Of a stretch of 64,000 nt of DNA, positions 1 to 64,000 are shown one piece after another (the first letter of the stretch is position 1; every line of letters starts with the position of its first letter). The notes beneath the pieces were generated by a model. That model did no database searches. It was given only the letters and a program-made list of their open reading frames with translations, and was not told where the DNA came from. The stretch comes from a virus. Where the stretch lies: the IMG/VR virus record IMGVR_UViG_3300035099_000047, positions 1 to 64,000 of that record; one strand, given 5' to 3'. The translations under genes were made by a program, and so were the position numbers.

Positions 1-227
1 CAAGCAACGTCCTTGTTATATCGTTGAGGTGTAAATGCAGCCCTGCGCCGGTAAATCGCCACACCTGTATATTTGACTAGATCGTCTATCAACCAACCAT
101 CCAGTTCCATCCAGCGAGGGCGAATCAACCACTTAGCACAATCCCAAAGTTTGGTCAGCGGATTGTACCGCCAATTCCAAAAATCGTCTTGAGACCAACC
201 ACACCCGTGACAATGCAAATATGCCAT
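1..227 (-). CDS. Phage hypothetical protein with CxxC motif, 3' end outside window
   Basis: The frame opens at an ATG ending at position 227 and stays open to position 1, so its 3' end lies outside the window. About 75 residues are visible. They begin MAYLHCHGCGWSQDDFW, in which C-H-G-C could be half of a zinc site, followed by a Trp-rich stretch. From memory, short proteins opening with CxxCGWSQDDFW are common unassigned genes of tailed phages. The stop of the upstream gene lies one base before this start, so the two are co-transcribed. Function unknown. Confidence 0.6.
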   Translation of the reverse strand, partial: MAYLHCHGCGWSQDDFWNWRYNPLTKLWDCAKWLIRPRWMELDGWLIDDLVKYTGVAIYRRRAAFTPQRYNKDVA

Positions 228-228
228 A

Positions 229-471
229 TCAACACTCCAAATAAGGAAAGCCAAACCGTTCCAATAGATTGGGTTTCACACATTCCTGGCGGACCCTTTG
301 GCTCAGCACGGCAGCATCATACCAGGTGAAGCTCAAATCCGGATTGGCTGCAAATCGACCAAAAGTCGCACAGACCGCTACACGGCTGGCGTCGTCGTAG
401 AGGAATACATACCGTTCCGATCCCTTGACAAGGGCCAATACATTGATGTCTTGAATCCCAACCACCACCAA
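229..471 (-). CDS. Hypothetical protein (80 aa), TTG start
   Basis: I do not recognise this 80-residue protein. A TTG start is preceded five bases upstream by GGAG, and GTG codons follow directly (MVVVGIQDINV), so the exact start may be a codon or two later. The frame stays open about 70 bases further upstream but offers no ATG, GTG or TTG there. The middle (SERYVFLYDDASRVAV) suggests a small beta-rich protein. Its stop abuts the next gene. Confidence 0.5.
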   Translation of the reverse strand: MVVVGIQDINVLALVKGSERYVFLYDDASRVAVCATFGRFAANPDLSFTWYDAAVLSQRVRQECVKPNLLERFGFPYLEC

Positions 472-549
472 CCGTTCTCCAATACCTAAGTCACCTGTAC
501 AAACTCCCGAATCTCCGAGCCATTCCGCAATCTAGTGATTTGCATTCCA

Positions 550-750
550 TCATCCTCCCAACTTATCCAGGAACTCCACCTGCTTGGCTTTAACCTCTCC
601 CTGTCCCGTTGCCTGCCAACCCACCACTACCCGACTTGGATGGGCCTCAGCCAAGGCTTTGGCCTCTTGAGTCAACGGATCAGACTCGTTGGCTATGGTT
701 TCAGTTACCGTAAACTTACCACCTTCACAAATATAATAGAATTGTTTCAT
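550..750 (-). CDS. Small hypothetical protein downstream of terminase (66 aa)
   Basis: A 66-residue protein beginning MKQFYYICEGGKF and ending KQVEFLDKLGG. Its start overlaps the terminase stop (ATGA), so translation is probably coupled to terminase. No domain recognised. The 78 bases after it, up to the next gene, contain no convincing coding frame. Confidence 0.6.
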   Translation of the reverse strand: MKQFYYICEGGKFTVTETIANESDPLTQEAKALAEAHPSRVVVGWQATGQGEVKAKQVEFLDKLGG

Positions 751-3700
751 CTCGCTCCTTTCTCCATCAGTTCCATCGCCTCCAACTGCTGACCAGTCAT
801 AGGCAAAAGTTCCCTAGCCTCTCTCACTCGTCCCAGCCCCTTGTCCTGACCCAACGCCCGGCTCAAGTAGAACACCACACTAGCAAATGAGTCAGAGATG
901 TCTTTACTCTGATGGTCAACGTGATCTACCTTCTTCCTTTCTCCGTCATAAACCAAACCCAACAATTCTTGAATCATCGGTTGGTAGTCGTAAAATTCCA
1001 CCCGATGTTCGTATATCACCTGGCGTGTAGCTTGATACGCTTCATCTGTGCGATCCACGCTGATGATGCTAGTTTGGAAGCCCAATTTTTCCATGATTTG
1101 CCTGGAATCTGAAGAATTGCCGGTAAACACCTCACTATTACCGCACCTAACCGCAAAGTTCCGATAAATACCCACACTGAGACAATGAACCTCTGAAGCC
1201 ACTTTCAAGAAAGCTACTCTAGTCACTTTGTGATTGAAATCCAGGAACCTCTTTGCTATGTGAAATTTAGGTATACTTTGAACAGAAGCTCCCTTAGAAA
1301 TCAAAACTGCCCGGCTAATATCCCAATCCAACGGATCCAAACCAGATTCAACCATTTTCTCCTTTGCAGCAATAGTTTTAGTTTTGAGTCCTCTCTCCGT
1401 CATTCGAGCCCATTCGTCTTTGGACTTGGTTGCTTTTGTTTTGGCTATACTCTCAATCACCGTCCGTCGATATATGGGGTCTTTCCAACATTGACGTATA
1501 GCTTCAGAATAACTCAAACGTCTTCGGGCTACCCATTCCGGATCGTTCCAAAGCCTTTCATTCATTTCCAAACAATGTTCCCGTGCTTTATCCTTCTGTT
1601 TTTTTGACGTCCCTTTCTTGGAAGCTTCCGATCGCCTTCTAAGGAAATTTTCCCTATAAACAGGGTCTTTCATCATCTCCTTCACCTTCGCTCTACATTT
1701 TTCTATTCCTCTCCTCAAACTGTTCAAAAACATAGGGTCATTAAACCTTTCTCGAATTACTTCAGAATGATAATTAAAATGGTCGTTAAAATTCATCCAC
1801 ACCAAATTTTCCCTACGATTGTCCCTCTTGTTAAAATTCAAATGATGCCTAATGGTTTGTTTCCCGTTCTTTTTACCAAAAACCAATTTCCCACCCATGT
1901 TAGTAGCTGATATTAGACGGTCGCAAAAGCAAACATGGGTATATTTGTATCTCAAAACATTTGGTTGGAAAACCATTTCATATCCATCACATCCAGAATC
2001 CTTATTACTAACAATCCTGTTTAGAGGTTCCAAACTGTCTCCAGGCTTCAAATCAGAGGTCTTTCGCCGCTCCCCACCCTTCAAAATCCATTCATGGTTA
2101 GATGTGCAATCATAGAATGATCCATCATCCAAAGTCACCCGGTACACTGGGCAATTTTTACCAACCACCCCCAGATGAGTAGCTTCACCTTCCACAATGC
2201 AATTGTTTCGTCTGTCAAACGAGTACACAGAAAATGACCTGTCTGTACCGTACTCATCCAATATCTGTTGCAAGGTCAAATTGCGGCCATCTACCAATGG
2301 GACGATGGTATTCGGAGTGAGACATTGAAAGGAGTCAAAACTCACACTCTTAATGGGGTATCCCAACTGATCCCGCAAATAAATGATGAACTCTCTGATC
2401 TTGGAAAAATCAATCGAACCCTGCTTAGGTGGTTGTATCCTCAACATGAAATCAATACATATACGGGGCAAGTTACCCACAGTGCTGGAAACATGACCCA
2501 TTGTAATTCCCACACAATCGTGGCGCTCAGCCAAATCCACATGGACATGCCTCACCGCCATAGGATTCAATTTAGGCTTGACAATGGAGTTCTTGACAGT
2601 TACCAAATCCCTCCATTTCAAATAATCTTGCAATTTAACGGAGGACTTGTCACTGAGAACTACGCTCTCCCGAGTGAAAGGGTGCTGGCGACTCGGATCG
2701 ACACACATCCTCACATGTTCCCTGTGCCGGACAAACAGGCTGTGCGCCAGTGTAGCCACCCCTGCAATATCACGCAATGCGTTTTCAACATCAGCGTCAA
2801 ATGATGCCCTATGCTCCACAGGCACCTCTACAACGCGGGACCCTTCTCTGGGCAACTCGCCATCTTCCAATATTCGGCTACCGCTGATGGCATCCCCTAC
2901 CTCTACCTGGAAAGTCTTACCGCTGTAACCCATCACCTCCCGCTTAACATCCCACAAAGCATAATCGGCTATAAAAGTGCCAGGTTTGTCTCTCACTAAG
3001 GCTATATGGTTTTCCAACCAGCTAGTCTCAACATTGCGACTGCTAATCAATATCATTAAGCCTGGCACAACCCCTTTGTATTGGTACCGGTTTTCCAACC
3101 GACGCTGGACCGCTGTGTAGAGCTTTTGGGCCTGGGAAATAGCAATTCCACCAGGTATGTTAGGCACCCGCATGAAGTTGGCTTCGTCGAGCGCTATTGA
3201 AAACAAATTCAATCCCAAGGCATGCAATTCAGTAGAACCATTTATCACCTGAACTCCATGATCAAAAATCAATCCATCCCTAGCCAATCTGTTGCGCATT
3301 TTCAGCGTAGGGGCATGCTGCTGAAAATAAGGGCTTTGCTCAATAAAATGTTTCAATATACTGTGGACATCCTCAGCTTTGTACTTGAAAATGTTATAGA
3401 TTCCCAGCAGCACTGGGGTACCAGGCATCAATCCAAAGTAAGCGCTAGGACTGCGCAAACAACTCAGCAAGTACAACTTGTAGGCCAAGGCGAAACAGGC
3501 TACTGTTGTCTTGCCTGAACCTATGCAACCTGTTGCTATCAATTCATAATAGTGATTTTGTGGGTCCAAAATTTCCAATAACACTTCCACCCATTTGTCG
3601 TACAAGTATTTTCCAAACTCACCTAAGTAATACGGGTCAAAGAGGAATGTTTCAGGGTCGACTGGCTCACGCAGGTAATCAATATCCAACAAGGACCTAT

Positions 3701-3791
3701 AAGTGGAAGACTGCCCGGTCTCCTCCACCTCCCGAGCTATGCGGAGGGCAAGATTTGCAACTTCGGGGTCTATATGCTCAATCGTACTCAA
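747..3791 (-). CDS. terL: Terminase large subunit (TerL) interrupted by an intein
   Basis: Motor and nuclease that packages phage DNA into proheads. Residues 1-489 and 893-1014 form a 611-residue extein of usual TerL size. The ATPase has Walker A GCIGSGKTT (88-96) and Walker B FSIALDEANF (197-206). The RNase H-like nuclease has acidic motifs VHVDLAER (D419), VSFDSFQ (D486) and, near the C-terminus, DHVDHQSKDISDSFA. Residues 490-892 are an intein inserted exactly inside the second nuclease motif; splicing rebuilds SFDSFQ-SSDSRQ. The start is TTG, overlapping the upstream stop (TTGA). A protein this long with both terminase halves in one frame makes the call secure. Unspliced protein should be inactive as a nuclease. 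Confidence 0.93.
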   Translation of the reverse strand: MSTIEHIDPEVANLALRIAREVEETGQSSTYRSLLDIDYLREPVDPETFLFDPYYLGEFGKYLYDKWVEVLLEILDPQNHYYELIATGCIGSGKTTVACFALAYKLYLLSCLRSPSAYFGLMPGTPVLLGIYNIFKYKAEDVHSILKHFIEQSPYFQQHAPTLKMRNRLARDGLIFDHGVQVINGSTELHALGLNLFSIALDEANFMRVPNIPGGIAISQAQKLYTAVQRRLENRYQYKGVVPGLMILISSRNVETSWLENHIALVRDKPGTFIADYALWDVKREVMGYSGKTFQVEVGDAISGSRILEDGELPREGSRVVEVPVEHRASFDADVENALRDIAGVATLAHSLFVRHREHVRMCVDPSRQHPFTRESVVLSDKSSVKLQDYLKWRDLVTVKNSIVKPKLNPMAVRHVHVDLAERHDCVGITMGHVSSTVGNLPRICIDFMLRIQPPKQGSIDFSKIREFIIYLRDQLGYPIKSVSFDSFQCLTPNTIVPLVDGRNLTLQQILDEYGTDRSFSVYSFDRRNNCIVEGEATHLGVVGKNCPVYRVTLDDGSFYDCTSNHEWILKGGERRKTSDLKPGDSLEPLNRIVSNKDSGCDGYEMVFQPNVLRYKYTHVCFCDRLISATNMGGKLVFGKKNGKQTIRHHLNFNKRDNRRENLVWMNFNDHFNYHSEVIRERFNDPMFLNSLRRGIEKCRAKVKEMMKDPVYRENFLRRRSEASKKGTSKKQKDKAREHCLEMNERLWNDPEWVARRRLSYSEAIRQCWKDPIYRRTVIESIAKTKATKSKDEWARMTERGLKTKTIAAKEKMVESGLDPLDWDISRAVLISKGASVQSIPKFHIAKRFLDFNHKVTRVAFLKVASEVHCLSVGIYRNFAVRCGNSEVFTGNSSDSRQIMEKLGFQTSIISVDRTDEAYQATRQVIYEHRVEFYDYQPMIQELLGLVYDGERKKVDHVDHQSKDISDSFASVVFYLSRALGQDKGLGRVREARELLPMTGQQLEAMELMEKGAR
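1116..2324 (-). other. Intein with HNH homing endonuclease inside TerL
   Basis: This 403-residue in-frame insertion starts at Cys490 with block A CLTPNTIVPL. Block B is DGSFYDCTSNHEWIL, with the expected T-x-x-H. Block F is EVHCLSVGIYRNFAV, and the end is EVFTGN followed by Ser893 as +1 nucleophile. The penultimate residue is Gly rather than the common His. In the middle, HHLNFNKRDNRRENL fits an HNH homing endonuclease. It is followed by repeats with the theme (M/W)xDPxxRxxxxxRxSE, like NUMOD DNA-binding modules. It is therefore a full, mobile-type intein rather than a mini-intein. Confidence 0.93.
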
Positions 3792-4018
3792 TTCACAATT
3801 TCAGCTATCTTTTCATACTTGGAGTCAAAGTCAAAAGCGGGTAAAACTTCTGACACCCCCTTACCCGAAGCCCCCTCAATTATCCAATCTCCTGACACTT
3901 GTTTCCTAGCTCGGTAAATGCCTTTTGGCAATTGGTACTTCCCTTTTTCACTGCTTTTTTCTCGCACTAAAAACCAACCCAATTTAGAACCCTCCATTTT
4001 CGTTTCCAGGATTAACAT
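3788..4018 (-). CDS. Hypothetical protein upstream of terminase (76 aa)
   Basis: A 76-residue protein with a basic, aromatic middle (GWFLVREKSSEKGKYQLPKG) and an acidic C-terminus. Its TGA overlaps the TTG start of terminase. A second ATG at 3997, with GGAAA eight bases upstream, is an equally good start. No family recognised; the position just before terL would suit a packaging accessory protein, but that is a guess from context only. Confidence 0.5.
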   Translation of the reverse strand: MLILETKMEGSKLGWFLVREKSSEKGKYQLPKGIYRARKQVSGDWIIEGASGKGVSEVLPAFDFDSKYEKIAEIVN

Positions 4019-4054
4019 CCAATTCGATTGCCACTATTCCATCCTCTTTGCTAT

Positions 4055-4345
4055 TCAAACATCGCAACCATACCCTCGCAAAGCTTCCAACCCACTTTCT
4101 GTGGTTTGATAGATTTCGTTTGGGTACTTCCCAAAACTGATCATCAGCCGATGTGAAATCAAATAATTCACATAAGCTTGCAACAAATTTTCCGAACGCA
4201 CTCTAATATCACCTCTTGCATCGGTTAGCAAATCATCCAACTCTCCCCTTGTAGCCCCTTTTACAGCAGACATCAACAAATCCATTTCAATGGGAGATAG
4301 GCCGTAACTTTCCACCAGGTGGTCAACAGCTTCTACAAATCTCAT
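4055..4345 (-). CDS. Winged-helix-like paralogue 3 of 3 (96 aa)
   Basis: Third member, in transcription order, of a tandem gene family. It shares MRFVEAVD at the N-terminus and YQTTESGLEALRGYGCDV at the C-terminus with the next gene. The C-terminus (helix, short wing, then TxxGLEAL) looks like the end of a small winged-helix domain. The start is taken at M-R-F because all three copies have the same ribosome-site context, GGxGAAGGxxGGATG or close to it. The middle has diverged strongly, as expected for old duplicates under different selection. Confidence 0.7.
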   Translation of the reverse strand: MRFVEAVDHLVESYGLSPIEMDLLMSAVKGATRGELDDLLTDARGDIRVRSENLLQAYVNYLISHRLMISFGKYPNEIYQTTESGLEALRGYGCDV

Positions 4346-4381
4346 CCAACCTTCCCCAACCTTCCCCAACCACTGGCTTAT

Positions 4382-4654
4382 TCAAACATCGCAACCATAC
4401 CCTCGCAAAGCTTCCAACCCACTTTCTGTGGTTTGATAAACCTGGTTCGGAGGCTTTCCAAAAACTTCCATCAACCCATTAGATAATAAAACATCGAGTA
4501 TCTCTTCCCAACCGGAATATAAAAGAGTTTTGGGCGGTACTGGCCAAAAATCCTCCCTGGTACAACCCTTTATCCCCATTTTCAACAATTCAACCGCTAT
4601 ACCGAACTGGTATGACCTCGGTGCCAACCTATCAACTACTTCACCAAATCTCAT
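4382..4654 (-). CDS. Winged-helix-like paralogue 2 of 3 (90 aa)
   Basis: Second member of the tandem trio. It begins MRFGEVVDRL and ends with the same 18 residues as the 4055-4345 gene (YQTTESGLEALRGYGCDV), while the centre (GIKGCTREDFW) is closer to the first copy (GIGGCAWEDI). A longer frame from 4693 exists, but the conserved ribosome-site context supports 4654. Function unknown; likely DNA-binding by shape only. Confidence 0.7.
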   Translation of the reverse strand: MRFGEVVDRLAPRSYQFGIAVELLKMGIKGCTREDFWPVPPKTLLYSGWEEILDVLLSNGLMEVFGKPPNQVYQTTESGLEALRGYGCDV

Positions 4655-4689
4655 CCAACCTTCTCCAACTCTTACAACCGATGGCTTAT

Positions 4690-4962
4690 TCAAACATCAT
4701 AACCATACCCTTGCAAAGCTTCCAACCCTTTTTCCGTAGTTTGACAAATCTCGTTTGGATACCTCCCGAAACAGGCCATCAACCCATTAGCTGACAAATC
4801 ATCAATTTCAAGTAACCAAACAGCCGTTGGAATAGATATGGACAATGCCTTCGGAATATCCTCCCAGGCACAACCACCTATCCCCAATTGTAACAACCTG
4901 GCCCCTAAATCTGACAGGTAAAACTCTTCTGTCAACTTGTCAACAGCTTCTACAAACTTCAT
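4690..4962 (-). CDS. Winged-helix-like paralogue 1 of 3 (90 aa)
   Basis: First transcribed copy of the trio (MKFVEAVDKL at the start, QTTEKGLEALQGYGYDV at the end). Its ATG overlaps the stop of the C2H2 protein gene, so it is translated as part of the packaging operon. All three copies lie between that gene and terminase. Confidence 0.7.
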   Translation of the reverse strand: MKFVEAVDKLTEEFYLSDLGARLLQLGIGGCAWEDIPKALSISIPTAVWLLEIDDLSANGLMACFGRYPNEICQTTEKGLEALQGYGYDV

Positions 4963-5591
4963 TCCGCCTTCTCCAACCTCAACTTGCCCTTCCCATCATC
5001 CCCATTTGCAGCAGCCAACAACCGTTTGACCTTGGAAAGCAAATCACTCCTTTCTCTCGGATCTGACGGGATTGCTATAGGCTGAGACACCTGCTGTACA
5101 TTCACGTTTACAGCCGGTTGCGATTGAGTAATGGGTGGAACCGTCCGACCCTCATCGTACAATTCCTTGGCGTGTATTCGCAAATGTTCACTCAACTCCA
5201 ACAACTCAGGAAACCCCAGCTGAGACACCCTATTAGAATCAGTCAATTCCCGATCAGTCCGGTCCATAGCATCCAACAACCGATTCAATCGGTTCATGCG
5301 CTTGACAGTTGCTATATCCATCATAGCGTTGGCCCGAGCGGCCACCACCCTTTGCAAGTTATCCAAACCAGCCAAGCACTCAGATGGAACCTCTTCCCCC
5401 TTCAATATCAAGGCAGCCACGTGACTAACCAAATCCTGTGGAGGGGGCGGGGCATGTTTACGACGCAAATACTGTTGGTACTCCATCCAGCTACAAATGC
5501 CATGGGTTTTTAAATGACTCACACTCCTGTGATTGAAATGACGACCACATATCTCACAAGTGAATTCCGTTTGGACCGATATTGTAGCCAT
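4959..5591 (-). CDS. C2H2 zinc-finger protein, candidate terminase small subunit
   Basis: A 210-residue protein whose N-terminus carries one clear zinc finger, CEICGRHFNHRSVSHLKTHG (C-x2-C, H-x4-H). The central helical region (residues 55-140) is rich in Leu, Arg and Asp and could form a coiled coil; a Gln/Val linker (PAVNVNVQQVSQP) leads to a basic helical tail. The start is taken at MATISVQTEF, not the longer MLKLNRTFD. Lying just upstream of terL and its small neighbours, it is a candidate DNA-recognition (small) terminase subunit. That role is inference; a transcription factor is the alternative. Confidence 0.6.
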   Translation of the reverse strand: MATISVQTEFTCEICGRHFNHRSVSHLKTHGICSWMEYQQYLRRKHAPPPPQDLVSHVAALILKGEEVPSECLAGLDNLQRVVAARANAMMDIATVKRMNRLNRLLDAMDRTDRELTDSNRVSQLGFPELLELSEHLRIHAKELYDEGRTVPPITQSQPAVNVNVQQVSQPIAIPSDPRERSDLLSKVKRLLAAANGDDGKGKLRLEKAE

Positions 5592-5601
5592 ATCAAAAGT
5601 C

Positions 5602-5976
5602 CTATTCAGCTTCAACATCCTTGACCTCTAATCCGTGCAATTCTACTTTATAACTGTGCTTTCTCATCTCCAAGGCTCGCATAGCATTCACTTCATGTTG
5701 CTTGAAAGGCAACATTTGACACCGAAACCACACTGACACCACTTGACCATTGTGGGTTTCAACATCCAAATGAGTGCTACCGTGAACTGTTCCTCCATCA
5801 CCATAAAATCTGGTACCGCGACACTTGAATGCCCGTTGCACCTTGTTCCATCCTCTGGAATACCAACGATGTTTCAACCAATCTGCTAACCCATGATACC
5901 ACCTGTATGGCCGATCGGGTAACAGCCCTTCAGGGTCGGCTATCCACTTGCTACCATCGGCCTTGAACACTAACAT
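5602..5976 (-). CDS. Hypothetical protein (124 aa)
   Basis: The chosen start gives MLVFKADGSKWIADPEG; a slightly longer frame starts at 5994. The protein is rich in Trp and aromatic residues (RWYHGLADWLKHRWYSRGWNK) followed by beta-like stretches (THLDVETHNGQVVSVWFRC). It lies between the Mor-like regulator and the C2H2 gene with almost no spacing. No family recognised. Confidence 0.55.
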   Translation of the reverse strand: MLVFKADGSKWIADPEGLLPDRPYRWYHGLADWLKHRWYSRGWNKVQRAFKCRGTRFYGDGGTVHGSTHLDVETHNGQVVSVWFRCQMLPFKQHEVNAMRALEMRKHSYKVELHGLEVKDVEAE

Positions 5977-5977
5977 A

Positions 5978-6343
5978 TCACCCTCCACCACCAATCACCA
6001 CGATACCCAATTTGCGCAGTGCAACATCCACTTTATTACAAGCCTGCTGAATCTCATGTATTGTCACACCATAACTCCCGGCTATGTCTCGCAGCCCTCG
6101 CTCACACCGTTGCACCTCAGCCCACAGCGATACATCTCTTACGTAGCGCTCTACTAATTCCCTAGACGGTATTCGGATGGTTTGGCCAGCGAAAATATCA
6201 AGGAATTTAATCACAGCCTCCCTACCAAAGATTTCATACATTTCCGGAAAAAACTGGGTTCTATCAGTAGCAACCAACATTGCATAAAGTGCATCCACGT
6301 GGCGATTGCTATTAACGTCAAACAAATGCAACTCGCCCACCAA
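5978..6343 (-). CDS. Mor/C-like transcription regulator
   Basis: A 121-residue protein that follows the Mor/C activator pattern (phage Mu middle regulator family). An N-terminal part reads EIFGREAVIKFLDIFAGQ then TIRIPS, matching 'iG.eaalkL...fgG..iyiP'. A C-terminal helix-turn-helix follows (RDIAGSYGVTIHEIQQACNKV). Starts at TTG, or GTG one codon later, behind GGGAGAGA. Mor proteins activate middle or late phage promoters with host RNA polymerase. The next upstream gene is sigma-like, so the pair probably controls packaging and structural genes. The family match is from memory of the motif. Confidence 0.6.
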   Translation of the reverse strand: MVGELHLFDVNSNRHVDALYAMLVATDRTQFFPEMYEIFGREAVIKFLDIFAGQTIRIPSRELVERYVRDVSLWAEVQRCERGLRDIAGSYGVTIHEIQQACNKVDVALRKLGIVVIGGGG

Positions 6344-6367
6344 CTCTCTCCCAACCCCATTTCACCC

Positions 6368-7075
6368 CTATTCCCCCACCAATAACCGACGGCCCACTTC
6401 ATCAATCACCTCGTGACTCCGCTCGTTCACCAAATCGTGGAACTTGTACCGGTACTGATACATAAACCACCGACACATCAGCCTAACGAAACTAATGCAC
6501 ACTTTGGGATTAGCTACATGATACCAGTTGCTCAATAAGCTTTCAGGGACTTTGTCACCCTTAATCATCAAAGACACCACCACAGCCAATACTCGTGCAC
6601 CAAATCCAAACCTATCTCTACTCAAGGCAAAGCTAGCCACTTGGTTAGGTAAATCTTCCAGTATAAGCTTGGCATCTACTTGGCGGGGTACCGAGGATTG
6701 AGATTTCAAAGTAATCTCCGCAGCCTTAGCCCTTGGAATAGAATCGGCTATGTCCCTCAAATCGTGAGATCGCAAATAGTCAATTACCATACGACGAACC
6801 GTTATCCACATCATACTACTAAACACACTGCGAGGACGGCCTGCATAATAATCCAACCGTCCAGACATACGCAACAACACCTCACTGATAATATCCTCCC
6901 GATCTGAGTCCTTGATCCATCCAAAACCGTCGTCTATAACCCAATGGATCAAGGGTACTATGGCATCTAACAACAATGTCAGATTTTCATCAGTCGGTTC
7001 AGCAATATACCGACAGTGGGCAAGATAGAGCTTGCCTTTAGAGTGGCTTACGTACCGCAAACGGGACCAATCCAT
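6368..7075 (-). CDS. Sigma-70 family-like protein (region 2)
   Basis: A 235-residue protein. Residues about 55-105 resemble sigma region 2: an acidic helix DREDIISEVLLRMSGRL, then SVFSSMMWITVRRMVIDYLRS, the part that normally contacts the core enzyme and melts the -10 element. The C-terminal half is helical and rich in Arg and aromatic residues, without an obvious region 4. Start taken at ATG 7075; a TTG at 7102 is possible. A good promoter lies just upstream (7132-7160). Likely a phage sigma or sigma-like late regulator. Confidence 0.6.
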   Translation of the reverse strand: MDWSRLRYVSHSKGKLYLAHCRYIAEPTDENLTLLLDAIVPLIHWVIDDGFGWIKDSDREDIISEVLLRMSGRLDYYAGRPRSVFSSMMWITVRRMVIDYLRSHDLRDIADSIPRAKAAEITLKSQSSVPRQVDAKLILEDLPNQVASFALSRDRFGFGARVLAVVVSLMIKGDKVPESLLSNWYHVANPKVCISFVRLMCRWFMYQYRYKFHDLVNERSHEVIDEVGRRLLVGE

Positions 7076-7131
7076 GACGGCGGTTCCCACAGTCCCTGGC
7101 AAATGTTGCGAATACGCTATCGCACCAGCCT

Positions 7132-7160
7132 ACTATAATTGAATGTTCAAACTTAGTCAA
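7132..7160 (-). promoter_or_regulatory. Sigma-70-type promoter for the late-control/packaging operon
   Basis: Read on the minus strand: TTGACT, 17 bases, TATAGT. It lies about 57 bases upstream of the sigma-like gene and reads toward terL. Same architecture as the promoters at 55-63 kb. Confidence 0.75.
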
Positions 7161-7166
7161 ACCCTG

Positions 7167-7499
7167 TCAACAACAACTAGATCGCTCCGGTACATCCCTA
7201 CCAACAAACAACCCACGACACTCTGGATGAGCCCTCCACCACCAGATAGTGCTAATCACTACAGCCCTTACCACAGGTTCCAGGCTGCCACACAACAACC
7301 CACCGTAATGGCTCTGGTAAGCATCTCGAACGTGACGTTGCAAGCCTTTACGGGCCCGGTCACTAATATCCAACTGATTAGTTGGCCAGTATTCCAACAC
7401 CAACTTGAGCAAACTGCAATTCAAGTCATGATTGGACAACAATGGTCCAAAAATGCGACCAGCCACACAAATTTGCTGCTCAAGTTGGTTGAGGTCCAC
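7167..7499 (-). CDS. Hypothetical protein (110 aa), GTG start
   Basis: A 110-residue protein (MDLNQLEQQICVAGRIFG...), probably helical, ending in a Cys/Ser-rich tail. A competing frame on the plus strand is rejected because neighbours all read minus. It ends just upstream of the 7132 promoter, so it belongs to the operon to its right. No ribosome site better than a weak AGTAGG. Family unknown. Confidence 0.45.
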   Translation of the reverse strand: MDLNQLEQQICVAGRIFGPLLSNHDLNCSLLKLVLEYWPTNQLDISDRARKGLQRHVRDAYQSHYGGLLCGSLEPVVRAVVISTIWWWRAHPECRGLFVGRDVPERSSCC

Positions 7500-7554
7500 T
7501 GTTCTGCGACCTACTCAAAGACCAACTGAATAGAAACCACAACGTTTGGCCATT

Positions 7555-7752
7555 TCATGCTGTTCCATAGCTTAGCCCTTTCACGTCTGCCGATGGGGCA
7601 ACGATCCAACCAGCGTCGGTGATAGCTTCCGGTTCTTTCCCTTCAGATTCAGGCGAGTGCATCCACTGCACATAAGCATCCGGGAACGTCCCGGCCTGGA
7701 TGAAATACCGGCAGCCATCGCTCGTAAGTACCTCAAAGAGTCGCAGCTTCAT
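7555..7752 (-). CDS. Hypothetical protein (65 aa)
   Basis: A 65-residue protein MKLRLFEVLTSDG..., with a beta-like start and a proline/acidic middle. It overlaps the end of the zinc-ribbon gene to its right by 20 bases. From here to about 8.8 kb base composition is visibly richer in GC than in the flanking phage genes. Confidence 0.55.
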   Translation of the reverse strand: MKLRLFEVLTSDGCRYFIQAGTFPDAYVQWMHSPESEGKEPEAITDAGWIVAPSADVKGLSYGTA

Positions 7753-8242
7753 CGCTTGGGTTCCTTTCTTTCTTGCTTAGTGATGGTAATAGTCTCAACT
7801 GCTTCTGTTTGGCGAGGGCAGCGACCAATTCACGGATACGCTCGACGAACGGCTTGCCGTCGGGCCAGCCGAGGGCCGAGGCAACTTCGCACTGAAACGC
7901 ATCGGCCTCGCCAATCAGTTCGTCTCGTTGCGCCTTCAATTCGGCGACCTGCTTCCAGAACCGGCAGAAAAGTCCGCAATTGGGGCATCGTGGCTCCCCT
8001 AAAGGCCGTTCGCTCCAAACTGGGCAAGTTGCAACTGTCTTACCGTCGTCAGAAGGCATTCGGTCACTCCCACACAGCGGGCACTTCTCACCAGCGGGAG
8101 GAGCCTCGGCCGCCTGAGCATCAATTGCCGCTTGCAACGCCTCGGGATCGAATCCGCGGTAGGCGGCAACCAACAGGGCATCGAAGGCCCGCTCTTCTGC
8201 CGAAGTAGTGGCTGAATAGTTGACTTCATCACTCTCACTCAT
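7733..8242 (-). CDS. Zinc-binding phage protein (169 aa)
   Basis: Two cysteine pairs, CPLCGS (about residue 54) and CPNCG (about 85), suggest a zinc ribbon, followed by a helical stretch (WKQVAELKAQRDELIGEA) of coiled-coil type and a basic tail. The Ala-rich, high-GC coding differs from the AT-balanced neighbours and may mark a recently acquired segment. Function unknown. Confidence 0.6.
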   Translation of the reverse strand: MSESDEVNYSATTSAEERAFDALLVAAYRGFDPEALQAAIDAQAAEAPPAGEKCPLCGSDRMPSDDGKTVATCPVWSERPLGEPRCPNCGLFCRFWKQVAELKAQRDELIGEADAFQCEVASALGWPDGKPFVERIRELVAALAKQKQLRLLPSLSKKERNPSDEAATL

Positions 8243-8277
8243 TCGCTTACTCCTTTCGCCGTCTCAGCAGCCTCACC

Positions 8278-8565
8278 TCAATCATTGGCTCTTACTTGTA
8301 CCGCCAGCTCATCCCGCTGCTGCGTAAGCAGGTCGATTTCTTCTTCCAGTCGCCGGACGGTATCCTTTAACGATGTTTCGGCTTCCGTGTAGCCCTCTTC
8401 GTAGCCCTTTTCCTTGGCGCTGTCCAAACATTTGTCACATGGTTCGACACGGAACTGTGGTTGATTCCGGGACCGACCGCGGGTGAACTCCGTCTGGTTG
8501 CAGAGCCCATTGCCGCAGGCTGCACAATACACCTCGATGTTCACGTTCATGGAGACTTCCGGCAT
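8278..8565 (-). CDS. Zinc-finger/coiled-coil protein (95 aa)
   Basis: Starts at MPEVSMNVNIEV behind a strong GGAGGTG site; the longer frame to 8646 is unlikely. CAACGNGLC and CDKC are two cysteine pairs for one zinc ion, followed by an acidic coiled coil (RRLEEEIDLLTQQRDEL). Ribbon followed by coil is the same plan as in the 169-aa neighbour, suggesting related ancestry or role. Confidence 0.65.
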   Translation of the reverse strand: MPEVSMNVNIEVYCAACGNGLCNQTEFTRGRSRNQPQFRVEPCDKCLDSAKEKGYEEGYTEAETSLKDTVRRLEEEIDLLTQQRDELAVQVRAND

Positions 8566-8578
8566 ATTCCACCTCCAA

Positions 8579-8833
8579 TCACTTTTTGCACAGTCGCGAT
8601 CCCTTTGCAACCCCGGCGGCGTCCATAACGGCCTCCACAACAGCACGCATATCGCCCCACGTTTGTATCAGAGGGTCCCTCTCGCTCGGATATGTTTGGT
8701 CAAGGGCAACCTCCAACCGCCAGGTCAGTTCTTGGATTCCATCAGCATTGCCACCGAACAGCTTGAGCAGGCGTTCCCAGCAACGGGTTTCGATGCCGAT
8801 ATCCATTGCAAAAATCCTGAAAAACAATTTCAA
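8579..8833 (-). CDS. Hypothetical protein (84 aa)
   Basis: An 84-residue helical protein (MKLFFRIFAMDIGIETRCWERLLKLF...). MDIGIETRC is an alternative start. Amphipathic helices and Trp/Leu content suggest a small globular protein. No family recognised. It ends 13 bases before the next gene starts. Confidence 0.55.
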   Translation of the reverse strand: MKLFFRIFAMDIGIETRCWERLLKLFGGNADGIQELTWRLEVALDQTYPSERDPLIQTWGDMRAVVEAVMDAAGVAKGSRLCKK

Positions 8834-8840
8834 CCAAAAA

Positions 8841-9074
8841 TCATGCCTGAGTCCTCGATGTGTCTACAATCCGCACTAATGGCCCACAAGGGCACACCTG
8901 CACAAATGGTGACAGCCCCCTTCCACAGTTCGGACATCGCCAACCAATGAGGCCAAAGGCAGAAGTGGACATCTTTGCCGAACACTCAGCACAATATGGT
9001 CCACTCCCATCGCTGTGAATGGTACCCCCCATGATACTTTTGCCACACTTGATGCAAAACCATCCAGAGGACAT
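8841..9074 (-). CDS. Small double zinc-ribbon protein (77 aa)
   Basis: Chosen start MSSGWFCIKCGKSIMGG. CIKC...CAEC form one zinc site and CPNCG...CPCG a second, so nearly the whole protein is two ribbons. Such proteins often bind nucleic acid or RNA polymerase, but nothing here says which. Confidence 0.6.
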   Translation of the reverse strand: MSSGWFCIKCGKSIMGGTIHSDGSGPYCAECSAKMSTSAFGLIGWRCPNCGRGLSPFVQVCPCGPLVRIVDTSRTQA

Positions 9075-9102
9075 CCGGAAAAACTCAGGTTGGATGTTAG
9101 AT

Positions 9103-9372
9103 TTAGTTGCCGTGTTTGTACTCCTGTGTTCTCCGTTCACAAAAACTCGCGATGTCGCGGAGGCACACTTCCTCGTAGAGGGTATACACCTTGGGATAAA
9201 AGGCGTACTTGCGCCAACGAATACACCATGCAATCCAGCCAAGCACTCCATCACCATATTTGGAAACTACTCTCCAAATGTGGGTTTTTGATTTTGACCT
9301 CGCAGGCACAAACCGAATGTGTGTAGCCATACACTTGCCCATAACTGCGGTTGTCACGCCTTCCACCTCCAC
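9103..9372 (-). CDS. Hypothetical protein (89 aa)
   Basis: A basic, Trp- and Tyr-rich protein (THIWRVVSKYGDGVLGWIAWCIRWRKYAFYPKVY). Start uncertain: a GTG at 9357 has GGAGG eight bases upstream and is the better candidate. It directly follows the frameshifted HTH gene. No family recognised. Confidence 0.5.
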   Translation of the reverse strand: MEVEGVTTAVMGKCMATHIRFVPARSKSKTHIWRVVSKYGDGVLGWIAWCIRWRKYAFYPKVYTLYEEVCLRDIASFCERRTQEYKHGN

Positions 9373-9373
9373 A

Positions 9374-9611
9374 TCAAGCCACCTTCCTGCGACGCTTGCG
9401 CTTGGTTTTGAGTGCCTCGCGCATGTGAGCTTGGGCCAATAGGCTAGTACCGTTGCGCCAATCCGTGACCTTGATTCGCTGGCGGTACAAATGCCCGCTA
9501 ACCTTGGTTACATCGTCCAAAGACCCCAACCCGGTCGGCTATTGCCTTGTGGCTAAAGCCACCGTTGCGGGCCAACATTTCAATGCGCGCCTTGCTCAAA
9601 TCATCCAACAT
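9374..9611 (-). pseudogene. Frameshifted small helix-turn-helix gene
   Basis: An ATG at 9611 opens MLDDLSKARIEMLARNGG then FSHKAIADRVG, a helix-turn-helix, but this frame stops after 37 codons. Shifting by one base at a G4 run restores a continuous frame: SLDDVTKVSGHLYRQRIKVT and on through a very basic tail (TKRKRRRKVA) to a stop at 9374. Removing one G gives V-G-S-L-D-D, a natural helix-turn-helix continuation. So either one base was gained (mutation or sequencing error) or frameshifting is used. Confidence 0.65.
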
Positions 9612-9620
9612 TTCGACACC

Positions 9621-9860
9621 TCACGGGCCTGAACCAACAAGAACAAACTTCCCATCCTTCAAACTGTAATCAGAACTCGACTCCGCAATCAAAACGCTCC
9701 CCCGCTTTAAGTCACGAACTTGAGTAATTATCCTCAAGTCGGTTCTAACTACCCCTGATACATCTTCCACAATGTGCAAAGAGTGTCCTGCAAGAGGCCC
9801 TCCTACAAACGGGATCATAGTTCCTTCTTTTGGAGTCTTTACAATTTGAATGTCCATCAC
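9621..9860 (-). CDS. Hypothetical protein (79 aa)
   Basis: MMDIQIVKTPKEGTMIPFVG followed by GPLAGHSLHIV and beta-like segments ending LKDGKFVLVGSGP. Likely a small all-beta domain. Family unknown; lies in a run of same-strand small genes. Confidence 0.5.
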   Translation of the reverse strand: MMDIQIVKTPKEGTMIPFVGGPLAGHSLHIVEDVSGVVRTDLRIITQVRDLKRGSVLIAESSSDYSLKDGKFVLVGSGP

Positions 9861-9885
9861 AGCACCTCACAGGTTAAGACAAAAT

Positions 9886-10221
9886 TCAGAGAGCGGCAAC
9901 ACCCACCCTCACCATATCTCTCAGTGTGCCTTTCAACTTTTCCACCTCGGACCGCAAGAATTCGAGTTCACCCTGACCCTTCAAGCTAGCATTAACCCTC
10001 CAAGCATCTTTTTGCCTTGTCAAACGTTTTGCCAAACGTTCCTGACACTTGTTAACACCATGAGCCCGGTTCCAAGCCATCCCTGCTTCTTGGGCCCTCA
10101 CCTCCATTCCCGCCTTTCTTACCAACTCCATGACCTGGTCTCGATTGAGATCCATGCGATTTAGACACAACTGCAACAGTTCGTTCCTGTTGAGTTTACG
10201 CAACTTACGAGGCTTAGCCAT
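9886..10221 (-). CDS. Basic helical protein (111 aa)
   Basis: Begins MAKPRKLRKLNRNELLQLCL; Lys/Arg-rich first half, then a predicted long helix ending in EFLRSEVEKLKGTLRDM. It could bind nucleic acid. No recognisable family. Confidence 0.55.
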   Translation of the reverse strand: MAKPRKLRKLNRNELLQLCLNRMDLNRDQVMELVRKAGMEVRAQEAGMAWNRAHGVNKCQERLAKRLTRQKDAWRVNASLKGQGELEFLRSEVEKLKGTLRDMVRVGVAAL

Positions 10222-10256
10222 CTCAACATCTCCAACAAGAGCAACAGAAACTCTCT

Positions 10257-10601
10257 CTACACTTTTGACACATCGTCAGGGACAAAATCTCCATAGGTGC
10301 CCGTCACCGAATCAAACGGTTGCCTTCCCATGTGCCAATGTTCTGGGTGACGAATCAGGTCTGTCAAGAGATCTCCCGCCGTCATCAACGCCGACCCCCG
10401 ACCGAAATTATAAATATAATTACCGGCAGGAGAGTAATCAACCATGAACCACTCCCAATGGTCCTGGTCGTCCAGGTCGCAGCGGTAGGTCCTACCTAGG
10501 CACCGCAAATCCTCTGGAGGAGACTGTTCCTCTGGAGTAGCCTGTTCGAGGAATGCTAACAGTTCGCTTGCTTGTTTTCCGTGTGTTGCTCTCAAGTACA
10601 T
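10257..10601 (-). CDS. Hypothetical protein (114 aa)
   Basis: A 114-residue acidic protein (MYLRATHGKQASELLAFLEQ..., later RTYRCDLDDQDHWEWFMVDY). A TATAAT-like -10 sequence lies just upstream (about 10622) without a matching -35. Family unknown. Confidence 0.5.
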   Translation of the reverse strand: MYLRATHGKQASELLAFLEQATPEEQSPPEDLRCLGRTYRCDLDDQDHWEWFMVDYSPAGNYIYNFGRGSALMTAGDLLTDLIRHPEHWHMGRQPFDSVTGTYGDFVPDDVSKV

Positions 10602-10649
10602 GTTATCCCCTCCAACGAATTATTATACAAACTCAAAGCCCTGATCCCT

Positions 10650-10898
10650 TCATGCAACCTTGCGACGGCCATGGTGAAACTCATCATTTAATTCAATTTT
10701 GTCAATCTCCGCCCAATGGGTATCATGCTTGACTTGTAAACAACGGTCCAGTTTTTCTCCGCTTACCATTCCCCGTTCCACCAAATCACACAAAAACCAT
10801 ACCAAATCCAACAACTCCTTGCTACCATATTCCAACGAACCGATTTGCCGTTGCCAATCAGCGGGAACCATGCAGGTTGGAATACAGGACGTGAACAT
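10650..10898 (-). CDS. Hypothetical protein (82 aa)
   Basis: The conserved-looking part starts at MVPADWQRQIGSLEYGSKEL, so the true start may be 10871. Helical, with a Trp- and Leu-rich core (LLDLVWFLCDLVERGMV). Follows the SWIM-domain gene with an 8-base gap. Family unknown. Confidence 0.5.
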   Translation of the reverse strand: MFTSCIPTCMVPADWQRQIGSLEYGSKELLDLVWFLCDLVERGMVSGEKLDRCLQVKHDTHWAEIDKIELNDEFHHGRRKVA

Positions 10899-10906
10899 GA
10901 AACTAA

Positions 10907-11500
10907 CTACCTACTAACCACTCCCGAGTTGTATAACGTTATGCAAAGTTTGAAGATATGCTTGCAGGCGCCAACTACATGGAGTGGATTCACGGGGGGC
11001 CTTGTAGTAGTCTTACGCTTGTATTTGAATGGTTGACCATACCAACTTTTCTTCTGTGAATTCCACCAACTAAAGCGAAAGCGTGCATCCAGGCAATCGC
11101 ATCTCACGCGCGTGTCATTGCGTGACAAGCTAAGTTTGTCAAAGTAATAGTCCTTATTGCCCACCCGAATTTGGACCGAATTAGGCCCTTTCTCTGGCGT
11201 ATAATTCACTCCCGTAAAAAGCACCATAGGATTGTACCAGTGGCGACCATCCTCGTGTTGCTCCCCCAAAGCACTTGCACTCACCAACAAAGTTTTCATA
11301 CCTACATAAGGGGTAAAAGCAACTTTTTTGATGTCTACCTGTTGAACTGCATACTGTCTTTTGGTAGTTTTAGGAAACCCTCGACGGACTTCTTTCTCCA
11401 ACGTATCAATCGTTGCCTCGTCCAGCAGTTTCAACAACTCTTTACCTAAAAACTCAATCAGAGGCATAAACTGATCTTCTTGCAATTGGATCGTTTTCAC
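10907..11500 (-). CDS. SWIM-type zinc-finger protein (197 aa)
   Basis: The C-terminal half has VRCDCLDARFRFSWW, then about 40 residues later VGACKHIFKL. This C-x-C...C-x-H arrangement is the SWIM zinc finger, used for DNA or protein binding. The N-terminal half is mixed helix and strand, and the middle (VQIRVGNKDYYFDKLSL) is strand-rich. A pattern like this occurs in unassigned proteins of large phages as I remember; the actual role here is unknown. Confidence 0.6.
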   Translation of the reverse strand: MKTIQLQEDQFMPLIEFLGKELLKLLDEATIDTLEKEVRRGFPKTTKRQYAVQQVDIKKVAFTPYVGMKTLLVSASALGEQHEDGRHWYNPMVLFTGVNYTPEKGPNSVQIRVGNKDYYFDKLSLSRNDTRVRCDCLDARFRFSWWNSQKKSWYGQPFKYKRKTTTRPPVNPLHVVGACKHIFKLCITLYNSGVVSR

Positions 11501-11580
11501 CGTTGGGCCCCCTTAAACTAAAGGACACTTAACGCCCGGAACGATAACCACTAATCAACATAAGTGCTCCTCAACCATCC

Positions 11581-11913
11581 TCATTGTAGCCTACCACTTC
11601 CCATACCATGTACATAACTTTTCACCAGATCAAACGCCTCATTTTCTTTGAAGCCTTCCCTGACCAAACCCTCGTACATCCCCTTCAGCAGTAGTGACAA
11701 AGTGTCCAACACCAACTTAAACTTAGTAGCCTGATCCAGCTCAGCTTGCCTTTCAGGCCCTAACATTACCGAAGCAGGTTCTCCCATAATCTCATCACGG
11801 TGTTTCTTACACACGCAAAGCACTATTTGTTTACTTTTGGACCATACCGAGTGGGTCTGATAGGCGGAGCACCCAGCAACCTCACAAAACATTAACATAT
11901 TAGGTAGTCTCAT
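11581..11913 (-). CDS. Cys/His zinc-binding protein (110 aa)
   Basis: The N-terminus CEVAGCSAY...CVCKKHRDEI gives a C-x4-C...C-x-C-x2-H zinc site. The same pattern is found in the 64-aa gene at 12703-12897 (CEVDGCTKL...CVCGEHYSEV), so the two are paralogues. The C-terminus is helical. About 170 bases upstream of this gene (11914-12083) contain nothing I can support. Confidence 0.6.
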   Translation of the reverse strand: MRLPNMLMFCEVAGCSAYQTHSVWSKSKQIVLCVCKKHRDEIMGEPASVMLGPERQAELDQATKFKLVLDTLSLLLKGMYEGLVREGFKENEAFDLVKSYVHGMGSGRLQ

Positions 11914-12083
11914 GTTTTTTCCTCAACACGCGGAACCTCCTCCACCACCTATAGTCCCCTTCCCATAATCAAAAAATCATACCCACGGAAGGCAAACACG
12001 GCAAATCAAATGCTCTCCACAAATTATCTTGAACTTAACCCTTTTCGTCTTTCCATTGAAGCACAAAAATACAAGATACCATT

Positions 12084-12275
12084 TCACCCCCCCTCACTTT
12101 TCCCCTCATCGTCGCTCGGGGGATCCAAATCTTCTGGCAGCAGCTCATCTGGAACATCATCAACCCGCAATCCCAACACGCCTAACATTTTCCTAGCCTT
12201 TGTTAATTGACCACAATACTTGGTTATCAACTTGTGCCTTTCATCATCGGGCCTAGCATGAAACTTGTATCACAT
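12084..12275 (-). pseudogene. Gene with in-frame TGA at codon 2, paralogue of the 12302 gene
   Basis: An ATG at 12275 with a good GGAG site is followed directly by TGA, then an open frame of 61 codons: YKFHARPDDERHKLITKYCG, later KMLGVLGLRVDDVPDELL, and an acidic tail. The neighbouring gene at 12302-12604 begins ATG TGG TAC AAA TTT CAT GCT, so TGA stands exactly where its paralogue has TGG (Trp2). Either a one-base nonsense mutation or a start-stop element. Other genes use TGA as stop, so recoding to Trp is unlikely. Confidence 0.65.
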
Positions 12276-12301
12276 AAGCCTATCTCCAATTCATCAGAAC
12301 A

Positions 12302-12604
12302 CTAGACATTCCCCGCCTTCCCCATAACACAATGAACAATCATCTGGTCATTCACCCCCAACACTCGAAGCATTTCCGACGCATGAATCAGTAAACCAGT
12401 ATATTTATCAACCTGGACATTCATTACCTCTTCAGGAAGTTCCTCCACCCGTTCAAACCCTCCAACAGGCCAATCAAAATCACGAGTCCAATGGTCCCAA
12501 TGATTTTGCAATGCTTTTTTCGACCATTTGCCTGTCAACCACACGTACTCTTCGACACGAGATTGATGACCTGGGCCATGAATAGCATGAAATTTGTACC
12601 ACAT
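12302..12604 (-). CDS. Hypothetical protein (100 aa) with duplicated start region
   Basis: Begins MWYKFHAIHGPGHQSRVEEY and is aromatic-rich (WSKKALQNHWDHWTRDFDWP). A C-terminal SEMLRVLGVNDQ matches the damaged paralogue just downstream (RKMLGVLGL). Upstream, its ribosome-site and start region is repeated twice more in tandem (see repeat at 12591). Function unknown. Confidence 0.6.
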   Translation of the reverse strand: MWYKFHAIHGPGHQSRVEEYVWLTGKWSKKALQNHWDHWTRDFDWPVGGFERVEELPEEVMNVQVDKYTGLLIHASEMLRVLGVNDQMIVHCVMGKAGNV

Positions 12605-12710
12605 AATTTTATTGTATCCCCTTCGATTAAAATTCGTACCCCATAATTTTAATACGCCCTTTTCAATTAAAATTCGTACCCCATAATTTTATTAGGTACC
12701 CTTCAATTCA
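12591..12710 (-). repeat. Three tandem 40-base copies of a translation start region
   Basis: Units begin at 12591, 12631 and 12671 (exact 40-base period). Each contains, on the minus strand, an A/G-rich ribosome site and ATG-G/T-GGTAC-(A/G)AATTT. In the two upstream copies the frame ends at once (M-G-Y-E-F-stop); only the third continues into the 100-aa gene. Confidence 0.85.
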
Positions 12711-12897
12711 CTGGAATGCCACAACCACAATTAGGGCACACCACTGTGTACTCAGGTGATTTTTCCTCGATAACTTCAGAATAGTGTTCTCCACAAACAC
12801 AAATCACCTTTCCCTGAAGTCTACTAAAAACCACCAGAGCAGCTAACTTCGTACATCCATCAACTTCGCAACGAGTGTGCTCAAATACCACTTTCAT
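12703..12897 (-). CDS. Zinc-binding protein (64 aa)
   Basis: Starts MKVVFEHTRCEVDGC behind GAGGAG (an ATG two codons earlier is possible). Two zinc sites can be read: C-x4-C...C-x-C-x2-H as in the 11581 gene, and a C-terminal CPNCGCG knuckle. Overlaps the 3' end of the gene to its right. Function unknown. Confidence 0.6.
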   Translation of the reverse strand: MKVVFEHTRCEVDGCTKLAALVVFSRLQGKVICVCGEHYSEVIEEKSPEYTVVCPNCGCGIPVN

Positions 12898-13219
12898 CCC
12901 CAATCTCCTCGTCAGTAGCCACCAATTCAGTTATCTTGGATGACCAATCTGGCTCCCAATCATCAAAATAGAACATGCGAACCACCACCAATTCCTCAAA
13001 CCCTCTCGGTCGTTCTCCATCCCAACCAACATCAGCCACGGCGAGCCAAGCCCCAGCCAAAGCATCCTGAAACCATTGGGTTTGAACCATCTCCTCCAAT
13101 GACTCGTACCTCAAACAACCCGCCTTAGCCACTCCACTATTCACCATCCAAAGGGAGTAGGGTATCCCAATCACGTTTGAACACCCCATTTCCCTCAATT
13201 TTTGAGAAGTTACCAACAT
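12881..13219 (-). CDS. Hypothetical protein (112 aa)
   Basis: MLVTSQKLREMGCSNVIGIP..., with a central WFQDALAGAWLAVADVGWDG and acidic, Trp-rich end. Lies 4 bases downstream of the SbcC-like C-terminal lobe gene, so likely in the recombination operon. Family unknown. Confidence 0.5.
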   Translation of the reverse strand: MLVTSQKLREMGCSNVIGIPYSLWMVNSGVAKAGCLRYESLEEMVQTQWFQDALAGAWLAVADVGWDGERPRGFEELVVVRMFYFDDWEPDWSSKITELVATDEEIGDESGI

Positions 13220-13222
13220 AGC

Positions 13223-13801
13223 TCAATCTCCCAGCTCAACCACCTTTCCGAAACGGAACTCAGTCACGTCAGTATTCAGCAAAATTTGTAAATCCAAATC
13301 CTTCACCAACCGTTCCAACATTGTCTTAGTACGAGCTCGATTGTCCTGACCCCTCACGTATCTGAAGGGTTCATCCAAGCAAAGAAATCGCCTCAACGGA
13401 GGTCGGTGCATCAACACACAACCCAATCTCAAAGCCAAAGCCGCCACATCCACCACCCCACCACCGATTTCATTCAACGGGTCCTCCAATTCCACCCCAT
13501 CCCTGCTGAACACCATACGAGCCTCGGTCTTACCCCGTTTGCGGTCAAACCGAATGCTAAATTGATACGGATCCTCAAACACGGCATTCAAGCACCGAGT
13601 TACGATACCTGCCATGCGCTCATGAACCCGCTGCTGTATTGATTGGGCTACTGACTGAAAAATCACTTGTGACTCGTTGGCCGCTTCCAAGTTGGTTTGA
13701 ATTTGTTGCAACGCTTTGCATTCACGATCTGCATCAGCTAGCGCTCGTTGTCGTTCCAATAACAACTCATTGACTCGTTGACGGTATTCAGCCAGGCTCA
13801 T
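13223..13801 (-). CDS. SbcC/gp46-like ATPase, C-terminal lobe
   Basis: A 192-residue protein. After a coiled-coil N-terminus it carries the ABC-type signature region (NEIGGGVVDVAALALRLG) and Walker B with catalytic Glu (RFLCLDEPFRYV), then a helix and strand ending as in SbcC/Rad50. It has no Walker A. That is supplied by a separate gene at 16525-17550, so the two polypeptides must assemble to make one ATP site. Together with the SbcD-like nuclease it should form the end-processing complex for recombination-dependent replication (T4 gp46/gp47 role). Confidence 0.8.
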   Translation of the reverse strand: MSLAEYRQRVNELLLERQRALADADRECKALQQIQTNLEAANESQVIFQSVAQSIQQRVHERMAGIVTRCLNAVFEDPYQFSIRFDRKRGKTEARMVFSRDGVELEDPLNEIGGGVVDVAALALRLGCVLMHRPPLRRFLCLDEPFRYVRGQDNRARTKTMLERLVKDLDLQILLNTDVTEFRFGKVVELGD

Positions 13802-13810
13802 CGCAATCTT

Positions 13811-14161
13811 CTAACTTTCATCCACACCAGACCCATCTTCCCCTCCCCACTTCCAATCATCCCCCTCTCGCAATTCCTTATTGGCCTTCCTCAAACACTC
13901 CAGGCTCTCTTCCAACAACCGAGCCTGAACCTTTTCAAATTCCGACATCTTCCTATCTGCATAATTATACACCTCAACTCCAGACAATTTATCCACCTTA
14001 AATATAACCCCTCCCATGCAATTGAATTCGATCCACTCCTTATCGTAGTTCTTATTCACGATATAATGTTCAAACAACTCAACCACTTTCTTTGCCGTCT
14101 CTTCAGGCATCTTTCTGGAGATTGTAGTTCCATTCAAATGAAGCACTACACATTTATCCAT
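13811..14161 (-). CDS. Hypothetical protein (116 aa)
   Basis: Start taken at MDKCVVLHLNGTTISRKM, which overlaps the stop of the upstream gene; the longer frame to 14218 is unlikely. Contains beta strands (WIEFNCMGGVIFKVDKL) and a coiled-coil-like stretch (FEKVQARLLEESLECLRKA). Sits between SbcCD pieces; function unknown. Confidence 0.55.
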   Translation of the reverse strand: MDKCVVLHLNGTTISRKMPEETAKKVVELFEHYIVNKNYDKEWIEFNCMGGVIFKVDKLSGVEVYNYADRKMSEFEKVQARLLEESLECLRKANKELREGDDWKWGGEDGSGVDES

Positions 14162-14393
14162 ATTTGTCCTCCCACAATCCCGGTTTCCCTTCCGATTGAG
14201 CTTGTTTTTGTTTAGCAAACGGTGGTTCCCCGTAATACACCATCATGTTCACTTCAACCCAAGTTGGGTGCCCGGTACGGTCGTGATGTTGAGCAGCCAA
14301 GCCTTGGGCATTGGGGCCATGCCAATGATATTGCTCTCCCCAACACACAAAACAACCTGCTAGCACATCCCGGACCGTGGAAGTCTCTCTCAT
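14154..14393 (-). CDS. C2H2-like zinc-finger protein (79 aa)
   Basis: CFVCWGEQYHWHGPNAQGLA then AQHHDRTGH reads as a C2H2 finger with an extended loop (C-x2-C...H-x5-H). The rest is short and aromatic. Such small single-finger proteins are frequent in phages; no target can be named. Confidence 0.6.
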   Translation of the reverse strand: MRETSTVRDVLAGCFVCWGEQYHWHGPNAQGLAAQHHDRTGHPTWVEVNMMVYYGEPPFAKQKQAQSEGKPGLWEDKYG

Positions 14394-14400
14394 AAATCAG

Positions 14401-14598
14401 TCACACCAACTCCCACCGCTGAACAGGGGTGCCGTTATCCACCACCCAACGAATCTTGCCATCTTGATGAAGATACTCCACCAACTTATCTGGCACTTCA
14501 TAACATTCATCCCCGGTGTCCAAACACCAGCCTGTCAACCATGTCAACTCAGCCCCAGCACGCAAGTGATTGAGCAGTTCCTCTACATTACGAATCAT
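14401..14598 (-). CDS. Hypothetical protein (65 aa)
   Basis: MIRNVEELLNHLRAGAEL followed by Trp-rich segments (TWLTGWCLDTGDECY). Start overlaps the stop of the coiled-coil gene (ATGA). Family unknown. Confidence 0.55.
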   Translation of the reverse strand: MIRNVEELLNHLRAGAELTWLTGWCLDTGDECYEVPDKLVEYLHQDGKIRWVVDNGTPVQRWELV

Positions 14599-14849
14599 TC
14601 CTCATCCTTACTTAACAAATCTTTGTATTCTTTCTCAAACGCAACCAACTCCTCATCAAACTGTTTACCTTTGGCAGACAATTCCCCTTCCAACCGCTTC
14701 AACTCCGCTTCAGCTTCCTCCACTGATTCACAATCATAATCAGTACGTAGGCGGGTCTGTTGAGTTTGTAATGCCCCTTCAATGCGATTCACTTCACGCT
14801 GAAGACGATCCACATTGTTTTTCAAAGTCTCGTAACGCTTTAAGTCCAT
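14595..14849 (-). CDS. Coiled-coil protein (84 aa), possible SbcC arm piece
   Basis: From the chosen start MDLKRYETLKNNVDRLQREV almost to its end the sequence is heptad-like (LQREVNRIEGALQ, AEAELKRLEGELSAKG). It lies between the separate N- and C-terminal lobes of the SbcC-like ATPase and right after sbcD. It could be a detached part of the SbcC arm; that is inference from position and composition only. Confidence 0.6.
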   Translation of the reverse strand: MDLKRYETLKNNVDRLQREVNRIEGALQTQQTRLRTDYDCESVEEAEAELKRLEGELSAKGKQFDEELVAFEKEYKDLLSKDEE

Positions 14850-14850
14850 A

Positions 14851-15765
14851 TCAACTCTCTTCCAACATTTCAACTACGCAACTCTTTGTAGCCTCACTCA
14901 CCTTGTTAACCGGGTCTGCTATGTACCGTTTGACCTCTTCCGCAAAATCCAAGTAATCAGCCTCAACCCCTTCCAACTCCCTGAGAAAAGCATCCAATTC
15001 AGCCGTTCGTCCTTCCAACTTAATTGCCTCCTCAACCCCAATCCACTTATCCTCAGAACAATCCAACTCGTGGGGCTCAATAGATCCATCCTCAAACAAA
15101 AAGCCCACAGCTGGCCTGAGTGACTTCTCATCAATCCTGCGACGGATCAAACATCCACAATTGTACAACCGACCCTTTTGAAACCTGATATGGTTGTCCC
15201 CAAACACTGCCACATCATAACCCTTCAACTTATCTAGCATCAAACTAGCATGCATTTTCTTTGGAGCATTGGAATAACAACTGTCTGAAGTCCAAACATA
15301 ACTGTGTATCACCGCCACCTGCACTTCCCCCACACCAGAATCTTCCAACGGCCTTATTGCCGACCCCCAAGGGAACGAATGCATACACACCCTTCCCCAG
15401 GGGCATAAGGCCCAACTTCCCGCTTTACCCAAATCGACAATTGCCTTTGCCCTTTCCAAAGTCCAATAAGCAGACCGATGGAGGTCCTCATAGCTATGCA
15501 AGGGCAAATCGTGTTGGCCCGGTACTGCGTACATAGTCGGCAAATTGTCGATTGCCCAATTGATTAGTTCTGGGGGGGAGTTGTGCCGGTCGAAGATATC
15601 TCCCGCACAGATTACCGGACATTGGTGCTGATCAGCCAATCGTCGAACTTGGTTTAACACCCGACCTTGGGCCGCTAACCAATCCGGCTCCGCTGAGCGA
15701 GCAACTGGTGCAGTTAGGCTCAAATGAATATCAGCACAAACTAGAGCAACCACTTGTTTCCCCAT
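14851..15765 (-). CDS. SbcD/Mre11/gp47-like nuclease
   Basis: A 304-residue calcineurin-type phosphoesterase. Metal ligands are visible in order: CADIHLSL (D, H), AGDIFDRHN (D), PGQHDLPLH (H, D; the usual GNHD has Gln for Asn), and FGDNHIRFQ (H). The Asn-to-Gln change is in the residue that often bridges a metal, so activity may differ. Expected partner of the split SbcC-like ATPase in resecting DNA ends. Start at ATG 15765, one codon inside the longest frame. Confidence 0.85.
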   Translation of the reverse strand: MGKQVVALVCADIHLSLTAPVARSAEPDWLAAQGRVLNQVRRLADQHQCPVICAGDIFDRHNSPPELINWAIDNLPTMYAVPGQHDLPLHSYEDLHRSAYWTLERAKAIVDLGKAGSWALCPWGRVCMHSFPWGSAIRPLEDSGVGEVQVAVIHSYVWTSDSCYSNAPKKMHASLMLDKLKGYDVAVFGDNHIRFQKGRLYNCGCLIRRRIDEKSLRPAVGFLFEDGSIEPHELDCSEDKWIGVEEAIKLEGRTAELDAFLRELEGVEADYLDFAEEVKRYIADPVNKVSEATKSCVVEMLEES

Positions 15766-15768
15766 CAA

Positions 15769-15969
15769 TCAACTTTCTTTAAGTTTCCTTTCCTGGCACC
15801 TCAGTAATTCCCCCTTCCTTTCTTCAGAGTTGGCTTTCAGCATGGCCTTTAAGGCATTCACAGAGAGACCTAACTTCCTGGCTTGTTCCTTCAGAGTTTC
15901 TCCTTGATGAGGGAACCTCACATGTCTATTATACTTTTGGGCCATCCTTATTCGGTTCCTTTCCGTCAA
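15769..15969 (-). CDS. Small helix-turn-helix protein (66 aa)
   Basis: A basic protein with GETLKEQARKLGLSVNALKA, which fits a helix-turn-helix (helix, GLS turn, recognition helix). Starts at TTG overlapping the upstream stop (TTGA), with GAGG nearby; ATG 15945 is the alternative. Might be a DNA-binding regulator or accessory factor. Confidence 0.55.
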   Translation of the reverse strand: MTERNRIRMAQKYNRHVRFPHQGETLKEQARKLGLSVNALKAMLKANSEERKGELLRCQERKLKES

Positions 15970-16532
15970 CCAACCTCATGATTCTCCGGATTATGGTAGG
16001 CTTGCTTCCGCTGATCCTCAGTCAAAGGTTTCATCACTTGTTTCTCCTGATACTCTCCTGGCTTGTATGGATTGCCTAATTCTATCTTCCGCTCCGGTCC
16101 ACAAGCGTCAAACAATGGCCACAAGGCTTTATATTCAGGATAAGCCGCCCCTTGAGGTCGCATTTTTCTACGGCGAGCAGCGTACAACATATTGCCATAG
16201 AGTGGCCCAAAATCCGGAACTGCCTTTTCACAGTCCTTGAATGCTTGTTCCAACTGGCTCAAACTCTCGGAGGTAACTCTTTCTCCATCCGCCGAACCCC
16301 AAAAGAAATCATCTGAACAAATGACCTCGAAGTTCAAGTCATCATCCCAAATCAAGTCGTGGAATTTGTCATACTTACGCATTAGTTTGAATAGGCTACA
16401 CACAAAATGGTATCCCTGAAGATGCTCCAAAACGCTCTGCAGCACCCCAATTGGAGGGAACACGTTACCCATTACCCTTTCCCATGCAACCAATCGCTGA
16501 ACCTGCTGAATCAAGTCGGCTAAATCACTCAT
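15966..16532 (-). CDS. Hypothetical protein (188 aa)
   Basis: Helical N-terminus (MSDLADLIQQVQRLVAWERV), aromatic/acidic centre (KYDKFHDLIWDDDLNFEVI), basic stretch (YAARRRKMRPQ). Start overlaps the SbcC N-lobe stop. I do not recognise the family. Its place in the recombination operon suggests a repair or replication accessory. Confidence 0.55.
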   Translation of the reverse strand: MSDLADLIQQVQRLVAWERVMGNVFPPIGVLQSVLEHLQGYHFVCSLFKLMRKYDKFHDLIWDDDLNFEVICSDDFFWGSADGERVTSESLSQLEQAFKDCEKAVPDFGPLYGNMLYAARRRKMRPQGAAYPEYKALWPLFDACGPERKIELGNPYKPGEYQEKQVMKPLTEDQRKQAYHNPENHEVG

Positions 16533-17550
16533 CTTTCAACTTTCCCCCACAAATAGGGCACAAGCCCTTGGTTTCTTCTTTCAACTGCTTGCGGGCGGCA
16601 ACCAACCGTTCCTTCAATCCCTTCAACTCCCTTTCAGAACTAGCAACAACTTCCAACAATCCACTCAGTCCCTCCTCACGTTTGACCGATGCTTCACATT
16701 CTTCCTTCAACTTAGTCAACTCGGATAAATCAGGCACTGGTCGCCCGGTTTTTCGTTGCAACTGATTGATGTCATCCACTATAGCCTTGACTTTATTATA
16801 CCAATTCTGCCGATTGATTAGCTCTCCACCCTTCCTTGCTAGCACCTTACCCTTGATTAACAAGCCCTTCAATTGAGCCAGCCTTTGTTGGTCCCATTTT
16901 ATCTCAGCAACCAACTGGTTCAATCCCAGGGACCGCTGCCGCAACTGGTGAATCTCGGATTGTAGGCTCTCCAGGCTCTGGAGTATTTCGTCCATCGTAG
17001 GCACGTAGGCTGTTGCCGTAACACGTCCGCAGGCATCTTTGTACCTTTCGCCAACCACCCGCTCCTCCACCGTATATTGGCGTATACGTGACGACACACG
17101 GGATGTCACCAAGTCAATCACATCCAAGTCCACCAGCTTGTTCAACTGACGCGCCAGCTCCGGAGGGCTCATACCCACCCAAAATGGTGGATCATGTTGC
17201 CCAGCAAATGAATAATCGTTCACCCTTAACAAGGACTGTATGGCGGGGGGCACTTCATCCCGGAACGCTCTGAACTCATCCCCATCCAACCTATAAAGGT
17301 TATCACTACCATTGCGTTCCCTGGTCAACTTGTGGCCATCGACCTTACCACGCACTCTCACCAATTTGCTACCCCACCTACAAAACGCACCGCCTTTCGG
17401 CTTGTTCTGAAATAACCACCGTATCCCCCGTACCAAAGAACTTTTACCACTATCCGATGGGCCACATATAGTAGTGATTCCCTCTGACAAAGAGAGCTCG
17501 AACCTGGCATGGGTTTGAAAGTTTTCAAAAAGAAACTTTTCGACGCTCAC
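16525..17550 (-). CDS. SbcC/gp46-like ATPase, N-terminal lobe and zinc hook
   Basis: A 341-residue protein. Walker A GPSDSGKSS lies at about residues 31-39, in the usual SbcC context (FENFQTHARFELSLSEGITTI before it). Long coiled-coil segments follow, and the C-terminus ends in the zinc hook GLCPICGGKL. The chain stops at the hook, where a normal SbcC would fold back along the arm to its second lobe; that lobe is encoded separately at 13223. GTG start overlapping the RuvC gene stop. Confidence 0.85.
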   Translation of the reverse strand: MSVEKFLFENFQTHARFELSLSEGITTICGPSDSGKSSLVRGIRWLFQNKPKGGAFCRWGSKLVRVRGKVDGHKLTRERNGSDNLYRLDGDEFRAFRDEVPPAIQSLLRVNDYSFAGQHDPPFWVGMSPPELARQLNKLVDLDVIDLVTSRVSSRIRQYTVEERVVGERYKDACGRVTATAYVPTMDEILQSLESLQSEIHQLRQRSLGLNQLVAEIKWDQQRLAQLKGLLIKGKVLARKGGELINRQNWYNKVKAIVDDINQLQRKTGRPVPDLSELTKLKEECEASVKREEGLSGLLEVVASSERELKGLKERLVAARKQLKEETKGLCPICGGKLKDE

Positions 17551-18014
17551 TTCTTACTCCCCCTGCAATACTCACTCATCGCCAAATCGAGCAACCACAA
17601 AGCGTCAGCCTGGTTATCATCAACTATGTTAGTATCAGGCCACTTATCACATGCTGCCTCCACCATCATGTCCTTACTGGCATTGGCGTTGCCTGTAGCA
17701 TGCTTTTTAATTTCCTTGGGAGAATATCCTTTGTATTGAATACCAAAACTATCACACCACCTCTTAACCACCCCTTGCATCTCTGCATGAACCACCAAGG
17801 CCCCTTGCATATGAGGAGCCCCATGCCTAGCCGCTTCGTAGACCACAAAATGAACTCCCACGGAATCCAAGACTTCGTTGAGCTTAGCTTCCAATCGAAG
17901 GAGCCTCATCCCGGACGATTCGTCACGTTTGACGGAGAGATTCCAAACACCACTAGCGCCATTGCTATGGGCCCATCCACATTTCGTCGCAATATCTAAA
18001 CTCAATATCTTCAT
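17547..18014 (-). CDS. RuvC-like Holliday-junction resolvase
   Basis: A 155-residue RNase H-fold nuclease. The catalytic carboxylates are recognisable: LSLDIATKCGW (D6), VVYEAARHG (E) and the C-terminal DDNQADALWLL (two D). Size and order match RuvC and phage junction resolvases, which cut branched DNA left by recombination before packaging. Overlaps both neighbours, within the recombination operon. Confidence 0.85.
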   Translation of the reverse strand: MKILSLDIATKCGWAHSNGASGVWNLSVKRDESSGMRLLRLEAKLNEVLDSVGVHFVVYEAARHGAPHMQGALVVHAEMQGVVKRWCDSFGIQYKGYSPKEIKKHATGNANASKDMMVEAACDKWPDTNIVDDNQADALWLLDLAMSEYCRGSKK

Positions 18015-18262
18015 GTTTGTATAATCTTAGAGTACAATTCATTCCAGCCACAATCGCACCTGCTTTCCCTTCCTATTGCAGCATCATCCACCTCCGGGCA
18101 GGAAGGTCTGTGGTCTCCATATTCAATCAAATCTTGCTTCAATTTGAATAGTTCTGACTTTAGCCGGTCACATTCGCACCACGGACACGGCTGATGCGTA
18201 GCACTACACCCGTAAACCCTTCCACAAATCACGCAAACCAACCCCTCAGCAGTTTTAAACAT
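18011..18262 (-). CDS. Zinc-binding protein (83 aa)
   Basis: Cysteine pairs CVICGRVYGC, CPWCEC and CDCG, plus histidines, suggest one or two zinc sites around a short helix (RLKSELFKLKQDLIEYG). It shares its translation-start context (TGAAAGGGTTGxGGxAATG) with the genes at 18630 and 20371. Function unknown. Confidence 0.6.
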   Translation of the reverse strand: MFKTAEGLVCVICGRVYGCSATHQPCPWCECDRLKSELFKLKQDLIEYGDHRPSCPEVDDAAIGRESRCDCGWNELYSKIIQT

Positions 18263-18630
18263 TTCCGCAACCCTTTCAGTACAAATCCATCCGACTCCGG
18301 CTTAATCCCAACCTTGACAATATCCCCACGGGGGCCTCTAACATAGTTGTATTTAGGCAGGAGCCACCACAATTTAGGAACCCCAGCGTCTCGCCTTTCA
18401 CGACCTAGTTTCAATCTTTCATCGTTCAGCAACTTATGCTTAGCTTCCCTTTTAGCTCTGGCTTCAAAAATAGACGTTTCACCAACAGACATATACATAT
18501 TGCAAACTTCGCAAAGGGGTACTGGTTTACCCACTTCAGCATCCTTTTCCACCAAATACCTTCCACACCTAGCACAATAATGAAATTCCAACGGAGCTAT
18601 CCAAGCCCCCAAGTCATCGATCTCTTTCAT
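18229..18630 (-). CDS. Zinc-ribbon protein (133 aa)
   Basis: Start MKEIDDLGAWIAPLEFHYC. CARCGRYL...CEVCNMY is a zinc ribbon; the rest is basic (LNDERLKLGRERRDAG) and may bind nucleic acid. A TATAAT -10 box lies at about 18707 with no good -35. It is the first intact gene after the TnpB insertion. Confidence 0.6.
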   Translation of the reverse strand: MKEIDDLGAWIAPLEFHYCARCGRYLVEKDAEVGKPVPLCEVCNMYMSVGETSIFEARAKREAKHKLLNDERLKLGRERRDAGVPKLWWLLPKYNYVRGPRGDIVKVGIKPESDGFVLKGLRKCLKLLRGWFA

Positions 18631-18668
18631 TCCCACAATCCTTTCAACAAACGAATTGCATTTTGTCT

Positions 18669-18764
18669 TCACGCCGTCTTACTACCATGTCTGTAGGGTC
18701 TGCATTCATTATACAACATTTTGTCATGAAGAGCTTCCACCAGGGGAATACGATATTTTTCCAC
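18669..18764 (-). pseudogene. 3' remnant of phage gene split by the TnpB element
   Basis: Directly after the TnpB right-end hairpin there is an open frame of 31 codons ending in TGA: VEKYRIPLVEALHDKMLYNE, then CRPYRHGSKTA. It has no ribosome site of its own. It most simply continues the gene at 19994-20371, whose own last codons lie inside the element. The exact join cannot be fixed without an uninterrupted relative. Confidence 0.5.
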
Positions 18765-18960
18765 TGTGACATTCCCCACACCTAAAGGTGGAGGCTTCTG
18801 ACGGACGCTTGTCCTTGCTTGCTCCATGAGGGGGCAAGTAGCGGGGCTACGTTATCCGGCATGGGTGTGTCCCACCCAGCTCGACGCAAGATGTTCAGCG
18901 CCGCGTTGTGATCACGGTCGAGCGACAGACCACAGGCGCAGGTGACCCAACGGGTCGAAA
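18765..18960 (-). ncRNA. Possible omega (right-end guide) RNA of the TnpB element
   Basis: In this family a guide RNA is made from the 3' end of tnpB through the right-end hairpin and carries a guide copied from flanking DNA. The sequence here has the required hairpin directly after tnpB. Position and the family rule are the only support; ends are not determined. Confidence 0.3.
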
Positions 18961-19957
18961 GGTCAAAGTTTGGGAACGCTGTTCCACACTTAGAACAACA
19001 CTTGGACGTATAGGCGGGGTCTACATAGGCGACTTCACGACCAGCGCTTTCAGCCTTGTACGTGAGGTACTGCCGAAATGCAGACCAGCCGCTGTCCAGG
19101 ATGCTCTTGCTCAGGTGATGATTGCAAACCATGTTGCGTACATGCAAGTCTTCCAGTGCAATACGGTCATATCGGCGAATCAAGTCGGTGCTCAGTTTGT
19201 GCAGAAAGTCTGCACGCTGCGCCGCAACATGTGACTGATGGCGCTGAACGGCAAGCAGCACCCGGCGACGGTTGTTGCTACCGCGATGGGCGCGGGCAAG
19301 TTTGCGTTGCAGGCGGCGCAATTCCCGCTGCCCGGCACGATAGAAGGCCGGATGCGCAATCTTTGCTCCATCACTGATAGTTAGCAAGGCGGAAATGCCT
19401 ACGTCAATCCCAGCGATCTTGCCTGTGGGAGGCAGCGGTTTGCCTTCTGGCACTTCACAGGCAAAACAGGCATACCACCATCCCGCTTTGCGCAGGATGC
19501 GAACCGTCTTGACCGTTCCCTCAAGTGGGCGATGCCAGCGTACACGCATCCGCCCAATGCCATACAGCTTCAGTCGCCGCCCATCGAGTTTTGCACCATT
19601 CCCGAATTGCTTGAACAGAAAGCTGTTGAATTTGTTGTGACCTTTGAATCGTGGAAAGCCGGGCTTCTCTCCAGCTTTTACACGGCGAAAAAACGCCTGA
19701 AATGCAAGGTCAACCTGGTCAATGACGCTCTGTGCCGTTTGGCTGAACATCCGTTTGCCACAGAGGAAAGTCTTCCGGTAGTGTTTGGCAAGTTCGTAGA
19801 GTTCCGATCTGCTAACGCTGATCCTTTCCAGCTTATAAGCATACTTGCGCTCTGCCAGCGCCATGTTGTACAATCCTTGGCAGGCTTCCAGTATGCGACA
19901 CAAGTTTTTCTCTTGCGAGCGCGAAGGGTAGAGGCGATAGCGGTAAGTTCGCAGCAT
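18782..19957 (-). CDS. tnpB: TnpB RNA-guided nuclease (IS605 type)
   Basis: A 391-residue TnpB, the presumed ancestor of Cas12. It starts MLRTYRYRLYPSRSQEKNL (OrfB-type N-terminus). The RuvC site appears complete: GIDVGISALLTISDG (D), IALEDLHVRNM (E) and SLDRDHNAALNIL (D). The zinc ribbon CSKCG...CACG is intact. It should cut DNA next to a short target motif using the element's own right-end RNA. All catalytic residues visible suggests recent arrival and an active protein. Confidence 0.93.
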   Translation of the reverse strand: MLRTYRYRLYPSRSQEKNLCRILEACQGLYNMALAERKYAYKLERISVSRSELYELAKHYRKTFLCGKRMFSQTAQSVIDQVDLAFQAFFRRVKAGEKPGFPRFKGHNKFNSFLFKQFGNGAKLDGRRLKLYGIGRMRVRWHRPLEGTVKTVRILRKAGWWYACFACEVPEGKPLPPTGKIAGIDVGISALLTISDGAKIAHPAFYRAGQRELRRLQRKLARAHRGSNNRRRVLLAVQRHQSHVAAQRADFLHKLSTDLIRRYDRIALEDLHVRNMVCNHHLSKSILDSGWSAFRQYLTYKAESAGREVAYVDPAYTSKCCSKCGTAFPNFDLSTRWVTCACGLSLDRDHNAALNILRRAGWDTPMPDNVAPLLAPSWSKQGQASVRSLHL

Positions 19958-19993
19958 TTAGGCTACCTTCATCTCCAAGGCTCTGTTATAAAC

Positions 19994-20371
19994 CTAGCAA
20001 CACCCCCTAGCCTTGACGGTATTTGCACCTGTTTCAACTCCACTGTCATACTCATAATCAACCACAAAATAAGGTCTACCTCTAGGCATTTTAGGCCACT
20101 CCACGTACAATTTACCCAAAAATGGATCTAATCTCATTTTCAGGGGTCTCGGTCCCCAATCGTCCTCTTTCCAAATGATCAACCCTCCTTTTCGATTAAA
20201 ACGAAACTTGAAACGGTCCTTCAACCTATAAACCATGACACCTTTCAAAGTACCAGGCATTACAGGAAAGTACTGCAACTGGTATTCTTCCGACTTTTTT
20301 ACCCAATCAATGAATCTAGCTTCCAATCTTTCATTAAACACAACACTGGCTGTATGAAACCATTTGCTCAT
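19994..20371 (-). pseudogene. Phage gene interrupted by the TnpB element (5' part)
   Basis: A 125-codon frame starting MSKWFHTASVVFNERLEARF, whose ATG overlaps the flap nuclease stop. Strand-rich with many aromatic and basic residues (RFKFRFNRKGGLIIWKED). Its last codons (NTVKARGCC) run into the left end of the TnpB element, and a matching frame resumes on the far side (18669-18764). No family recognised. The truncated protein may still be made. Confidence 0.55.
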
Positions 20372-21222
20372 TCCCACAACCCTTTCAATATTCGTTTACG
20401 AGGCCCCTTCCTCCGGAGAGATTTCATCCCCAGCTCATCCATGATCTCATCCCACGCCCCTTGACTCACGTTGTCCTCTTGCAAATGACAAGGTTCCGTA
20501 CCTACAAAAGGCAGCCTCACCAAATCCAAATTGAAATTCCACACATTCGTACCAGCAACTATAGCTTGGAAAGCCTTGGTATCTGGCTTGAGCTTACCTG
20601 TTAGAAACTTTACAGCCGTTTTCTCCCCAACCCCCTTGATCCCTATCACCCCATCCCCTCTACATCCCGCAAGAGCCTTCACATCTGGCCATTTTGCGGG
20701 ACAAATACCCCACTGACGAGTAAACGAATCCGCTGTCACAATCTTGCCCTTAAGCAACCACATACACACCCGAGGACCAAGCAGCTGAAACAAATCCTCA
20801 TCACTGCTAACTATGATAGCTTCCTCACCTTTTGGTAAGTTGTCGCAAACCGAGGCAATAATGTCATCTGCTTCATAACCATCTTGTGACAGGACATTCT
20901 TGAACCCTATTTCTGGCAGATACCTAGTGCGCAACCGATACAGCTGCTTGCGTAAGTTGCTGAAAGCTTGTCGTTCTTCCGGGGACTGATCCTTGTGGCG
21001 GTTGCGCTTGTATTGACTGAAAATTTCCCTACGCTTATCGCAACCGCGATCAAACGTCCATGCAACCCGATTCGTAGAATGGAGATCCATCAGGTTAAGG
21101 ACAACTTGGAAGATTCCAAAAACAGCACCCGTATGGATCCCTTTATGAGAAAGTTCCCCTAAATGGTAAATAGCTCGATGAGCCAAAGCATTCGTGTCTA
21201 CAATAAGCCAAGGGGGACTCAA
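20368..21222 (-). CDS. 5'-3' exonuclease / flap endonuclease
   Basis: A 284-residue FEN-family nuclease. The metal-binding motifs are in order: LIVDTNALAHRA, AWTFDRGCDKRREIF, DGYEADDIIASV, IVSSDEDLFQLL and then the helix-hairpin-helix DGVIGIKGVGEKTAVKFL. In cells and phages this enzyme removes RNA primers and flaps at the lagging strand. Here it is a separate gene from the polymerase, as in T4 and T5. Confidence 0.9.
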   Translation of the reverse strand: MSPPWLIVDTNALAHRAIYHLGELSHKGIHTGAVFGIFQVVLNLMDLHSTNRVAWTFDRGCDKRREIFSQYKRNRHKDQSPEERQAFSNLRKQLYRLRTRYLPEIGFKNVLSQDGYEADDIIASVCDNLPKGEEAIIVSSDEDLFQLLGPRVCMWLLKGKIVTADSFTRQWGICPAKWPDVKALAGCRGDGVIGIKGVGEKTAVKFLTGKLKPDTKAFQAIVAGTNVWNFNLDLVRLPFVGTEPCHLQEDNVSQGAWDEIMDELGMKSLRRKGPRKRILKGLWE

Positions 21223-21434
21223 ATCTGAACCACCCTTTTGAACTCAGCAGGGATATCGGGGTACAACCGATCTAACATCAGTTGAGCATCTTCCTTACAA
21301 TCATACCTATAGGCAGGCAAAACGTAGCCTTCAAGTGGACTAGGAACCACGTCCTTCCATTCCCCCATATCAACATAGTGGGTCCCGCCGGAAAACTCAC
21401 TCTTAGCCCCTACTTGTACTTGCATTTTCCACAT
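21219..21434 (-). CDS. Hypothetical protein (71 aa)
   Basis: Starts MWKMQVQVGAKSEFSGGT behind GGGTGATTT. Small beta-like protein with a helical end (EDAQLMLDRLYPDIPAEFKR). Its stop overlaps the flap nuclease start. Family unknown. Confidence 0.55.
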   Translation of the reverse strand: MWKMQVQVGAKSEFSGGTHYVDMGEWKDVVPSPLEGYVLPAYRYDCKEDAQLMLDRLYPDIPAEFKRVVQI

Positions 21435-21462
21435 AAATCACCCAAATTTCCAGTCCCAAACA

Positions 21463-22593
21463 TCAATGATACCTGCTTTTTCTGTGGATTTTACAAGCTT
21501 CTTCCACAGCATTCCAAGCGTCCACTACTAAAGCCTTCAAATCATCTTCCATATTTTCCTCTTCCACCATACGTACTATTTCCTCTCGGCGCATAATCCG
21601 TTCTGGCCCAAGACCTGTCACCACAATCTTGCCACCGCTCGCATTTTCACTCTGAGTTTCTTTTTCCTTTTTCCAAACCTTTTCCGCTACCAAGTAATCC
21701 ACCATCCCACCAACATCATCTACCCCTGCGCTATGATACACCGGGACCACCACAGACCGATCCCTACCCACCACGCGGTTTTTCTTGACCCGCACCTTGC
21801 AATACGTACCCAGTTCCCGTTCCTTACCATTGACTTCCCTCTTGATTTTACCCACTTGAGTGGACCACAACTGAAGCGTGGCAAAGAACTTCAAGGCTCG
21901 GCCACCAGCCACTGTACTAGACTCAAACAAACTGTAACTATCCCGCGTCTGGCTGACCACTATCAAAATGCTACCACTGCGCTTCAACGGGCCCATCAAT
22001 TTACGCAGATTACGAGAATTCCATTTGGCTATTTCTCCCCCAAAGCTACCCGTGACTTCCTTCTTACCCTTGCGCATAGCCGCCTTGACTTTATCAAACT
22101 GGTTTATCTCCTCCCGACTGGTGAGGCCGTCAAGGCTATCCAAAACGTATATGAAGGGCTTACTTTTTTTGAGTGAGTCATCCAAGTTAAAATAAAACTC
22201 TTGGATAGTCTCGCTGTCTTCACGGTTGCCTTCTTCGTCGTAACGCGGAGCTTCTAACCTTTGGGCCACTTTCGGTCCAAAGAAACGCTCAATGTCCATC
22301 AATGCACCGCCTTCAGGCGCATCATAAACAAACCTGTAATCATCAAAGCTAGGGTTAATGCTAGCTTCCGCCAAACAGGTCAACGTCAAAAATGTCTTAC
22401 CTGAGTCCGAATCACCGACGAACCAGTAAAACTTCCCTTTCACAAACCCCTTGTCTGGATGCCCTGTACATGCCAAATTCAAACAAGTGCTGCCCGTACT
22501 CAAAAACCGATCTGGACTCAGATCTTCCAACACATCCCGTTCCACTGGTTTACACAACGCCTGCTTAATACGTTCAATCTTGTTGGGACTCAT
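21463..22593 (-). CDS. RecA/UvsX-like recombinase
   Basis: A 376-residue RecA-fold ATPase. Walker A is GDSDSGKTF (preceded by FYWF, as in RecA-like cores), and Walker B is FIYVLDSLDGL. Further on, GSILIVVSQTRDSY corresponds to the RecA L1 region and strand with a Gln sensor. It catalyses strand exchange with the ssDNA-binding protein and the mediator encoded at 24.9 and 26.3 kb. Strong site GAGGTGAG before its ATG. It comes right after the IS607-interrupted gene. Confidence 0.85.
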   Translation of the reverse strand: MSPNKIERIKQALCKPVERDVLEDLSPDRFLSTGSTCLNLACTGHPDKGFVKGKFYWFVGDSDSGKTFLTLTCLAEASINPSFDDYRFVYDAPEGGALMDIERFFGPKVAQRLEAPRYDEEGNREDSETIQEFYFNLDDSLKKSKPFIYVLDSLDGLTSREEINQFDKVKAAMRKGKKEVTGSFGGEIAKWNSRNLRKLMGPLKRSGSILIVVSQTRDSYSLFESSTVAGGRALKFFATLQLWSTQVGKIKREVNGKERELGTYCKVRVKKNRVVGRDRSVVVPVYHSAGVDDVGGMVDYLVAEKVWKKEKETQSENASGGKIVVTGLGPERIMRREEIVRMVEEENMEDDLKALVVDAWNAVEEACKIHRKSRYH

Positions 22594-22601
22594 AACTCAC
22601 C

Positions 22602-22637
22602 TCAACAAGGTTTCTGCCAAGTGGTCTTGGTCACAAC
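22602..22637 (-). pseudogene. 3' end of phage gene split by IS607
   Basis: Twelve codons (VVTKTTWQKPC then TGA). Joined across the element to 24332-24484 they restore the frame exactly: ...NPEE-VVTKTTWQKPC-stop. Confidence 0.8.
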
Positions 22638-22691
22638 CGATACTTTACTCGCTTATAATTGCTTATAAGTGGCATGCGAGAGGCTGGCGGT

Positions 22692-23846
22692 TTAGGCCAG
22701 CATCAGGGGAGTATCTTCCAAGGCCCGCAGAAACACTCCGCGAGCGCCGTTTATGTCCCGGTCCATCGAGACACCATCCGAACCACGCACACGATATCGG
22801 CTGCCCAAATTCAGGATGATTTCTCCCGACCATGAGCAAGTCTTGGACGTGTACGCTTCGTCCTGAATCAGAACGGTTTTCTGTTCTTGATCGGCCTTGG
22901 CAACCAATCTCAAACGGAAACGAGAATGGGCCAAGCCGAGCATGGCGCGAACGGACTTGTTGCGCAACTTGCGACTCGTTCGACTGGCCATGCGTCCCGC
23001 CGCGAATGGCGGGATGATGATGGTGTCGAATTCATCAAGCAAGAATCGAATCGTCTTCCAATGTAACTCGTCAATCAAGTTGCTGATCTTGCGCCGCATC
23101 CGTCCAATAGCTAAAGTCAAACGACGTTTCGATCGCTTGTCTCCCTTGGCGCGACGTGAAATCAGCCGATCAAGGTGAACGAGAAGACGGACGATTCGTT
23201 GTTGTGCTTGCTCTCCGATCTTGCCGTGAGAATCAAGAGAAAACAGAGTCTGAAACGTTCGGACGCCGGGGTCCAGAGCTACCGTCCGGCCTTTATCAGC
23301 CTTTTGTTGGACGGTAACTCTGAACGGAACGGACAAGAACCAAGCCCCATTGTCCCAGACGAGTCGGGAATCCCGATGCTGCTGGGGAAGCGGTTCCGCC
23401 GCCTTGAGAACTCCGGCAATTCTCAAGTAAACGCCGATGGCGTTATCTTTTTGCTTCACTGCCGATGCGGGAATGAAGCACGATTGTTTCGGGTTTCGCC
23501 TGGAGCGAAAGCGCATCTTGAACGGCTCGCCAGTCTGCTTGGCTTTCTTCTTTTGAGCCGAGAATGCTTCGCACGCATCGCTTACGGCCACGCTCTTGAT
23601 CTGATACGGGACAGCACGCATCCAGTCCGGGCACGTCGCCAAAATCATCTTCTTGACAACAGTCCAATGCGGACGCGGCCCGTCAAGGCCGTTGATATAC
23701 TCGATGGTTTGGTTGTAGCACCAGCGGCTTGCGGCCAACCAACTGCGGAACCTATTCGCTTGTTCCGGTGTCGGATAGAGTCTGATCTTCCTTGATCTTG
23801 TCGCGGTATTTTCTGAGTCCGTGCATTCGCGCAGAGAAGACGGCAA
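22692..23846 (-). CDS. tnpB: TnpB (IS607 type) with degenerate zinc ribbon
   Basis: A TnpB-family protein of about 384 residues. The recognisable part starts RSRKIRLYPTPEQANRFRSW; no ATG is in a good place, and TTG 23846 is a guess. The open frame continues upstream through the whole of tnpA, but that part is not coding. RuvC-I VALDPGVRTFQTLF and RuvC-III SMDRDINGARGVF are clear. The middle motif reads TIIIPPFAAGRM with no Glu at the usual place, as I recall for IS607 TnpBs close to Fanzor proteins. The zinc ribbon keeps one Cys only (SKTCSWSGEI...RVRGSDG), so it is probably not folded around zinc. Confidence 0.8.
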   Translation of the reverse strand: MPSSLRECTDSENTATRSRKIRLYPTPEQANRFRSWLAASRWCYNQTIEYINGLDGPRPHWTVVKKMILATCPDWMRAVPYQIKSVAVSDACEAFSAQKKKAKQTGEPFKMRFRSRRNPKQSCFIPASAVKQKDNAIGVYLRIAGVLKAAEPLPQQHRDSRLVWDNGAWFLSVPFRVTVQQKADKGRTVALDPGVRTFQTLFSLDSHGKIGEQAQQRIVRLLVHLDRLISRRAKGDKRSKRRLTLAIGRMRRKISNLIDELHWKTIRFLLDEFDTIIIPPFAAGRMASRTSRKLRNKSVRAMLGLAHSRFRLRLVAKADQEQKTVLIQDEAYTSKTCSWSGEIILNLGSRYRVRGSDGVSMDRDINGARGVFLRALEDTPLMLA

Positions 23847-24294
23847 GGATGGCAAGCAAGTCTTGAGTGAGTTCGTCTGCTGGACTGCCTTTCGCAGACT
23901 TACCGAGAACCACGATTTTGCCACCGTTTCGCTCGACCACCCAACGGATGAGTTCGATTCCGAATCTGGCAAGCCGGTCGCTGTGGGCAACCACAATCGT
24001 AAGCTGTTCGCCGCGCAAGCTGCGTTCCAGTAAGGAGCGCAAACCTTTGCGTCTGAAGTTGAGTCCGCTGCCGATGTCGATGACGATTTCACTGCCTGGA
24101 TTGCGTTGTTTGAGCCATTCGACTTGCCGTTCAAGATCGTCTTTTTGTTTGTGGCTCGAAACTCTGGCGTAACAGACAATGGCTGATTTGACGCCGACCC
24201 AGGTATCAATGCCAAACAATTGCTGTCCAGTCGGAGTTCGTTTGCAAGGAATCTGTCCATGATCGGCATACTTTCTGAGTGTGTGTGGGTGCAA
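23752..24294 (-). CDS. tnpA: TnpA serine recombinase of IS607
   Basis: A 180-residue protein from TTG 24294. It starts with a MerR-like helix-turn-helix (HTLRKYADHGQIPCKRTP), then the resolvase core YARVSSHKQKDDLERQ with catalytic Ser, and the family motif VVAHSDRLARFG. The natural N-terminus appears longer: the frame reads YIPLRVAVDTTGLHPHTLRK right from the element edge, with no ATG, GTG or TTG before 24294. The true start may be an ATT or be supplied by the target site. It overlaps tnpB, as usual in IS607. Confidence 0.85.
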   Translation of the reverse strand: MHPHTLRKYADHGQIPCKRTPTGQQLFGIDTWVGVKSAIVCYARVSSHKQKDDLERQVEWLKQRNPGSEIVIDIGSGLNFRRKGLRSLLERSLRGEQLTIVVAHSDRLARFGIELIRWVVERNGGKIVVLGKSAKGSPADELTQDLLAILAVFSARMHGLRKYRDKIKEDQTLSDTGTSE

Positions 24295-24331
24295 ACCAGT
24301 GGTATCGACGGCAACCCTTAACGGAATGTAC

Positions 24332-24484
24332 CTCTTCCGGATTAAAATGACTTGGATTCAAGCAATCCTTACGATGTTTGATTAACAAACTCTTCAATTG
24401 CCTCAAGTTGTTAACAGACACCTCAACCCCAACCACCTTGCCTTCATCATTTTGTATTGCTATTTTCACAACTGCTTTCTCCAT
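24332..24484 (-). pseudogene. Phage gene interrupted by IS607 (5' part)
   Basis: Starts MEKAVVKIAIQNDEGKVV (or GTG 24469) and reads to HFNPEE at the insertion point. Together with the 12-codon tail at 22602-22637 it encoded a protein of about 62 residues. Frame continuity across the gap supports a recent, clean insertion. The interrupted gene is unrecognised; its loss is evidently tolerated. Confidence 0.75.
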
Positions 24485-24740
24485 CATTGTTAGCACTAGC
24501 CAACAATCCAGCGGCCAACAACACACAGCCCACCGGTAGACGGTCACTATCAAGTTCAGAACCCACGTACCAACACCTAACCTCCCAACACCTCTTCATG
24601 AGAGTACGGACCTGGTACAGACAGTTCAACGGATTTTCAAGGGGGCAATCCATATCACCAAAATAAAATGGAGCCAGAGCCAGGGTTTCACTGGGCCTCA
24701 TCTGTACTACAGAAGCGTGCTGCGTACACCACTCTGGCAC
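24447..24740 (-). CDS. Hypothetical protein (97 aa)
   Basis: MPEWCTQHASVVQMRPSETL, a Cys/Trp/Leu-rich protein (MKRCWEVRCWYVGSELDSDR). It overlaps both the interrupted gene downstream and the gene upstream by about 35 bases, more than is typical here, so the call is moderate. Confidence 0.45.
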   Translation of the reverse strand: MPEWCTQHASVVQMRPSETLALAPFYFGDMDCPLENPLNCLYQVRTLMKRCWEVRCWYVGSELDSDRLPVGCVLLAAGLLASANNDGESSCENSNTK

Positions 24741-24880
24741 CTTAATCGTTCAATCCGAACCTTTCCTTGACACTTCATCCATTCAATCAACCGACCCAAC
24801 TGCTGCCCAACAAACCTACTCACGATCGGAGCAGCATCCATAATACGTCCATCCTTGTCCGTAACCACCTTCACAGTCAT
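24707..24880 (-). CDS. Hypothetical protein (57 aa)
   Basis: Chosen start MTVKVVTDKDGRIMDAAPIV; the longer frame to 25000 would lie inside the SSB gene. Short strand then helix pattern with a basic end (VRIERLRCQSGVRS). Family unknown. Confidence 0.5.
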   Translation of the reverse strand: MTVKVVTDKDGRIMDAAPIVSRFVGQQLGRLIEWMKCQGKVRIERLRCQSGVRSTLL

Positions 24881-24905
24881 TCTGGGGCTGCTCAACCACC
24901 AGCAT

Positions 24906-26162
24906 TCAATCCCAGCCGTTATCAACTGGTGGTTTCTTGCTAGCAGGTTCGGTTTTTTTAGGGGCCGGTTCATCCCAGTCATCTTGCTTCTTGCTCTCAA
25001 GTTCGCTTGATTGGTCCTTATCCACTTTTGGTGCTTGCTTTTCCTCCTTCAGCTTGCGCACCTCATCCACACCAACCGTCGTATGGATCTCACCATCTTC
25101 ATCTTCCACAGTCAGGCTTGTACCATCTCGGCTAATGCGAACGATTTCACACACACCAAACTTACGGGTCTGAACCTTTTCACCCTCTTCCAAACCAGCT
25201 TCCTGCGCCGTCACTCCCTTCCTCTTAGGGGGAGATTTTTCATCCTGTGCTTTTTCGGGCTGCCTGGGTTTTTCTGGCTCTTCAACCTTGTTGCTACCGG
25301 GCTTACCCTTCCTTCCCGGCGATTCATCCGAATCGTCGTCATTGGTCTTGAGAGCCTGTGGCTTGCAGCCCCGAGTTTCTTCCTCTCCGTTGCCCTGGTC
25401 CTCAACCTCCTGCTCGAACGCCTTTTTCAGCTCGTCATAGGGCAACACTTTGACTACGGCATCCAAGTCGATGCCATGTTCTAACAACTTAGGATCCAAT
25501 CCATTCGGCCTAGCCCGGAACTCAATTTTGTAGCACTCGATGTACTTGAAAGTACCGGCATCTTCTTCACGGTAACTAGCCTTCAACAACGCTCCAGCAT
25601 CCGGGTCGTCAAAATCCCTGATGTAGGTTTCATCATCTTCAGCATCCTGACGACAATCATCCAGCAGTCTGCCAAACGTAGCGTGGCTAGTTTCGTACAG
25701 CTGAATCTCATCATCATCCTCATCCTGACGGTGGAGGTGGATCAAAAACAACTGCCGTTCCCGGGGACGCAAAGCTCTAACCAGTTTTTCATCCCCATCC
25801 GGATCCTTGGCCATGCGAGCTCTAAACTCACAAATGGGACACTTTTTACCAGCCGTCTTGGCAGGGCAAGTATAGCTCTCTCGATTAGGCCCCACCCCAG
25901 TATGGACATAGTAAGTACGCTCATAGTACCACTCTCCCGCCCTGGCATAACGGTTGCCCTCAAGAGTTTCCATGCCTGTTTTCACCTCATAGGGCACAAT
26001 GTCAAAACGGTACGATGTGTCCTTGGGCTGAAACACACTGATACCTTCTGGAATGGAGATGGTAGTCCAATCTCCTCCACTACGGTGCCTAGCGTCTCGA
26101 ATGGAGCTACCTGCTCGACGCCGTTCTCTCCGTTCCTCACGATCTCTCCGGTCACTTGCCAT
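24906..26162 (-). CDS. gp32-like single-stranded DNA-binding protein
   Basis: A 418-residue protein. An Arg-rich N-terminus (MASDRRDREERRERRRAG) is followed by an OB-like core with the zinc site CPAKTAGKKCPICEFR, typical of T4 gp32-type proteins. The C-terminal third is a low-complexity acidic/basic/proline tail ending PPVDNGWD; acidic tails of SSBs recruit partners. A small domain just before the tail (TRKFGVCEIVRISRDGTSLT) looks like an added beta module. Start at ATG 26162. It neighbours the mediator, RecA-like and polymerase genes. Confidence 0.75.
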   Translation of the reverse strand: MASDRRDREERRERRRAGSSIRDARHRSGGDWTTISIPEGISVFQPKDTSYRFDIVPYEVKTGMETLEGNRYARAGEWYYERTYYVHTGVGPNRESYTCPAKTAGKKCPICEFRARMAKDPDGDEKLVRALRPRERQLFLIHLHRQDEDDDEIQLYETSHATFGRLLDDCRQDAEDDETYIRDFDDPDAGALLKASYREEDAGTFKYIECYKIEFRARPNGLDPKLLEHGIDLDAVVKVLPYDELKKAFEQEVEDQGNGEEETRGCKPQALKTNDDDSDESPGRKGKPGSNKVEEPEKPRQPEKAQDEKSPPKRKGVTAQEAGLEEGEKVQTRKFGVCEIVRISRDGTSLTVEDEDGEIHTTVGVDEVRKLKEEKQAPKVDKDQSSELESKKQDDWDEPAPKKTEPASKKPPVDNGWD

Positions 26163-26313
26163 TTCTGATCTTCTCCTGATAGTAACGTTTGTGAAACTGT
26201 CTACGACCATTCAAGTATCCCAACACAGCCAACTTGGCTGAGTAGTACACCAACACAAGCAAGACGGGCATGGCAAAAACCACTACCACAATCCAAGACA
26301 TTACGCTGGACAT
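26152..26313 (-). CDS. Small single-pass membrane protein (53 aa)
   Basis: From MSSVMSWIVVVVFAMPVLLV the residues 5-25 form one hydrophobic segment, followed by a basic tail (NGRRQFHKRYYQEKIRNG) likely to face the cytoplasm. No signal-peptidase site. It overlaps the SSB gene by four codons. It could be a membrane anchor or a lysis-related protein; unknown. Confidence 0.6.
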   Translation of the reverse strand: MSSVMSWIVVVVFAMPVLLVLVYYSAKLAVLGYLNGRRQFHKRYYQEKIRNGK

Positions 26314-26314
26314 A

Positions 26315-26803
26315 TCAGTCCCCTCTACGACCACGCCTGATTATGTGTTTTTTAAGATCCTCCATTTCCTCGCGAGCTTCATCCGGAGCCTCGCACTCAC
26401 TATAGTATTCAGACAACCGCAACCGGACCAACTCTTGCAATGCTGCCTTTTTGTGTTCTATTGCGGATACAGCAGCATACATTACATCCACAGCATGTTG
26501 GCAGTCCATCAGCTTTTTTTGAGCACTCTTGAAAACAGGCTGAAGCAATATGGTGGCCTTGACTGCGGTTTCCGTGATTTTGTCCAGTCCATAAGCTTCC
26601 TTGTCCGTCCGTATGGCTTGGTCTAATTCTGCTTCAGTCACATCGAGATTGGCTTTGGCATGGCTCAATTCTAATTTAGCATCCGCCAACTCCTTACCAT
26701 AGCGGTACCGCAAACGGGGTTGATCAACCCAGTTGCGATCCAATTGGTCAGGGTCCGGATTGATATCCAATTCGATTTCATCATACTCTTGGACGCTTGA
26801 CAT
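26315..26803 (-). CDS. Recombination mediator-like helical protein (UvsY-like role)
   Basis: A 162-residue, largely helical protein from MSSVQEYDEIELDINPDP. A central region (DAKLELSHAKANLDVTEAEL, DKITETAVKATILL, AVSAIEHKKAALQELVRL) follows a pattern I associate with phage proteins found between ssDNA-binding and RecA-like genes, proposed as UvsY-type mediators. It would load the recombinase on SSB-coated DNA. The assignment rests on pattern memory and gene order. Confidence 0.55.
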   Translation of the reverse strand: MSSVQEYDEIELDINPDPDQLDRNWVDQPRLRYRYGKELADAKLELSHAKANLDVTEAELDQAIRTDKEAYGLDKITETAVKATILLQPVFKSAQKKLMDCQHAVDVMYAAVSAIEHKKAALQELVRLRLSEYYSECEAPDEAREEMEDLKKHIIRRGRRGD

Positions 26804-26850
26804 GGTTCCCAGCCTTTCACACCTCTCATCCATGGGCTTTTCCTATAGCT

Positions 26851-26859
26851 ATTATACCA
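26851..26859 (-). promoter_or_regulatory. Possible extended -10 promoter
   Basis: TGGTATAAT on the minus strand, in the gap upstream of the mediator gene and about 48 bases from its start. It has no good -35 hexamer; the extended TGn could compensate. Confidence 0.4.
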
Positions 26860-26869
26860 TGCTAACCAA

Positions 26870-27229
26870 TCAATTATCTACATCACTTAACTCTGATCTG
26901 ACCCGCCTAGACCTCAAGTACCCACTCAATTTCCTAGCGGTTTTCAGCGAAGCGTCAGCTATCCATTCCACATAACCAAGATCCACATCATCCCAAGCTT
27001 CACCCCTGTGAGCCTGAAACGGACACAATTGCCTACCAAACAGCTTGGCCTCAGCATCTGTCATCGGAGAAACAGCAAAATCCTTAACCGACTTACTCTC
27101 CCCGGGCCTCCATTGACTTATCAATTCGTAAATGCGGTTGGCAACAATACGTCTACCATCATCATCCAACGATTCACATTCCTCCTTGACCAGTTCAACC
27201 AAACTGTCAGCTATTTCCCCTGCATTCAT
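26870..27229 (-). CDS. DUF3820-like protein (119 aa)
   Basis: Start at MNAGEIADSLVELVKEECES. The second half (CPFQAHRGEAWDDVDLGYVE then WIAD) follows the DUF3820 pattern 'pfG.h.g..l.dvP..Yl.Wl', which also forms a C-terminal part of some exodeoxyribonucleases X. In phages it is often near replication genes. The role is unknown; the match is motif-based. Confidence 0.5.
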   Translation of the reverse strand: MNAGEIADSLVELVKEECESLDDDGRRIVANRIYELISQWRPGESKSVKDFAVSPMTDAEAKLFGRQLCPFQAHRGEAWDDVDLGYVEWIADASLKTARKLSGYLRSRRVRSELSDVDN

Positions 27230-27230
27230 A

Positions 27231-28184
27231 TCATCGCCTGATCGCCTCATAACACATAGCATCCACCCCAGCCCGTCCACTATAAAACGAAGAGTCCTTG
27301 AAAATATCTGTCACAGTCCAAGCGTATTCCGCCGCATCACCCACGGTATTCAACATGACCTTGCGGGCATAGCCCAACACTCCCCGCCGGATGTCCTCAG
27401 GATCTTCATCCAACTTGTTCAAGCACGCTGCAACCTCTTTCCACTGAACTCCTTTTTTGAATATCAATCGGGCCAACTCAAGTGTAGCACTGCTACCCAT
27501 CCCCCGTGTTACAGCATTTAGCTGCTTTTCCTTGCCCTCTACGTGGATCGCGGCATTTAACAACACCAATGCTTTACGAGGGCTGCCTTCCGCACATTCC
27601 ACGATCTTGTCTGCCACGTCCTCATCCAAATCAAACCGTTCACGGGCTGAAATGTCTTTCAGCAGGGCCAACATTTCTTCGTTTTTGAGCAGCCGGAAAT
27701 GAATTTCGGTGAATCGGGTATGAAGTGGCTTGATGATCTTTTCAGGTTCCGTGGTAGTCAAAATGAAATAGACATGATCTGGTGTAAACTCAGTCATATC
27801 CAACAGTGCATTTTGGCCATCGCTTGTTTCCTTGTGAAACTCATCAAGTAACCATATCCGCTTCCACCCTTCCTCTATTGGGCCACCCATAGGCACCATG
27901 CCCATACTATCACCAATGTCCCGTATAATGTCCACCCCCCGACCGTCGTTAGCGATATTGATGGCCTGCCAATCCATATCATGACACTTCAGCCTGTTTT
28001 TAAGTATAAGCGCCACTGTTGTCTTTCCAGTTCCACTTGGGCCAGAAAACATTAGTGAGTGAGGCACCTTGCCTTGGCGGCCCATTTCCTTCAGCGCCTC
28101 CACCGCGTCCTCCTGACCATACAGCTCACTGAACTTAGTCGGGCGGTATTTTTTGTACAACTCCATTTCACCGTCGTTGCTCAT
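27231..28184 (-). CDS. Clamp-loader ATPase (DnaX/gp44-like)
   Basis: A 317-residue AAA+ protein. An N-terminal YRPTKFSELYGQEDAV box, Walker A SGPSGTGKTT, Walker B IWLLDEFHKE (DE-H) and sensor 1 YFILTTTEPE are as in clamp loaders. SPRKALVLLN is the sensor 2 Arg region. It opens and loads the sliding clamp encoded at 31.4 kb. Its ATG overlaps the polymerase stop. Confidence 0.9.
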   Translation of the reverse strand: MSNDGEMELYKKYRPTKFSELYGQEDAVEALKEMGRQGKVPHSLMFSGPSGTGKTTVALILKNRLKCHDMDWQAINIANDGRGVDIIRDIGDSMGMVPMGGPIEEGWKRIWLLDEFHKETSDGQNALLDMTEFTPDHVYFILTTTEPEKIIKPLHTRFTEIHFRLLKNEEMLALLKDISARERFDLDEDVADKIVECAEGSPRKALVLLNAAIHVEGKEKQLNAVTRGMGSSATLELARLIFKKGVQWKEVAACLNKLDEDPEDIRRGVLGYARKVMLNTVGDAAEYAWTVTDIFKDSSFYSGRAGVDAMCYEAIRR

Positions 28185-29560
28185 ACCACTCGCCTTTTGT
28201 GAAACCAATTATCTTCACACACATCAACTTCCACATCAAACGGGACTATTGCCCATTGAAAATGCTCTCTCACATCCCGGGTCATTACCTGAATGATTTT
28301 GGCTACGTAGTCATCCAACTCACTACGGTGCACATCGCCTGTTATACTATCATGAGTTTCACATATAATCCGACTTTTCATACGGTTTTTGATAATCCAT
28401 TTTACCATCTGAATCATGTCCCAAAGCACACAATGATAAGCCGGACCTTGCACCCCATAGTTTGCCAACTGGTTTACACTGTACACACCCGTACAGCGAA
28501 ATCCTGTCATCATATCAAAATATCCCTTGCATTGGTAATCCTGTATGGCCTCCTGCAACCGCTTGTCCCATTCTGGAAACCGACTGTGAAACCGTTCGTC
28601 CACCTGTTGAATATGCCATTCAAACGTACCCTTAACTGGCTTCTCCCCCCGTTCACATCTACCCAACCGCTTAATGCCTTTAGAAGCCAGATGTTCTCTC
28701 AACGGTACCCCATCCTTAGTCTCCAACCCTTCCAATTGGATGGCCTCCCACAAGTTGCGAGAAGTATTGCGATAGTAGGAACCATAAAATGTGGGAAACA
28801 CAAACTTGTTCTTGGCCTGATCCCTAACTTTTTTAGGTACTTCGTCCAACATGTAACATTCAGCACCCATATCACGGTGTATGTCCTTCGTAGAATCACT
28901 GGCATATTCAATTAGCCTCTTATCGCGCCATCTGCAAGCCCCGCATCTAAATTCATGTGCACGCATATCCGCTTCTACCAACACGTGCCCCTCCGTTGGG
29001 ATATACAGTTGTCTCAACTTGGCTGCGAACTCCGCATCCCTTCGGATTTGATTTTGAACATTTGGGTGATCCGCCGAGGACCGATAAGTGTCTACTGAGT
29101 GCTGGTTAAAGCTGGGATGAATGTACTCACCTACCAACTCCCGTTTGATACCAACCAAGTAATTATCCCGCAATTTGCTAAGCTTGCGCAACCTCAACAA
29201 GCATTTAGCAAACGGGTGATCAATGGTATTGAGAACCTTTTCATCCATCTGCACCCGCTTACCTTTCTCTGTGCGAGCCTTTATTTCTATACCAAGATCC
29301 TTGGTTACCACGGAGGCTAATTGTGGAACACTACCCAGATTTGATCGATCCCCATAGCGACGTTTCCACAATCTCCAAACATCCGAACTCTTCAATTCAG
29401 AACTGATGCGTTTGATTTCATCATCAGATTCTTCGAGAACCCGATTCAACCCCTCAACATTTATACGCATGCCCCACTCTTCCACACGACTGAATGCCAT
29501 TGCCCCCTCATGCAACAACTGGTAGGCATCTTCGCTATTGGCATACACCGTCGGGCTCAT
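28181..29560 (-). CDS. DNA polymerase I-type polymerase domain
   Basis: A 459-residue family A polymerase domain without its own exonuclease. Motif A VLVEADMRAHEFRCG (Asp plus E/R), motif B RDQAKNKFVFPTFYGSYY (R...K...YG) and motif C ICETHDSITGDV (HDS rather than HDE) are visible. Start taken at MSPTVYANSEDAYQLL. The proofreading domain is in a separate gene upstream (29977-31191), fused to a glycosylase. The replicative polymerase is thus split in two polypeptides. Confidence 0.9.
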   Translation of the reverse strand: MSPTVYANSEDAYQLLHEGAMAFSRVEEWGMRINVEGLNRVLEESDDEIKRISSELKSSDVWRLWKRRYGDRSNLGSVPQLASVVTKDLGIEIKARTEKGKRVQMDEKVLNTIDHPFAKCLLRLRKLSKLRDNYLVGIKRELVGEYIHPSFNQHSVDTYRSSADHPNVQNQIRRDAEFAAKLRQLYIPTEGHVLVEADMRAHEFRCGACRWRDKRLIEYASDSTKDIHRDMGAECYMLDEVPKKVRDQAKNKFVFPTFYGSYYRNTSRNLWEAIQLEGLETKDGVPLREHLASKGIKRLGRCERGEKPVKGTFEWHIQQVDERFHSRFPEWDKRLQEAIQDYQCKGYFDMMTGFRCTGVYSVNQLANYGVQGPAYHCVLWDMIQMVKWIIKNRMKSRIICETHDSITGDVHRSELDDYVAKIIQVMTRDVREHFQWAIVPFDVEVDVCEDNWFHKRRVV

Positions 29561-29619
29561 CCAAACGATTCCACATTTTTGGGAGCACAATCCATTAACA
29601 ACTTACAACCATATGCATG

Positions 29620-29692
29620 TGGGTCTATCAGGAATCGGACCTGAGACCTGGTGTTTATAAGACACCTGCTCTAACCACTGAGCTATAGACCC
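29620..29692 (-). tRNA. tRNA-Ile (anticodon UAU)
   Basis: Cloverleaf read on the minus strand: acceptor GGGTCTA/TAGACCC, D arm GCTCAGTGGTTAGAGC, anticodon stem GGTGT/ACACC with loop CTTATAA, and T arm TCAGG-TCCGATT-CCTGA. Anticodon UAU reads the codon AUA. The discriminator is A; CCA is not encoded. It sits between the polymerase and the acidic protein gene and probably tops up a rare host tRNA. Confidence 0.93.
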
Positions 29693-29716
29693 AACAACCA
29701 TTTTGTGCTACAAGCC

Positions 29717-29980
29717 TCAGTCCTCATCTTCATCTTCCCAGCCATCCTCATCATCTTCCCAATCTTCATCTTCATCTTCCCAATCTTCATCTTCCCAGTC
29801 CTCCTCGTCCTCCCAGTCCTCCTCATCATCCTCCCAATCCTCTTCGTCCTCCCAGTCCTCTTCGTCCTCCCAGTCCTCCTCATCATCCTCCCAATCTTCA
29901 TCATCATCTTCCCACCCTTCCCAATCCTCATCATCCTCATTCAAGCCGCCCGGATACCCATTTTTTGAAAACAAACTCAT
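29717..29980 (-). CDS. Extremely acidic D/E/W repeat protein (87 aa)
   Basis: Starts MSLFSKNGYPGGLN; from residue 15 to the end it contains only Asp, Glu, Trp and two Gly. The repeating theme is (D/E)-D-W-E-D-(D/E), with 11 Trp spaced about 5-8 residues apart. It overlaps the exonuclease/UDG gene (ATGA), so it is made with the polymerase machinery. Charge density suggests a DNA-mimic or partner-binding tail protein, for example toward SSB, polymerase or a host nuclease. That is inference; no family known to me. Confidence 0.7.
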   Translation of the reverse strand: MSLFSKNGYPGGLNEDDEDWEGWEDDDEDWEDDEEDWEDEEDWEDEEDWEDDEEDWEDEEDWEDEDWEDEDEDWEDDEDGWEDEDED

Positions 29981-31191
29981 GACATCATCTCCTTTTTCAA
30001 CTTCAACTGCTTGTCGACACAAAACCATTCCATAACAGCATCCATCCCGTTGTAAATTAACAGATCCCTCAGATCTAATTCATTGATCCGATTGTTTTCA
30101 TTGCCCCCCTTCCTATCAGACTTCAAGTAGGGGCTTACCAGCTTATGCCAAGCTGGCTGCCCCCAAAGGACAAACCCGTTGAACTTCGCACCCACCTTCG
30201 ACCGATTATCCAAGATGTGAGCCATTAACATCCCATCTGCACCCCAATTTCGCACTCCATGACCAAACTCAACTCGGGTCCAACGTTGTTCAAACTTGAT
30301 ATTCCACCCCCATTTTTCATGCTCACTCTGCAAAAATTCGCTCATCACCTGTTTTATTCTACTCATCCAAGGGAACGCAATGGTTTCTTCCCCGTCCCTG
30401 CAGATGGCACAACTAAAAATCCTAGCCCCTTCTCCATCCGGTTTCAACCGATTGGTTTCATAATCAAAAGTGAACACCCCACCCCGTCGAGTCATCCGTT
30501 GGATACGCTTTTCCGCTTCCTCCCCTTCATAAATGCATTCCACCTGAGATTGAAAATCAGGTGGACCATTAGGCCAAGGCTTACCCTCCAATTCAAACAC
30601 AGCTTTCAAGTGTTGATCAAACCAGAACTCCAACACGGGGTCGTCCTGCCGCAACAAGTAACTACTGTGCCAAGTAGGACATATCCAAGCATTGAGTTCT
30701 TGACTAGGTATCCGAAACCCTGCCCAGCGACTAATACCACCCAAACCTTCATCGTCCCACCATATCGAACCTATAAGACTTTTAACAGCCGCCCCACCTA
30801 ACAAGACTATGACGTCCGGTTTCAATTCCATCAGAGTCTTGTTAAGGCTGGGGCGGCAGGCTTCTATCTGCTCATCTGTCGTTTCATTTTCTGAAGGCCG
30901 GCATATAACCGCATTTGTTTTCCAACAGTCCTCGTCCAAATCAACGCCTATCTTACCCAAGTGCTTGCGCAATTTTTGACCTGCACGGCCTATTAACTGA
31001 ACACCTTTTTCATCTTCCGCTTCACCAGGAGATTCCGCCACCACCAACACCTTACGCTTACCCCAGCCAGTCCAACCCATACGGGGACTCTTACAAGTGC
31101 GATACAGCCCACACGATCCACAACGAGGGGCTGTGACCACATCTTCCAACTGCCCTAATTGCGAATCAGAAAAAAATCCTTCAGACCTCAC
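29977..31191 (-). CDS. Uracil-DNA glycosylase (family 4-like) fused to 3'-5' exonuclease
   Basis: A 404-residue two-domain protein. Residues 20-205 form the glycosylase: Fe-S cysteines CGSCGLYRTC, motif AESPGEAEDEKGVQLIG, CRP around residue 97, and TWHSSYLLRQ in place of the usual HPS loop. Residues 235-404 form a DnaQ/Pol I-type exonuclease: FTFDYETNRL (D-x-E), WNIKFEQ, and LLIYNGMDAVME (Y-x3-D). The exonuclease must proofread for the separate polymerase; the fused glycosylase would check for uracil at the fork. Confidence 0.85.
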   Translation of the reverse strand: MRSEGFFSDSQLGQLEDVVTAPRCGSCGLYRTCKSPRMGWTGWGKRKVLVVAESPGEAEDEKGVQLIGRAGQKLRKHLGKIGVDLDEDCWKTNAVICRPSENETTDEQIEACRPSLNKTLMELKPDVIVLLGGAAVKSLIGSIWWDDEGLGGISRWAGFRIPSQELNAWICPTWHSSYLLRQDDPVLEFWFDQHLKAVFELEGKPWPNGPPDFQSQVECIYEGEEAEKRIQRMTRRGGVFTFDYETNRLKPDGEGARIFSCAICRDGEETIAFPWMSRIKQVMSEFLQSEHEKWGWNIKFEQRWTRVEFGHGVRNWGADGMLMAHILDNRSKVGAKFNGFVLWGQPAWHKLVSPYLKSDRKGGNENNRINELDLRDLLIYNGMDAVMEWFCVDKQLKLKKEMMS

Positions 31192-31206
31192 AAGGCCCCC
31201 ATTTTC

Positions 31207-31416
31207 TCAGACATCGCTTACTTCCTCTTGCCCACGATTTCCACATTGTCCACTCTTTGTTACACTCTCAAGCAGCCCATTCTGATATTCAGCATTCCAC
31301 TCATTGTGAGTAGAGCCACATTTGGGACAAGCCAAATCCTGGTACACAGACAAAGCCGCTTGAAATGCTTCAGGTGGTCCTTCAAATCCGCACTCCAAAC
31401 ACTCCACCACAGACAT
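31207..31416 (-). CDS. Small zinc-ribbon protein (69 aa)
   Basis: CLECGFEG...CPKCGS is a zinc ribbon. The C-terminus is acidic (CGNRGQEEVSDV). Lies between the clamp and the UDG-exonuclease genes. Function unknown. Confidence 0.6.
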   Translation of the reverse strand: MSVVECLECGFEGPPEAFQAALSVYQDLACPKCGSTHNEWNAEYQNGLLESVTKSGQCGNRGQEEVSDV

Positions 31417-31419
31417 ACA

Positions 31420-32436
31420 TCACTCCTTCTCCACAGGACCGATCAACGTGATGTACTCCCACTTATCAGTCTCCACCCTCAAACGGCTAGGCGCCACAAT
31501 GGCCGAATCCGCTTTGCGGCTAATCTCAGACAACAACCGGGGGTTTATCCTAAAACTCATTTCTCCACCATCAAATTGGCAGTCCCGCGTGCCCCAATAC
31601 TGCCCATTTTTGCCCCGGCCCTTCACCCGGAGTTTGTCAGGCCGCAACTCCACCGTGACATAACCTTGTTCATCAGCATCGGTAAAATCACTGGCCCGAT
31701 CCAACACTTCATCCAAAGCCTTGGGAATGCTCAGTTTTTTGCCTTCCACTTTCAAAAAGGGAGTCAAGTCAGGGTAGCGGTAATTCCCAACCGTATTGTA
31801 CCGACGACAACTCAACATCAACCCTTCAGGGTTACGGAAGTGAAACCAACTATCAGTTTCACTGTACTGAGTCATCTCCAAGCCCGTGCACAACTGTATT
31901 GCCTCCCGGTGCAATAGGCAGTCCCGAGTCAACTTCAACTTGACAGGATAACGGCTGATTTGGAACTTATCACTGGCTTCAACCCAATCAGGGGTCAAAT
32001 GCACACAAGTGAGCACTGCCCGGACTGCTTTGTTGCTGCAGCAGTTCCGAACCACCCCCATTGCATCCCAAAAATTGGTAGGCAAGTCGTTCCACTCACC
32101 TGGATTTTCGATCTCTTCAGTAGGCAAGGCAATCTTGGCTTCCATACTGATCACAGCCCGGTCCCCAGGTACCCGAACACCCAAACCCCCCTGTTCCAAA
32201 CCAATCTCCACTTCATCCTGGGGCAGCTTGCGCAACAAAGACAACAACTCTTTACCGTGAACAGCCCCCTCAAAATCAACCTTGCATTCCACCCGGCAAG
32301 CCACAGTCTCGTTGTATGTAACCACATAACCACCATGGAACACAAAACAGTCGCTTTGGGCCAAATTCGGTATTTTAGCCAAACCAGCAGCCATGGCTTC
32401 CAATTTGTTCAACAGATCTTTGCGTTTAACTTGCAT
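31420..32436 (-). CDS. DNA sliding clamp (DnaN-like)
   Basis: A 338-residue protein with three-domain clamp-like strand/helix periodicity: MQVKRKDLLNKLEAMAAGL, later VHGKELLSLLRKLPQDEVEI and SIPKALDEVLDRASDF, ending EYITLIGPVEKE. Segments like VTVELRPDKLRVKGRGKNGQ fit the beta-clamp fold. With the clamp loader at 27.2 kb and the polymerase at 28.2 kb this completes a holoenzyme. Recognition is by overall pattern, not by one motif. Confidence 0.7.
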   Translation of the reverse strand: MQVKRKDLLNKLEAMAAGLAKIPNLAQSDCFVFHGGYVVTYNETVACRVECKVDFEGAVHGKELLSLLRKLPQDEVEIGLEQGGLGVRVPGDRAVISMEAKIALPTEEIENPGEWNDLPTNFWDAMGVVRNCCSNKAVRAVLTCVHLTPDWVEASDKFQISRYPVKLKLTRDCLLHREAIQLCTGLEMTQYSETDSWFHFRNPEGLMLSCRRYNTVGNYRYPDLTPFLKVEGKKLSIPKALDEVLDRASDFTDADEQGYVTVELRPDKLRVKGRGKNGQYWGTRDCQFDGGEMSFRINPRLLSEISRKADSAIVAPSRLRVETDKWEYITLIGPVEKE

Positions 32437-32483
32437 TATCCGGTTCCTTCAAACTAGAAATGACCTTTCGGCCTGTCAACGCC

Positions 32484-32570
32484 TCATATGTGAATTGCTT
32501 CCCTTTGCTCCTCACAGGTGTAATCGCAAGGGCCCAAACGTTGGTAACTTCCACAATTAGGGCACTGCAT
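32484..32570 (-). CDS. Tiny zinc-knuckle peptide (28 aa)
   Basis: ATG with GGTGAG upstream opens MQCPNCGSYQRLGPCDYTCE, ending at TGA after 28 codons. Four Cys (CPNC...C...C) could bind one zinc. It fills the gap between the clamp and the acyltransferase-like gene. Short, so moderate confidence. Confidence 0.45.
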   Translation of the reverse strand: MQCPNCGSYQRLGPCDYTCEEQREAIHI

Positions 32571-32583
32571 TTGCTCACCCTTT

Positions 32584-33309
32584 TCAACCGTTACTGTACA
32601 CCTTAGCAACCTTGATGGGGTTGAGTTTCTTCTTAAACTTTAGCAAACCCTCACTCCCCAGGCTTCCACCATCATTCACCAACTTTTTACGATTTTGAAC
32701 CCATTCGCTGGTGTAAAACAAATATCGCAGGTACTCCTGCAAAAACGGATCCCCCCGATCCACACACAAGCGATGGTTGATATACATCCAGTTCTCATCG
32801 CAAACGTTTAATCCCACCAACTCACCATTCAAGAACAACCCCCAACGCAGCAAACCCCGGATGGCAAACCGCAACATGACTTCAACATCTTCCAACTCCC
32901 TACCTTTTGCCCATTTGTCCAACAAGTTGGCTGCCCCCTTACTACATTCCCTTTCATCCAACCTACGATACCAAATGTTGCCTGTTGTGCGGCTACACCA
33001 TTTGTGTACGTTGCGACGGAATGTCAACCATTTATTACCCACCATGAACAAAAACTGCTTCGGATCATAAATGATTTGATAATCCAAAAATTTCGTCAAC
33101 TCACCATCACCCCAACCCTTGTCAGGTTGGCTAGCCCAACAAGGAACGCTCAAATCAGGGGTATCATTGGTGTCCAAGGGGCAAACAAACCAACCATCCT
33201 CCCCAGGCTCTACAAAACCCCTGTATTCAGCAACTTGATTCCATTCCAAATCCTTCAGAGTCAAGTATTCTGCACTCTGAAAGAAATTAGGCTCCACGCC
33301 CACCTTCAT
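32584..33309 (-). CDS. DUF2156/GNAT-like acyltransferase (241 aa)
   Basis: Start taken at MKVGVEPNFFQSAEYLTL. Two stretches match the DUF2156 (phosphatidylglycerol lysyltransferase C-terminal, GNAT-fold) plan: LFMVGNKWLTFRRNVHKW, as in 'l.GkK....Rn..n.F', and LVNDGGSLGSEGLLKFKKKL, as in 'nDgg.lG..GL..fK.kl'. Members transfer aminoacyl or acyl groups. A second member is in the same operon (38550-39389), next to DNA-modifying enzymes, so a role in decorating bases is plausible. Substrate unknown. Confidence 0.6.
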   Translation of the reverse strand: MKVGVEPNFFQSAEYLTLKDLEWNQVAEYRGFVEPGEDGWFVCPLDTNDTPDLSVPCWASQPDKGWGDGELTKFLDYQIIYDPKQFLFMVGNKWLTFRRNVHKWCSRTTGNIWYRRLDERECSKGAANLLDKWAKGRELEDVEVMLRFAIRGLLRWGLFLNGELVGLNVCDENWMYINHRLCVDRGDPFLQEYLRYLFYTSEWVQNRKKLVNDGGSLGSEGLLKFKKKLNPIKVAKVYSNG

Positions 33310-33457
33310 CAGGCAATTCAAATAGTCCAGGATTAGCCTTTCGTTTACCACCACCGCGTTCCTTTTTAGGCAACTCCCCCTTAACCTCTTTTTCACGAAG
33401 CAATCGCTCGATAAGCTTCTTGCTCACCCCTCCTGATTTACGACTCTTGCCGCCCAC
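33287..33457 (-). CDS. Small basic protein (56 aa) overlapping the acyltransferase start
   Basis: GTG at 33457 preceded by GGGAGGG opens VGGKSRKSGGVSKKLIERLL, later KKERGGGKRK, and stops at 33287, overlapping the next gene by 23 bases. Composition (Lys, Arg, Gly) suggests nucleic-acid binding. Its stop/start overlap and ribosome site make it a credible gene. Confidence 0.55.
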   Translation of the reverse strand: MGGKSRKSGGVSKKLIERLLREKEVKGELPKKERGGGKRKANPGLFELPDEGGRGA

Positions 33458-33460
33458 TTT

Positions 33461-33748
33461 CTAACCCTCCCCCTTTCCAGAACAACTACCAGGCATCGAA
33501 GGGAAACGATGCAGCAGAGACTTCAATGCCTTATCATATTCAGCCTTCTGGAGGAAGTATTCCCTGTCGTCCTCCACAACCATAACAGAAGAAGGTTCCC
33601 CTTTATCACCTATTCCATCAGGCATCTCTAAATCATTACTACCACAACGCGGGCAACAATTGATTGGTGGCCCCCCATCATCTGCTACATAGGTCACTTC
33701 ATATTGCAACTCACAATCAGTACAACGGATCAGGCGCAATTCAGTCAC
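33461..33748 (-). CDS. Zinc-ribbon protein (95 aa)
   Basis: CTDCELQ near the N-terminus and CCPRCGS about 23 residues later form a zinc ribbon of the 'FmdB/regulatory' look. The C-terminus is helical and ends in a Gly/Ser tail. Function unknown. Confidence 0.6.
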   Translation of the reverse strand: MTELRLIRCTDCELQYEVTYVADDGGPPINCCPRCGSNDLEMPDGIGDKGEPSSVMVVEDDREYFLQKAEYDKALKSLLHRFPSMPGSCSGKGEG

Positions 33749-33757
33749 GATTTTCCC

Positions 33758-33916
33758 CTAAAAAGCAAACACCTGAACCCCATTGCAAAGCACTCTCGCC
33801 CGTACCCCACTTCCTTTGCGCACCAATTCCGTGGCTTGAATAACAGCAGCCTCCAAAGTGTACATGGGAATGATTTGAGGATTCTGACCCTTACAAGTGA
33901 CTTCTATTTCAAACAT
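33758..33916 (-). CDS. Hypothetical protein (52 aa)
   Basis: Start at MFEIEVTCKGQNPQIIPMYT, overlapping the upstream stop. Strand-helix-strand pattern (LEAAVIQATELVRKGSGVRA then RVLCNG). It resembles small dsRBD-like or KOW-less phage proteins only in size. Unknown. Confidence 0.5.
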   Translation of the reverse strand: MFEIEVTCKGQNPQIIPMYTLEAAVIQATELVRKGSGVRARVLCNGVQVFAF

Positions 33917-34112
33917 GTTCGACAGCCTCCCAGCGCAAAAATTTAGCCAGTTGACGGTAGTCAGACCTCCACTCCACCCGCCAAGGTCCCCCTCGCTCAC
34001 CTATCAATTGCACCCGGGTGCCTCCACTCCGTTTAACAGCTAAAACCACCCGATCAGCTGTTTTCTTCAAGTGATACTCTCTGCTACAACTAAACCTATC
34101 AAGCCTCATCAC
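33909..34112 (-). CDS. Hypothetical protein (67 aa)
   Basis: MMRLDRFSCSREYHLKKTAD, basic and strand-rich (RVQLIGERGGPWRVEWRSDY). Overlaps both neighbours by a few bases. Family unknown. Confidence 0.5.
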   Translation of the reverse strand: MMRLDRFSCSREYHLKKTADRVVLAVKRSGGTRVQLIGERGGPWRVEWRSDYRQLAKFLRWEAVEHV

Positions 34113-34831
34113 TTGTCCTCTTGCATTTCTCCACCCAGCTCATCATACACACACATACTTACTCTACCACGCATGTCTAGCTTCAAATCGTCAGACTCAA
34201 CATGAACCACGTCTTTCCCACCAAACCAAAACTTAACCTTATCTACAAACGTGTACAAAGCCATAAAATCATCCGTCCGCATACCCAAAGGCCCAAAGTG
34301 ATCAATCTCCACCGGGAACAACGGCATCCCTTTAGGCTTGTGTTCCACTTTAATCATTGTGCCTGTATAGATATTGCGCTGCACTATAGTCAGTTGTCCT
34401 TCGCGAGCACTAAACTCAATGTGACTCAAGCTATCATCCAGTAACTTACACACCTCACGAGGTATTACAGTCATACCGCCTATCGGCGGGCCTAACCTCC
34501 GAAACATATCCATTACCTGTTCCGGTGTATACTTGGGGGTCCTGCAACTCTTGGTGCGAATGTATTCTGGACTCTCCGCCCCATCAGTCAATATGAATTC
34601 CACTCGCCCGTCTTTCTCTACAACCTCTGAACTGTCGTAATCATTGGCTTCAAAGCTCACTGGGTGAGCAAACGGCTTTTCCCCAGTCAGGAACCGAAGC
34701 AACACCGTGCGATCGAAGTTAAGTATGTACACCCTATCATCAATACAATACACCGTGTTGCGAAACCGACCACACTGATGCAAAGCCACTGCATGCGAGA
34801 AAATGTTTTCTACGCGGTCAGATATTTTCAC
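34109..34831 (-). CDS. Hypothetical protein (240 aa), clamp-like appearance
   Basis: Long runs of alternating strands (TVYCIDDRVYILNFDRTVLL, EGQLTIVQRNIYTGTMIKVE) separated by short helices. By eye this is like one subunit of a PCNA-type clamp, but no PIP-binding or linker motif is decisive. It overlaps the radical-SAM gene and may be part of that operon. I leave the function open. Confidence 0.5.
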   Translation of the reverse strand: MKISDRVENIFSHAVALHQCGRFRNTVYCIDDRVYILNFDRTVLLRFLTGEKPFAHPVSFEANDYDSSEVVEKDGRVEFILTDGAESPEYIRTKSCRTPKYTPEQVMDMFRRLGPPIGGMTVIPREVCKLLDDSLSHIEFSAREGQLTIVQRNIYTGTMIKVEHKPKGMPLFPVEIDHFGPLGMRTDDFMALYTFVDKVKFWFGGKDVVHVESDDLKLDMRGRVSMCVYDELGGEMQEDK

Positions 34832-36335
34832 AAATCAGGTCCTTTCTAAAATCGGTACCATCCCAAGTCCAAGTCTTACCATCCCGGTCATGCCCCACGG
34901 GTTCCAACCCTCTAGCCCAGCCGTGAGAGTAAGCATCATTACTTCCAGAGACATTCCAAAGCAAGTGGACCTCTTGTTTCAACGATTCACTCAAGAATCC
35001 ACCATGTTCATTTACCCAATTTACAAAATCTTGCCAATTGGTAGCCTGATTGCCCCGGCGTTTGATAAACCGGGCAGCCATCACCGCACAACCATAATTG
35101 AAACCCCCTCGGAACCAATCCCCCACTTCACAGCAAACGTCATCATCGTTGTCTGGCACATTGCCCATATCAAACGTGCTACATCGAATGCCCTTTTCCC
35201 TAAACAACTTCATAAACTCCCCAAGTAACAGACTACCCAACGGCTGACTGTCACACCCTAATAGGACCAAGCGATCCCAATCCAATCCAACATTGCAAAA
35301 TGCTTGATACATACCAGGGTTCTTAGCCGTATAGCTGTAAGTATCAAACGTAATGTGCCCCACCCCTGCATCCTTGAGGTCTGATATGTACCGCTCCACT
35401 TCGTCGGGTGGGTCACTCAAATACACCAAGAACGGTTCAATCCTAGCTACCACCCTCACCCCAGCCGAGGCCAATTGTTTCATAGCCCAAATGCGCCGTT
35501 CGTAACTAGGAGCACCAGGTTCCAACGCCTTGAGCACTTTGTTGTTGCTAGAAATCAACGTAACATGAACCGCCGCCTTGCCCTTGTTCTTGGCTAGGGC
35601 ATCCACGTAGTCATCTTCTCCAATCAAGTCACTCTTGGTGTTAACCATAGTAGGATAGGCCGTGTTAGACAAGTATCGCAGCAAACCGAGGCTAATACCC
35701 AACTTCCTCTCTTTGGGTAAAAAATCCTCGAACCGAATACCTAACCGCATAGGGATTTCCAAGGCAACTGCACGTTTCAAAGCTACCAAGGGGGATCCTG
35801 CATAGGCTTGCCAACCAGACTTACCTCCCCGAGTAGCCATCTTTTCCCCACTAGCAGTAACCCGAGCTATGCGACGCTCAGCCTTTTCATCGGATTCCCC
35901 TGATATGCTGTGGGTATCTTTACCCCGATAAGCCATCAACTTATCAAGCTCTCTGCAACTTTCATCCAAGTTACAATGGCGTAAGCCTACTGAGCGACTG
36001 TTGTCAAAAAAGGCTGTGTACAAAGTTGACTTAAAATTGCAAGCAAAACAGTATTTACATGCGTAAGGACAAAATATTGCATCGTACACATCCAAATTTA
36101 GAGGCATTGGACAAGCAGCTGCTCTGCAACTAACCTCAGCAAACGAGCCAAAATTATCCTCTTGCAACATGCGGGCCCGGCTTTGCCACTCTCTATTGTC
36201 CTGCTTAAACTCACGATACCCTTTTTTGCGCCCCTTTTCCTTTACAGCCTCCACCTTACCCCGGTCATCAACCAAGGGTTTCATGCGAGGGATCATTTGA
36301 CTCACAGCTTTGCGCAGCGCGTAGTAATTACTCAA
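34818..36335 (-). CDS. Radical-SAM enzyme, spore-photoproduct-lyase-like family
   Basis: A 505-residue protein with FCPYACKYCFAC, the C-x3-C-x2-C cluster that holds the 4Fe-4S for radical SAM. After it, MVNTKSDLI, VHVTLISSNNKVLKALEPGA then PSYERRIWAMKQL, and ARIEPFLVYLSD follow the order seen in SPL-like radical-SAM proteins. The founding enzyme acts on a thymine photoproduct in DNA. With the neighbouring PLP enzyme, DNA methyltransferase and acyltransferases, chemistry on a DNA base is the best guess. Substrate unknown. Confidence 0.8.
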   Translation of the reverse strand: MSNYYALRKAVSQMIPRMKPLVDDRGKVEAVKEKGRKKGYREFKQDNREWQSRARMLQEDNFGSFAEVSCRAAACPMPLNLDVYDAIFCPYACKYCFACNFKSTLYTAFFDNSRSVGLRHCNLDESCRELDKLMAYRGKDTHSISGESDEKAERRIARVTASGEKMATRGGKSGWQAYAGSPLVALKRAVALEIPMRLGIRFEDFLPKERKLGISLGLLRYLSNTAYPTMVNTKSDLIGEDDYVDALAKNKGKAAVHVTLISSNNKVLKALEPGAPSYERRIWAMKQLASAGVRVVARIEPFLVYLSDPPDEVERYISDLKDAGVGHITFDTYSYTAKNPGMYQAFCNVGLDWDRLVLLGCDSQPLGSLLLGEFMKLFREKGIRCSTFDMGNVPDNDDDVCCEVGDWFRGGFNYGCAVMAARFIKRRGNQATNWQDFVNWVNEHGGFLSESLKQEVHLLWNVSGSNDAYSHGWARGLEPVGHDRDGKTWTWDGTDFRKDLICENI

Positions 36336-36876
36336 CTTTAATCCCCTTCTCTCCCACGTACTTGTCCTCTTCCCAACCCGGGAACTTCAATTTACCTGAC
36401 TTAAACAAGGGTCGGAATATCTGAACAATTTCCTTTTCCCATCTTTTCATCATTTTTTCGTATGCTTTGAGATTAACAAGGGTCCCTTGACGACAAAGAT
36501 CCCGACAGCGATCCTGATGCTTGCGCCGTTGCAAATTGAGAAAATGTTGAAGTGAACAACAAGGGTCTCCTTCCCCACACAGTTCGTCTCCGAACATGCC
36601 CTCTTCTGCAGCCAGCTTCCAAGTCCCTTTCCGACACATGTCCGTAAACTCTTTACCTGCAGAACCTGACCACAACAACGTCCCCGGTAGCCACTTTTTT
36701 CCCTCAGCCACTAAGTAAATACGACACCTTTCTGCTTTAGCTATACCTTCACCCGGGTAAGGCTCAGCTGGCCGAATCGCCACATCCTTGCTGCCTATAC
36801 CTTCTCCGAAAGGGTGAAAAAGATCTATTGACTCAGCCATTTCCCGCACACCCGCCGCATGACCCACGTTAGACAT
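36328..36876 (-). CDS. Cysteine-rich protein of the modification operon (182 aa)
   Basis: Starts MSNVGHAAGVREMAESIDLF. A central cluster CGEGDPCCSLQHFLNLQRRK then HQDRCRDLC has five Cys and two His, enough for an Fe-S or zinc site, followed by a basic helical end. It sits exactly between the PLP enzyme and the radical-SAM gene with overlaps, so it should serve the same pathway. I do not recognise the family. Confidence 0.6.
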   Translation of the reverse strand: MSNVGHAAGVREMAESIDLFHPFGEGIGSKDVAIRPAEPYPGEGIAKAERCRIYLVAEGKKWLPGTLLWSGSAGKEFTDMCRKGTWKLAAEEGMFGDELCGEGDPCCSLQHFLNLQRRKHQDRCRDLCRQGTLVNLKAYEKMMKRWEKEIVQIFRPLFKSGKLKFPGWEEDKYVGEKGIKVE

Positions 36877-36877
36877 T

Positions 36878-37720
36878 TCAAATCTCCCTTCCAACATTCC
36901 AAAACAACACTGGGTCTTTCAACCCTTTTATTCTACACCTCAACCACTCCCAAGCCTTCAAATCATAGTACCTATGACATGGAAATGGACATTCCACGGT
37001 ACTTGCTTGAGTGTATTCCCAACCCGGGTCCTCCAAGACCAGTGGACTACCACCGAGGCCTCCCCCCATTGGGTAGCCCCGAGCCTCGATTGATTCCTTT
37101 TTATGCTCCAAGTCCCCAGTACGCCCCATCACGCCTATTATTATACCATCCCCAGGCTTCCAACCCCGTAACAAACCCGCACAAACCGTTCCACTGCCCA
37201 CCGGTACCACTGTGGTCGCCGGTCGAATCAACTGAGTAACCGTTTTAACCCATTGATCCGCTGTAGCCTCTACAGTTTCACTCAATGGCAAACCCAACTC
37301 AAGCATTTCTGAACCATTCTTGTACCTATCCTTCAACATTTTCTTGCTGGAGTAATAGTTGATCTTGGCCCGTCCAGCCTCAATAGGCACCAACTCAGCC
37401 CCAAATTCCTTCCATTTGGCCCGGTGTTTCAACAACAATTCATTCGGCTGATTGTATTGAGGATCAAATATCACAGCCCTCATACCCAATTGTTGAGCTA
37501 CCCAAGCCACCCCGACCCCAGCCATGCTAATGGATGTCTCTGTGTATCCCACCACTGAGATCCCATTAGCTTTCAAACTACTCATCTTTTCCCACAGTCC
37601 ACGAACCTTGCTGAACGGAGGACCAGGCGCAGGGCAACATTGGTCTTCCCGCTTGACATACACGGTACGGCCCTTTACTTGATACACCTCCACCGGGGTA
37701 AGGGGATTTAGCTGAATCAC
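36878..37720 (-). CDS. Fold-type II PLP enzyme (ACC deaminase / D-cysteine desulfhydrase-like)
   Basis: Start at GTG 37720, overlapping the methyltransferase stop (GTGA), giving 280 residues. RTVYVKREDQCCPAPGPPFSK has the family pattern 'v.vKRED....g...nK..', with the PLP-binding Lys expected in FSKVRGL. Further on, GYTETSISMAGVGVAWVAQQ and VVPVGSGTVCAGLL match the phosphate-binding Gly loop. Members do beta-elimination, deamination or beta-replacement on amino acids. In this operon it could supply or attach an amino-acid-derived group to a base. Confidence 0.8.
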   Translation of the reverse strand: MIQLNPLTPVEVYQVKGRTVYVKREDQCCPAPGPPFSKVRGLWEKMSSLKANGISVVGYTETSISMAGVGVAWVAQQLGMRAVIFDPQYNQPNELLLKHRAKWKEFGAELVPIEAGRAKINYYSSKKMLKDRYKNGSEMLELGLPLSETVEATADQWVKTVTQLIRPATTVVPVGSGTVCAGLLRGWKPGDGIIIGVMGRTGDLEHKKESIEARGYPMGGGLGGSPLVLEDPGWEYTQASTVECPFPCHRYYDLKAWEWLRCRIKGLKDPVLFWNVGREI

Positions 37721-38553
37721 ACTTTCAAGCCCCACCGCAAACGCTTGCGACACAACTCAATTTGGCTCTCCCGTACATCCACACCCACGCTGTTCCTACC
37801 CCACCATTGGGCCACTTCACACGTAGTGCCCGAACCAACAAAAGGGTCCAAGACCCATCCTCCCGGAGGGCAACAACTCAAAATAAAAATCTCTGGCAAC
37901 CCTTCCGGGAAGGGGGCTTCGTTTTCATGAGCCAACTGATCCCCAATGTTACCACCTCCTACCACAAAGTGAAATACATTGCCCGGATTGGCCTTTTCCG
38001 GCGTTGTACGGCAGTTACGTTCCGGCTGCCTACGATGGGTAACCCGAGTGCCATCCTTGTTACGATTGCTCATCGCACCCCCAGTTCCATATTTAGGCTC
38101 GTGTCCACAAGCAGTGTTATCTGACCAGGGCAATTTACCAGGCCGCTTGAGGCATATAATGTACTCCCAATCCGCTCGAAACCAATCGTCCCCGCCACTG
38201 CCGGGAATGCCTACTCTATAATACACACATGGCCGATACATATGACAATCACCACCAGTCTGAAACCATTTAACCATCAAGGCTTCAGCCACTGGATAGT
38301 AATTGCGGTCCCTAGTAGGACAACCCATCACCCAAATCACCGGACCCTTGCAAATACGGGCGGCCTCAGTACTGACCTCCAACATATGGTCCACATATGT
38401 TTCAAAATCATCCCACCACTGCCATTCCTTCGACATCCCGTAGGTGCGAGCAAACAAATATGGCGGACTCCCGAACACCAAATCGAATCGATCGGCTGGT
38501 TGGGCTCTCATCCAAGTCAAGTTATCAGCACAAACCAGCTCGACCTTGATCAC
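37717..38553 (-). CDS. N4-cytosine/N6-adenine DNA methyltransferase
   Basis: Start at GTG 38553 with GGAG upstream and a GTGA overlap, 278 residues. Catalytic motif IV LVFGSPPYLFARTYG (SPPY) lies near the N-terminus, and the SAM-binding motif I region DPFVGSGTTCEVAQWWGRNS lies near the C-terminus, the beta-class order. SPPY fits N4-cytosine or N6-adenine targets. It may make protective methylation or prime the base for further modification by its operon partners. Recognition site cannot be read. Confidence 0.88.
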   Translation of the reverse strand: MIKVELVCADNLTWMRAQPADRFDLVFGSPPYLFARTYGMSKEWQWWDDFETYVDHMLEVSTEAARICKGPVIWVMGCPTRDRNYYPVAEALMVKWFQTGGDCHMYRPCVYYRVGIPGSGGDDWFRADWEYIICLKRPGKLPWSDNTACGHEPKYGTGGAMSNRNKDGTRVTHRRQPERNCRTTPEKANPGNVFHFVVGGGNIGDQLAHENEAPFPEGLPEIFILSCCPPGGWVLDPFVGSGTTCEVAQWWGRNSVGVDVRESQIELCRKRLRWGLKV

Positions 38554-39389
38554 AACACAAATCTCCACGATCTACGTTTATCCAACCCTAGCTTTTGCTT
38601 GAACACATCTATTGTGTCTCCACAAATTATCCTACTCACCCCCAACCCACCAATCCATTCCAATGTCTTGGCAAAACCAAACACAGCAAAGCTATTATCT
38701 CCCAACTGGTGCTTATTAACCGTGATTTGTGCCTTGTCTCCCTTGACCTCAAATCCCACTGTGGCCCAAAGTACCCCATCACTTTTACGTCGGAACGACA
38801 AGAATTGGATATTCCCCACACCAGCGAAATACATGTCCAAATAAGCCAAATAATGACCCTTAAACAACATGAAATGACGATCCTTAGCATCTTCCGTCCA
38901 GGTGTCCCACAATTCTCTCACCTCTTCCTTTGAAAACTCACCTAAACCAACCTCGTACCGTTCTTGAGACAACCTGTAGTCCCGACGCATAACGTAACGA
39001 TGTTTGCCACTGTGGTGTGCTATCCTGTCCTCTAACACAAAAGGCGTGTCCACATAGTATTCATAATCACCTAATGGTTGTCCTTGCGGCCTCTCCCTAA
39101 ATGCAAAAGTCAATGATTTGACTTTACCTTTTATCCCTTGCAACGTTTGCAAGGCTTCCTCTGCACTACCACGAAACGTAATCAATTTGTAGTGGTCTCC
39201 ACGCCTTCGCAACAAGCAATTATCCACAAAACGGGCTTCACTGTTGTTCAAACTCAAACAAAAAGCAGCAGCAGAAGCTGGAAAATCAAAATAATCCAGT
39301 GGAACTTCACCTGCCAACCACTCACTAACCTTACCATAGGTTTCTTCCAACAAACCACCACCAATATCAAAATCAAAACCTTCCAACAC
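38550..39389 (-). CDS. DUF2156/GNAT-like acyltransferase (279 aa)
   Basis: Start chosen at GTG 39389 (MLEGFDFDIGGGLLEETYGK); the longer frame would run inside the next gene. DYEYYVDTPFVLEDRIAHHS then GKHRYVMRRDYRL, and ICGDTIDVFKQKLGLDKRRS, match the same two landmarks as the 32584 protein, so the two are distant paralogues. The N-terminal part is a further, unrecognised domain. Likely transfers an acyl or aminoacyl group within the modification pathway. Confidence 0.6.
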   Translation of the reverse strand: MLEGFDFDIGGGLLEETYGKVSEWLAGEVPLDYFDFPASAAAFCLSLNNSEARFVDNCLLRRRGDHYKLITFRGSAEEALQTLQGIKGKVKSLTFAFRERPQGQPLGDYEYYVDTPFVLEDRIAHHSGKHRYVMRRDYRLSQERYEVGLGEFSKEEVRELWDTWTEDAKDRHFMLFKGHYLAYLDMYFAGVGNIQFLSFRRKSDGVLWATVGFEVKGDKAQITVNKHQLGDNSFAVFGFAKTLEWIGGLGVSRIICGDTIDVFKQKLGLDKRRSWRFVL

Positions 39390-39408
39390 GGCTATCCACC
39401 CCAAAACC

Positions 39409-40116
39409 TTAAAAATCAAATCCTTCCATCTCTCCAACCTGCTCCACCTCAATAGGTATTGGCTCCAAAAACTGAATATCAGTAGGGTCTCCATGGCCCA
39501 ATAGCACCACCGAAGCAAAGCCAAACATACCCACCATTTCCACTCTCAAGTTCACTCTAGCCAATCCCTTGCTGAGCAACCAATAGTATTCCTCCACAGA
39601 CTGCACCCCATAGCTTTTACTCAAAGTACCAAACTTGAAAGCAAAACAAGCAGTATCCGTAACCATCAATCTATGACAAGCCTTACCAAACCTGCCCAAC
39701 ACCTCCCACCAATTCTCCAACTTACGATAGGTAAAATTATCACAGTCCATGAAGCACAGATCACAATCTGGAGGGTCCCAATTCCTAACATCAAAATTAG
39801 TGATTTCAGAGCAATACCCCCAATTGTCCTTTAGTATACTACAACAGTCTTCACTAAAGTCATTTAGATACATTTTGTCTATATCAAAACAACTGCTGGC
39901 CACAGCGGCACTAAAACCACAACCAGCCATAGCATCCAGGTAACACTGCAAATGTTTATCCGGTATAGAGCAATAAACCGCAGCAATTGCTCCGTACTTG
40001 TTTTTTATGTCCTTCCAGTGCCTTCCAACAAACTCACCCGGGGGCAAAAGCGCCCCATCTGCCCTCCGAACCATATCAGGCAACTTCAAACTCTTCCCCA
40101 TCACATGATAAATCAC
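39409..40116 (-). CDS. Rossmann-fold methyltransferase-like protein (235 aa)
   Basis: CYLDAMAGCGFSAAVASSCF resembles class I SAM motif I ('lDa.aGcGfsa'). MYLNDFSEDCCSIL supplies the motif II acidic residue, and DLCFMDCDNFTYRK the region of motif IV. It lacks an NPPY, so the target may not be an exocyclic amine. GTG start overlapping the radical-SAM stop (GTGA). Could methylate or transfer the aminocarboxypropyl arm of SAM. Function by motif and context only. Confidence 0.65.
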   Translation of the reverse strand: MIYHVMGKSLKLPDMVRRADGALLPPGEFVGRHWKDIKNKYGAIAAVYCSIPDKHLQCYLDAMAGCGFSAAVASSCFDIDKMYLNDFSEDCCSILKDNWGYCSEITNFDVRNWDPPDCDLCFMDCDNFTYRKLENWWEVLGRFGKACHRLMVTDTACFAFKFGTLSKSYGVQSVEEYYWLLSKGLARVNLRVEMVGMFGFASVVLLGHGDPTDIQFLEPIPIEVEQVGEMEGFDF

Positions 40117-41171
40117 AGCCCAGCATCCTTTAATGTAAAAAACTCACAACCATCTTCGCCCATCACTATTTGTTTGCCCTTATCATAGTCCCCTACACCT
40201 TCCCAGGTTCCTTCTAACACTTCCACTTTACTCCTACCCTGTTGGATACGGTGCACCCACCAATGAGTGTTAAACTTACTAGGATTAGGCACTGTTACGC
40301 CACAGCAGGTATTGCTCCGCTGCCGCCAACCCGGTTCCACATTAACAAAATCAGGACAACCCAGCACCATACCTTCCTCATCAGCTATTCTACACAATTC
40401 ACGCTGTATAGGTCTCCAATGTTTGTCTTGATTCATCTCCCAAATCCGCTCTATGTCCAACCCAATCTCAACAAACCGTTTAGCCACATGGTCATTCATG
40501 TGTAAATTGTAAGTGTTGTAGCTATGAACCCCAACAGATTTCAACCGTTTCAGCATATCACGGAACTGCTCAACCGTGTGATAGCCAGGTATGAATGGCT
40601 CACCATTAACTCCCACCTTGAATCCCCGTTTGACCCACTGAGCCATCAACTTGAACCGTTCCGGAACAGGTGTGGTCCGCCCTCGCTCTAACACCTCCCA
40701 ATCGCTCTCAGCTCCAGGACTGATGATGGGCATAATGGTCAACCCACCTAGCTTGTCCGCCTGCGCTAGCAAACCCTCTTCCATGTACAGTAACCCAAGA
40801 AACCGGGTTTGGATCACGTAGGACCACTCTAGTTGGATTAAGTGTTGCTGTATTCGATGAGACACCCGGTGTTCCGACTCAGCTAACTGATAAGGATCAG
40901 CCTTGTTGCCCAACCGAATAGTTTTTTTACGCTTGAGGGCCCAAGCCAAGCTGCTCTTGGGATTGGGGTTTTTCAAACCTCGCTCAAGCTGTCGGCGCAC
41001 CTCGTCTGGATCGGCCGGGCGGAGATCTTGACCCCAAGTGCGGTTCAGACGCCGCATATAGCAATGGTGACAGTCGGTCAAGCAATTCCAATAGGAATCA
41101 ATGGAAAGAGGCAAGGGGCAATACAGACAGTCCCCTCGGATGCCAACTGCCGATTGGTAATGTCCGGGCAT
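40113..41171 (-). CDS. Radical-SAM enzyme 2
   Basis: A 352-residue radical-SAM protein. SYWNCLTDCHHCYMRRLN holds C-x3-C-x2-C; RLGNKADPYQLAE and GVNGEPFIPGYHT are typical later strands of the SPL-like subgroup. It has two further Cys (CLYC) near the N-terminus, possibly for an auxiliary cluster. First gene of the modification operon, after the structured RNA/terminator at 41.2 kb. Substrate unknown. Confidence 0.82.
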   Translation of the reverse strand: MPGHYQSAVGIRGDCLYCPLPLSIDSYWNCLTDCHHCYMRRLNRTWGQDLRPADPDEVRRQLERGLKNPNPKSSLAWALKRKKTIRLGNKADPYQLAESEHRVSHRIQQHLIQLEWSYVIQTRFLGLLYMEEGLLAQADKLGGLTIMPIISPGAESDWEVLERGRTTPVPERFKLMAQWVKRGFKVGVNGEPFIPGYHTVEQFRDMLKRLKSVGVHSYNTYNLHMNDHVAKRFVEIGLDIERIWEMNQDKHWRPIQRELCRIADEEGMVLGCPDFVNVEPGWRQRSNTCCGVTVPNPSKFNTHWWVHRIQQGRSKVEVLEGTWEGVGDYDKGKQIVMGEDGCEFFTLKDAGL

Positions 41172-41236
41172 CTTGCTCTGACCCTAAAATAGGATCACTT
41201 CCACCATCGAGGCACCTTAACCCCTTCCTACAAAAA

Positions 41237-41288
41237 TCAAAAAAGGCGGGGGAACGCAGAGTTTCAACTCAACACGCTCAACCCCGCC
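41237..41288 (-). terminator. Rho-independent terminator
   Basis: On the minus strand GGCGGGG...CCCCGCC, enclosing an inner GAGTT/AACTC stem, followed by TTTTTT. It ends transcripts from the 41493 gene before the modification operon. Confidence 0.8.
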
Positions 41289-41299
41289 CCGGGGTTTGG

Positions 41300-41480
41300 T
41301 CCCACCGGGACTGGTAGATCTCATTCAGAAAGAGCTACCAGTCCCATCTTCTTCTGATTCCTGCTTCAACAACCATTGCCTGACTAGTCAGGTCTTACAC
41401 AGTTTCCACAGGCGTTTGCTTGCCTAGGGCAAGCCTGTTCCAGTGGAACTCACCGTACAGCAAAGTCGATCCCCACCAAT
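41300..41480 (-). ncRNA. Structured 3' leader/ncRNA candidate
   Basis: The 320-base gap 41172-41492 has no gene but several perfect stems on the minus strand. GGGACTGGTAG pairs with CTACCAGTCCC (41307-41345). CCTGACTAGTCAGG is a 14-base palindrome. GCTTGCC-CTA-GGCAAGC is nested inside CAGGC/GCCTG, which is nested inside TTCCA/TGGAA. The terminator at 41237 closes it. Either a stable ncRNA or a long structured 3' UTR of the upstream gene. Confidence 0.5.
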
Positions 41481-41492
41481 CCCAACGGAGGC

Positions 41493-42056
41493 TCAATTGG
41501 TGACAGGCGTGACCTTGTCTCCATCCACGGTCAGGGCCCCAAACATCTGTCCAGCCATGGTGGACCACTTGGCTACAACGTAGGACTCTCTGGAGTTGCT
41601 CTTACCACCAGCAGCCACGTAATGCTTATCGATAGCTTCCGTCAGCTGTGCAATGGTGGAAGGACCCTTCAGTGCCACAACCACCTCCAAACCGGCCTTC
41701 ACCCGGCTGAGCTTAGATTGCTTGGGGGGCTTGGGGGCCTTGGCTGTCCCTCGTGGCCTTCCCCGCTTTTTCTCAACCACAGGGGCCGCAGGCTCAGTCG
41801 CCTCAGCAACACCTTCATCACCATTGGCTTCCACCACAGGCTTAGCCTCTTTAACCACCTCAACTTCGCCCTTGGTGCGGATCAACGTCTGAAGCGTTTC
41901 CAACTGCTCATCGGTCAGCTCCGCATCCTCCGGCTTCACCTGTTCAGCAATCTTGGCAACCTGCTCCATGGTCTTTTCCCGGCTCCAAGAACCCGCGTTC
42001 TTGTACCCGAGTGCCACACACAAACTCACAACATCCGACCTTAACAACTGAGTCAT
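41493..42056 (-). CDS. AT-hook-like basic DNA-binding protein (187 aa)
   Basis: Start at MTQLLRSDVVSLCVALGYKN. An acidic first half, an Ala/Pro/Glu linker, then KKRGRPRGTAKAPKPPKQSK (AT-hook GRPRG) and a folded C-terminus (LSRVKAGLEVVVALKGPSTI) with a possible winged helix. A TATAAT box lies upstream (42124-42129) without a clear -35. Likely a nucleoid-type or architectural DNA-binding protein. Confidence 0.6.
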   Translation of the reverse strand: MTQLLRSDVVSLCVALGYKNAGSWSREKTMEQVAKIAEQVKPEDAELTDEQLETLQTLIRTKGEVEVVKEAKPVVEANGDEGVAEATEPAAPVVEKKRGRPRGTAKAPKPPKQSKLSRVKAGLEVVVALKGPSTIAQLTEAIDKHYVAAGGKSNSRESYVVAKWSTMAGQMFGALTVDGDKVTPVTN

Positions 42057-42221
42057 CTCCGGTCTCCCTATCAACTAGAAATCGAACCTTTTGTTCAACC
42101 CACCTTGGGTCTCATCATTATCTATTATACACAGAGTTGAGTACAAACACACAGGATTCCAATAAAATTTTCAAAAATAGTTGCTACTCTTGAGTCCCCA
42201 ACTGGTTAGAACTTCAGTTCT

Positions 42222-43595
42222 TCATTTCACTGACAAAATCACAGGACAAGCAATGTCCAAGCAACCAGCTATCAGTACCTCTTGCCTCTCCGTACTATGA
42301 GCAAACCGACGATCCAGCAAATTGACGTGGATAATATCCTTTTCCTTCTCCTCCTCGCTGCTGTATAGCCCCAACATAGCTGTTACATGATCGTGTACCC
42401 TGCGATCATTGTTAAAATTGCGTTTACGCAATTGCATCCCGCTGTAACTCTCTGCATCCGCCTGAGTAGCAGTCACCACACAACAGTTGAAATCCTGACT
42501 CAAGCGGCGCAAATCCATCCAGTTGCGATTGATTTTGTCCCGTCGATCCTCCCTGCCATGGGGCAAAGCCAAAATGTCAGCATAATCTACCAACAACACA
42601 TCCACGTGCCATCCCTCACGGCCCCAACCTTGCAATTTAGATCTGATTTCAGCTACAGCCAAGCTACCAGCGCTATAACAACTCAAACGAAACAGATCTT
42701 TACCTCGACTAATCTTGCGCCAAGCCCGGAATGCTTCCACCCCACTAATACCCTCCAACCGCCTTTCTTCAACAACCGGGGGCAGCCTTTTGTCTTTGAA
42801 CTCTACAGGATACAAAACTGTCTTGGTCTTCAATGGTCGCCTCAACACCCGCTGACCCAGCCGCATCAGCACTTCGTATTTGGTATGATCCCCAGCATCA
42901 AAGTAAGCCAAGTTGCACCGAGCTTTGACAACCCGATAGGCTAGGTCTTGAATGAAAAAGCTCTTCCCCCGTTTAGAGCTTGCTATTAGCACCACCAACG
43001 CATCCCTGCGGAACTCGTTACCTATAAACCTGCCCAGCACCCCAGGGTAAGTAACCAACGGCCGCATGTGATCTTGATCATCAATTGCTTCCATCCACAC
43101 ATCCAAATCCTCAGTCACCTTAATCGTATCATCCCCATCCAAGTTCACAGGCCCCAGAGCACTCAACCGACCCTGAGCCCCGTAGGCGTCATTGCGGTCC
43201 TCGAGGTCAACCTGAGCCTCTTCTATTGCTTTCTTGACTTTAACTCTGGTAAGCAACGTACTACCCAAATCCAGAGCGTAGTCGGTACGATAGTGTTCCT
43301 GATTGTTTAGCCACTCATCGTTCAAACTAGTCAGCAACCGTTCCACCAACTTAACACTGTCTTCACTCCGACCAACAGCCCAATCCTCATACATACCCCG
43401 TATAGCCGGACCCGGGCTGGTGCCATACTTGCGCATGTAATCTATGCACCAACCGGCTACCATGTTTTCTTCATTGGTGCTAAACAAGTCCCCACCATTC
43501 CATATACCAGCTACTCTGGCGCAGACCACAGGGTCCATGATCATGGAACCCAGAAATCGCCGGGCATCCTTGCCTTCGTAACGAACCGATTTCAT
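42222..43595 (-). CDS. DnaB-like replicative helicase
   Basis: Start at MKSVRYEGKDARRFLGSMIM, 457 residues. The N-terminal helical part resembles the DnaB N-domain; the RecA-type core has Walker A VVLIASSKRGKSFF, Walker B VDVLLVDYADIL and the motif TATQADAESYSG. Walker A has S-S-K-R where GxxGxGK is usual, a phage-type variant. It unwinds DNA at the fork together with the primase at 50.0 kb. The gene lies directly after the replication protein at 43600. Confidence 0.82.
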   Translation of the reverse strand: MKSVRYEGKDARRFLGSMIMDPVVCARVAGIWNGGDLFSTNEENMVAGWCIDYMRKYGTSPGPAIRGMYEDWAVGRSEDSVKLVERLLTSLNDEWLNNQEHYRTDYALDLGSTLLTRVKVKKAIEEAQVDLEDRNDAYGAQGRLSALGPVNLDGDDTIKVTEDLDVWMEAIDDQDHMRPLVTYPGVLGRFIGNEFRRDALVVLIASSKRGKSFFIQDLAYRVVKARCNLAYFDAGDHTKYEVLMRLGQRVLRRPLKTKTVLYPVEFKDKRLPPVVEERRLEGISGVEAFRAWRKISRGKDLFRLSCYSAGSLAVAEIRSKLQGWGREGWHVDVLLVDYADILALPHGREDRRDKINRNWMDLRRLSQDFNCCVVTATQADAESYSGMQLRKRNFNNDRRVHDHVTAMLGLYSSEEEKEKDIIHVNLLDRRFAHSTERQEVLIAGCLDIACPVILSVK

Positions 43596-43599
43596 TAGT

Positions 43600-44832
43600 T
43601 CACACCCCAGCCTCGGCCATACAATTGTATACCGGATTGATGAAACCAGCCGGCAACCCAAACTCCTGCAACACCACGTCTAACTCCTCTTGAGTGGGCC
43701 TGCGTCGAGGGTTTTCAAATGATGCTGGATTGTATCGCTTTTGCCAAGTGTAGCAAATGGCTTTATACAACTTGTCCTCCGGACAGCCCGCATCCACCTT
43801 GTAACGATAGTATTGGGAATCTTGAGCAAGGAGCTTGAACCGCTTAGTGTCTATTGTACCGAACCCGGTCAAAGTCATGTGGCCATTGGTACCTTCTCGT
43901 TGATCCAATTCCCACAATCCCATATCTCTTTGATACTTGCCCCAGTAAGTACACATATCAGTTAATGCCCACAGCCGACGTATGTACTGCCACCAATAGG
44001 CTTTTTTGTACCACTTGATAAACTTCCAAACATCCTCGTTTGTAGCATTTCTTTCCTTCTTTACTCTATCAATTTCTCTCATGCAACCCTCTCTTGTAAC
44101 CGCTCTCCTTTTGGGTCCTGCATGGACTAAATCATCATCTTCATCAACTAACACTCCAAACAGGTAAGCTCCCTGTTCCCTTGTTTCTTGGTCATATTCG
44201 GATCCGCTGGGTTTTCCATGAGGACATTCCTTCATTTTGTGTGTGCGACATTTTTCGTTAGAAAAATGTCCCGCCTTTTTCCTAGTTGCCTTACTCTTAA
44301 TATAGGAGTTGGGGGTTTGACTAGGATCCAATACCGCAGTTTCACGGTAATTGGAGTCATGATTTTCTGGTTCCAAATACCGTGGTTCCCCAGTAGATGG
44401 AGTTCCTTGGTCACTAGTGTTTTGCACTTCTAAATACCCATTATCCAAAAGCCACAAGGTCACTACCCTGTGTATCCATTTAGCATTGATGCGAATGTGT
44501 CGCCTTGGAGGGCAACCGAACCTTGCTACTTCTATAGGAGCTCCATCTGCCTCCGATAGTTGCTTCAGTAGTCGGGCTTGTACCTCGTAGGATAGACCTA
44601 GTTCCTTTTGCATTTCCTCCACTGTGTAGAAAAACCAACCCCTATTCCACTTGTATCCCTTACTCTTCATAACCCTAGCGTGAAAACGCACTAGGGCATG
44701 AAGAAAACAAGCTTTTTCCAACCCTAGTTTTAGCACAATAGCTTGATGTACAGTGAAATGGCCTTTGCTAATCAGATCCCTCTTCATCAACTTCTTGAAT
44801 CCTTCCATCGTGAAATCTGCTGTTACTTTCAT
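43600..44832 (-). CDS. Replication winged-helix protein (410 aa)
   Basis: N-terminal part (KGHFTVHQAIVLKLGLEKAC, FFYTVEEMQKELGLSYEVQA) has a winged-helix look and matches the 44768 protein, so the two are paralogues. The C-terminal half is Trp/Tyr-rich (KFIKWYKKAYWWQYIRRLW). Genes of this design just before dnaB often encode origin-binding or helicase-loading proteins; that is the working call. Not proven by motif. Confidence 0.6.
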   Translation of the reverse strand: MKVTADFTMEGFKKLMKRDLISKGHFTVHQAIVLKLGLEKACFLHALVRFHARVMKSKGYKWNRGWFFYTVEEMQKELGLSYEVQARLLKQLSEADGAPIEVARFGCPPRRHIRINAKWIHRVVTLWLLDNGYLEVQNTSDQGTPSTGEPRYLEPENHDSNYRETAVLDPSQTPNSYIKSKATRKKAGHFSNEKCRTHKMKECPHGKPSGSEYDQETREQGAYLFGVLVDEDDDLVHAGPKRRAVTREGCMREIDRVKKERNATNEDVWKFIKWYKKAYWWQYIRRLWALTDMCTYWGKYQRDMGLWELDQREGTNGHMTLTGFGTIDTKRFKLLAQDSQYYRYKVDAGCPEDKLYKAICYTWQKRYNPASFENPRRRPTQEELDVVLQEFGLPAGFINPVYNCMAEAGV

Positions 44833-45241
44833 GTTCGTTCTCTCCCTCTTTGGGGTTGACTGATTTCATTTGATCAACGGCCCATTTAGCAATCATTTCG
44901 TTGACCGATTCCCACTTTATCCGTATATGTCTTTTTGCAGGCAATCCCATCCTTTTAGTTTCTATTACACCCTCCGCCATGAGCCTATTCAGTAATCTAG
45001 TTTGAGCCTCTACAGGTATTTCTAAACCTCGTTCTATCAAACTGGATGGACAACAGAACCACCCCCCTACCCGCATAGCTATTGGCAACTCACTGCAGTA
45101 ATCAATCAGGTAGTGCAGTAATCCAGCGGCCTCCAATCCCAAACGAGAAGCAGTACCTCGATGAACTCGGATGTAGTCGTCTAGTGATAGAGCGCTAAGC
45201 ATAAACGCTTGTTCTGTACAATTGTCATAGTCCATGTTCAT
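44768..45241 (-). CDS. Winged-helix paralogue (157 aa)
   Basis: Start MNMDYDNCTEQAFMLSALSL. It repeats the plan of the 410-aa protein: HRGTASRLGLEAAGLLHYLI, then SSLIERGLEIPVEAQTRLLN and LPAKRHIRIKW, each with a counterpart there. Overlaps that gene by 65 bases. Likely DNA-binding and formed by duplication. Confidence 0.6.
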   Translation of the reverse strand: MNMDYDNCTEQAFMLSALSLDDYIRVHRGTASRLGLEAAGLLHYLIDYCSELPIAMRVGGWFCCPSSLIERGLEIPVEAQTRLLNRLMAEGVIETKRMGLPAKRHIRIKWESVNEMIAKWAVDQMKSVNPKEGENEHESNSRFHDGRIQEVDEEGSD

Positions 45242-45303
45242 TTTCCTATGTTGTGGTTTACAACTTCTCACTCCAGGCCAGTCTGTGTTTAGGTCTGGAT
45301 GAA

Positions 45304-45672
45304 TTAGAAAGGGGTGTAGTGTTTTTCATCGTGTTCTTCCGGCGTCAGCGCAAGCAGATTTCCTGGTCGGTTGTTGGTATTATTGCTATCTTTGTGATGG
45401 ATGTCATGGTTTTCTGGTACAACTCGTCGATGATAATTCATCCATACCAGACGGGACAGGCTTATGGCAGCTACGGTTCGATGACCCCCACATCTCAATT
45501 CAGCTTGAATGAATAACCTATTTTCCCCGTCAACTTTTGGGGACAGTTTGACATACTTACGACGGGAATTGTGGAACTTCCATACCGATCCATCCCGGTT
45601 GACTAGCAGCCTAGCGCTCCGCAGTAGATCAAAGAAAAATTGGTCATTCTTGGCTTTGTTGTCCCGAGGCAT
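45304..45672 (-). CDS. HNH homing endonuclease (122 aa)
   Basis: A free-standing HNH enzyme. HDIHHKDSNNTNNRPGNL carries the HNH core; RLVWMNYHRRVVPENH precedes it as usual. The N-terminus (GSVWKFHNSRRKYVKL) is the DNA-binding part. Such genes insert between phage genes and spread by cutting uninvaded relatives. It follows a promoter/terminator pair rather than another gene, suggesting a recent arrival in an intergenic site. Confidence 0.88.
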   Translation of the reverse strand: MPRDNKAKNDQFFFDLLRSARLLVNRDGSVWKFHNSRRKYVKLSPKVDGENRLFIQAELRCGGHRTVAAISLSRLVWMNYHRRVVPENHDIHHKDSNNTNNRPGNLLALTPEEHDEKHYTPF

Positions 45673-45702
45673 GTTGGCAGCGCTAGCGTAACATCATCTC
45701 AG

Positions 45703-45754
45703 TGGAAAAAAGTAGAGCCCGTCCGACCCTTGCGGGTTAGCTCCGGACGGGCTC
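45703..45754 (-). terminator. Rho-independent terminator
   Basis: Minus strand: GAGCCCGTCCG, an 18-base loop holding ACCC/GGGT, then CGGACGGGCTC and TACTTTTTT. An 11-bp perfect stem followed by a U run; strong. Confidence 0.88.
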
Positions 45755-45803
45755 AAATACGGCTCGATGGGATCGCGGTGGACGGGACCTTACCGCATGC
45801 CGT
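45703..45803 (-). ncRNA. Short ncRNA with own promoter and terminator (about 100 nt)
   Basis: The promoter at 45810-45838 should start RNA near 45803, and the terminator ends it about 100 nt later, with no coding frame in between. Inside are GCGGT...ACCGC and CGGC...GCCG stems. A 10-base segment in the terminator loop is fully complementary to a segment further upstream (see finding). Confidence 0.65.
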
Positions 45804-45809
45804 GTTTCT

Positions 45810-45838
45810 ATTATATTAGGTTGATACATACGGGTCAA
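45810..45838 (-). promoter_or_regulatory. Sigma-70-type promoter
   Basis: TTGACC, 17 bases, TATAAT on the minus strand. It drives the short ncRNA at 45703-45803. Confidence 0.85.
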
Positions 45839-45968
45839 GGCCCCGCCAATAAATAACCCACCGAACCACTGGGAGCTAACCAGGGTGGCCAACCATCTGC
45901 ACCTCCGTCACGAGGGACCTTATGTCCATCAGCCTCAAGGCTATAGCCTTAAACGTTTTAGCCTAACT

Positions 45969-45977
45969 ATTATACCA
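45969..45977 (-). promoter_or_regulatory. Possible extended -10 promoter
   Basis: TGGTATAAT on the minus strand; -35 poor. It could start a longer RNA covering 45703-45962, which contains the palindrome AAGGCTATAGCCTT and a CTGG...CCAG hairpin. Confidence 0.45.
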
Positions 45978-46009
45978 CTTGATTGGCGCGGATTTTTAGA
46001 ATCCCAAGG

Positions 46010-46480
46010 TCATTTGGAAGCTTTGACAAATCTACCCCGCTCTCGGGGCTGCTGTTTAGCAGCTTCACTCCACTCCTTGCGGGATCGATCGTCCCAGGGC
46101 AACCCGTTGACATACCTCCAGGGCAATTCGGCCCCCTTGGGAATTAACTGCTCCGTTGCTGGTTCCAGGTCCTGCTCCAACACCTCTACGGGTTGGTTAG
46201 TAACACCCCGAGTCACCAACCAAACCAGCACTGAACTATCAACAGCCAGGTAGGGAGGATCAGATCCACCGTCCGGGTAGCAGGCGTCGTTTGGGTAGCA
46301 GGCGTGAACGTAACGCCCTAAAAACCGCTTGCGGGCTCCCACCACCACACCAACAAAAGGGGTGGTGGTTGTTTCACGGTGGACCCGCTTGTGCTGATCC
46401 TCGTCATAATGGACACTGCAGGTTGCCTTGACCAAAACCCATTGACCAACGTGGAACCGGGGTTTACCTTTTTTGCTCAT
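46010..46480 (-). CDS. SH3/KOW-like phage protein (156 aa)
   Basis: MSKKGKPRFHVGQWVLVKAT, then FVGVVVGARKRFLGRYV and YLAVDSSVLVWLVTRGV: repeated short strands with Gly turns, as in small SH3-like folds. The end is basic (KQQPRERGRFVKASK). From memory similar proteins occur in many phages as unassigned genes. Last gene before the ncRNA region. Confidence 0.55.
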   Translation of the reverse strand: MSKKGKPRFHVGQWVLVKATCSVHYDEDQHKRVHRETTTTPFVGVVVGARKRFLGRYVHACYPNDACYPDGGSDPPYLAVDSSVLVWLVTRGVTNQPVEVLEQDLEPATEQLIPKGAELPWRYVNGLPWDDRSRKEWSEAAKQQPRERGRFVKASK

Positions 46481-46763
46481 TCAATTGTTTCCTCAGTTTT
46501 TCGATATCTTTGATAGTCTGATCCGGCCAGCTACCTGTAGGCCAGACCTTTTCATTGACCTTCATCGCCTCAACTATCAATCCGATAAATCCTTTTTGGA
46601 TCTCAACCTCAGACTTCAGCTCATTTATCTCGTTTTGAGCCTGCCTCAGTTCAGTTTTCAAACGTCTAACCTGAAAAGCAGGATCAACAACAATCATTGC
46701 CATCAGAACCACTCCTGCAATAAAAGTAAGTACCAACAAAACTCGCAGTGAAAGAGTCAACAT
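46464..46763 (-). CDS. Membrane-anchored coiled-coil protein (99 aa)
   Basis: Residues 5-26 (SLRVLLVLTFIAGVVLMAMI) span the membrane, followed by a coiled coil (RRLKTELRQAQNEINELKSE). This plan (N-terminal anchor, periplasmic coil) is that of inner-membrane spanins (Rz), but there is no overlapping lipoprotein gene, so the lysis role is only a possibility. Strong GGAGGG site. Confidence 0.6.
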   Translation of the reverse strand: MLTLSLRVLLVLTFIAGVVLMAMIVVDPAFQVRRLKTELRQAQNEINELKSEVEIQKGFIGLIVEAMKVNEKVWPTGSWPDQTIKDIEKLRKQLNEQKR

Positions 46764-46930
46764 GGTTTTTGTCCCTCCAATTTCTCATTGTTCTCAATGT
46801 GGATCACAAACCGTTGACCCCTGACCACCATGAACCGAATGGAGTGATACTGATTGCTTTCGTCCTCCACAACTACTTCAAGATGTTTATCGCAAGGTTG
46901 CAGGTATTTGAGGAACTTGCCAATAGTCAT
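46757..46930 (-). CDS. Hypothetical protein (57 aa)
   Basis: AGGAGG precedes ATG of MTIGKFLKYLQPCDKHLEVV. One helix then strands (YHSIRFMVVRGQRFVIHI). It follows a hairpin (GGGGACC/GGTCCCC) in its leader. Family unknown. Confidence 0.6.
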   Translation of the reverse strand: MTIGKFLKYLQPCDKHLEVVVEDESNQYHSIRFMVVRGQRFVIHIENNEKLEGQKPC

Positions 46931-46986
46931 TGTATTCCTCCTATTGGGGACCTTATGCAATTTCCTACCAATAGTAGGTCCCCTTT

Positions 46987-47085
46987 TTATCCAAATTTCA
47001 ACTTCTTTTGCTGTATTTTACCACAGATAGTGCATCGGCGCTCTTGCCAAATCACTGTTCTAGTTAAAGGTTTCCCAATAGTCAC
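46987..47085 (-). CDS. Small protein with CxxC (32 aa)
   Basis: GTG overlapping the upstream stop (GTGA) opens MTIGKPLTRTVIWQERRCTI then CGKIQQKKLKFG. The CTIC pair and basic composition suggest a half zinc knuckle. Short, but coupled and in line with neighbours. Confidence 0.5.
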   Translation of the reverse strand: MTIGKPLTRTVIWQERRCTICGKIQQKKLKFG

Positions 47086-47204
47086 TCCCCCTCGATGATG
47101 TTGGATGCCCCCCAATCTGCCACCTTTTTCTCCCACTGAGTAAATTCCTCACACACATGGACACCCATCAAACGGCCATATAATCGTTTCAATTGTTTCC
47201 ACAT
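47082..47204 (-). CDS. Small protein (40 aa)
   Basis: ATG 47204 opens MWKQLKRLYGRLMGVHVCEE and then FTQWEKKVADWGASNIIEGE. Basic start, acidic end. The pattern C-(E/K)-E-F-T-x-W-E is one I recall from small phage proteins. Lies between two minus-strand genes, with tight spacing. Confidence 0.55.
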   Translation of the reverse strand: MWKQLKRLYGRLMGVHVCEEFTQWEKKVADWGASNIIEGE

Positions 47205-47214
47205 TTCCAACCCC

Positions 47215-47529
47215 TTAGCAATGACCAGACATCAAAGTGGAACCTGCGCAATAAGGAGCAAGAACCATCCTTTTCGTGCACATGGCGTATGAAGTCAATC
47301 TTTGGCTGAAGACCAAAGGAAGGGTCCTCATCGTTCGTTTTCGGCGGCTGCCGACTATCCGAGGGGGGAGTGAACTTCTGTTGATCGGGAATACACGGAA
47401 CTTGCTGTTCGAGTTGTTTTTTCGATCACAAACAACACTCAAACACACTATAACCACACCAACAAACACTATGAAACTAAGGCGGCCCACAGCTTCATCT
47501 ACCACGTAAACAGGTATGGGCTCTGGCAT
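47215..47529 (-). CDS. Small membrane protein (104 aa)
   Basis: After MPEPIPVYVVDEAVG, residues 16-34 (RLSFIVFVGVVIVCLSVV) form one membrane segment; the rest is basic (RRKRTMRT) and lies in the cytoplasm. No family recognised. Confidence 0.5.
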   Translation of the reverse strand: MPEPIPVYVVDEAVGRLSFIVFVGVVIVCLSVVCDRKNNSNSKFRVFPINRSSLPPRIVGSRRKRTMRTLPLVFSQRLTSYAMCTKRMVLAPYCAGSTLMSGHC

Positions 47530-47602
47530 GGTTTTGTCCTAATTCTGCTTTTTGTAAGCAACTGTGTGGATAATCCTTTGAAAGACCCAGATGATAACAT
47601 CC

Positions 47603-47955
47603 TTGTCTAGTCTTGTCGGGTCAGGTCTGGTTTCGTCGAGTCGGGTCGCATCTCGCCTGGTCCGGTCCGGTCTAGTCACGTCCTATCATGTCCAATCCGG
47701 TCTTGCCGTGCCCTGGTCCAGCCTGGTTTGGTTGGGTTTTATTTGGTATAATCTTGTTGCACCCAGCCCTATCTAACCCAATTGTGTCGCGTTGCATCGG
47801 TCTGGTCTAGTCTTGTCTGATCCGGTCTCGTCCCGCCCTGTCTCGCCTGGTCAGGTCCAATCGTGTCATGTTCGATCTGGTTTGGTCTTGTTGGGTCAGG
47901 TCTTGTCAGGTCTAACCTTGTCCTGTCAAGTCTGGTCCAATCTAGTTGTGGGGTC
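47603..47955 (+). repeat. Pentamer array 1: degenerate NNGTC units
   Basis: About 70 units of five bases, consensus NNGTC on the plus strand (NNATC, NNGCC and NNGTT are the common variants). The first two bases vary freely. The middle (about 47700-47790) is more decayed and has phase slips. The last unit touches the stop of the 47954 gene. It fills the whole gap between two genes; the open frames read through it are by-products of the repeat. Confidence 0.9.
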
Positions 47956-48481
47956 AAGTATCCTTCATCAGCTCTAACAACTTGCTGGGCTCTATTTGAC
48001 GTAGCCTAGTCCGGCCATCTTGTGAAAGCAAACGCTGTGCCTTATTGTGAAAGCCGCCAGAACTCAGCAATGATTCCATACCCATTTGAGCCGTCCTGAT
48101 ATTCAGTTCCAGTCGTTCCTCTGGGCTCATTTCCGACCGATCAGTCCCAACTGCTATGCGCATCATCCTCTTGGAAAACTTGTGGATGCGCTTGGAACCT
48201 CGATTCAATACCTTTAGTCGGCCCTTTGAATCTAAACACACCCAAGCTTTCTCCTCGGGAAACCACCTCCACGTCACGTTGTAATTGACTTCGGTGTAGT
48301 AAATCGCGTAAGTTACATTGCGGTATCCCGGAGATTTGGAATCGCAGGGCCTACCTACAATTTTGTTCATTTCCTCCAGGGGAATTTTGTCCCCTGGTTT
48401 TCCTTTGCACATGTGTTGAACAGCTGCAGCAGTGTAACTGCTAAGCTCATACATGCGCCTGCCGTCTCCCACGTTACTCAT
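47954..48481 (-). CDS. Hypothetical protein flanked by pentamer arrays (175 aa)
   Basis: MSNVGDGRRMYELSSYTAAA, then VTYAIYYTEVNYNVTWRWFP and a basic, helical second half (KRIHKFSKRMMRIAVGTD). It could be DNA- or RNA-binding; no domain recognised. Arrays 1 and 2 lie directly on both sides, making it a candidate for a protein that acts on or maintains them. That is only a positional guess. Confidence 0.55.
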   Translation of the reverse strand: MSNVGDGRRMYELSSYTAAAVQHMCKGKPGDKIPLEEMNKIVGRPCDSKSPGYRNVTYAIYYTEVNYNVTWRWFPEEKAWVCLDSKGRLKVLNRGSKRIHKFSKRMMRIAVGTDRSEMSPEERLELNIRTAQMGMESLLSSGGFHNKAQRLLSQDGRTRLRQIEPSKLLELMKDT

Positions 48482-48502
48482 AAATCGATCCTTTCTTTGG
48501 TT

Positions 48503-49062
48503 AAGTCTCGTCTTGTCTTGTTGTGTCGCGTTCAGTTTTGTCTAGTCTAGTCGGGTCAGGTCACATCGGGTTGGGTCTAGTCTGGTCGGGCCCTGTCATG
48601 CCTTGTCTGGTGTGCTTTGATCGCACCGTGCCCCGTTTAATCTAACCGTGTTGTGCTTGATTAGACCTTGCTTTGTCCAGTCAGGTCATATTGCGTCAAG
48701 TCGGGTCTGGTCCAGTCTCGTCAAGCCTTGTCAGGTCCGGTCTCGTCCAGTCATGTCTAGTCACGTCATGTCCAGTCCAATCCTGTCACGTCATGTCCCG
48801 TCTTGTCATGTCTAGTCAAGTCCGGTCCAGTCGAGTCCTGCCCCGTCCTGTCTAGTCACGTCATGTCCAGTCCAGTCTCGCCCAGTCAGGTTTGGTCTGG
48901 TCCGGCATCGTCCAGCTATATCTAGTCCTGTCTTGTCGCGTCACGTCCAGTCCCGTCACGTCCAGTCGCGTCCAGTCTAGTCCTGTCCCGTCTCGCCTCG
49001 CCTAGTCCAGTCATGTCTCGTCATGTCCTGTCAAGCCGTGTCCTGTCAAGCCTTGTCCTGTC
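48503..49062 (+). repeat. Pentamer array 2: 112 NNGTC units in perfect phase
   Basis: 560 bases from AAGTC (48503) to CTGTC (49062), a whole number of 5-base steps. Almost every unit ends GTC; most deviations are transitions (G to A, T to C, C to T). The first two bases of each unit look unconstrained. It fills the gap between genes 47954 and 49077. Confidence 0.93.
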
Positions 49063-49076
49063 ATGACATACTGAGT

Positions 49077-49655
49077 TCATTCGTCGGTTTGGAAGTCCAA
49101 CTTATCAATCCGGAACCGTCCATTGATACCACCGTTTTCCACCCTCATGGCGCCCCAACCAATGAACTGACCAACACACCGCAGATGATCGTGGATCTGA
49201 TCCGGGGTGATTTTGCCGTCAAAGACGTCAAAATCTCCGTGGGCCACCCATTGATGGAACGTTGGGAAAATGCGAGGTACCCGCTTGGTACCTCCATGCT
49301 TACCGTCGGATGGTACCGGAAGGGGGATGGGATCCACGTCTTCGACCGTCATAGGAGATCCATCAGGTTTAAACAATAACACTGATGAACCAGGTGAAAT
49401 ACCCTTGACAAATCGGCTGGCAAAAGTGGTACGACCCTCCACCTTGCGCCCCAACCATTTGGCTGCAGACAGTAGAGAGTTGGTAACGCAGAAGGAATTC
49501 AGGTAACATTGACCTTCTGGGTTGACCCAAAGTTTCTTCTTCCAAATCCTTTCCTCGAACTGTTCATAAGTCTCCCCGTCCTGCTTTTTGTCCAGCAGAT
49601 ACCTGGAAACCATGAGATCAGCCATCCCGATCACTTGAAAAGTAACCTTCAACAT
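49077..49655 (-). CDS. Conserved-type phage protein flanked by pentamer arrays (192 aa)
   Basis: MLKVTFQVIGMADLMVSRYL, later VPSDGKHGGTKRVPRIFPTF then QWVAHGDFDVFD, and QFIGWGAMRVENGGINGRFR. This order (v.GhaplM..ry, PSDG..GG.kRv...fP, fiGwG..R...gG..GRF) is one I recall from a widespread phage protein of unknown function, usually near replication genes. Sits between arrays 2 and 3. Confidence 0.65.
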   Translation of the reverse strand: MLKVTFQVIGMADLMVSRYLLDKKQDGETYEQFEERIWKKKLWVNPEGQCYLNSFCVTNSLLSAAKWLGRKVEGRTTFASRFVKGISPGSSVLLFKPDGSPMTVEDVDPIPLPVPSDGKHGGTKRVPRIFPTFHQWVAHGDFDVFDGKITPDQIHDHLRCVGQFIGWGAMRVENGGINGRFRIDKLDFQTDE

Positions 49656-49765
49656 ACAAACTTCTCCTTGAAAAGGGCTTCACGACTGATTGGTTCTTGA
49701 GTGTCGGCCCTGTGCCGTACTGCTAACCATGTCTTGCGCTTGCCCTTGATTCACCTAACAAGTTC

Positions 49766-50010
49766 TTGTCTGGTCTAGTTTGGTCTAGTCATATCTCGTC
49801 AGGTCTAGTCTGTTCCCGTCCGGTCCTACCGCGTCTTGTCGGGTCACATCTAGTCACGTCCGATTCCGTCGTGTCTTGTCGGGTCACATCTAGTCACGTC
49901 CGGTCAGGCTTGGTCAGATCATGTCTCGTCATGTCAGGTCGGGCCCAGTCTCGTCAGGTCTAGTCTGGTTTGGTTCGGTCCCGTCTTGTCCCGTCCTGTC
50001 AGATCGGGTC
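49766..50010 (+). repeat. Pentamer array 3: 49 NNGTC units with internal duplication
   Basis: 245 bases, exactly 49 steps from TTGTC to GGGTC. A 30-base segment (49833-49862) is repeated identically 40 bases later (49873-49902), i.e. shifted by eight units. It lies between the 49077 gene and the primase. Confidence 0.92.
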
Positions 50011-50022
50011 AAGCTAATTACT

Positions 50023-50904
50023 TTATTCTACCAAGAATCGTTTACGCAACTCAGCAATTTCATCGGAATCAGCCTCAGCTGCATCTTTACCAGTTTCCAA
50101 TTTTACTCGATGGGTCTCTCCAGAGTATCTGGCCAACTCGTCAGCCAACCTGTTAGCTCGCCATTGAGCTTGAGTTTCACTGTCAAAACAAACCACCCTG
50201 ACCGGATACTTGATCATTTTGTTCAATTGGGCTGGAGTGTAATTCAATCCCATAGTGGCTACGGCTCCAGGTCCAATGGCCCAAGCATCAGCTGGCCCTT
50301 CCACAATTATTATACACTGTCTGGCCAAATCATTCCCGTAAAGCAACTCTTTTGCAGGAATGGCTTCTTCTGCTACTGGAGCATTACTGTACCGTTTGCC
50401 TTTGTCGCCAATAGAGCGGGTTGTCCAGCTAACTGTTTCACCCCGGTACTGAATAGGTATGAATAGGCTCCAACTGTACCTAGCCGCAATCCCTATGCCT
50501 TGCACACCCCACAACCGAGCTATACGGTCCGGATCAAATCCCCTGCCTTGCAGGTACTTGCGATGAGCCTTGGCCAGCAGTCCTACACCAGGAGGAATTT
50601 TAAGCTTACCTGCTAATCGTTCAGCCCATTTACGATTCCGCTCCCAACCAACACTTTTGAGCAAATCATAGCATTCCAGAACGGACAGATGGGTAGTTTC
50701 AGACAGAGCATCAACTAACCGAATTGACCCACATGACCAGCAATTGGCATAACCTCCGGACACATTGATGCCCAGTCGAAACCGGCCACTGCGGGGACTG
50801 CACCTTGGACAGTCGATTTGCACCCATCCCTCACGAGCGTGCTCATGTTGACCCACCGTGCGAGTCGGTATCCTCAATTCGGCAAGTAATGAATCAATCC
50901 TCAT
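50023..50904 (-). CDS. DnaG-like primase
   Basis: A 293-residue primase. N-terminal zinc-binding region: CPRCSP and CWSCG, about 30 residues apart. Central TOPRIM: CIIIVEGPADAWAIG (Glu) and RVVCFDSETQAQW (D-x-E-like). The C-terminal helicase-binding domain of full DnaG is absent, as in many phage primases. Works with the DnaB-like helicase at 42.2 kb. Immediately downstream lies pentamer array 3. Confidence 0.88.
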   Translation of the reverse strand: MRIDSLLAELRIPTRTVGQHEHAREGWVQIDCPRCSPRSGRFRLGINVSGGYANCWSCGSIRLVDALSETTHLSVLECYDLLKSVGWERNRKWAERLAGKLKIPPGVGLLAKAHRKYLQGRGFDPDRIARLWGVQGIGIAARYSWSLFIPIQYRGETVSWTTRSIGDKGKRYSNAPVAEEAIPAKELLYGNDLARQCIIIVEGPADAWAIGPGAVATMGLNYTPAQLNKMIKYPVRVVCFDSETQAQWRANRLADELARYSGETHRVKLETGKDAAEADSDEIAELRKRFLVE

Positions 50905-51230
50905 GACAACACAGCCTCAGCCCGCTCAACCACAGCCTTGACACGGTTGAAATACTCACGTACAAACTTCATGGCCCGACGCACGGCCTTGTTGGGATCA
51001 GAGTATTGTTTAAGGTTTGGATCGTCCCATATTGACCAACCGCCCCCAGCGTGATCTGGATTGTTTGATACCACGGCCCAATACTCAACCTTGCCATGGA
51101 CTGATATTGGACCATTGTAAGCATAGAACTGCCAGCCGATGTTTTTCCACACCCGTAGCTTCCAGCCCTTACCCTTCAACTTGCGAATCAGAGCCCGACC
51201 TGCTTCAACTGCTTCTCGCTTGGTTTTCAT
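50901..51230 (-). CDS. Hypothetical protein (109 aa)
   Basis: A basic helix (KREAVEAGRALIRKLKGKG), Trp-rich strands (WKLRVWKNIGWQFYAYNG), and a helical end. Resembles small domains that read 'W....GW.y.l..g....'. It overlaps the primase start. Unknown function. Confidence 0.55.
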   Translation of the reverse strand: MKTKREAVEAGRALIRKLKGKGWKLRVWKNIGWQFYAYNGPISVHGKVEYWAVVSNNPDHAGGGWSIWDDPNLKQYSDPNKAVRRAMKFVREYFNRVKAVVERAEAVLS

Positions 51231-51240
51231 GATTAACTCC

Positions 51241-51453
51241 TTAAGCTGTCCAACGAGGAAACTTGAGCCGCTTAGTTTTCAACACAATCTTGGCCAGTTC
51301 CTCCAACCCAGTGACATCCCACCCCTTGCAGCTTGCCACATGTCGGGCGAACTTCGTATACAGTTCATCCTCCAAGGCATGAGCCTTCTCCGGATCGTAA
51401 TTCTTGGCTTCTTTGATCCTTTCCACCATACATTCCGCCTGCTCAAGAGTCAT
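51241..51453 (-). CDS. Helical hypothetical protein (70 aa)
   Basis: MTLEQAECMVERIKEAKNYD, then EKAHALEDELYTKFARHVA: helical throughout, with a basic end (LKTKRLKFPRW). Overlaps the SNF2 helicase stop (ATGA). Family unknown. Confidence 0.55.
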   Translation of the reverse strand: MTLEQAECMVERIKEAKNYDPEKAHALEDELYTKFARHVASCKGWDVTGLEELAKIVLKTKRLKFPRWTA

Positions 51454-52814
51454 AACCGCATCTCCTTTCCCATTTGAATCAAGAGTTCGTCATACACCCC
51501 CAATTGCTCTCCACGGCCATTGCCATCAATGACCTCATTGAATGTTTCCTGCCTACGTTGTATTATACACAAAACCTTCTCTTCAATTGTATCATGAGCC
51601 ACTAAATAATAGACAGAAACGTCCTTGGTCGTGCCGATTCTCCAACACCTGTCTTCATTCTGGATAGCAGTACCGGGGTTCCAAGGCAATTCCGCAATGG
51701 CTACGTTGTGAGCAGCAGTCAGGTTGGTACCAACTCCAGCGGCCTTATGTTCCCCAAACAGTACCCGCACCCGTGGATCTTGTTGAAACTTGTCCGTTAA
51801 GGCCCCTCGCTTGTTGCTAGGCACGCTTCCGTCAATCGTAACAGACGAGTACCTACAACCCTGTCGAAGTCCATCTAGGAACGCTCGATGGTGAGCAAAA
51901 AACACCATCTTCTCTTCACTCTGGTCTAGCCAATTGTTTAGCCAATCTATTACAGCTGGTAGCTTCTCTTGGGATGCCAATCTCATCAAGTACCCAACCT
52001 TTGAGAACCCCTCAGTCTTCAATGCACGACGAGCCTTGACCGTCCCATACTTTTGGATCCAATTGCGAAAATCGTTTTCTGCCCGTTGATACTCATCAGG
52101 ATCTCGCAACGGTACCGGCATTACACAACGGAATTTGTCTGGCAAGTCCTTGAGCACTTCCCGTTTGTTATGGCGCACTAACACCCTACGTTTCAATTCC
52201 TCATGCAATTCATCTAGGTGGCGGGTGTGATTGAAATTCCAACCCCACGGGGTCAATTTGGGTGGGCAGTAGCGTTCGGCATACCTGGCACGATTACCCC
52301 ACACCTTGGGTTGCAAAATGCTGAGCACGGGCCATAGTTCAATGACTCGGTTCAAAAAAGGGGTACCACTGAGTGCCAATACATGAGGAACGTTGAGGCA
52401 AATGGCTCTGGTGCAAATCGTCCTAACGCTACGCGGCGAACTGAGCATCTGACATTCATCAATTATGATTGTTTCAGCCCCGTACCAATACAACCATTTC
52501 ATCCAGTACTGCAAAATGTCATAATTGATGATGACTATATCTGGCCGTTTGCTTTTGTAAACAATATCCCGTGGGGTGGTGGACTCTGCGATGAAAATGT
52601 TTGGGTTATTTAACACCCGCTTGGCCTCCCGTTCCCAATGGAACTTGACGGAAGCGGGGCAGATCACCAGGGCCGGGAGGGCATCAGGATGATGCTTCAG
52701 ATACAGGTAAGACGTGAAGGTCTTACCAAGACCAGGGTCCATCGCCAAAAGAGGACGGCCGTCGAACCACTCGATTTCTCTGAGAGCTTGGATTTGGTAG
52801 GGGTAGGGTATCAC
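51450..52814 (-). CDS. SNF2-family DEAD/H helicase
   Basis: A 454-residue SF2 translocase. Motif I DPGLGKTF, Ia VICPASVKFHW, II IIDECQML (DECQ in place of DEAH), III ALSGTPFLN, and VI EDRCWRIGTTKDVSVYYL are in order, and MIPYPYQIQAL starts the Q-like region. Phages use such enzymes for strand exchange or fork remodelling. GTG start overlapping the upstream stop (GTGA). Confidence 0.9.
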   Translation of the reverse strand: MIPYPYQIQALREIEWFDGRPLLAMDPGLGKTFTSYLYLKHHPDALPALVICPASVKFHWEREAKRVLNNPNIFIAESTTPRDIVYKSKRPDIVIINYDILQYWMKWLYWYGAETIIIDECQMLSSPRSVRTICTRAICLNVPHVLALSGTPFLNRVIELWPVLSILQPKVWGNRARYAERYCPPKLTPWGWNFNHTRHLDELHEELKRRVLVRHNKREVLKDLPDKFRCVMPVPLRDPDEYQRAENDFRNWIQKYGTVKARRALKTEGFSKVGYLMRLASQEKLPAVIDWLNNWLDQSEEKMVFFAHHRAFLDGLRQGCRYSSVTIDGSVPSNKRGALTDKFQQDPRVRVLFGEHKAAGVGTNLTAAHNVAIAELPWNPGTAIQNEDRCWRIGTTKDVSVYYLVAHDTIEEKVLCIIQRRQETFNEVIDGNGRGEQLGVYDELLIQMGKEMRL

Positions 52815-53434
52815 TCAATGGTTGCTCCCTGAGCCTTTTTCTTACGGTATTCCCCCAGGGCGTCACATATCTTTCCATAAATCTCGGGCCCGATGCCATT
52901 GGCTCGCTGCAAATTGCAAGCCTCTCTGACTAAATCCCCAATGGTGTATAAACCAGCACAGCAAATAAGCAAGTGATTGACATGTTCGGACATCCCTAAC
53001 TGCTCAATAGGAGTCTTGTCAAATCTCAGGGGATCGCCATAATCATTTGGAGGCTCTGACTCACTGATCAGCTGTAGCAGCTTGCTTATGATCTGTTTGT
53101 GTAGTTGTTGGAGTTTGGCATTTTGTCCCTTGGTTAAGTATTTGCGACTGCCCACCTCACCTTCAAACTCCACCCGGCGCACCGGATCCCTGTAAGGTCT
53201 TTGGATATGACCGGATTGGTCCTGCCGTGCAATTCTAACCTCTCTGATGTACACAGACACCAACCGGCCCATTTTTCCAATCGAAGCCAAATAGGGCAAC
53301 ATTGCATAAGTCCATTTCAGGGCTCCCACCATCGCCTCTCCCTCAGTATCAAATTCTACCAAGGTGGATTCATTGCGATGATCGTATCCCGTCAAACGAC
53401 TACGGTAGTTAATGGTGAATTCCCAATACATCAA
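52811..53434 (-). CDS. Protein with C-terminal RNA polymerase alpha-CTD-like domain
   Basis: A 207-residue protein. The N-terminal 130 residues (strands and a Lys/Gln-rich helix) are unrecognised. The C-terminal 60 (PIEQLGMSEHVNHLLICCAG, YTIGDLVREACNLQRANGIG then EIYGKICDALGEY) closely follow the alpha-CTD pattern 'pIeeLgLs.ra.n.L...gi.tigdLl..te..L...nG....eI...L'. The alpha CTD binds UP-element DNA and activators, so this could redirect host RNA polymerase or bind DNA on its own. Other helix-hairpin-helix domains are alternatives. Confidence 0.6.
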   Translation of the reverse strand: MMYWEFTINYRSRLTGYDHRNESTLVEFDTEGEAMVGALKWTYAMLPYLASIGKMGRLVSVYIREVRIARQDQSGHIQRPYRDPVRRVEFEGEVGSRKYLTKGQNAKLQQLHKQIISKLLQLISESEPPNDYGDPLRFDKTPIEQLGMSEHVNHLLICCAGLYTIGDLVREACNLQRANGIGPEIYGKICDALGEYRKKKAQGATIE

Positions 53435-53641
53435 TCAACTCGCAGGCAAGACTGAAACCTCTATCAACCAATTTTCCTCATTCAGTTCATCTACCAAACT
53501 CCTGGCTTCCAACTCACTGAGTTCCTTTTTGTTTAGATACCCAGCCACAAATCGCGGTTCCCTTTGCGGCCCGCGATCCAAGGTTAGCAGCACGTTGTAC
53601 TTGCCATTACGGCTTTTAATGAACTTAGCAACCATTTTCAT
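53435..53641 (-). CDS. Hypothetical protein (68 aa)
   Basis: MKMVAKFIKSRNGKYNVLLT, then two more strands and helix (LSELEARSLVDELNEENWLI): a small alpha/beta protein. It starts near the structured RNA at 53.68-53.83 kb. Family unknown. Confidence 0.5.
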   Translation of the reverse strand: MKMVAKFIKSRNGKYNVLLTLDRGPQREPRFVAGYLNKKELSELEARSLVDELNEENWLIEVSVLPAS

Positions 53642-53675
53642 TTGATCTCTTGCCTTTCTTCCTTACTGGGGTCTA

Positions 53676-53832
53676 AAGTGGCCTCGGCCAAGGGGGCCGT
53701 TCGCTGCCGAGGCCAAACCGACTCAAGGAGGGCCGACCCTACCGAAGTTAGCCCAGCAGGTCGGCGACAGCCATCGTTCACCCGACGGTCCCGGCGCAAG
53801 TGAGCAGGCCGCTCTATGAACCTGGGCTAGCA
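53676..53832 (-). ncRNA. GC-rich structured RNA candidate with terminator-like hairpin
   Basis: The gap 53642-53838 holds no gene. On the minus strand TAGCCCAG pairs with CTGGGCTA across 80 bases, enclosing GTTCA/TGAAC and GAGC/GCTC stems. AGGG-TCGG-CCCT follows, then a 10-bp perfect hairpin TGGCCTCGGC/GCCGAGGCCA with a CTTTAG tail. Composition is far richer in GC than the genes beside it. Could be a processed 3' UTR or an independent RNA. Confidence 0.5.
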
Positions 53833-53838
53833 ATTCCA

Positions 53839-54174
53839 TTATTTGACCTTGACCTTTCCTACCGCCTTGCCTGTGTAGTTGTAATAAATGATGTCTTTGC
53901 CCCGCTGTTCGGCGCTGCCTAGCAGCTTACCTTCGCGGTTGTAATACCTGGTTCGGTTCCCCCGTTGGATGGACCGACCTTCGTATTTACCCGTGCGGTC
54001 GTAAAATTTGTTGTAGCCAGTGGGACCAAAGATTTGGTCGTTTTGGACCCCCTTGGAATGTCCTACCGTCCGTTGGTGGGTTTGAACTTGAAGTTGGGTT
54101 GGAACAGTCTGGTTGCATTTGGTCAAACACACCGCTAATACTCCCACCAACATCAGTCCGAAACCAGTCTTCAT
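53839..54174 (-). CDS. Exported or lipoprotein-like protein with YxxxGK repeats
   Basis: A 111-residue protein. MKTGFGLMLVGVLAVCLTKC is a signal sequence with a Cys at a possible, imperfect lipobox. After it come repeats FYDRTGKYEGRSIQRGNRT, YYNREGKLLGSAEQRGKDI and YYNYTGKAVGKV, a 3-fold strand repeat like MORN/RHS-type hairpins. Likely located at the cell surface or periplasm after export. Role unknown. Confidence 0.6.
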   Translation of the reverse strand: MKTGFGLMLVGVLAVCLTKCNQTVPTQLQVQTHQRTVGHSKGVQNDQIFGPTGYNKFYDRTGKYEGRSIQRGNRTRYYNREGKLLGSAEQRGKDIIYYNYTGKAVGKVKVK

Positions 54175-54187
54175 TGTGCCCTCCAAT

Positions 54188-54943
54188 CTATTGGCTTTGG
54201 GGAGTGTTGGTCATAGGGACCGCATACATAGTTATTCTACCATTCACGAGCTTGGCCCAGTGATCACTCCAAACGTGTTTGCCAATAATTTCGTTGTTTG
54301 CAATAGTAGCAGACCGCAACTGCTCCGATGAATTGCGTGCACCGTTTCCCCTTTGGTAAGCCAAAAATACCGGAAGGATTTGGTTCAATCGCCTAAAAAT
54401 TCCAGCCTCATTGCTATCCCCATAACGGCGATAGACCACCAAACCATAATAGGTAGGACCTCCGCAGATTACTAGCCGTACCAGTGCCCTCCACAGGAAC
54501 TTACCAGCCTTATCAGGTACGAACACTATGGCAATGTCTGGGTCCGCTAAGTATCGCAATTGTTGGGCCCCCCGCCATGATGCAAAGCAACTTCTATAGT
54601 GTTCAGTCTCGGCCAACCTAAGCAAATCGTTGTGACGACAAGATAACTTAAAGTTGATGGGTTTGAGAACCTTTCCCAACTCACTAGCCCGCTTGTCGTC
54701 AATTCGTCCCCTGCGCAGCAACCATCGCGTGAACTTCGTTCTGCCCCCCTCAGCGGCCCAAAGGTCGTAGGCATTCAACAAATCGGCCGGTACGAGATCC
54801 CTCTGGAAAGGGGCCTCGTACCAGCCTTCTATTTCTAGCAGCTTTTTATGCCGTGGCCGCACGTCCAAACTGCCAACGATCCCACGGCGTCCACCGTTGA
54901 CTGTCTTTGTTCGCTCCCGTTCAATTCGTTGCTCTAACACCAC
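54188..54943 (-). CDS. Hypothetical protein (251 aa)
   Basis: Basic N-terminus (MVLEQRIERERTKTVNGGRR), then a mixed body with LRRGRIDDKRASELGKVLKP and a strand-rich second half (IAIVFVPDKAGKFLWRALVR, TYYGLVVYRRYG). I do not recognise it. About 140 bases upstream of it (54944-55082) show no gene or clear signal. Confidence 0.5.
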   Translation of the reverse strand: MVLEQRIERERTKTVNGGRRGIVGSLDVRPRHKKLLEIEGWYEAPFQRDLVPADLLNAYDLWAAEGGRTKFTRWLLRRGRIDDKRASELGKVLKPINFKLSCRHNDLLRLAETEHYRSCFASWRGAQQLRYLADPDIAIVFVPDKAGKFLWRALVRLVICGGPTYYGLVVYRRYGDSNEAGIFRRLNQILPVFLAYQRGNGARNSSEQLRSATIANNEIIGKHVWSDHWAKLVNGRITMYAVPMTNTPQSQ

Positions 54944-55082
54944 CTTAGCTCCCTTGTTTCCTCCGGCTAGCGAGTCCCCGAAGGGTACGCCATCAAGTCA
55001 GGTTGCCAAGCCTAACCGCCACGGATTTTAAAGAATCAAAAATCATTTGTCTCTAAAGTCCGCTATCTAACACTCACACCCT

Positions 55083-55625
55083 TCAACCCTCCACCAATGC
55101 CTGTTCAACCTCGCTTAACCCATCTATAACCCGAGCAACTGACCACCCCAACTTGACCATGTATTTGACCACCATATGTTTCATGGTGCTTTGGTTGCGC
55201 TTCAAATGCAATGAAGCTAGTTCCGCTGGCCCTTCTATTATAGCTGTCAGGATTGTACGAGCATCATCACTCAATTCTTGAGTCAAACTATCAAACCAAC
55301 CAATATAGCCCTGCCGGATATAGTCCTGCCGAATTAAACCCTGCCGTTGGTCCAAGACTTCCGGATCAATGTTCCTGATATGCTGGCGACGGTAATCGTG
55401 AACCAGATCTTTCATCGTGTTTTCTAACACCTTGTGCAAGTAGGTGGTAAATCGCACGCTCTTGTCTGGGTCCCAATACTTATAAGCGTAGCAGTAAGCC
55501 AACTGGCCTTCGGCCACACAATCCTCCAATGGAATACCAGTTTTGCGGTGGCACCTCCAAGCCACCTTGTAAATGAGTTGTTTCACGTCTCGAAACGTTT
55601 CTGAGCAAGCATCAGTTGTTACCAT
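55083..55625 (-). CDS. Sigma-70 region-2-like protein (180 aa)
   Basis: Residues 15-85 follow sigma region 2: IYKVAWRCHRKTGIPLEDCV, QLAYCYAYKYWDPDKSVRFT then TYLHKVLENTMKDLVHDYRR. This is the 'A..g...a...yd...g.rFsTya...v...i.dylr' pattern. A helical C-terminus (MKHMVVKYMVKLGWSVARV) replaces a clear region 4. It has its own strong promoter. Phage sigma-like proteins of this type switch host polymerase to phage promoters. Confidence 0.7.
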   Translation of the reverse strand: MVTTDACSETFRDVKQLIYKVAWRCHRKTGIPLEDCVAEGQLAYCYAYKYWDPDKSVRFTTYLHKVLENTMKDLVHDYRRQHIRNIDPEVLDQRQGLIRQDYIRQGYIGWFDSLTQELSDDARTILTAIIEGPAELASLHLKRNQSTMKHMVVKYMVKLGWSVARVIDGLSEVEQALVEG

Positions 55626-55670
55626 GGTAAATCCTTTTCCAAATTGAGCCTTGTCACTGCTGAAAGCCCC

Positions 55671-55699
55671 AGTATACGCGAAACCGTAAACCGGGTCAA
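55671..55699 (-). promoter_or_regulatory. Sigma-70-type promoter for the sigma-like gene
   Basis: TTGACC, 17 bases, TATACT on the minus strand, about 45 bases before the ATG. Confidence 0.8.
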
Positions 55700-55707
55700 T
55701 ACCCTTA

Positions 55708-56007
55708 TCAGGGGGTTTTCACTGGATTTTTTTGCCAACACTCGACGATCCGGTAAGCCCATTTAGCCCCATAATCTATGTGACCCATTGCATATCGCTC
55801 AGCCGCTTCAATTTCTTCCAAAGACAACACCCGCAACCCATGTTGCTGGGCGTAATCCCTAGCAGCTGACCAAACTGCTTTCCGCTCACTCAAAATCCAT
55901 TCCTCAACGGGCTTCTCAGGACGCTTTTTAGCCTCGTTCTGGAAAGTGTCATATAGCAATTGAGCCGGTTCTGTTTTAGGTCGAAAGAAACCTTGCATGT
56001 TACTCAT
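55708..56007 (-). CDS. Hypothetical helical protein (99 aa)
   Basis: MSNMQGFFRPKTEPAQLLYD..., with helices EEWILSERKAVWSAARDYAQ and LSLEEIEAAERYAMGHIDYG. Similar small helical proteins are common near phage early genes. ATGA overlap with the next gene. Function unknown. Confidence 0.55.
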   Translation of the reverse strand: MSNMQGFFRPKTEPAQLLYDTFQNEAKKRPEKPVEEWILSERKAVWSAARDYAQQHGLRVLSLEEIEAAERYAMGHIDYGAKWAYRIVECWQKNPVKTP

Positions 56008-56180
56008 TTCACCTCCTCCTTTCTCACTCCGTCGGTTACACAGACAACACGGTGAGGTATCAACCTTTTGATCTCCTTGGCCGCTCTCAAGGCTTCCTCC
56101 CTACTACCGTAGACCTTCTGATTAGCAGGCTGAACACTGGCCGGGATGCCCCGATGCTGCTTGGTGATGTACCATTTCAT
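56004..56180 (-). CDS. Hypothetical protein (58 aa)
   Basis: Start MKWYITKQHRGIPASVQPAN behind GGAGGG. Strand, helix (REEALRAAKEIKRLIP), strand: a small domain often seen as an isolated phage ORF. Unknown. Confidence 0.55.
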   Translation of the reverse strand: MKWYITKQHRGIPASVQPANQKVYGSREEALRAAKEIKRLIPHRVVCVTDGVRKEEVK

Positions 56181-56181
56181 G

Positions 56182-56460
56182 CTAGTCCCTCCACACAAAC
56201 ATACCGGACCAGGACGCAAATTGTTTCAGCGACATTTTCTCAATAGCATCCGCCACATTGGGCCGGACTGAACACGGCAAAGGCCCCAAATGCCCAGTCC
56301 GTTTGGCCTCGGCATACCGCTGCTGGGCTCGCTTAACCGCGGCAGCAGAAATCCTTTTCCCAGAACGCAAGAACCACCTGGTCATGTTCGAGCCCTTTCC
56401 CCACCCAGGTATTGATGCCATCTCCCTCACACAGGCTGCCTGTTTGATTCTACCTTTCAT
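56182..56460 (-). CDS. Basic hypothetical protein (92 aa)
   Basis: MKGRIKQAACVREMASIPGW, with a Lys/Arg-rich helix (AAVKRAQQRYAEAKRTGHLG). Overlaps the end of the small gene to its right. Family unknown. Confidence 0.5.
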   Translation of the reverse strand: MKGRIKQAACVREMASIPGWGKGSNMTRWFLRSGKRISAAAVKRAQQRYAEAKRTGHLGPLPCSVRPNVADAIEKMSLKQFASWSGMFVWRD

Positions 56461-56569
56461 GTTCCTGCTCCGTTCGCTGGCTCATTTGAATCTTCCCTCG
56501 GCAACTAACCATTGTGGCATTCCAAGCAGCTTGGGCTACCCCTTGAAAACAGCCGATTAGCTCTCTCAT
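56450..56569 (-). CDS. Small protein (39 aa)
   Basis: ATG 56569 follows the RNA ligase stop by two bases; MRELIGCFQGVAQAAWNATM, then an acidic/Arg tail (SQRTEQEHER). Its stop overlaps the next start. No room for a different gene; a short but convincing link in the operon. Confidence 0.55.
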   Translation of the reverse strand: MRELIGCFQGVAQAAWNATMVSCRGKIQMSQRTEQEHER

Positions 56570-56571
56570 CT

Positions 56572-57243
56572 CTATTGCCCGAGTAATGCATTTGGTTTCA
56601 CCGGTCGGAACATCCACTGTTCGCTTGTAGTAACATGGTTTTTTCGCACAAATTTAGCCACGTATCTCTCGGAATCCGCATAGGGAAAACTTTCAGCTAG
56701 CCGTACCACGTAGCCCTCTGCTCCTGTTGGGGGTCCACCAGGCGATTCAAAGGATGGAAAGATGCTTGTTCCCCTCCAACTCTCGTGGAACTTTGCATCC
56801 CAAATGCCATTGTAAAGTACCGGCACGGTTTGAATGCCTAACAGTTCGCACAACTCTGCGGTTTCTTTCCAAGACAAACATTTGTTCTGTTCGTCATAGA
56901 TGCCAAAAGCAAAGAAATAGGTGGGCAGGTTGGTGTAGAAAATAGAGTGGTATGCATAGAGGTTTTCCCCACAAACCCTGTAACCAGCAGGGATATTATA
57001 GGCCCATTCAGAGGCAAATGCCTTCATCCAGGAACGGGAAGGGTGTGAGCCACTATCTAAGGAGCGGGCGTGAATCCAACCGTCTGGATAGACGGTGGTG
57101 CATTCTCCATCCAGCTTCTCTGTGATGACAACCTCTTTATCTTCAAAAACGGCAACGGCACAGTCGCTCCACCGCAAGTCGTCGCTGGAAATCAACTGCG
57201 ACCATGGCAAATGATGGGTGCGAGGGTATTTAGTCCTTTGCAT
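56572..57243 (-). CDS. RNA ligase (Rnl2-type)
   Basis: Start MQRTKYPRTHHLPWSQLISS, 223 residues. Nucleotidyltransferase motif I VITEKLDGECTTVY has the adenylated Lys in KLDGE. RVCGENLYAYHSIFY is motif III-like. TGAEGYVVRL (EGxV) is motif IV, and VAKFVRKNH supplies motif V lysines. Repairs broken RNA, typically tRNA cut by host defence. First gene after the 57307 promoter. Confidence 0.85.
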   Translation of the reverse strand: MQRTKYPRTHHLPWSQLISSDDLRWSDCAVAVFEDKEVVITEKLDGECTTVYPDGWIHARSLDSGSHPSRSWMKAFASEWAYNIPAGYRVCGENLYAYHSIFYTNLPTYFFAFGIYDEQNKCLSWKETAELCELLGIQTVPVLYNGIWDAKFHESWRGTSIFPSFESPGGPPTGAEGYVVRLAESFPYADSERYVAKFVRKNHVTTSEQWMFRPVKPNALLGQ

Positions 57244-57306
57244 GGTACACCTCAAACACATCGAATTTAGCCGTCATTGGTCTTGCTTTTCCCTCACAAC
57301 ACCGTT

Positions 57307-57335
57307 ATTATACGGTTTCTTGCGTTGCAGGTCAA
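57307..57335 (-). promoter_or_regulatory. Sigma-70-type promoter (RNA ligase operon)
   Basis: TTGACC, 17 bases, TATAAT, followed by AACGGTGT. Shares the AAACCG-TATAATAA core with those at 59055 and 62030. Confidence 0.88.
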
Positions 57336-57355
57336 TAGGAAAACTGAAAAATTCC

Positions 57356-57643
57356 TCACGAAGTTTGAGAATTTGCCTTGGCCATGATGCGAATGAAGAC
57401 CTTGCGCTGTTTGGGGGTCATGCGATCTATGCCATAGATGGACATCAAAAAATTACGTTCCCAGTCGTTCAACCGGTTACTTTCAATTACAGCCACAATC
57501 CTTGCATCCAAGCTCATCCTCCCTGCCGAACCAGAAGAAGGGCTATTAGGGTTGTCAGTAATTTGAACAGGACCGCCGATACCCTGCCCGTATGGGCCAA
57601 TTTTATACCTCACTGTTGAATCTCCTTTTTTAACAACAATCAC
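57356..57643 (-). CDS. Hypothetical protein (95 aa)
   Basis: A strand-turn start (VKKGDSTVRYKIGPYGQGIG), Pro/Ser linker and a helical end (LNDWERNFLMSIYGIDRMTP then KQRKVFIRIM). The end looks like a small DNA- or RNA-binding module. It ends just upstream of the RNA ligase promoter. Unknown. Confidence 0.55.
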   Translation of the reverse strand: MIVVKKGDSTVRYKIGPYGQGIGGPVQITDNPNSPSSGSAGRMSLDARIVAVIESNRLNDWERNFLMSIYGIDRMTPKQRKVFIRIMAKANSQTS

Positions 57644-57774
57644 AAAATGGGGGCAGCCGCACTGCTTTAGGCCCCTATCCTCCTATTCAACGTCCTGTAT
57701 CCAAAAAGGCAGGGTTGGACTTACTGCATGTCAGGCTAGTAGGGTTGCTGACGGTTGCCAATCCTGACACCATC

Positions 57775-58818
57775 CTACAAAGCCACTTCCAAATTAGCAA
57801 ACTTGCAAGCCATTGCCAAGGCTCGCTTTTTCATATCCCGGCCGGGCCCAAACATCGTCACATTGAAGCGGGCTTCCGCTTTTTGCTGTCGTGTGGCCCC
57901 CCTGCGGGGAAGGTGGTCGATGTGTTCAACCACGGCGTTGTAAGCAGCCCAGCAAGTGTTCTCCATGCCTTCTAGCGTGTTCCGCTCATTGTGATAACAA
58001 CTGGCAATGGCTAACCGTGTGTCGGCCAATCGCTCAGCCCGCAGCTCACTGTAGTCCGGATCTCGGGGGTCCAACTCCGGGCACATCAGGTTCAAGTAAT
58101 CCCGCCACTCCTGAGCAGTCAGCTTACGCTGAGCCAACTGCTTGCCGATTTCAGCGTACTGAGCAAATTGATTGCTAGCCACCCCAAGAATGTTGCGGGC
58201 TTGGGACAATTTGCTCTCAATGTTACCCATATGCCGAACACTCAATTCCTTGACAGTACCACTCCCCACTGCTAATGCATAAGTGTTGGCGCACACAACA
58301 CGGACCGCCGTTGGCCCGAACCGAATCGCCTCTGAACCATCGTGGCTCAAGCTCAACAGAATGTAGGGCAGAATGTGATCGCCTTTGACCACTTCCTGCA
58401 CTCCTGGCATGCGAGCCAACATGCAAACCTTGCGACCACCGTACAAGCTGAAAGCGCTCTCGTACAACATCTCGTGGTTTTCCACAAGCTTGTCCAGGAA
58501 TGCGAAAGCCTCTTGGTTCTGCACCACCTTGTAATTGTTGGTAACCAGGCCCATCAGGGCATTGGTGTCCTGACGCACGTTGGCTTTGAAGCCCTCTTGG
58601 TAGTGCCAAATGGTCTTGACCTCGTCCGGGCTAACCGGCACCTCCTCCCCAACGGCAACAGGCCGTTGGACGATTAACCAATCCAGCCCACCTTCCTTGA
58701 GACACTCCAGACTGGTCATGGGGTGGTCAAACACCTTGCCCAAGCCATGCCATGCCGGCTCCATGGCAAACACTGCCTCAGCAAACCCATCCTCTCGAAT
58801 CGTGATCTCGTGACTCAT
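57775..58818 (-). CDS. DUF932 phage/plasmid-like protein (TIGR03299-type)
   Basis: A 347-residue protein with the family landmarks PAWHGLGKVFDHP near the start, VTNNYKVVQNQEAFAFLDKL in the middle, VRVVCANTYALAVGSG, and ENTCWAAYNAVVEHIDHL near the end. This is the DUF932 family, common on phages and plasmids; its biochemical role is not established. Its start overlaps the stop of the 58815 gene. Confidence 0.88.
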   Translation of the reverse strand: MSHEITIREDGFAEAVFAMEPAWHGLGKVFDHPMTSLECLKEGGLDWLIVQRPVAVGEEVPVSPDEVKTIWHYQEGFKANVRQDTNALMGLVTNNYKVVQNQEAFAFLDKLVENHEMLYESAFSLYGGRKVCMLARMPGVQEVVKGDHILPYILLSLSHDGSEAIRFGPTAVRVVCANTYALAVGSGTVKELSVRHMGNIESKLSQARNILGVASNQFAQYAEIGKQLAQRKLTAQEWRDYLNLMCPELDPRDPDYSELRAERLADTRLAIASCYHNERNTLEGMENTCWAAYNAVVEHIDHLPRRGATRQQKAEARFNVTMFGPGRDMKKRALAMACKFANLEVAL

Positions 58819-59030
58819 ACTCGGTTCTCCTCATTGTCACTCGCTATAGTGATCTCAACCGCTGGATTGCCAGCCAATACCAAGCCTCGTTGAGGATCAT
58901 CGCCCAATGGATGAACGGAACAGGGATTCATCACCCCCATATCGTGTAACAGGGCCCCAACACCAGAGGCCAACACCTCGCTCTCTAGTTCCAGCCCACT
59001 CGGGTAGACAAATGTCACCTTGAACCTCAT
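58815..59030 (-). CDS. Hypothetical protein (71 aa)
   Basis: MRFKVTFVYPSGLELESEVL, a strand-hairpin start, then a short helix and strands; probably a small all-beta partner of the DUF932 gene it overlaps. Good GGAGC site. Led by the 59055 promoter. Confidence 0.6.
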   Translation of the reverse strand: MRFKVTFVYPSGLELESEVLASGVGALLHDMGVMNPCSVHPLGDDPQRGLVLAGNPAVEITIASDNEENRV

Positions 59031-59054
59031 TGTGTTGCTCCTTACACCACCTTT

Positions 59055-59083
59055 ATTATACGGTTTCTGTGCTTGCAAGTCAA
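59055..59083 (-). promoter_or_regulatory. Sigma-70-type promoter (DUF932 operon)
   Basis: TTGACT, 17 bases, TATAAT, with AAACCG before the -10 and AT-rich sequence upstream (TTATTTTCAGGAAT). Confidence 0.88.
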
Positions 59084-59157
59084 CAAAAAACTGGTAATTC
59101 CTGAAAATAATTCCAGGATAGGTCAAAAACCCCCTTTCAGGTTTTGGATCAACCTGT

Positions 59158-59421
59158 TCATTTGACTAATCGCTCATCCGGGGGTATCCGATACCACTCA
59201 GAAGCATATCGCAGAATGAATACTATCCACCTTGCAATATTATCAGGATCCTCTTCTACCGTTCCGTTTCTGCGCCATTTGGCGATCCGCTCATCGAGGT
59301 ATGCAGCAACCTTCTTCATGGCTGCCTTGGTTTTGTCACTCACTTCACCAGCGGGTTCGATGTAAGGCATGAGAAATGGTCCTTGACTACTGTGCCAAAA
59401 TACAACTAAACAACGAGCCAT
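59158..59421 (-). CDS. Hypothetical protein (87 aa)
   Basis: ATG 59421 overlaps the stop before it by one base (TGATG). MARCLVVFWHSSQGPFLMPY, then a helix (KAAMKKVAAYLDERIAKWRR) and the Trp/Tyr-rich end. Unknown; ends just before the DUF932 promoter. Confidence 0.55.
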   Translation of the reverse strand: MARCLVVFWHSSQGPFLMPYIEPAGEVSDKTKAAMKKVAAYLDERIAKWRRNGTVEEDPDNIARWIVFILRYASEWYRIPPDERLVK

Positions 59422-59672
59422 CAAACTTTCGCTGGAACTTGCTTCCATTGCCTTACCATTTCGGGGGTCCACCAACCATGCCCCCTGGGCCTATGGTCCG
59501 GCAACGGGTACGCCTCCCCAACCTCTATCTCCAGGATGACACTCCGTTGAGTCCTTTTGCCCCAATCCGCCGCCGACTGGTAGAATCTCCAAAACCTCAC
59601 AGGGGGTAAAATACAGCCTGTGGAAACATACCTAGCTAACTTCGCGGGGGTGGTCACATGATACCCTACCAT
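59421..59672 (-). CDS. ADP-ribosyltransferase-like small protein (83 aa)
   Basis: MVGYHVTTPAKLARYVSTGC, later PPVRFWR, VILEIEVGEAYPLPDHR and GWWTPEMVRQW. The order 'yH.T...k...i...G.i.pP', then a strand with 'i.l.v', then 'lpD....wtp..v' is seen in unassigned phage proteins and recalls small ADP-ribosyltransferase-fold domains (H-x-T-x8-G). The call is tentative. Good GGGAAGAGG site. Confidence 0.4.
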   Translation of the reverse strand: MVGYHVTTPAKLARYVSTGCILPPVRFWRFYQSAADWGKRTQRSVILEIEVGEAYPLPDHRPRGHGWWTPEMVRQWKQVPAKV

Positions 59673-59853
59673 TTTCCTCTTCCCTAAAGAATCTGACCAA
59701 TGCCCGCAAAAAAGCGTCTTGCACCTCCTTGGAACATGAATCAACCAACATGTGGTCCAGAAACAGCGGGATAAGATAGTCGCCCCGCCTTTCGATCTTG
59801 GACAGCTTGGACACTTCCCTATCGAACACCAAGCTCAGTACATTCCAATCCAT
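59632..59853 (-). CDS. Hypothetical helical protein (73 aa)
   Basis: MDWNVLSLVFDREVSKLSKI..., then LFLDHMLVDSCSKEVQDAFL; mostly helical with an acidic end. Overlaps the next gene by 41 bases. AAAGGAG site. Unknown. Confidence 0.5.
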   Translation of the reverse strand: MDWNVLSLVFDREVSKLSKIERRGDYLIPLFLDHMLVDSCSKEVQDAFLRALVRFFREEENGRVSCDHPREVS

Positions 59854-59879
59854 AGCAGTCTCCTTTCATTCACTGCCTT

Positions 59880-60158
59880 TCAACATCGTGCGCGATGCAG
59901 CAGACGACGGAATTGGATTTCTTGTTCGAGAGCGGTGAACACGTCCGCGACCAAGCGAATCATTATGTTGGCGCGTCCATCCAGCAATCGGGTGACGAAC
60001 CCCTTGCTTCTTCCCATCCGCCGGGCAAGCTCCGCGCGGGTGACACCTTCCCTCTCCATGACTTCACAAATCAACTCGGTCAATTCAAGCATCGCCCGCT
60101 CTCGGTTGAATCCCCGCTTTCCCATCTCGGTTGAAACAACCTTTTTAACAAACGTCAT
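59880..60158 (-). CDS. XRE-type helix-turn-helix regulator (92 aa)
   Basis: Residues 35-70 (MEREGVTRAELARRMGRSKG then FVTRLLDGRANI) are a classic lambda-Cro/XRE helix-turn-helix. The rest flanks it with helices. It could repress early phage genes or be the antitoxin-like member of a pair with its overlapping neighbour. No operator identified. Confidence 0.85.
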   Translation of the reverse strand: MTFVKKVVSTEMGKRGFNRERAMLELTELICEVMEREGVTRAELARRMGRSKGFVTRLLDGRANIMIRLVADVFTALEQEIQFRRLLHRARC

Positions 60159-60373
60159 AATACATCCTCCGTCACGGTCTGATTGGATGCCGCCTTCGCT
60201 TTCAAAACAGCGGCTACGGGATCAAGATCATAAAATACTTGGCCTGGCATCCCGGGGGACTTGTATGCCATAAATACTCCGTTCTTACCCCCAAGGTACC
60301 TTCTGACCACATCAACGGCCCCAGACCGAAGCGACTCCCACGCTTCATGCTTCCGCTCTTGTTCGTCACTCAT
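60155..60373 (-). CDS. Hypothetical protein next to HTH gene (72 aa)
   Basis: MSDEQERKHEAWESLRSGAV..., a helix then short strands (FMAYKSPGMPGQVFYDLD). It overlaps the HTH gene start (ATGA), so the two are co-translated. No toxin motif seen. Confidence 0.55.
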   Translation of the reverse strand: MSDEQERKHEAWESLRSGAVDVVRRYLGGKNGVFMAYKSPGMPGQVFYDLDPVAAVLKAKAASNQTVTEDVL

Positions 60374-60406
60374 TATTGTGCTCCTTTACTAATCTTCACC
60401 ATTCCC

Positions 60407-60430
60407 ACCCCTGCCGCAGCAGAGGTGGAG
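60407..60430 (-). terminator. Intercistronic GC hairpin A
   Basis: A 10-bp stem (one G-U) with a 4-base loop just after the stop of the 60440 gene. No U run; more likely an RNA-stabilising or attenuating hairpin than a full terminator. Related to hairpins B and C. Confidence 0.6.
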
Positions 60431-60439
60431 GGGAGGTAG

Positions 60440-60826
60440 TTAGGTCTTCGGGGTCTTTTGTAGGACGACACTCAATTCTGGCTCCGCACCACCAAAGGCG
60501 GTGCGGACCATCTCCGGCTCGCCGTTAATGGCGGCGAGCCTGTCGAGGTCCCCATCAATGGGGACCTCGATGAGGTCTGGCCTGGGCAAGTGCTCTGTCC
60601 CGCGCTTCGCGCCCAGAAACGCGGGGGGAATATCGGACTTTCCGGAGGCCCAGAGTTCGAGGGCCTCGAGGATGCCCGCGGTATAGCGGACATCGCCCCA
60701 ATAGCCCCTGAACTGTTCCGCTCGCTCTACATCGTCGGCGAGCGCCGCCAAGCACAACTTGCGGGCTAGCTTGTAGCCCGGCATGGCCCGACGGCCGCAC
60801 TGGTGTTCGCCCCAGTAGGTCAACAT
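60440..60826 (-). CDS. Hypothetical protein (128 aa), high GC
   Basis: MLTYWGEHQCGRRAMPGYKL..., Ala/Leu-rich helical first half and a Pro/Glu-rich second half. GC content and codon choice differ from the 13-50 kb genes and resemble the 61.3 kb gene, suggesting separate origin. AAGGAG site. Unknown function. Confidence 0.55.
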   Translation of the reverse strand: MLTYWGEHQCGRRAMPGYKLARKLCLAALADDVERAEQFRGYWGDVRYTAGILEALELWASGKSDIPPAFLGAKRGTEHLPRPDLIEVPIDGDLDRLAAINGEPEMVRTAFGGAEPELSVVLQKTPKT

Positions 60827-60924
60827 GTTTTTTCTCCTTGCTTTCCCGGCCTGTTCTCCGGCCAGGTCCGAGTTGCCAGCACCATGCCGGTCCGACTATC
60901 CAAAAAACACCCGAGTAGGCTCAT
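60820..60924 (-). CDS. Small protein (34 aa)
   Basis: ATG 60924 overlaps the ring nuclease stop (ATGA); MSLLGCFLDSRTGMVLATRT then WPENRPGKQG. Its stop overlaps the next ATG. The double overlap supports a real gene. No function can be assigned. Confidence 0.55.
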   Translation of the reverse strand: MSLLGCFLDSRTGMVLATRTWPENRPGKQGEKTC

Positions 60925-61250
60925 GGTGAGGTCCTCCACGTTATCACATACCAGTCAACCCAGGCCTCCCAGCTTCCGAAAGTAGCTCCTTCTGGGAGCC
61001 GCAGGCCCCTATACTGCCCAACCAGGGCTGGGCAATTCGGGGCCAAAGTAACAGAGACCCACCGAGGCTCAACGGGGACCCCGAGCAGGTTGGAGAAGAT
61101 CGCCGCCGTGTCAGCATGGCCGACTGCGGACTCAACACCCTTGCTGCGGCACATGGCCGCAGCCTCGCCAGCGCTGATGACCCGGACTTCTAAATTCCCC
61201 AAGGGGGAATCCGGGAGCATGTTCAGCGAAATCGCATTTAGCAACAACAT
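60921..61250 (-). CDS. acrIII-1: AcrIII-1 family viral ring nuclease (DUF1874)
   Basis: Start at ATG 61250 (MLLLNAISLNMLPDSPLG), 109 residues. The family motif with the catalytic His is clear: VESAVGHADTAAIFSNLLG. After it come strands and the conserved GLRLPEGATF. Compared from memory with the archaeal virus prototype (NAFSINML, SIGHDST, RLEEGK) the order and spacing agree. Members cleave cyclic tetra-adenylate and so switch off type III CRISPR immunity. The host or its competitors would thus carry type III CRISPR. It is not next to cas genes, so an anti-CRISPR rather than a host regulator. Confidence 0.85.
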   Translation of the reverse strand: MLLLNAISLNMLPDSPLGNLEVRVISAGEAAAMCRSKGVESAVGHADTAAIFSNLLGVPVEPRWVSVTLAPNCPALVGQYRGLRLPEGATFGSWEAWVDWYVITWRTSP

Positions 61251-61270
61251 TTTCGGCTTCTTAAGATGCT

Positions 61271-61319
61271 TGACTGCCACCACCCCGCTTCTCTCGGCGA
61301 GAGGGGCGGGGGGCAGTCA
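61271..61319 (-). terminator. Intercistronic GC hairpin B
   Basis: A long stem (TGACTGCC/GGCAGTCA outside, a 13-bp pair inside, 3-base loop) between the 61333 gene and the ring nuclease start. It could limit expression of the downstream ring nuclease. Confidence 0.7.
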
Positions 61320-61332
61320 CTACTCCTCCTCC

Positions 61333-61551
61333 TCAACCGCCCTCATTGGTCACTTGCGGCGCTTTGCGCCGGGAGATTTGGATGATACGCGGTTCGGCGC
61401 CACCGCACAGCACCCAATTGTGCACGTCGAACCACGTCTTCTCTAGCCGGATTCTTTCATGCTCTAGCCTGTCAAATACCGGCTGTGCGATGGCCCTGCG
61501 CGCTAGACAGCGCGCCCGCAGGTCTTCGCCCTTGATGTCGTTGTTGGTCAT
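61333..61551 (-). CDS. Hypothetical protein (72 aa), high GC
   Basis: Start MTNNDIKGEDLRARCLARRA behind GGAGAG. Basic and helical (RLEHERIRLEKTWFDVHNWV). Sits between hairpins B and C. Unknown. Confidence 0.55.
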   Translation of the reverse strand: MTNNDIKGEDLRARCLARRAIAQPVFDRLEHERIRLEKTWFDVHNWVLCGGAEPRIIQISRRKAPQVTNEGG

Positions 61552-61611
61552 GGGTTCTCTCCTTTTTTGCTTTTTTGTCCTGTAGACACACGGCTTCAAC
61601 CGCTGGCCTAT

Positions 61612-61663
61612 TGACTGCCCTCACCCCGCCCCTGCTGCAAGAGTGGCGGAGGGGAGGCGGTCA
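61612..61663 (-). terminator. Intercistronic GC hairpin C
   Basis: Arms TGACTGCC/GGCGGTCA enclosing CCCCGCC/GGCGGxGGGG; ten bases after the stop of the 61674 gene. Same design as hairpin B. Confidence 0.65.
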
Positions 61664-61673
61664 CTCACCAACC

Positions 61674-61997
61674 CTACAGCTTGCCATTCTTTGCCACAAC
61701 CCGCACATTGGTTTGTGACTTGGTGGAAGTGTGGGCAGCAACCAGCTGGTAGTTAGGTTCCAGCTTTTCACAGATGGCCTTGTAATCCACCCTAACTGCG
61801 TCAAAGGTGGAAACCGTAGCCCGAAACAACTCCCCCTCCACCGCCTTCTCCCCCGATTCCTTGAGCAACTGTTTGAGGCATTCTTCCCGCTTGGAAAGCT
61901 CCGCCTTTTGGGCCAGCAATAACCCCAACTCGTCCACCACCACCCCCAAATCCACCCCCCGCTCAACTCCCCGATCCAACTCAGCAATCGCAATCAT
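61674..61997 (-). CDS. Hypothetical coiled-coil/alpha-beta protein (107 aa)
   Basis: MIAIAELDRGVERGVDLGVV, a heptad-like helix (LAQKAELSKREECLKQLLKE), then FRATVSTFDAVRVDYKAICE and strands. The shape (helix followed by a small alpha/beta domain with FxATVs....vDyKa) is one I recall from phage accessory genes near DUF932. GGAGGGAT site; led by the 62030 promoter. Confidence 0.6.
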   Translation of the reverse strand: MIAIAELDRGVERGVDLGVVVDELGLLLAQKAELSKREECLKQLLKESGEKAVEGELFRATVSTFDAVRVDYKAICEKLEPNYQLVAAHTSTKSQTNVRVVAKNGKL

Positions 61998-62029
61998 CTC
62001 ATCCCTCCTTTTTTCCTCACGACACCTTT

Positions 62030-62058
62030 ATTATACGGTTTTCAGTTCATCAGGTCAA
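62030..62058 (-). promoter_or_regulatory. Sigma-70-type promoter
   Basis: TTGACC, 17 bases, TATAAT on the minus strand, with AAAACCG before the -10. Drives the 61674 gene and the ring nuclease operon. Confidence 0.88.
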
Positions 62059-62084
62059 CACCCAAAATGGGTATTTTCTGAAAA

Positions 62085-63536
62085 TTATTTGAAGATTTCT
62101 GGCTGGTTCAACGCCAACCGAACCAACTGGGAACCCAAGTCAGCCAATGCATCGTAATACTTTTGACTCAGGTGATCACTCTCGTAGTGGTGAGCGAACT
62201 CATGAATGAGTAAACTGTTTAACTCATTGCTGATGCCCTGATCGAAAAATCTGTGCCCAAGACGCCCCAGGTTGAATGTCAAATGGCCGTTGCCATAGGT
62301 TGCCCCATAAGGCCAAGCCACCTCAGAGGCTATGTCCACACAAACCTCTTGACCGAGCAACTCGTGGGCAATTCGCTTGGTATAGGCAGCGACCCCTCGC
62401 ATCCCACTAGTCCACCTGTTTTCTGGTAATAGCTTGAGTGGAGTACCATTGGGAGAGTAGGGCTTGGGGCTGGGTGTAACCTTGCCGGCCGGAGGAATTA
62501 GTCCAGCCTGTTTAATGTTTTGCCACTCCGCCCCAGTCAAGCTCCTTCCATACACAACTGGGCGACCTTCAGCCTGGCTGCGCTTGTTGGCTTCAGGGTC
62601 CGTAGGATCAAAAGCAACTGCATTTTCCCCAAATCGCAAAGTCACGGCAGTCTTGAGCGCTTTGGGGTCTACCCGCTTATCCCCACAAGCTTCCCGCACC
62701 CAAGTTTGAGAGGCATCCGAGTCCGTGATCAAATGGTGAGTAGCATTCAACACAGCCACCCTGATAGCTTGCAAATAGCTAGGGGTGACGTTATCACGGT
62801 CCATGTTGAGAGGCACCTTTTGTTGCACATCCACATGGAAACGGTCTCCGGTCTCCACCACTGGAATGCCCATTTCGTACAAAGAGGCTTTCTCACCAAG
62901 CTTTGGTTCATACACATTTACCACGGTCTTGCGAACTGTGGGCTTCATCACCCCATCCCCGCTTGCGACCACAGTAGGCAAAGCAGCCTCAAAGCTGGTC
63001 ACTGCCTTGGGTCGCTCCAGCTGGACCCCGTTGATCGTGGTAGCAATCCTAACCGGAGCGATCAGATGTTGTGCCGATCGAATGATCTCTTCCACTTCCG
63101 ACTTGGTCAGAGGCATTACCACCTCAAACCAGCTGCCTGAAGCTCTGCAACAATTGGAGACCAACCGGGTGCCCTTCTCAGTGAACTCCACCGTACCCTT
63201 GGTGGTTTCCAACCGAGCGGACTTGGCCAACGCCAACACCAGCTTCTCCCCAATGTTGAAGCGGCCTCGCTGTTGAGCATTGGTCTTCTTACGACTCTCT
63301 GCAAACAGCGTGTAAGCGTCCCGTAGGTCATTGAACCCATTGGGATCGTCGTCTTCAATTGCAATCACGGCATGCTTATGGCTACCTGCGACCATTTGTG
63401 CTGTCACGTCCACTTGAGTCACATTCTGATCCCAGGCATTTTGCAACAGTTCGTACAGCACAAATGCCTTGGGGCGGCTGGCTACCAGCTTGGCTAGCCC
63501 TACCTTATCTACTATCAACCAATTGTTCACTCCCAT
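62085..63536 (-). CDS. GHKL ATPase fused to HExxH metalloprotease-like C-terminus
   Basis: A 483-residue protein. The N-terminal half is a GHKL (HSP90/MutL/histidine kinase) ATP-binding domain: VLYELLQNAWDQNVTQVDV (E-x3-N), VIAIEDDDPNGF (D-x-G-like) and GRFNIGEKLVLAL. The C-terminal 100 residues end in LLIHEFAHHYESDHLSQKYY, a HExxH zinc site with a third His at the spacing used by metzincins. I know the two domains separately; together they suggest an ATP-gated protease or effector made early in infection. Catalysis is not proven. Confidence 0.75.
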   Translation of the reverse strand: MGVNNWLIVDKVGLAKLVASRPKAFVLYELLQNAWDQNVTQVDVTAQMVAGSHKHAVIAIEDDDPNGFNDLRDAYTLFAESRKKTNAQQRGRFNIGEKLVLALAKSARLETTKGTVEFTEKGTRLVSNCCRASGSWFEVVMPLTKSEVEEIIRSAQHLIAPVRIATTINGVQLERPKAVTSFEAALPTVVASGDGVMKPTVRKTVVNVYEPKLGEKASLYEMGIPVVETGDRFHVDVQQKVPLNMDRDNVTPSYLQAIRVAVLNATHHLITDSDASQTWVREACGDKRVDPKALKTAVTLRFGENAVAFDPTDPEANKRSQAEGRPVVYGRSLTGAEWQNIKQAGLIPPAGKVTPSPKPYSPNGTPLKLLPENRWTSGMRGVAAYTKRIAHELLGQEVCVDIASEVAWPYGATYGNGHLTFNLGRLGHRFFDQGISNELNSLLIHEFAHHYESDHLSQKYYDALADLGSQLVRLALNQPEIFK

Positions 63537-63560
63537 CTCCTTTTGCCTTACAACAACGTT

Positions 63561-63589
63561 ATTATACTATATCGGCTAATTGAGGTCAA
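63561..63589 (-). promoter_or_regulatory. Sigma-70-type promoter
   Basis: TTGACC, 17 bases, TATAAT on the minus strand, just upstream of the GHKL-protease gene. Confidence 0.88.
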
Positions 63590-63619
63590 GGGCTTTCCTC
63601 AAAAATCCTGAAAATAATC

Positions 63620-63823
63620 TCAACTCAACTCATGCCGCCTCAGTGCATCCCGAAGTGCCCACCCCTCCAATTCCATAATCTCCTTCAAAAACGGTTCGGA
63701 TCGCCTCAATCCTCTCAAGTCCTCCTCAGCCTCTCCCCTGGTATCGTAAGGTCCCATGTCAGGATCGGATAGATACTCCACAATCCACCAACCATCCGAT
63801 CGCTTCTCTAGTCTACCGTTCAT
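63620..63823 (-). CDS. Hypothetical protein (67 aa)
   Basis: MNGRLEKRSDGWWIVEYLSD then a helix (TRGEAEEDLRGLRRSEP). A beta-hairpin plus helix with 'GWWIV..l.d...GPYdTr.eAe.d..gl' is a frequent small phage domain. ATGA overlap with the next gene. Confidence 0.65.
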   Translation of the reverse strand: MNGRLEKRSDGWWIVEYLSDPDMGPYDTRGEAEEDLRGLRRSEPFLKEIMELEGWALRDALRRHELS

Positions 63824-64000
63824 GGTCCTTTTACCTTGTAATGCTTGACCACCTTACCCAAGTTCTCGCTCCCACGCGCGTGCTGGGGAATCCAGAACCT
63901 GCCGTGCAACTTTCCAAATAGTCCCGGCGAATCCTCTCCATACGTGCGAAAGTGACCCCGGCAAATATGAAGTGCTTTTTTAAGACCTTCTTGATCCATT
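63820..64000 (-). CDS. Conserved phage protein, C-terminal part (cut by window edge)
   Basis: The frame is open to position 64000. ALHICRGHFRTYGEDSPGLF then GKLHGRFWIPQHARGS is a sequence I recall as the C-terminus of a larger phage/prophage protein ('HicRGHF..Y....GLFGk..G.fw...h.RG'). A Met close to the edge need not be the start. Function unknown. Confidence 0.65.
   Translation of the reverse strand, partial: MDQEGLKKALHICRGHFRTYGEDSPGLFGKLHGRFWIPQHARGSENLGKVVKHYKVKGP

Follow-up and report, generated by a model that had tools for sequence, protein, structure and literature searches.

The pentamer arrays analysed here lie in a locus that is, with high probability, a phage-encoded VIPR system, in a variant with a GAC/NN code and very long arrays. 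The window, i.e. the whole stretch of DNA under analysis, comprises 64,000 nucleotides (positions 1 to 64,000 of the 172-kb IMG/VR record IMGVR_UViG_3300035099_000047). The assignment is based on the anatomy of the module, the homology of both of its proteins to a pair in Escherichia phage SUSP1, the RAMP fold of one of them, the association of that protein family with arrays, and the exchange of the two variable letters (NN) with GAC conserved. VIPR systems, described in April 2026, combine phage RAMP proteins with guide RNAs that repress competitors; these guides (vrRNAs) consist of alternating GGY and NN and are read with a one-base skip (PMC13142463). SUSP1 carries a published system, for which the gapped DNA target (NNxNNx...) was demonstrated experimentally, and the experiments given in the text were performed mainly on two GGY/NN systems (PMC13142463). 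The text describes SUSP1-type RNAs as having 9-16 repeats and, at the 3' end, a structured tail that does not vary; it also states that array architecture differs among VIPR types, mentions staggered overlapping arrays, and gives GGY/NN "or a related consensus" for all types (PMC13142463).

On the minus strand the locus reads array 3, vipr, array 2, vap1, array 1, and it adjoins primase and helicase genes. The earlier note had reported three arrays in one region, and these were located at about 47605-47949, 48505-49064 and 49768-50012, the sister arrays thus lying within 2.5 kb. Array 2 (48505..49064, minus strand) fills the gap between vipr and vap1. It had been described as 112 consecutive units ending in GTC on the plus strand; the 112 in-phase units were recovered (GAC-NN on the transcript strand), but only 79 of them are exactly GTC (about 70%; 500 shuffles gave at most 12), and about 30% deviate, mostly by single transitions (22 of the 24 units with a single difference). 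The pattern RYY on the plus strand, equivalent to RRY on the gene strand, is kept in 109 of the 112 units. As claimed, no insertion or deletion breaks the five-base phase of this array. One stretch of 14 consecutive perfect units begins at 48925. The autocorrelation and information content analysis proposed in the earlier note gave a clear excess at period 5 (0.57-0.60 at lags 5, 10, 15 and so on, against 0.18-0.21 at other lags), with 1.5, 1.3 and 1.3 bits at three positions and 0.06 and 0.03 bits at two near-random ones. The arrays are also, as had been stated, neither a microsatellite, for which the units are far too varied, nor a CRISPR array: periodicity is pentameric only, and direct repeats with unique spacers were not seen in them.

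Array 3 (49768..50012, minus strand) lies upstream of vipr and comprises 49 GAC-NN units on the transcript strand (NNGTC on the plus strand), exactly GTC in 36 and RYY in 48, with the 3' end GACCAGACAAG. Array 1, also on the minus strand, falls into three blocks, named here in transcript sense. The 5' block (47800..47949) has 30 units, 19 of them exactly GTC and all 30 RYY; the middle block (47716..47799) is shifted in phase by one base, slipping near 47715 and back near 47799, and is strongly diverged (RYY in 15 of 16 units, GTC in 2); the 3' block (47605..47714) has 22 units, 15 exactly GTC and 22 of 22 RYY, and ends in GACTAGACAAG. Within the arrays, tandem-repeat rows with periods of 15-30 bases and 61-96% matches were detected, along with short internal duplications (NN runs of 5-6 units). 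No period-5 array beyond these three was found in the rest of the window, and the remainder of the record lacks the exact five-fold GTC pattern. From the gene strand, homology and conserved 3' ends we infer that the units would be read in the direction GAC-NN.

Other features of the window were noted alongside. Two DNA polymerase frames (28181-29590 and 29977-31191) match phrog_17 in succession (positions 479-830 and 832-1234); the polymerase may be split, interrupted by an intervening element, or broken by a sequencing error. A tRNA gene (29620-29692) sits between these frames, and in the interval separating it from the second frame, 29718-29914 is occupied by CATCCTCATCTTCCCAG-like tandem repeats that are imperfect and measure about 18-21 bases. 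Two genes of a transposase family (phrog_506; 18782-19957 and 22692-24314) lie in the same phage region.

The vipr candidate (49077..49655, minus strand) encodes 192 aa with a RAMP fold and a glycine-rich loop at residues 162-181 (GQFIGWGAMRVENGGINGRF). It matches phrog_4652 (E 8.6e-5), to which the candidate Vipr of SUSP1 also belongs (E 8e-96), and a profile built from its relatives with SUSP1 left out matched that SUSP1 protein first of 109 ORFs (E 2.3e-14). The AlphaFold2 model (pLDDT 91.6) finds its nearest PDB folds among subunits of type III and type VII CRISPR effectors, and the predicted fold is that of a Cas7-type RAMP. Cas7-type proteins form a filament that coats RNA, with pairing disrupted at regular intervals. 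The window protein shares the RAMP fold and the glycine-rich loop with the Cas7 subunits of these effectors (Csm3, Cmr, type VII Cas7), but sequence identity is only 8-16%; unlike type III and VII CRISPR loci, the window locus has no repeat/spacer array, and no further cas genes were recognised beside vipr. Searches of the window Vipr against named phages gave no match at E 0.01, and a search of the defence library returned nothing significant. The second gene, vap1-like (47954..48481, minus strand; 175 aa), provides the accessory vap gene adjoining vipr and is a conserved partner in many VIPR loci; the corresponding profile, again with SUSP1 left out, matched the adjacent SUSP1 ORF first of 109 (E 1.2e-7). 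Both genes are intact open frames.

In SUSP1 (KT454805) two genes lie between extended intergenic regions in which NNGGY arrays can be seen. We assign ORFs 28474-29061 and 28031-28471 as candidate vipr and vap1, respectively, from their size, position and arrays, the text of PMC13142463 giving no accession for them. Like the window, SUSP1 has a RAMP gene (about 195 aa) with an adjacent vap1, both homologous to the window proteins, and on either side lie pentamer arrays, on the gene strand, in which three bases are fixed and two vary; the window, too, has such arrays in the flanking intergenic DNA. In contrast, the fixed triplet is GGY in SUSP1 and GAC in the window, so that strict GGY is absent here; nearly all units are RRY, and the wording "related consensus" in the text of PMC13142463 would permit this. 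SUSP1-type arrays have 9-16 repeats and array 2 has 112 units, one window array lies between vipr and vap1, and, again unlike in SUSP1, no structured 3' tail was recognised. Gordonia phage MakoManhole (PQ184807, gene 78; VIPR by our assignment) likewise encodes a RAMP relative, and the next gene carries the annotation "DNA binding protein"; the pentamer arrays of this phage (GGC/CGG), however, differ from those of the window in being GGC-type and short.

The association of this protein family with arrays extends well beyond the window. When IMG/VR was scanned for seven GTC pentamers, degenerate arrays came to light in at least about 30 viral contigs; among the matches listed, many viral loci encode a relative of 49077-49655, and at least about 20 viral loci encode a relative of 47954-48481. 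A second set of 80 viral loci was gathered by Vipr alignment alone, without any array pattern; scanning these along the vipr strand showed degenerate period-5 arrays in 63, with GAC as the fixed triplet in 25, GGY (GGC/GGT) in 24, CGC in 8, GTT in 4 and other triplets in a few. A closely similar scan, which gave 190 arrays in 0.52 Mb of real loci, detected nothing across 1.56 Mb of shuffled ones and recognised three SUSP1 arrays, as GGT. Long arrays occur elsewhere too (a GAC array of 755 bases in L268), and some relatives have short arrays with constant 3' ends. Several loci show peculiar arrangements: very long arrays of CGC/NN upstream of vipr, 775 bases in L325 and 360 bases in L324; ten or more GAC arrays scattered through several kb among the other genes of a single phage (L034, 6978-12527), nearly all sharing a AAGACTTGATTT tail; and four pentamer arrays split by an exact 34-base element, AGGAAAAACAGCCTCCTTGTCTGAGTGATAAACAC, that has no Rfam match and resembles a repeat/spacer order at larger scale (L013, 7889-8457). 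In L098, L052, L078 and L025 the arrays are GTC/NN on the vipr strand, and in L098 and L078 hairpin-like sequences 3' of the array in vipr direction suggest transcription as GUC/NN.

The variable letters behave as expected for exchanged guides in two near-identical contigs (L271 and L272), judging from their alignment. The two agree fully over a 1430-base upstream stretch and at 98.8% over vipr and its flank; NN identity is near chance (0.27 in the upstream and 0.36 in the downstream array), and the GAC triplets and the last AAGAC unit are kept. NN pooled over all GAC arrays except those of the window are biased in their dinucleotides as natural DNA is (r 0.94, against about 0 after permutation), which would fit guides derived from targets, and mutation bias could contribute; in the window NN alone this association is not significant. 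No NN runs common to the window and its relatives were found beyond chance.

With a Cas7-like RAMP homologous to SUSP1 Vipr as partner, the array unit is most likely recognised as GAC in RNA, in which case the seemingly random pair of letters is the information. From the SUSP1 work we infer transcription, RNA binding, the one-base skip and repression for the window locus. The arrays would be transcribed into RNAs of alternating GAC and NN, and copies of Vipr would coat this RNA, each gripping a GAC. The exposed NN dinucleotides would jointly spell a gapped DNA target (NNxNNx...), and the Vipr complex, aided by Vap1, would repress transcription of a competing phage or satellite. The 112-unit array could yield guides by cutting, give overlapping guides, or serve as one long filament.

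Several results count against the VIPR reading. A target search with the one-base skip was run on the fetched sequence and with six IMG/VR patterns (five from the window, one from L271); no DNA target was found in the stretches scanned, and matches extend past the 8-unit core no more than expected by chance. Since each of the six patterns covers only one 8-unit stretch, this failure is weak evidence. No distinct folded 3' tail was significant at the window arrays (best z-score -1.95, array 1). To this we add the lack of a significant signature in the window NN, the units off GAC, the partial decay of array 1, and the length of array 2, several times that reported for SUSP1-type RNAs. In separate checks, one 101-nt array stretch folds with z -3.6, but self-complementarity of the arrays was rejected, in-phase complementary NN runs being no longer than in permuted arrays. 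Rfam gave nothing at the arrays, and no hammerhead reached the gathering score in the window or in seven related loci.

Part of this evidence would suit a VIPR locus in decay, which worked in an ancestor and whose arrays here are drifting relics: the deviating units of array 2, the phase slips and the block with GTC in 2 of 16 units in array 1, and the missing natural-DNA signature that the pooled relatives have. We consider this unlikely. Both frames are intact, the phase of array 2 is perfect across 560 bases, and the deviations from GAC comprise 44 transitions against 4 transversions, nearly all preserving RRY, which suggests constraint.

An array acting at the DNA level, with a protein binding GTC/GAC at each half helical turn, is very improbable. 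The regular five-base spacing and the neighbouring primase and helicase genes would agree with an origin, partition site, decoy or boundary. The partner gene, however, encodes a RAMP and not a known DNA-binding or partition protein, in relatives the arrays flank this RAMP gene, and a triplet that varies by lineage and NN exchanged between near-identical phages are unneeded for a DNA-binding site. The earlier suggestion that a protein reads every unit probably holds, but reading of GTC in duplex DNA is not supported by our data; nor, with a partner homologous to SUSP1 Vipr, are the proposed roles as origin, partition site, decoy, modification target or transcription boundary. Functionless slippage-driven expansion of a tandem repeat or an assembly artefact is scarcely credible despite the short internal duplications, given that the units are so varied, that throughout the family arrays are found with the same protein, that none appear in shuffled sequence, that GTC pentamer runs in cellular genomes are, by contrast, mostly exact low-entropy repeats among the matches listed, and that, in the comparison with related phages the earlier note had called for, like arrays adjoin the same gene in many independent contigs.

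Within the VIPR reading, we tentatively propose that Vipr reads the fixed triplet (GAC, GGY, CGC, GTT or another) as a code word specific to its lineage, that this word was switched repeatedly in evolution, and that the residue after GxG is a candidate determinant. The window Vipr belongs to a fully supported clade of 12 members, all 12 with GAC, and triplets are clustered on the Vipr tree (31 changes against 45 when shuffled), still with many changes. The column that covaries best with the triplet lies in the glycine-rich loop, at the residue after GxG (A169 in the window Vipr), which is Arg in 21 of 22 GGY Viprs and non-Arg in 27 of 31 GAC Viprs; with only two independent pairs on supported branches this covariation is suggestive only. 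If true, the proposal would make different VIPRs orthogonal and the 112-unit array a precursor of multiple or overlapping guides.

GAC and long arrays may already stand in the supplement of PMC13142463, because its text mentions a "related consensus" and staggered overlapping arrays. The window locus and its relatives reveal a fixed triplet GAC, CGC or GTT in many uncultivated phages, with arrays that can exceed 100 units. Near-identical phages that differ mainly in NN look like a case of guide exchange without known acquisition machinery. Triplet recognition by Vipr, the route from long array to guides, and the renewal of guides are now all testable.
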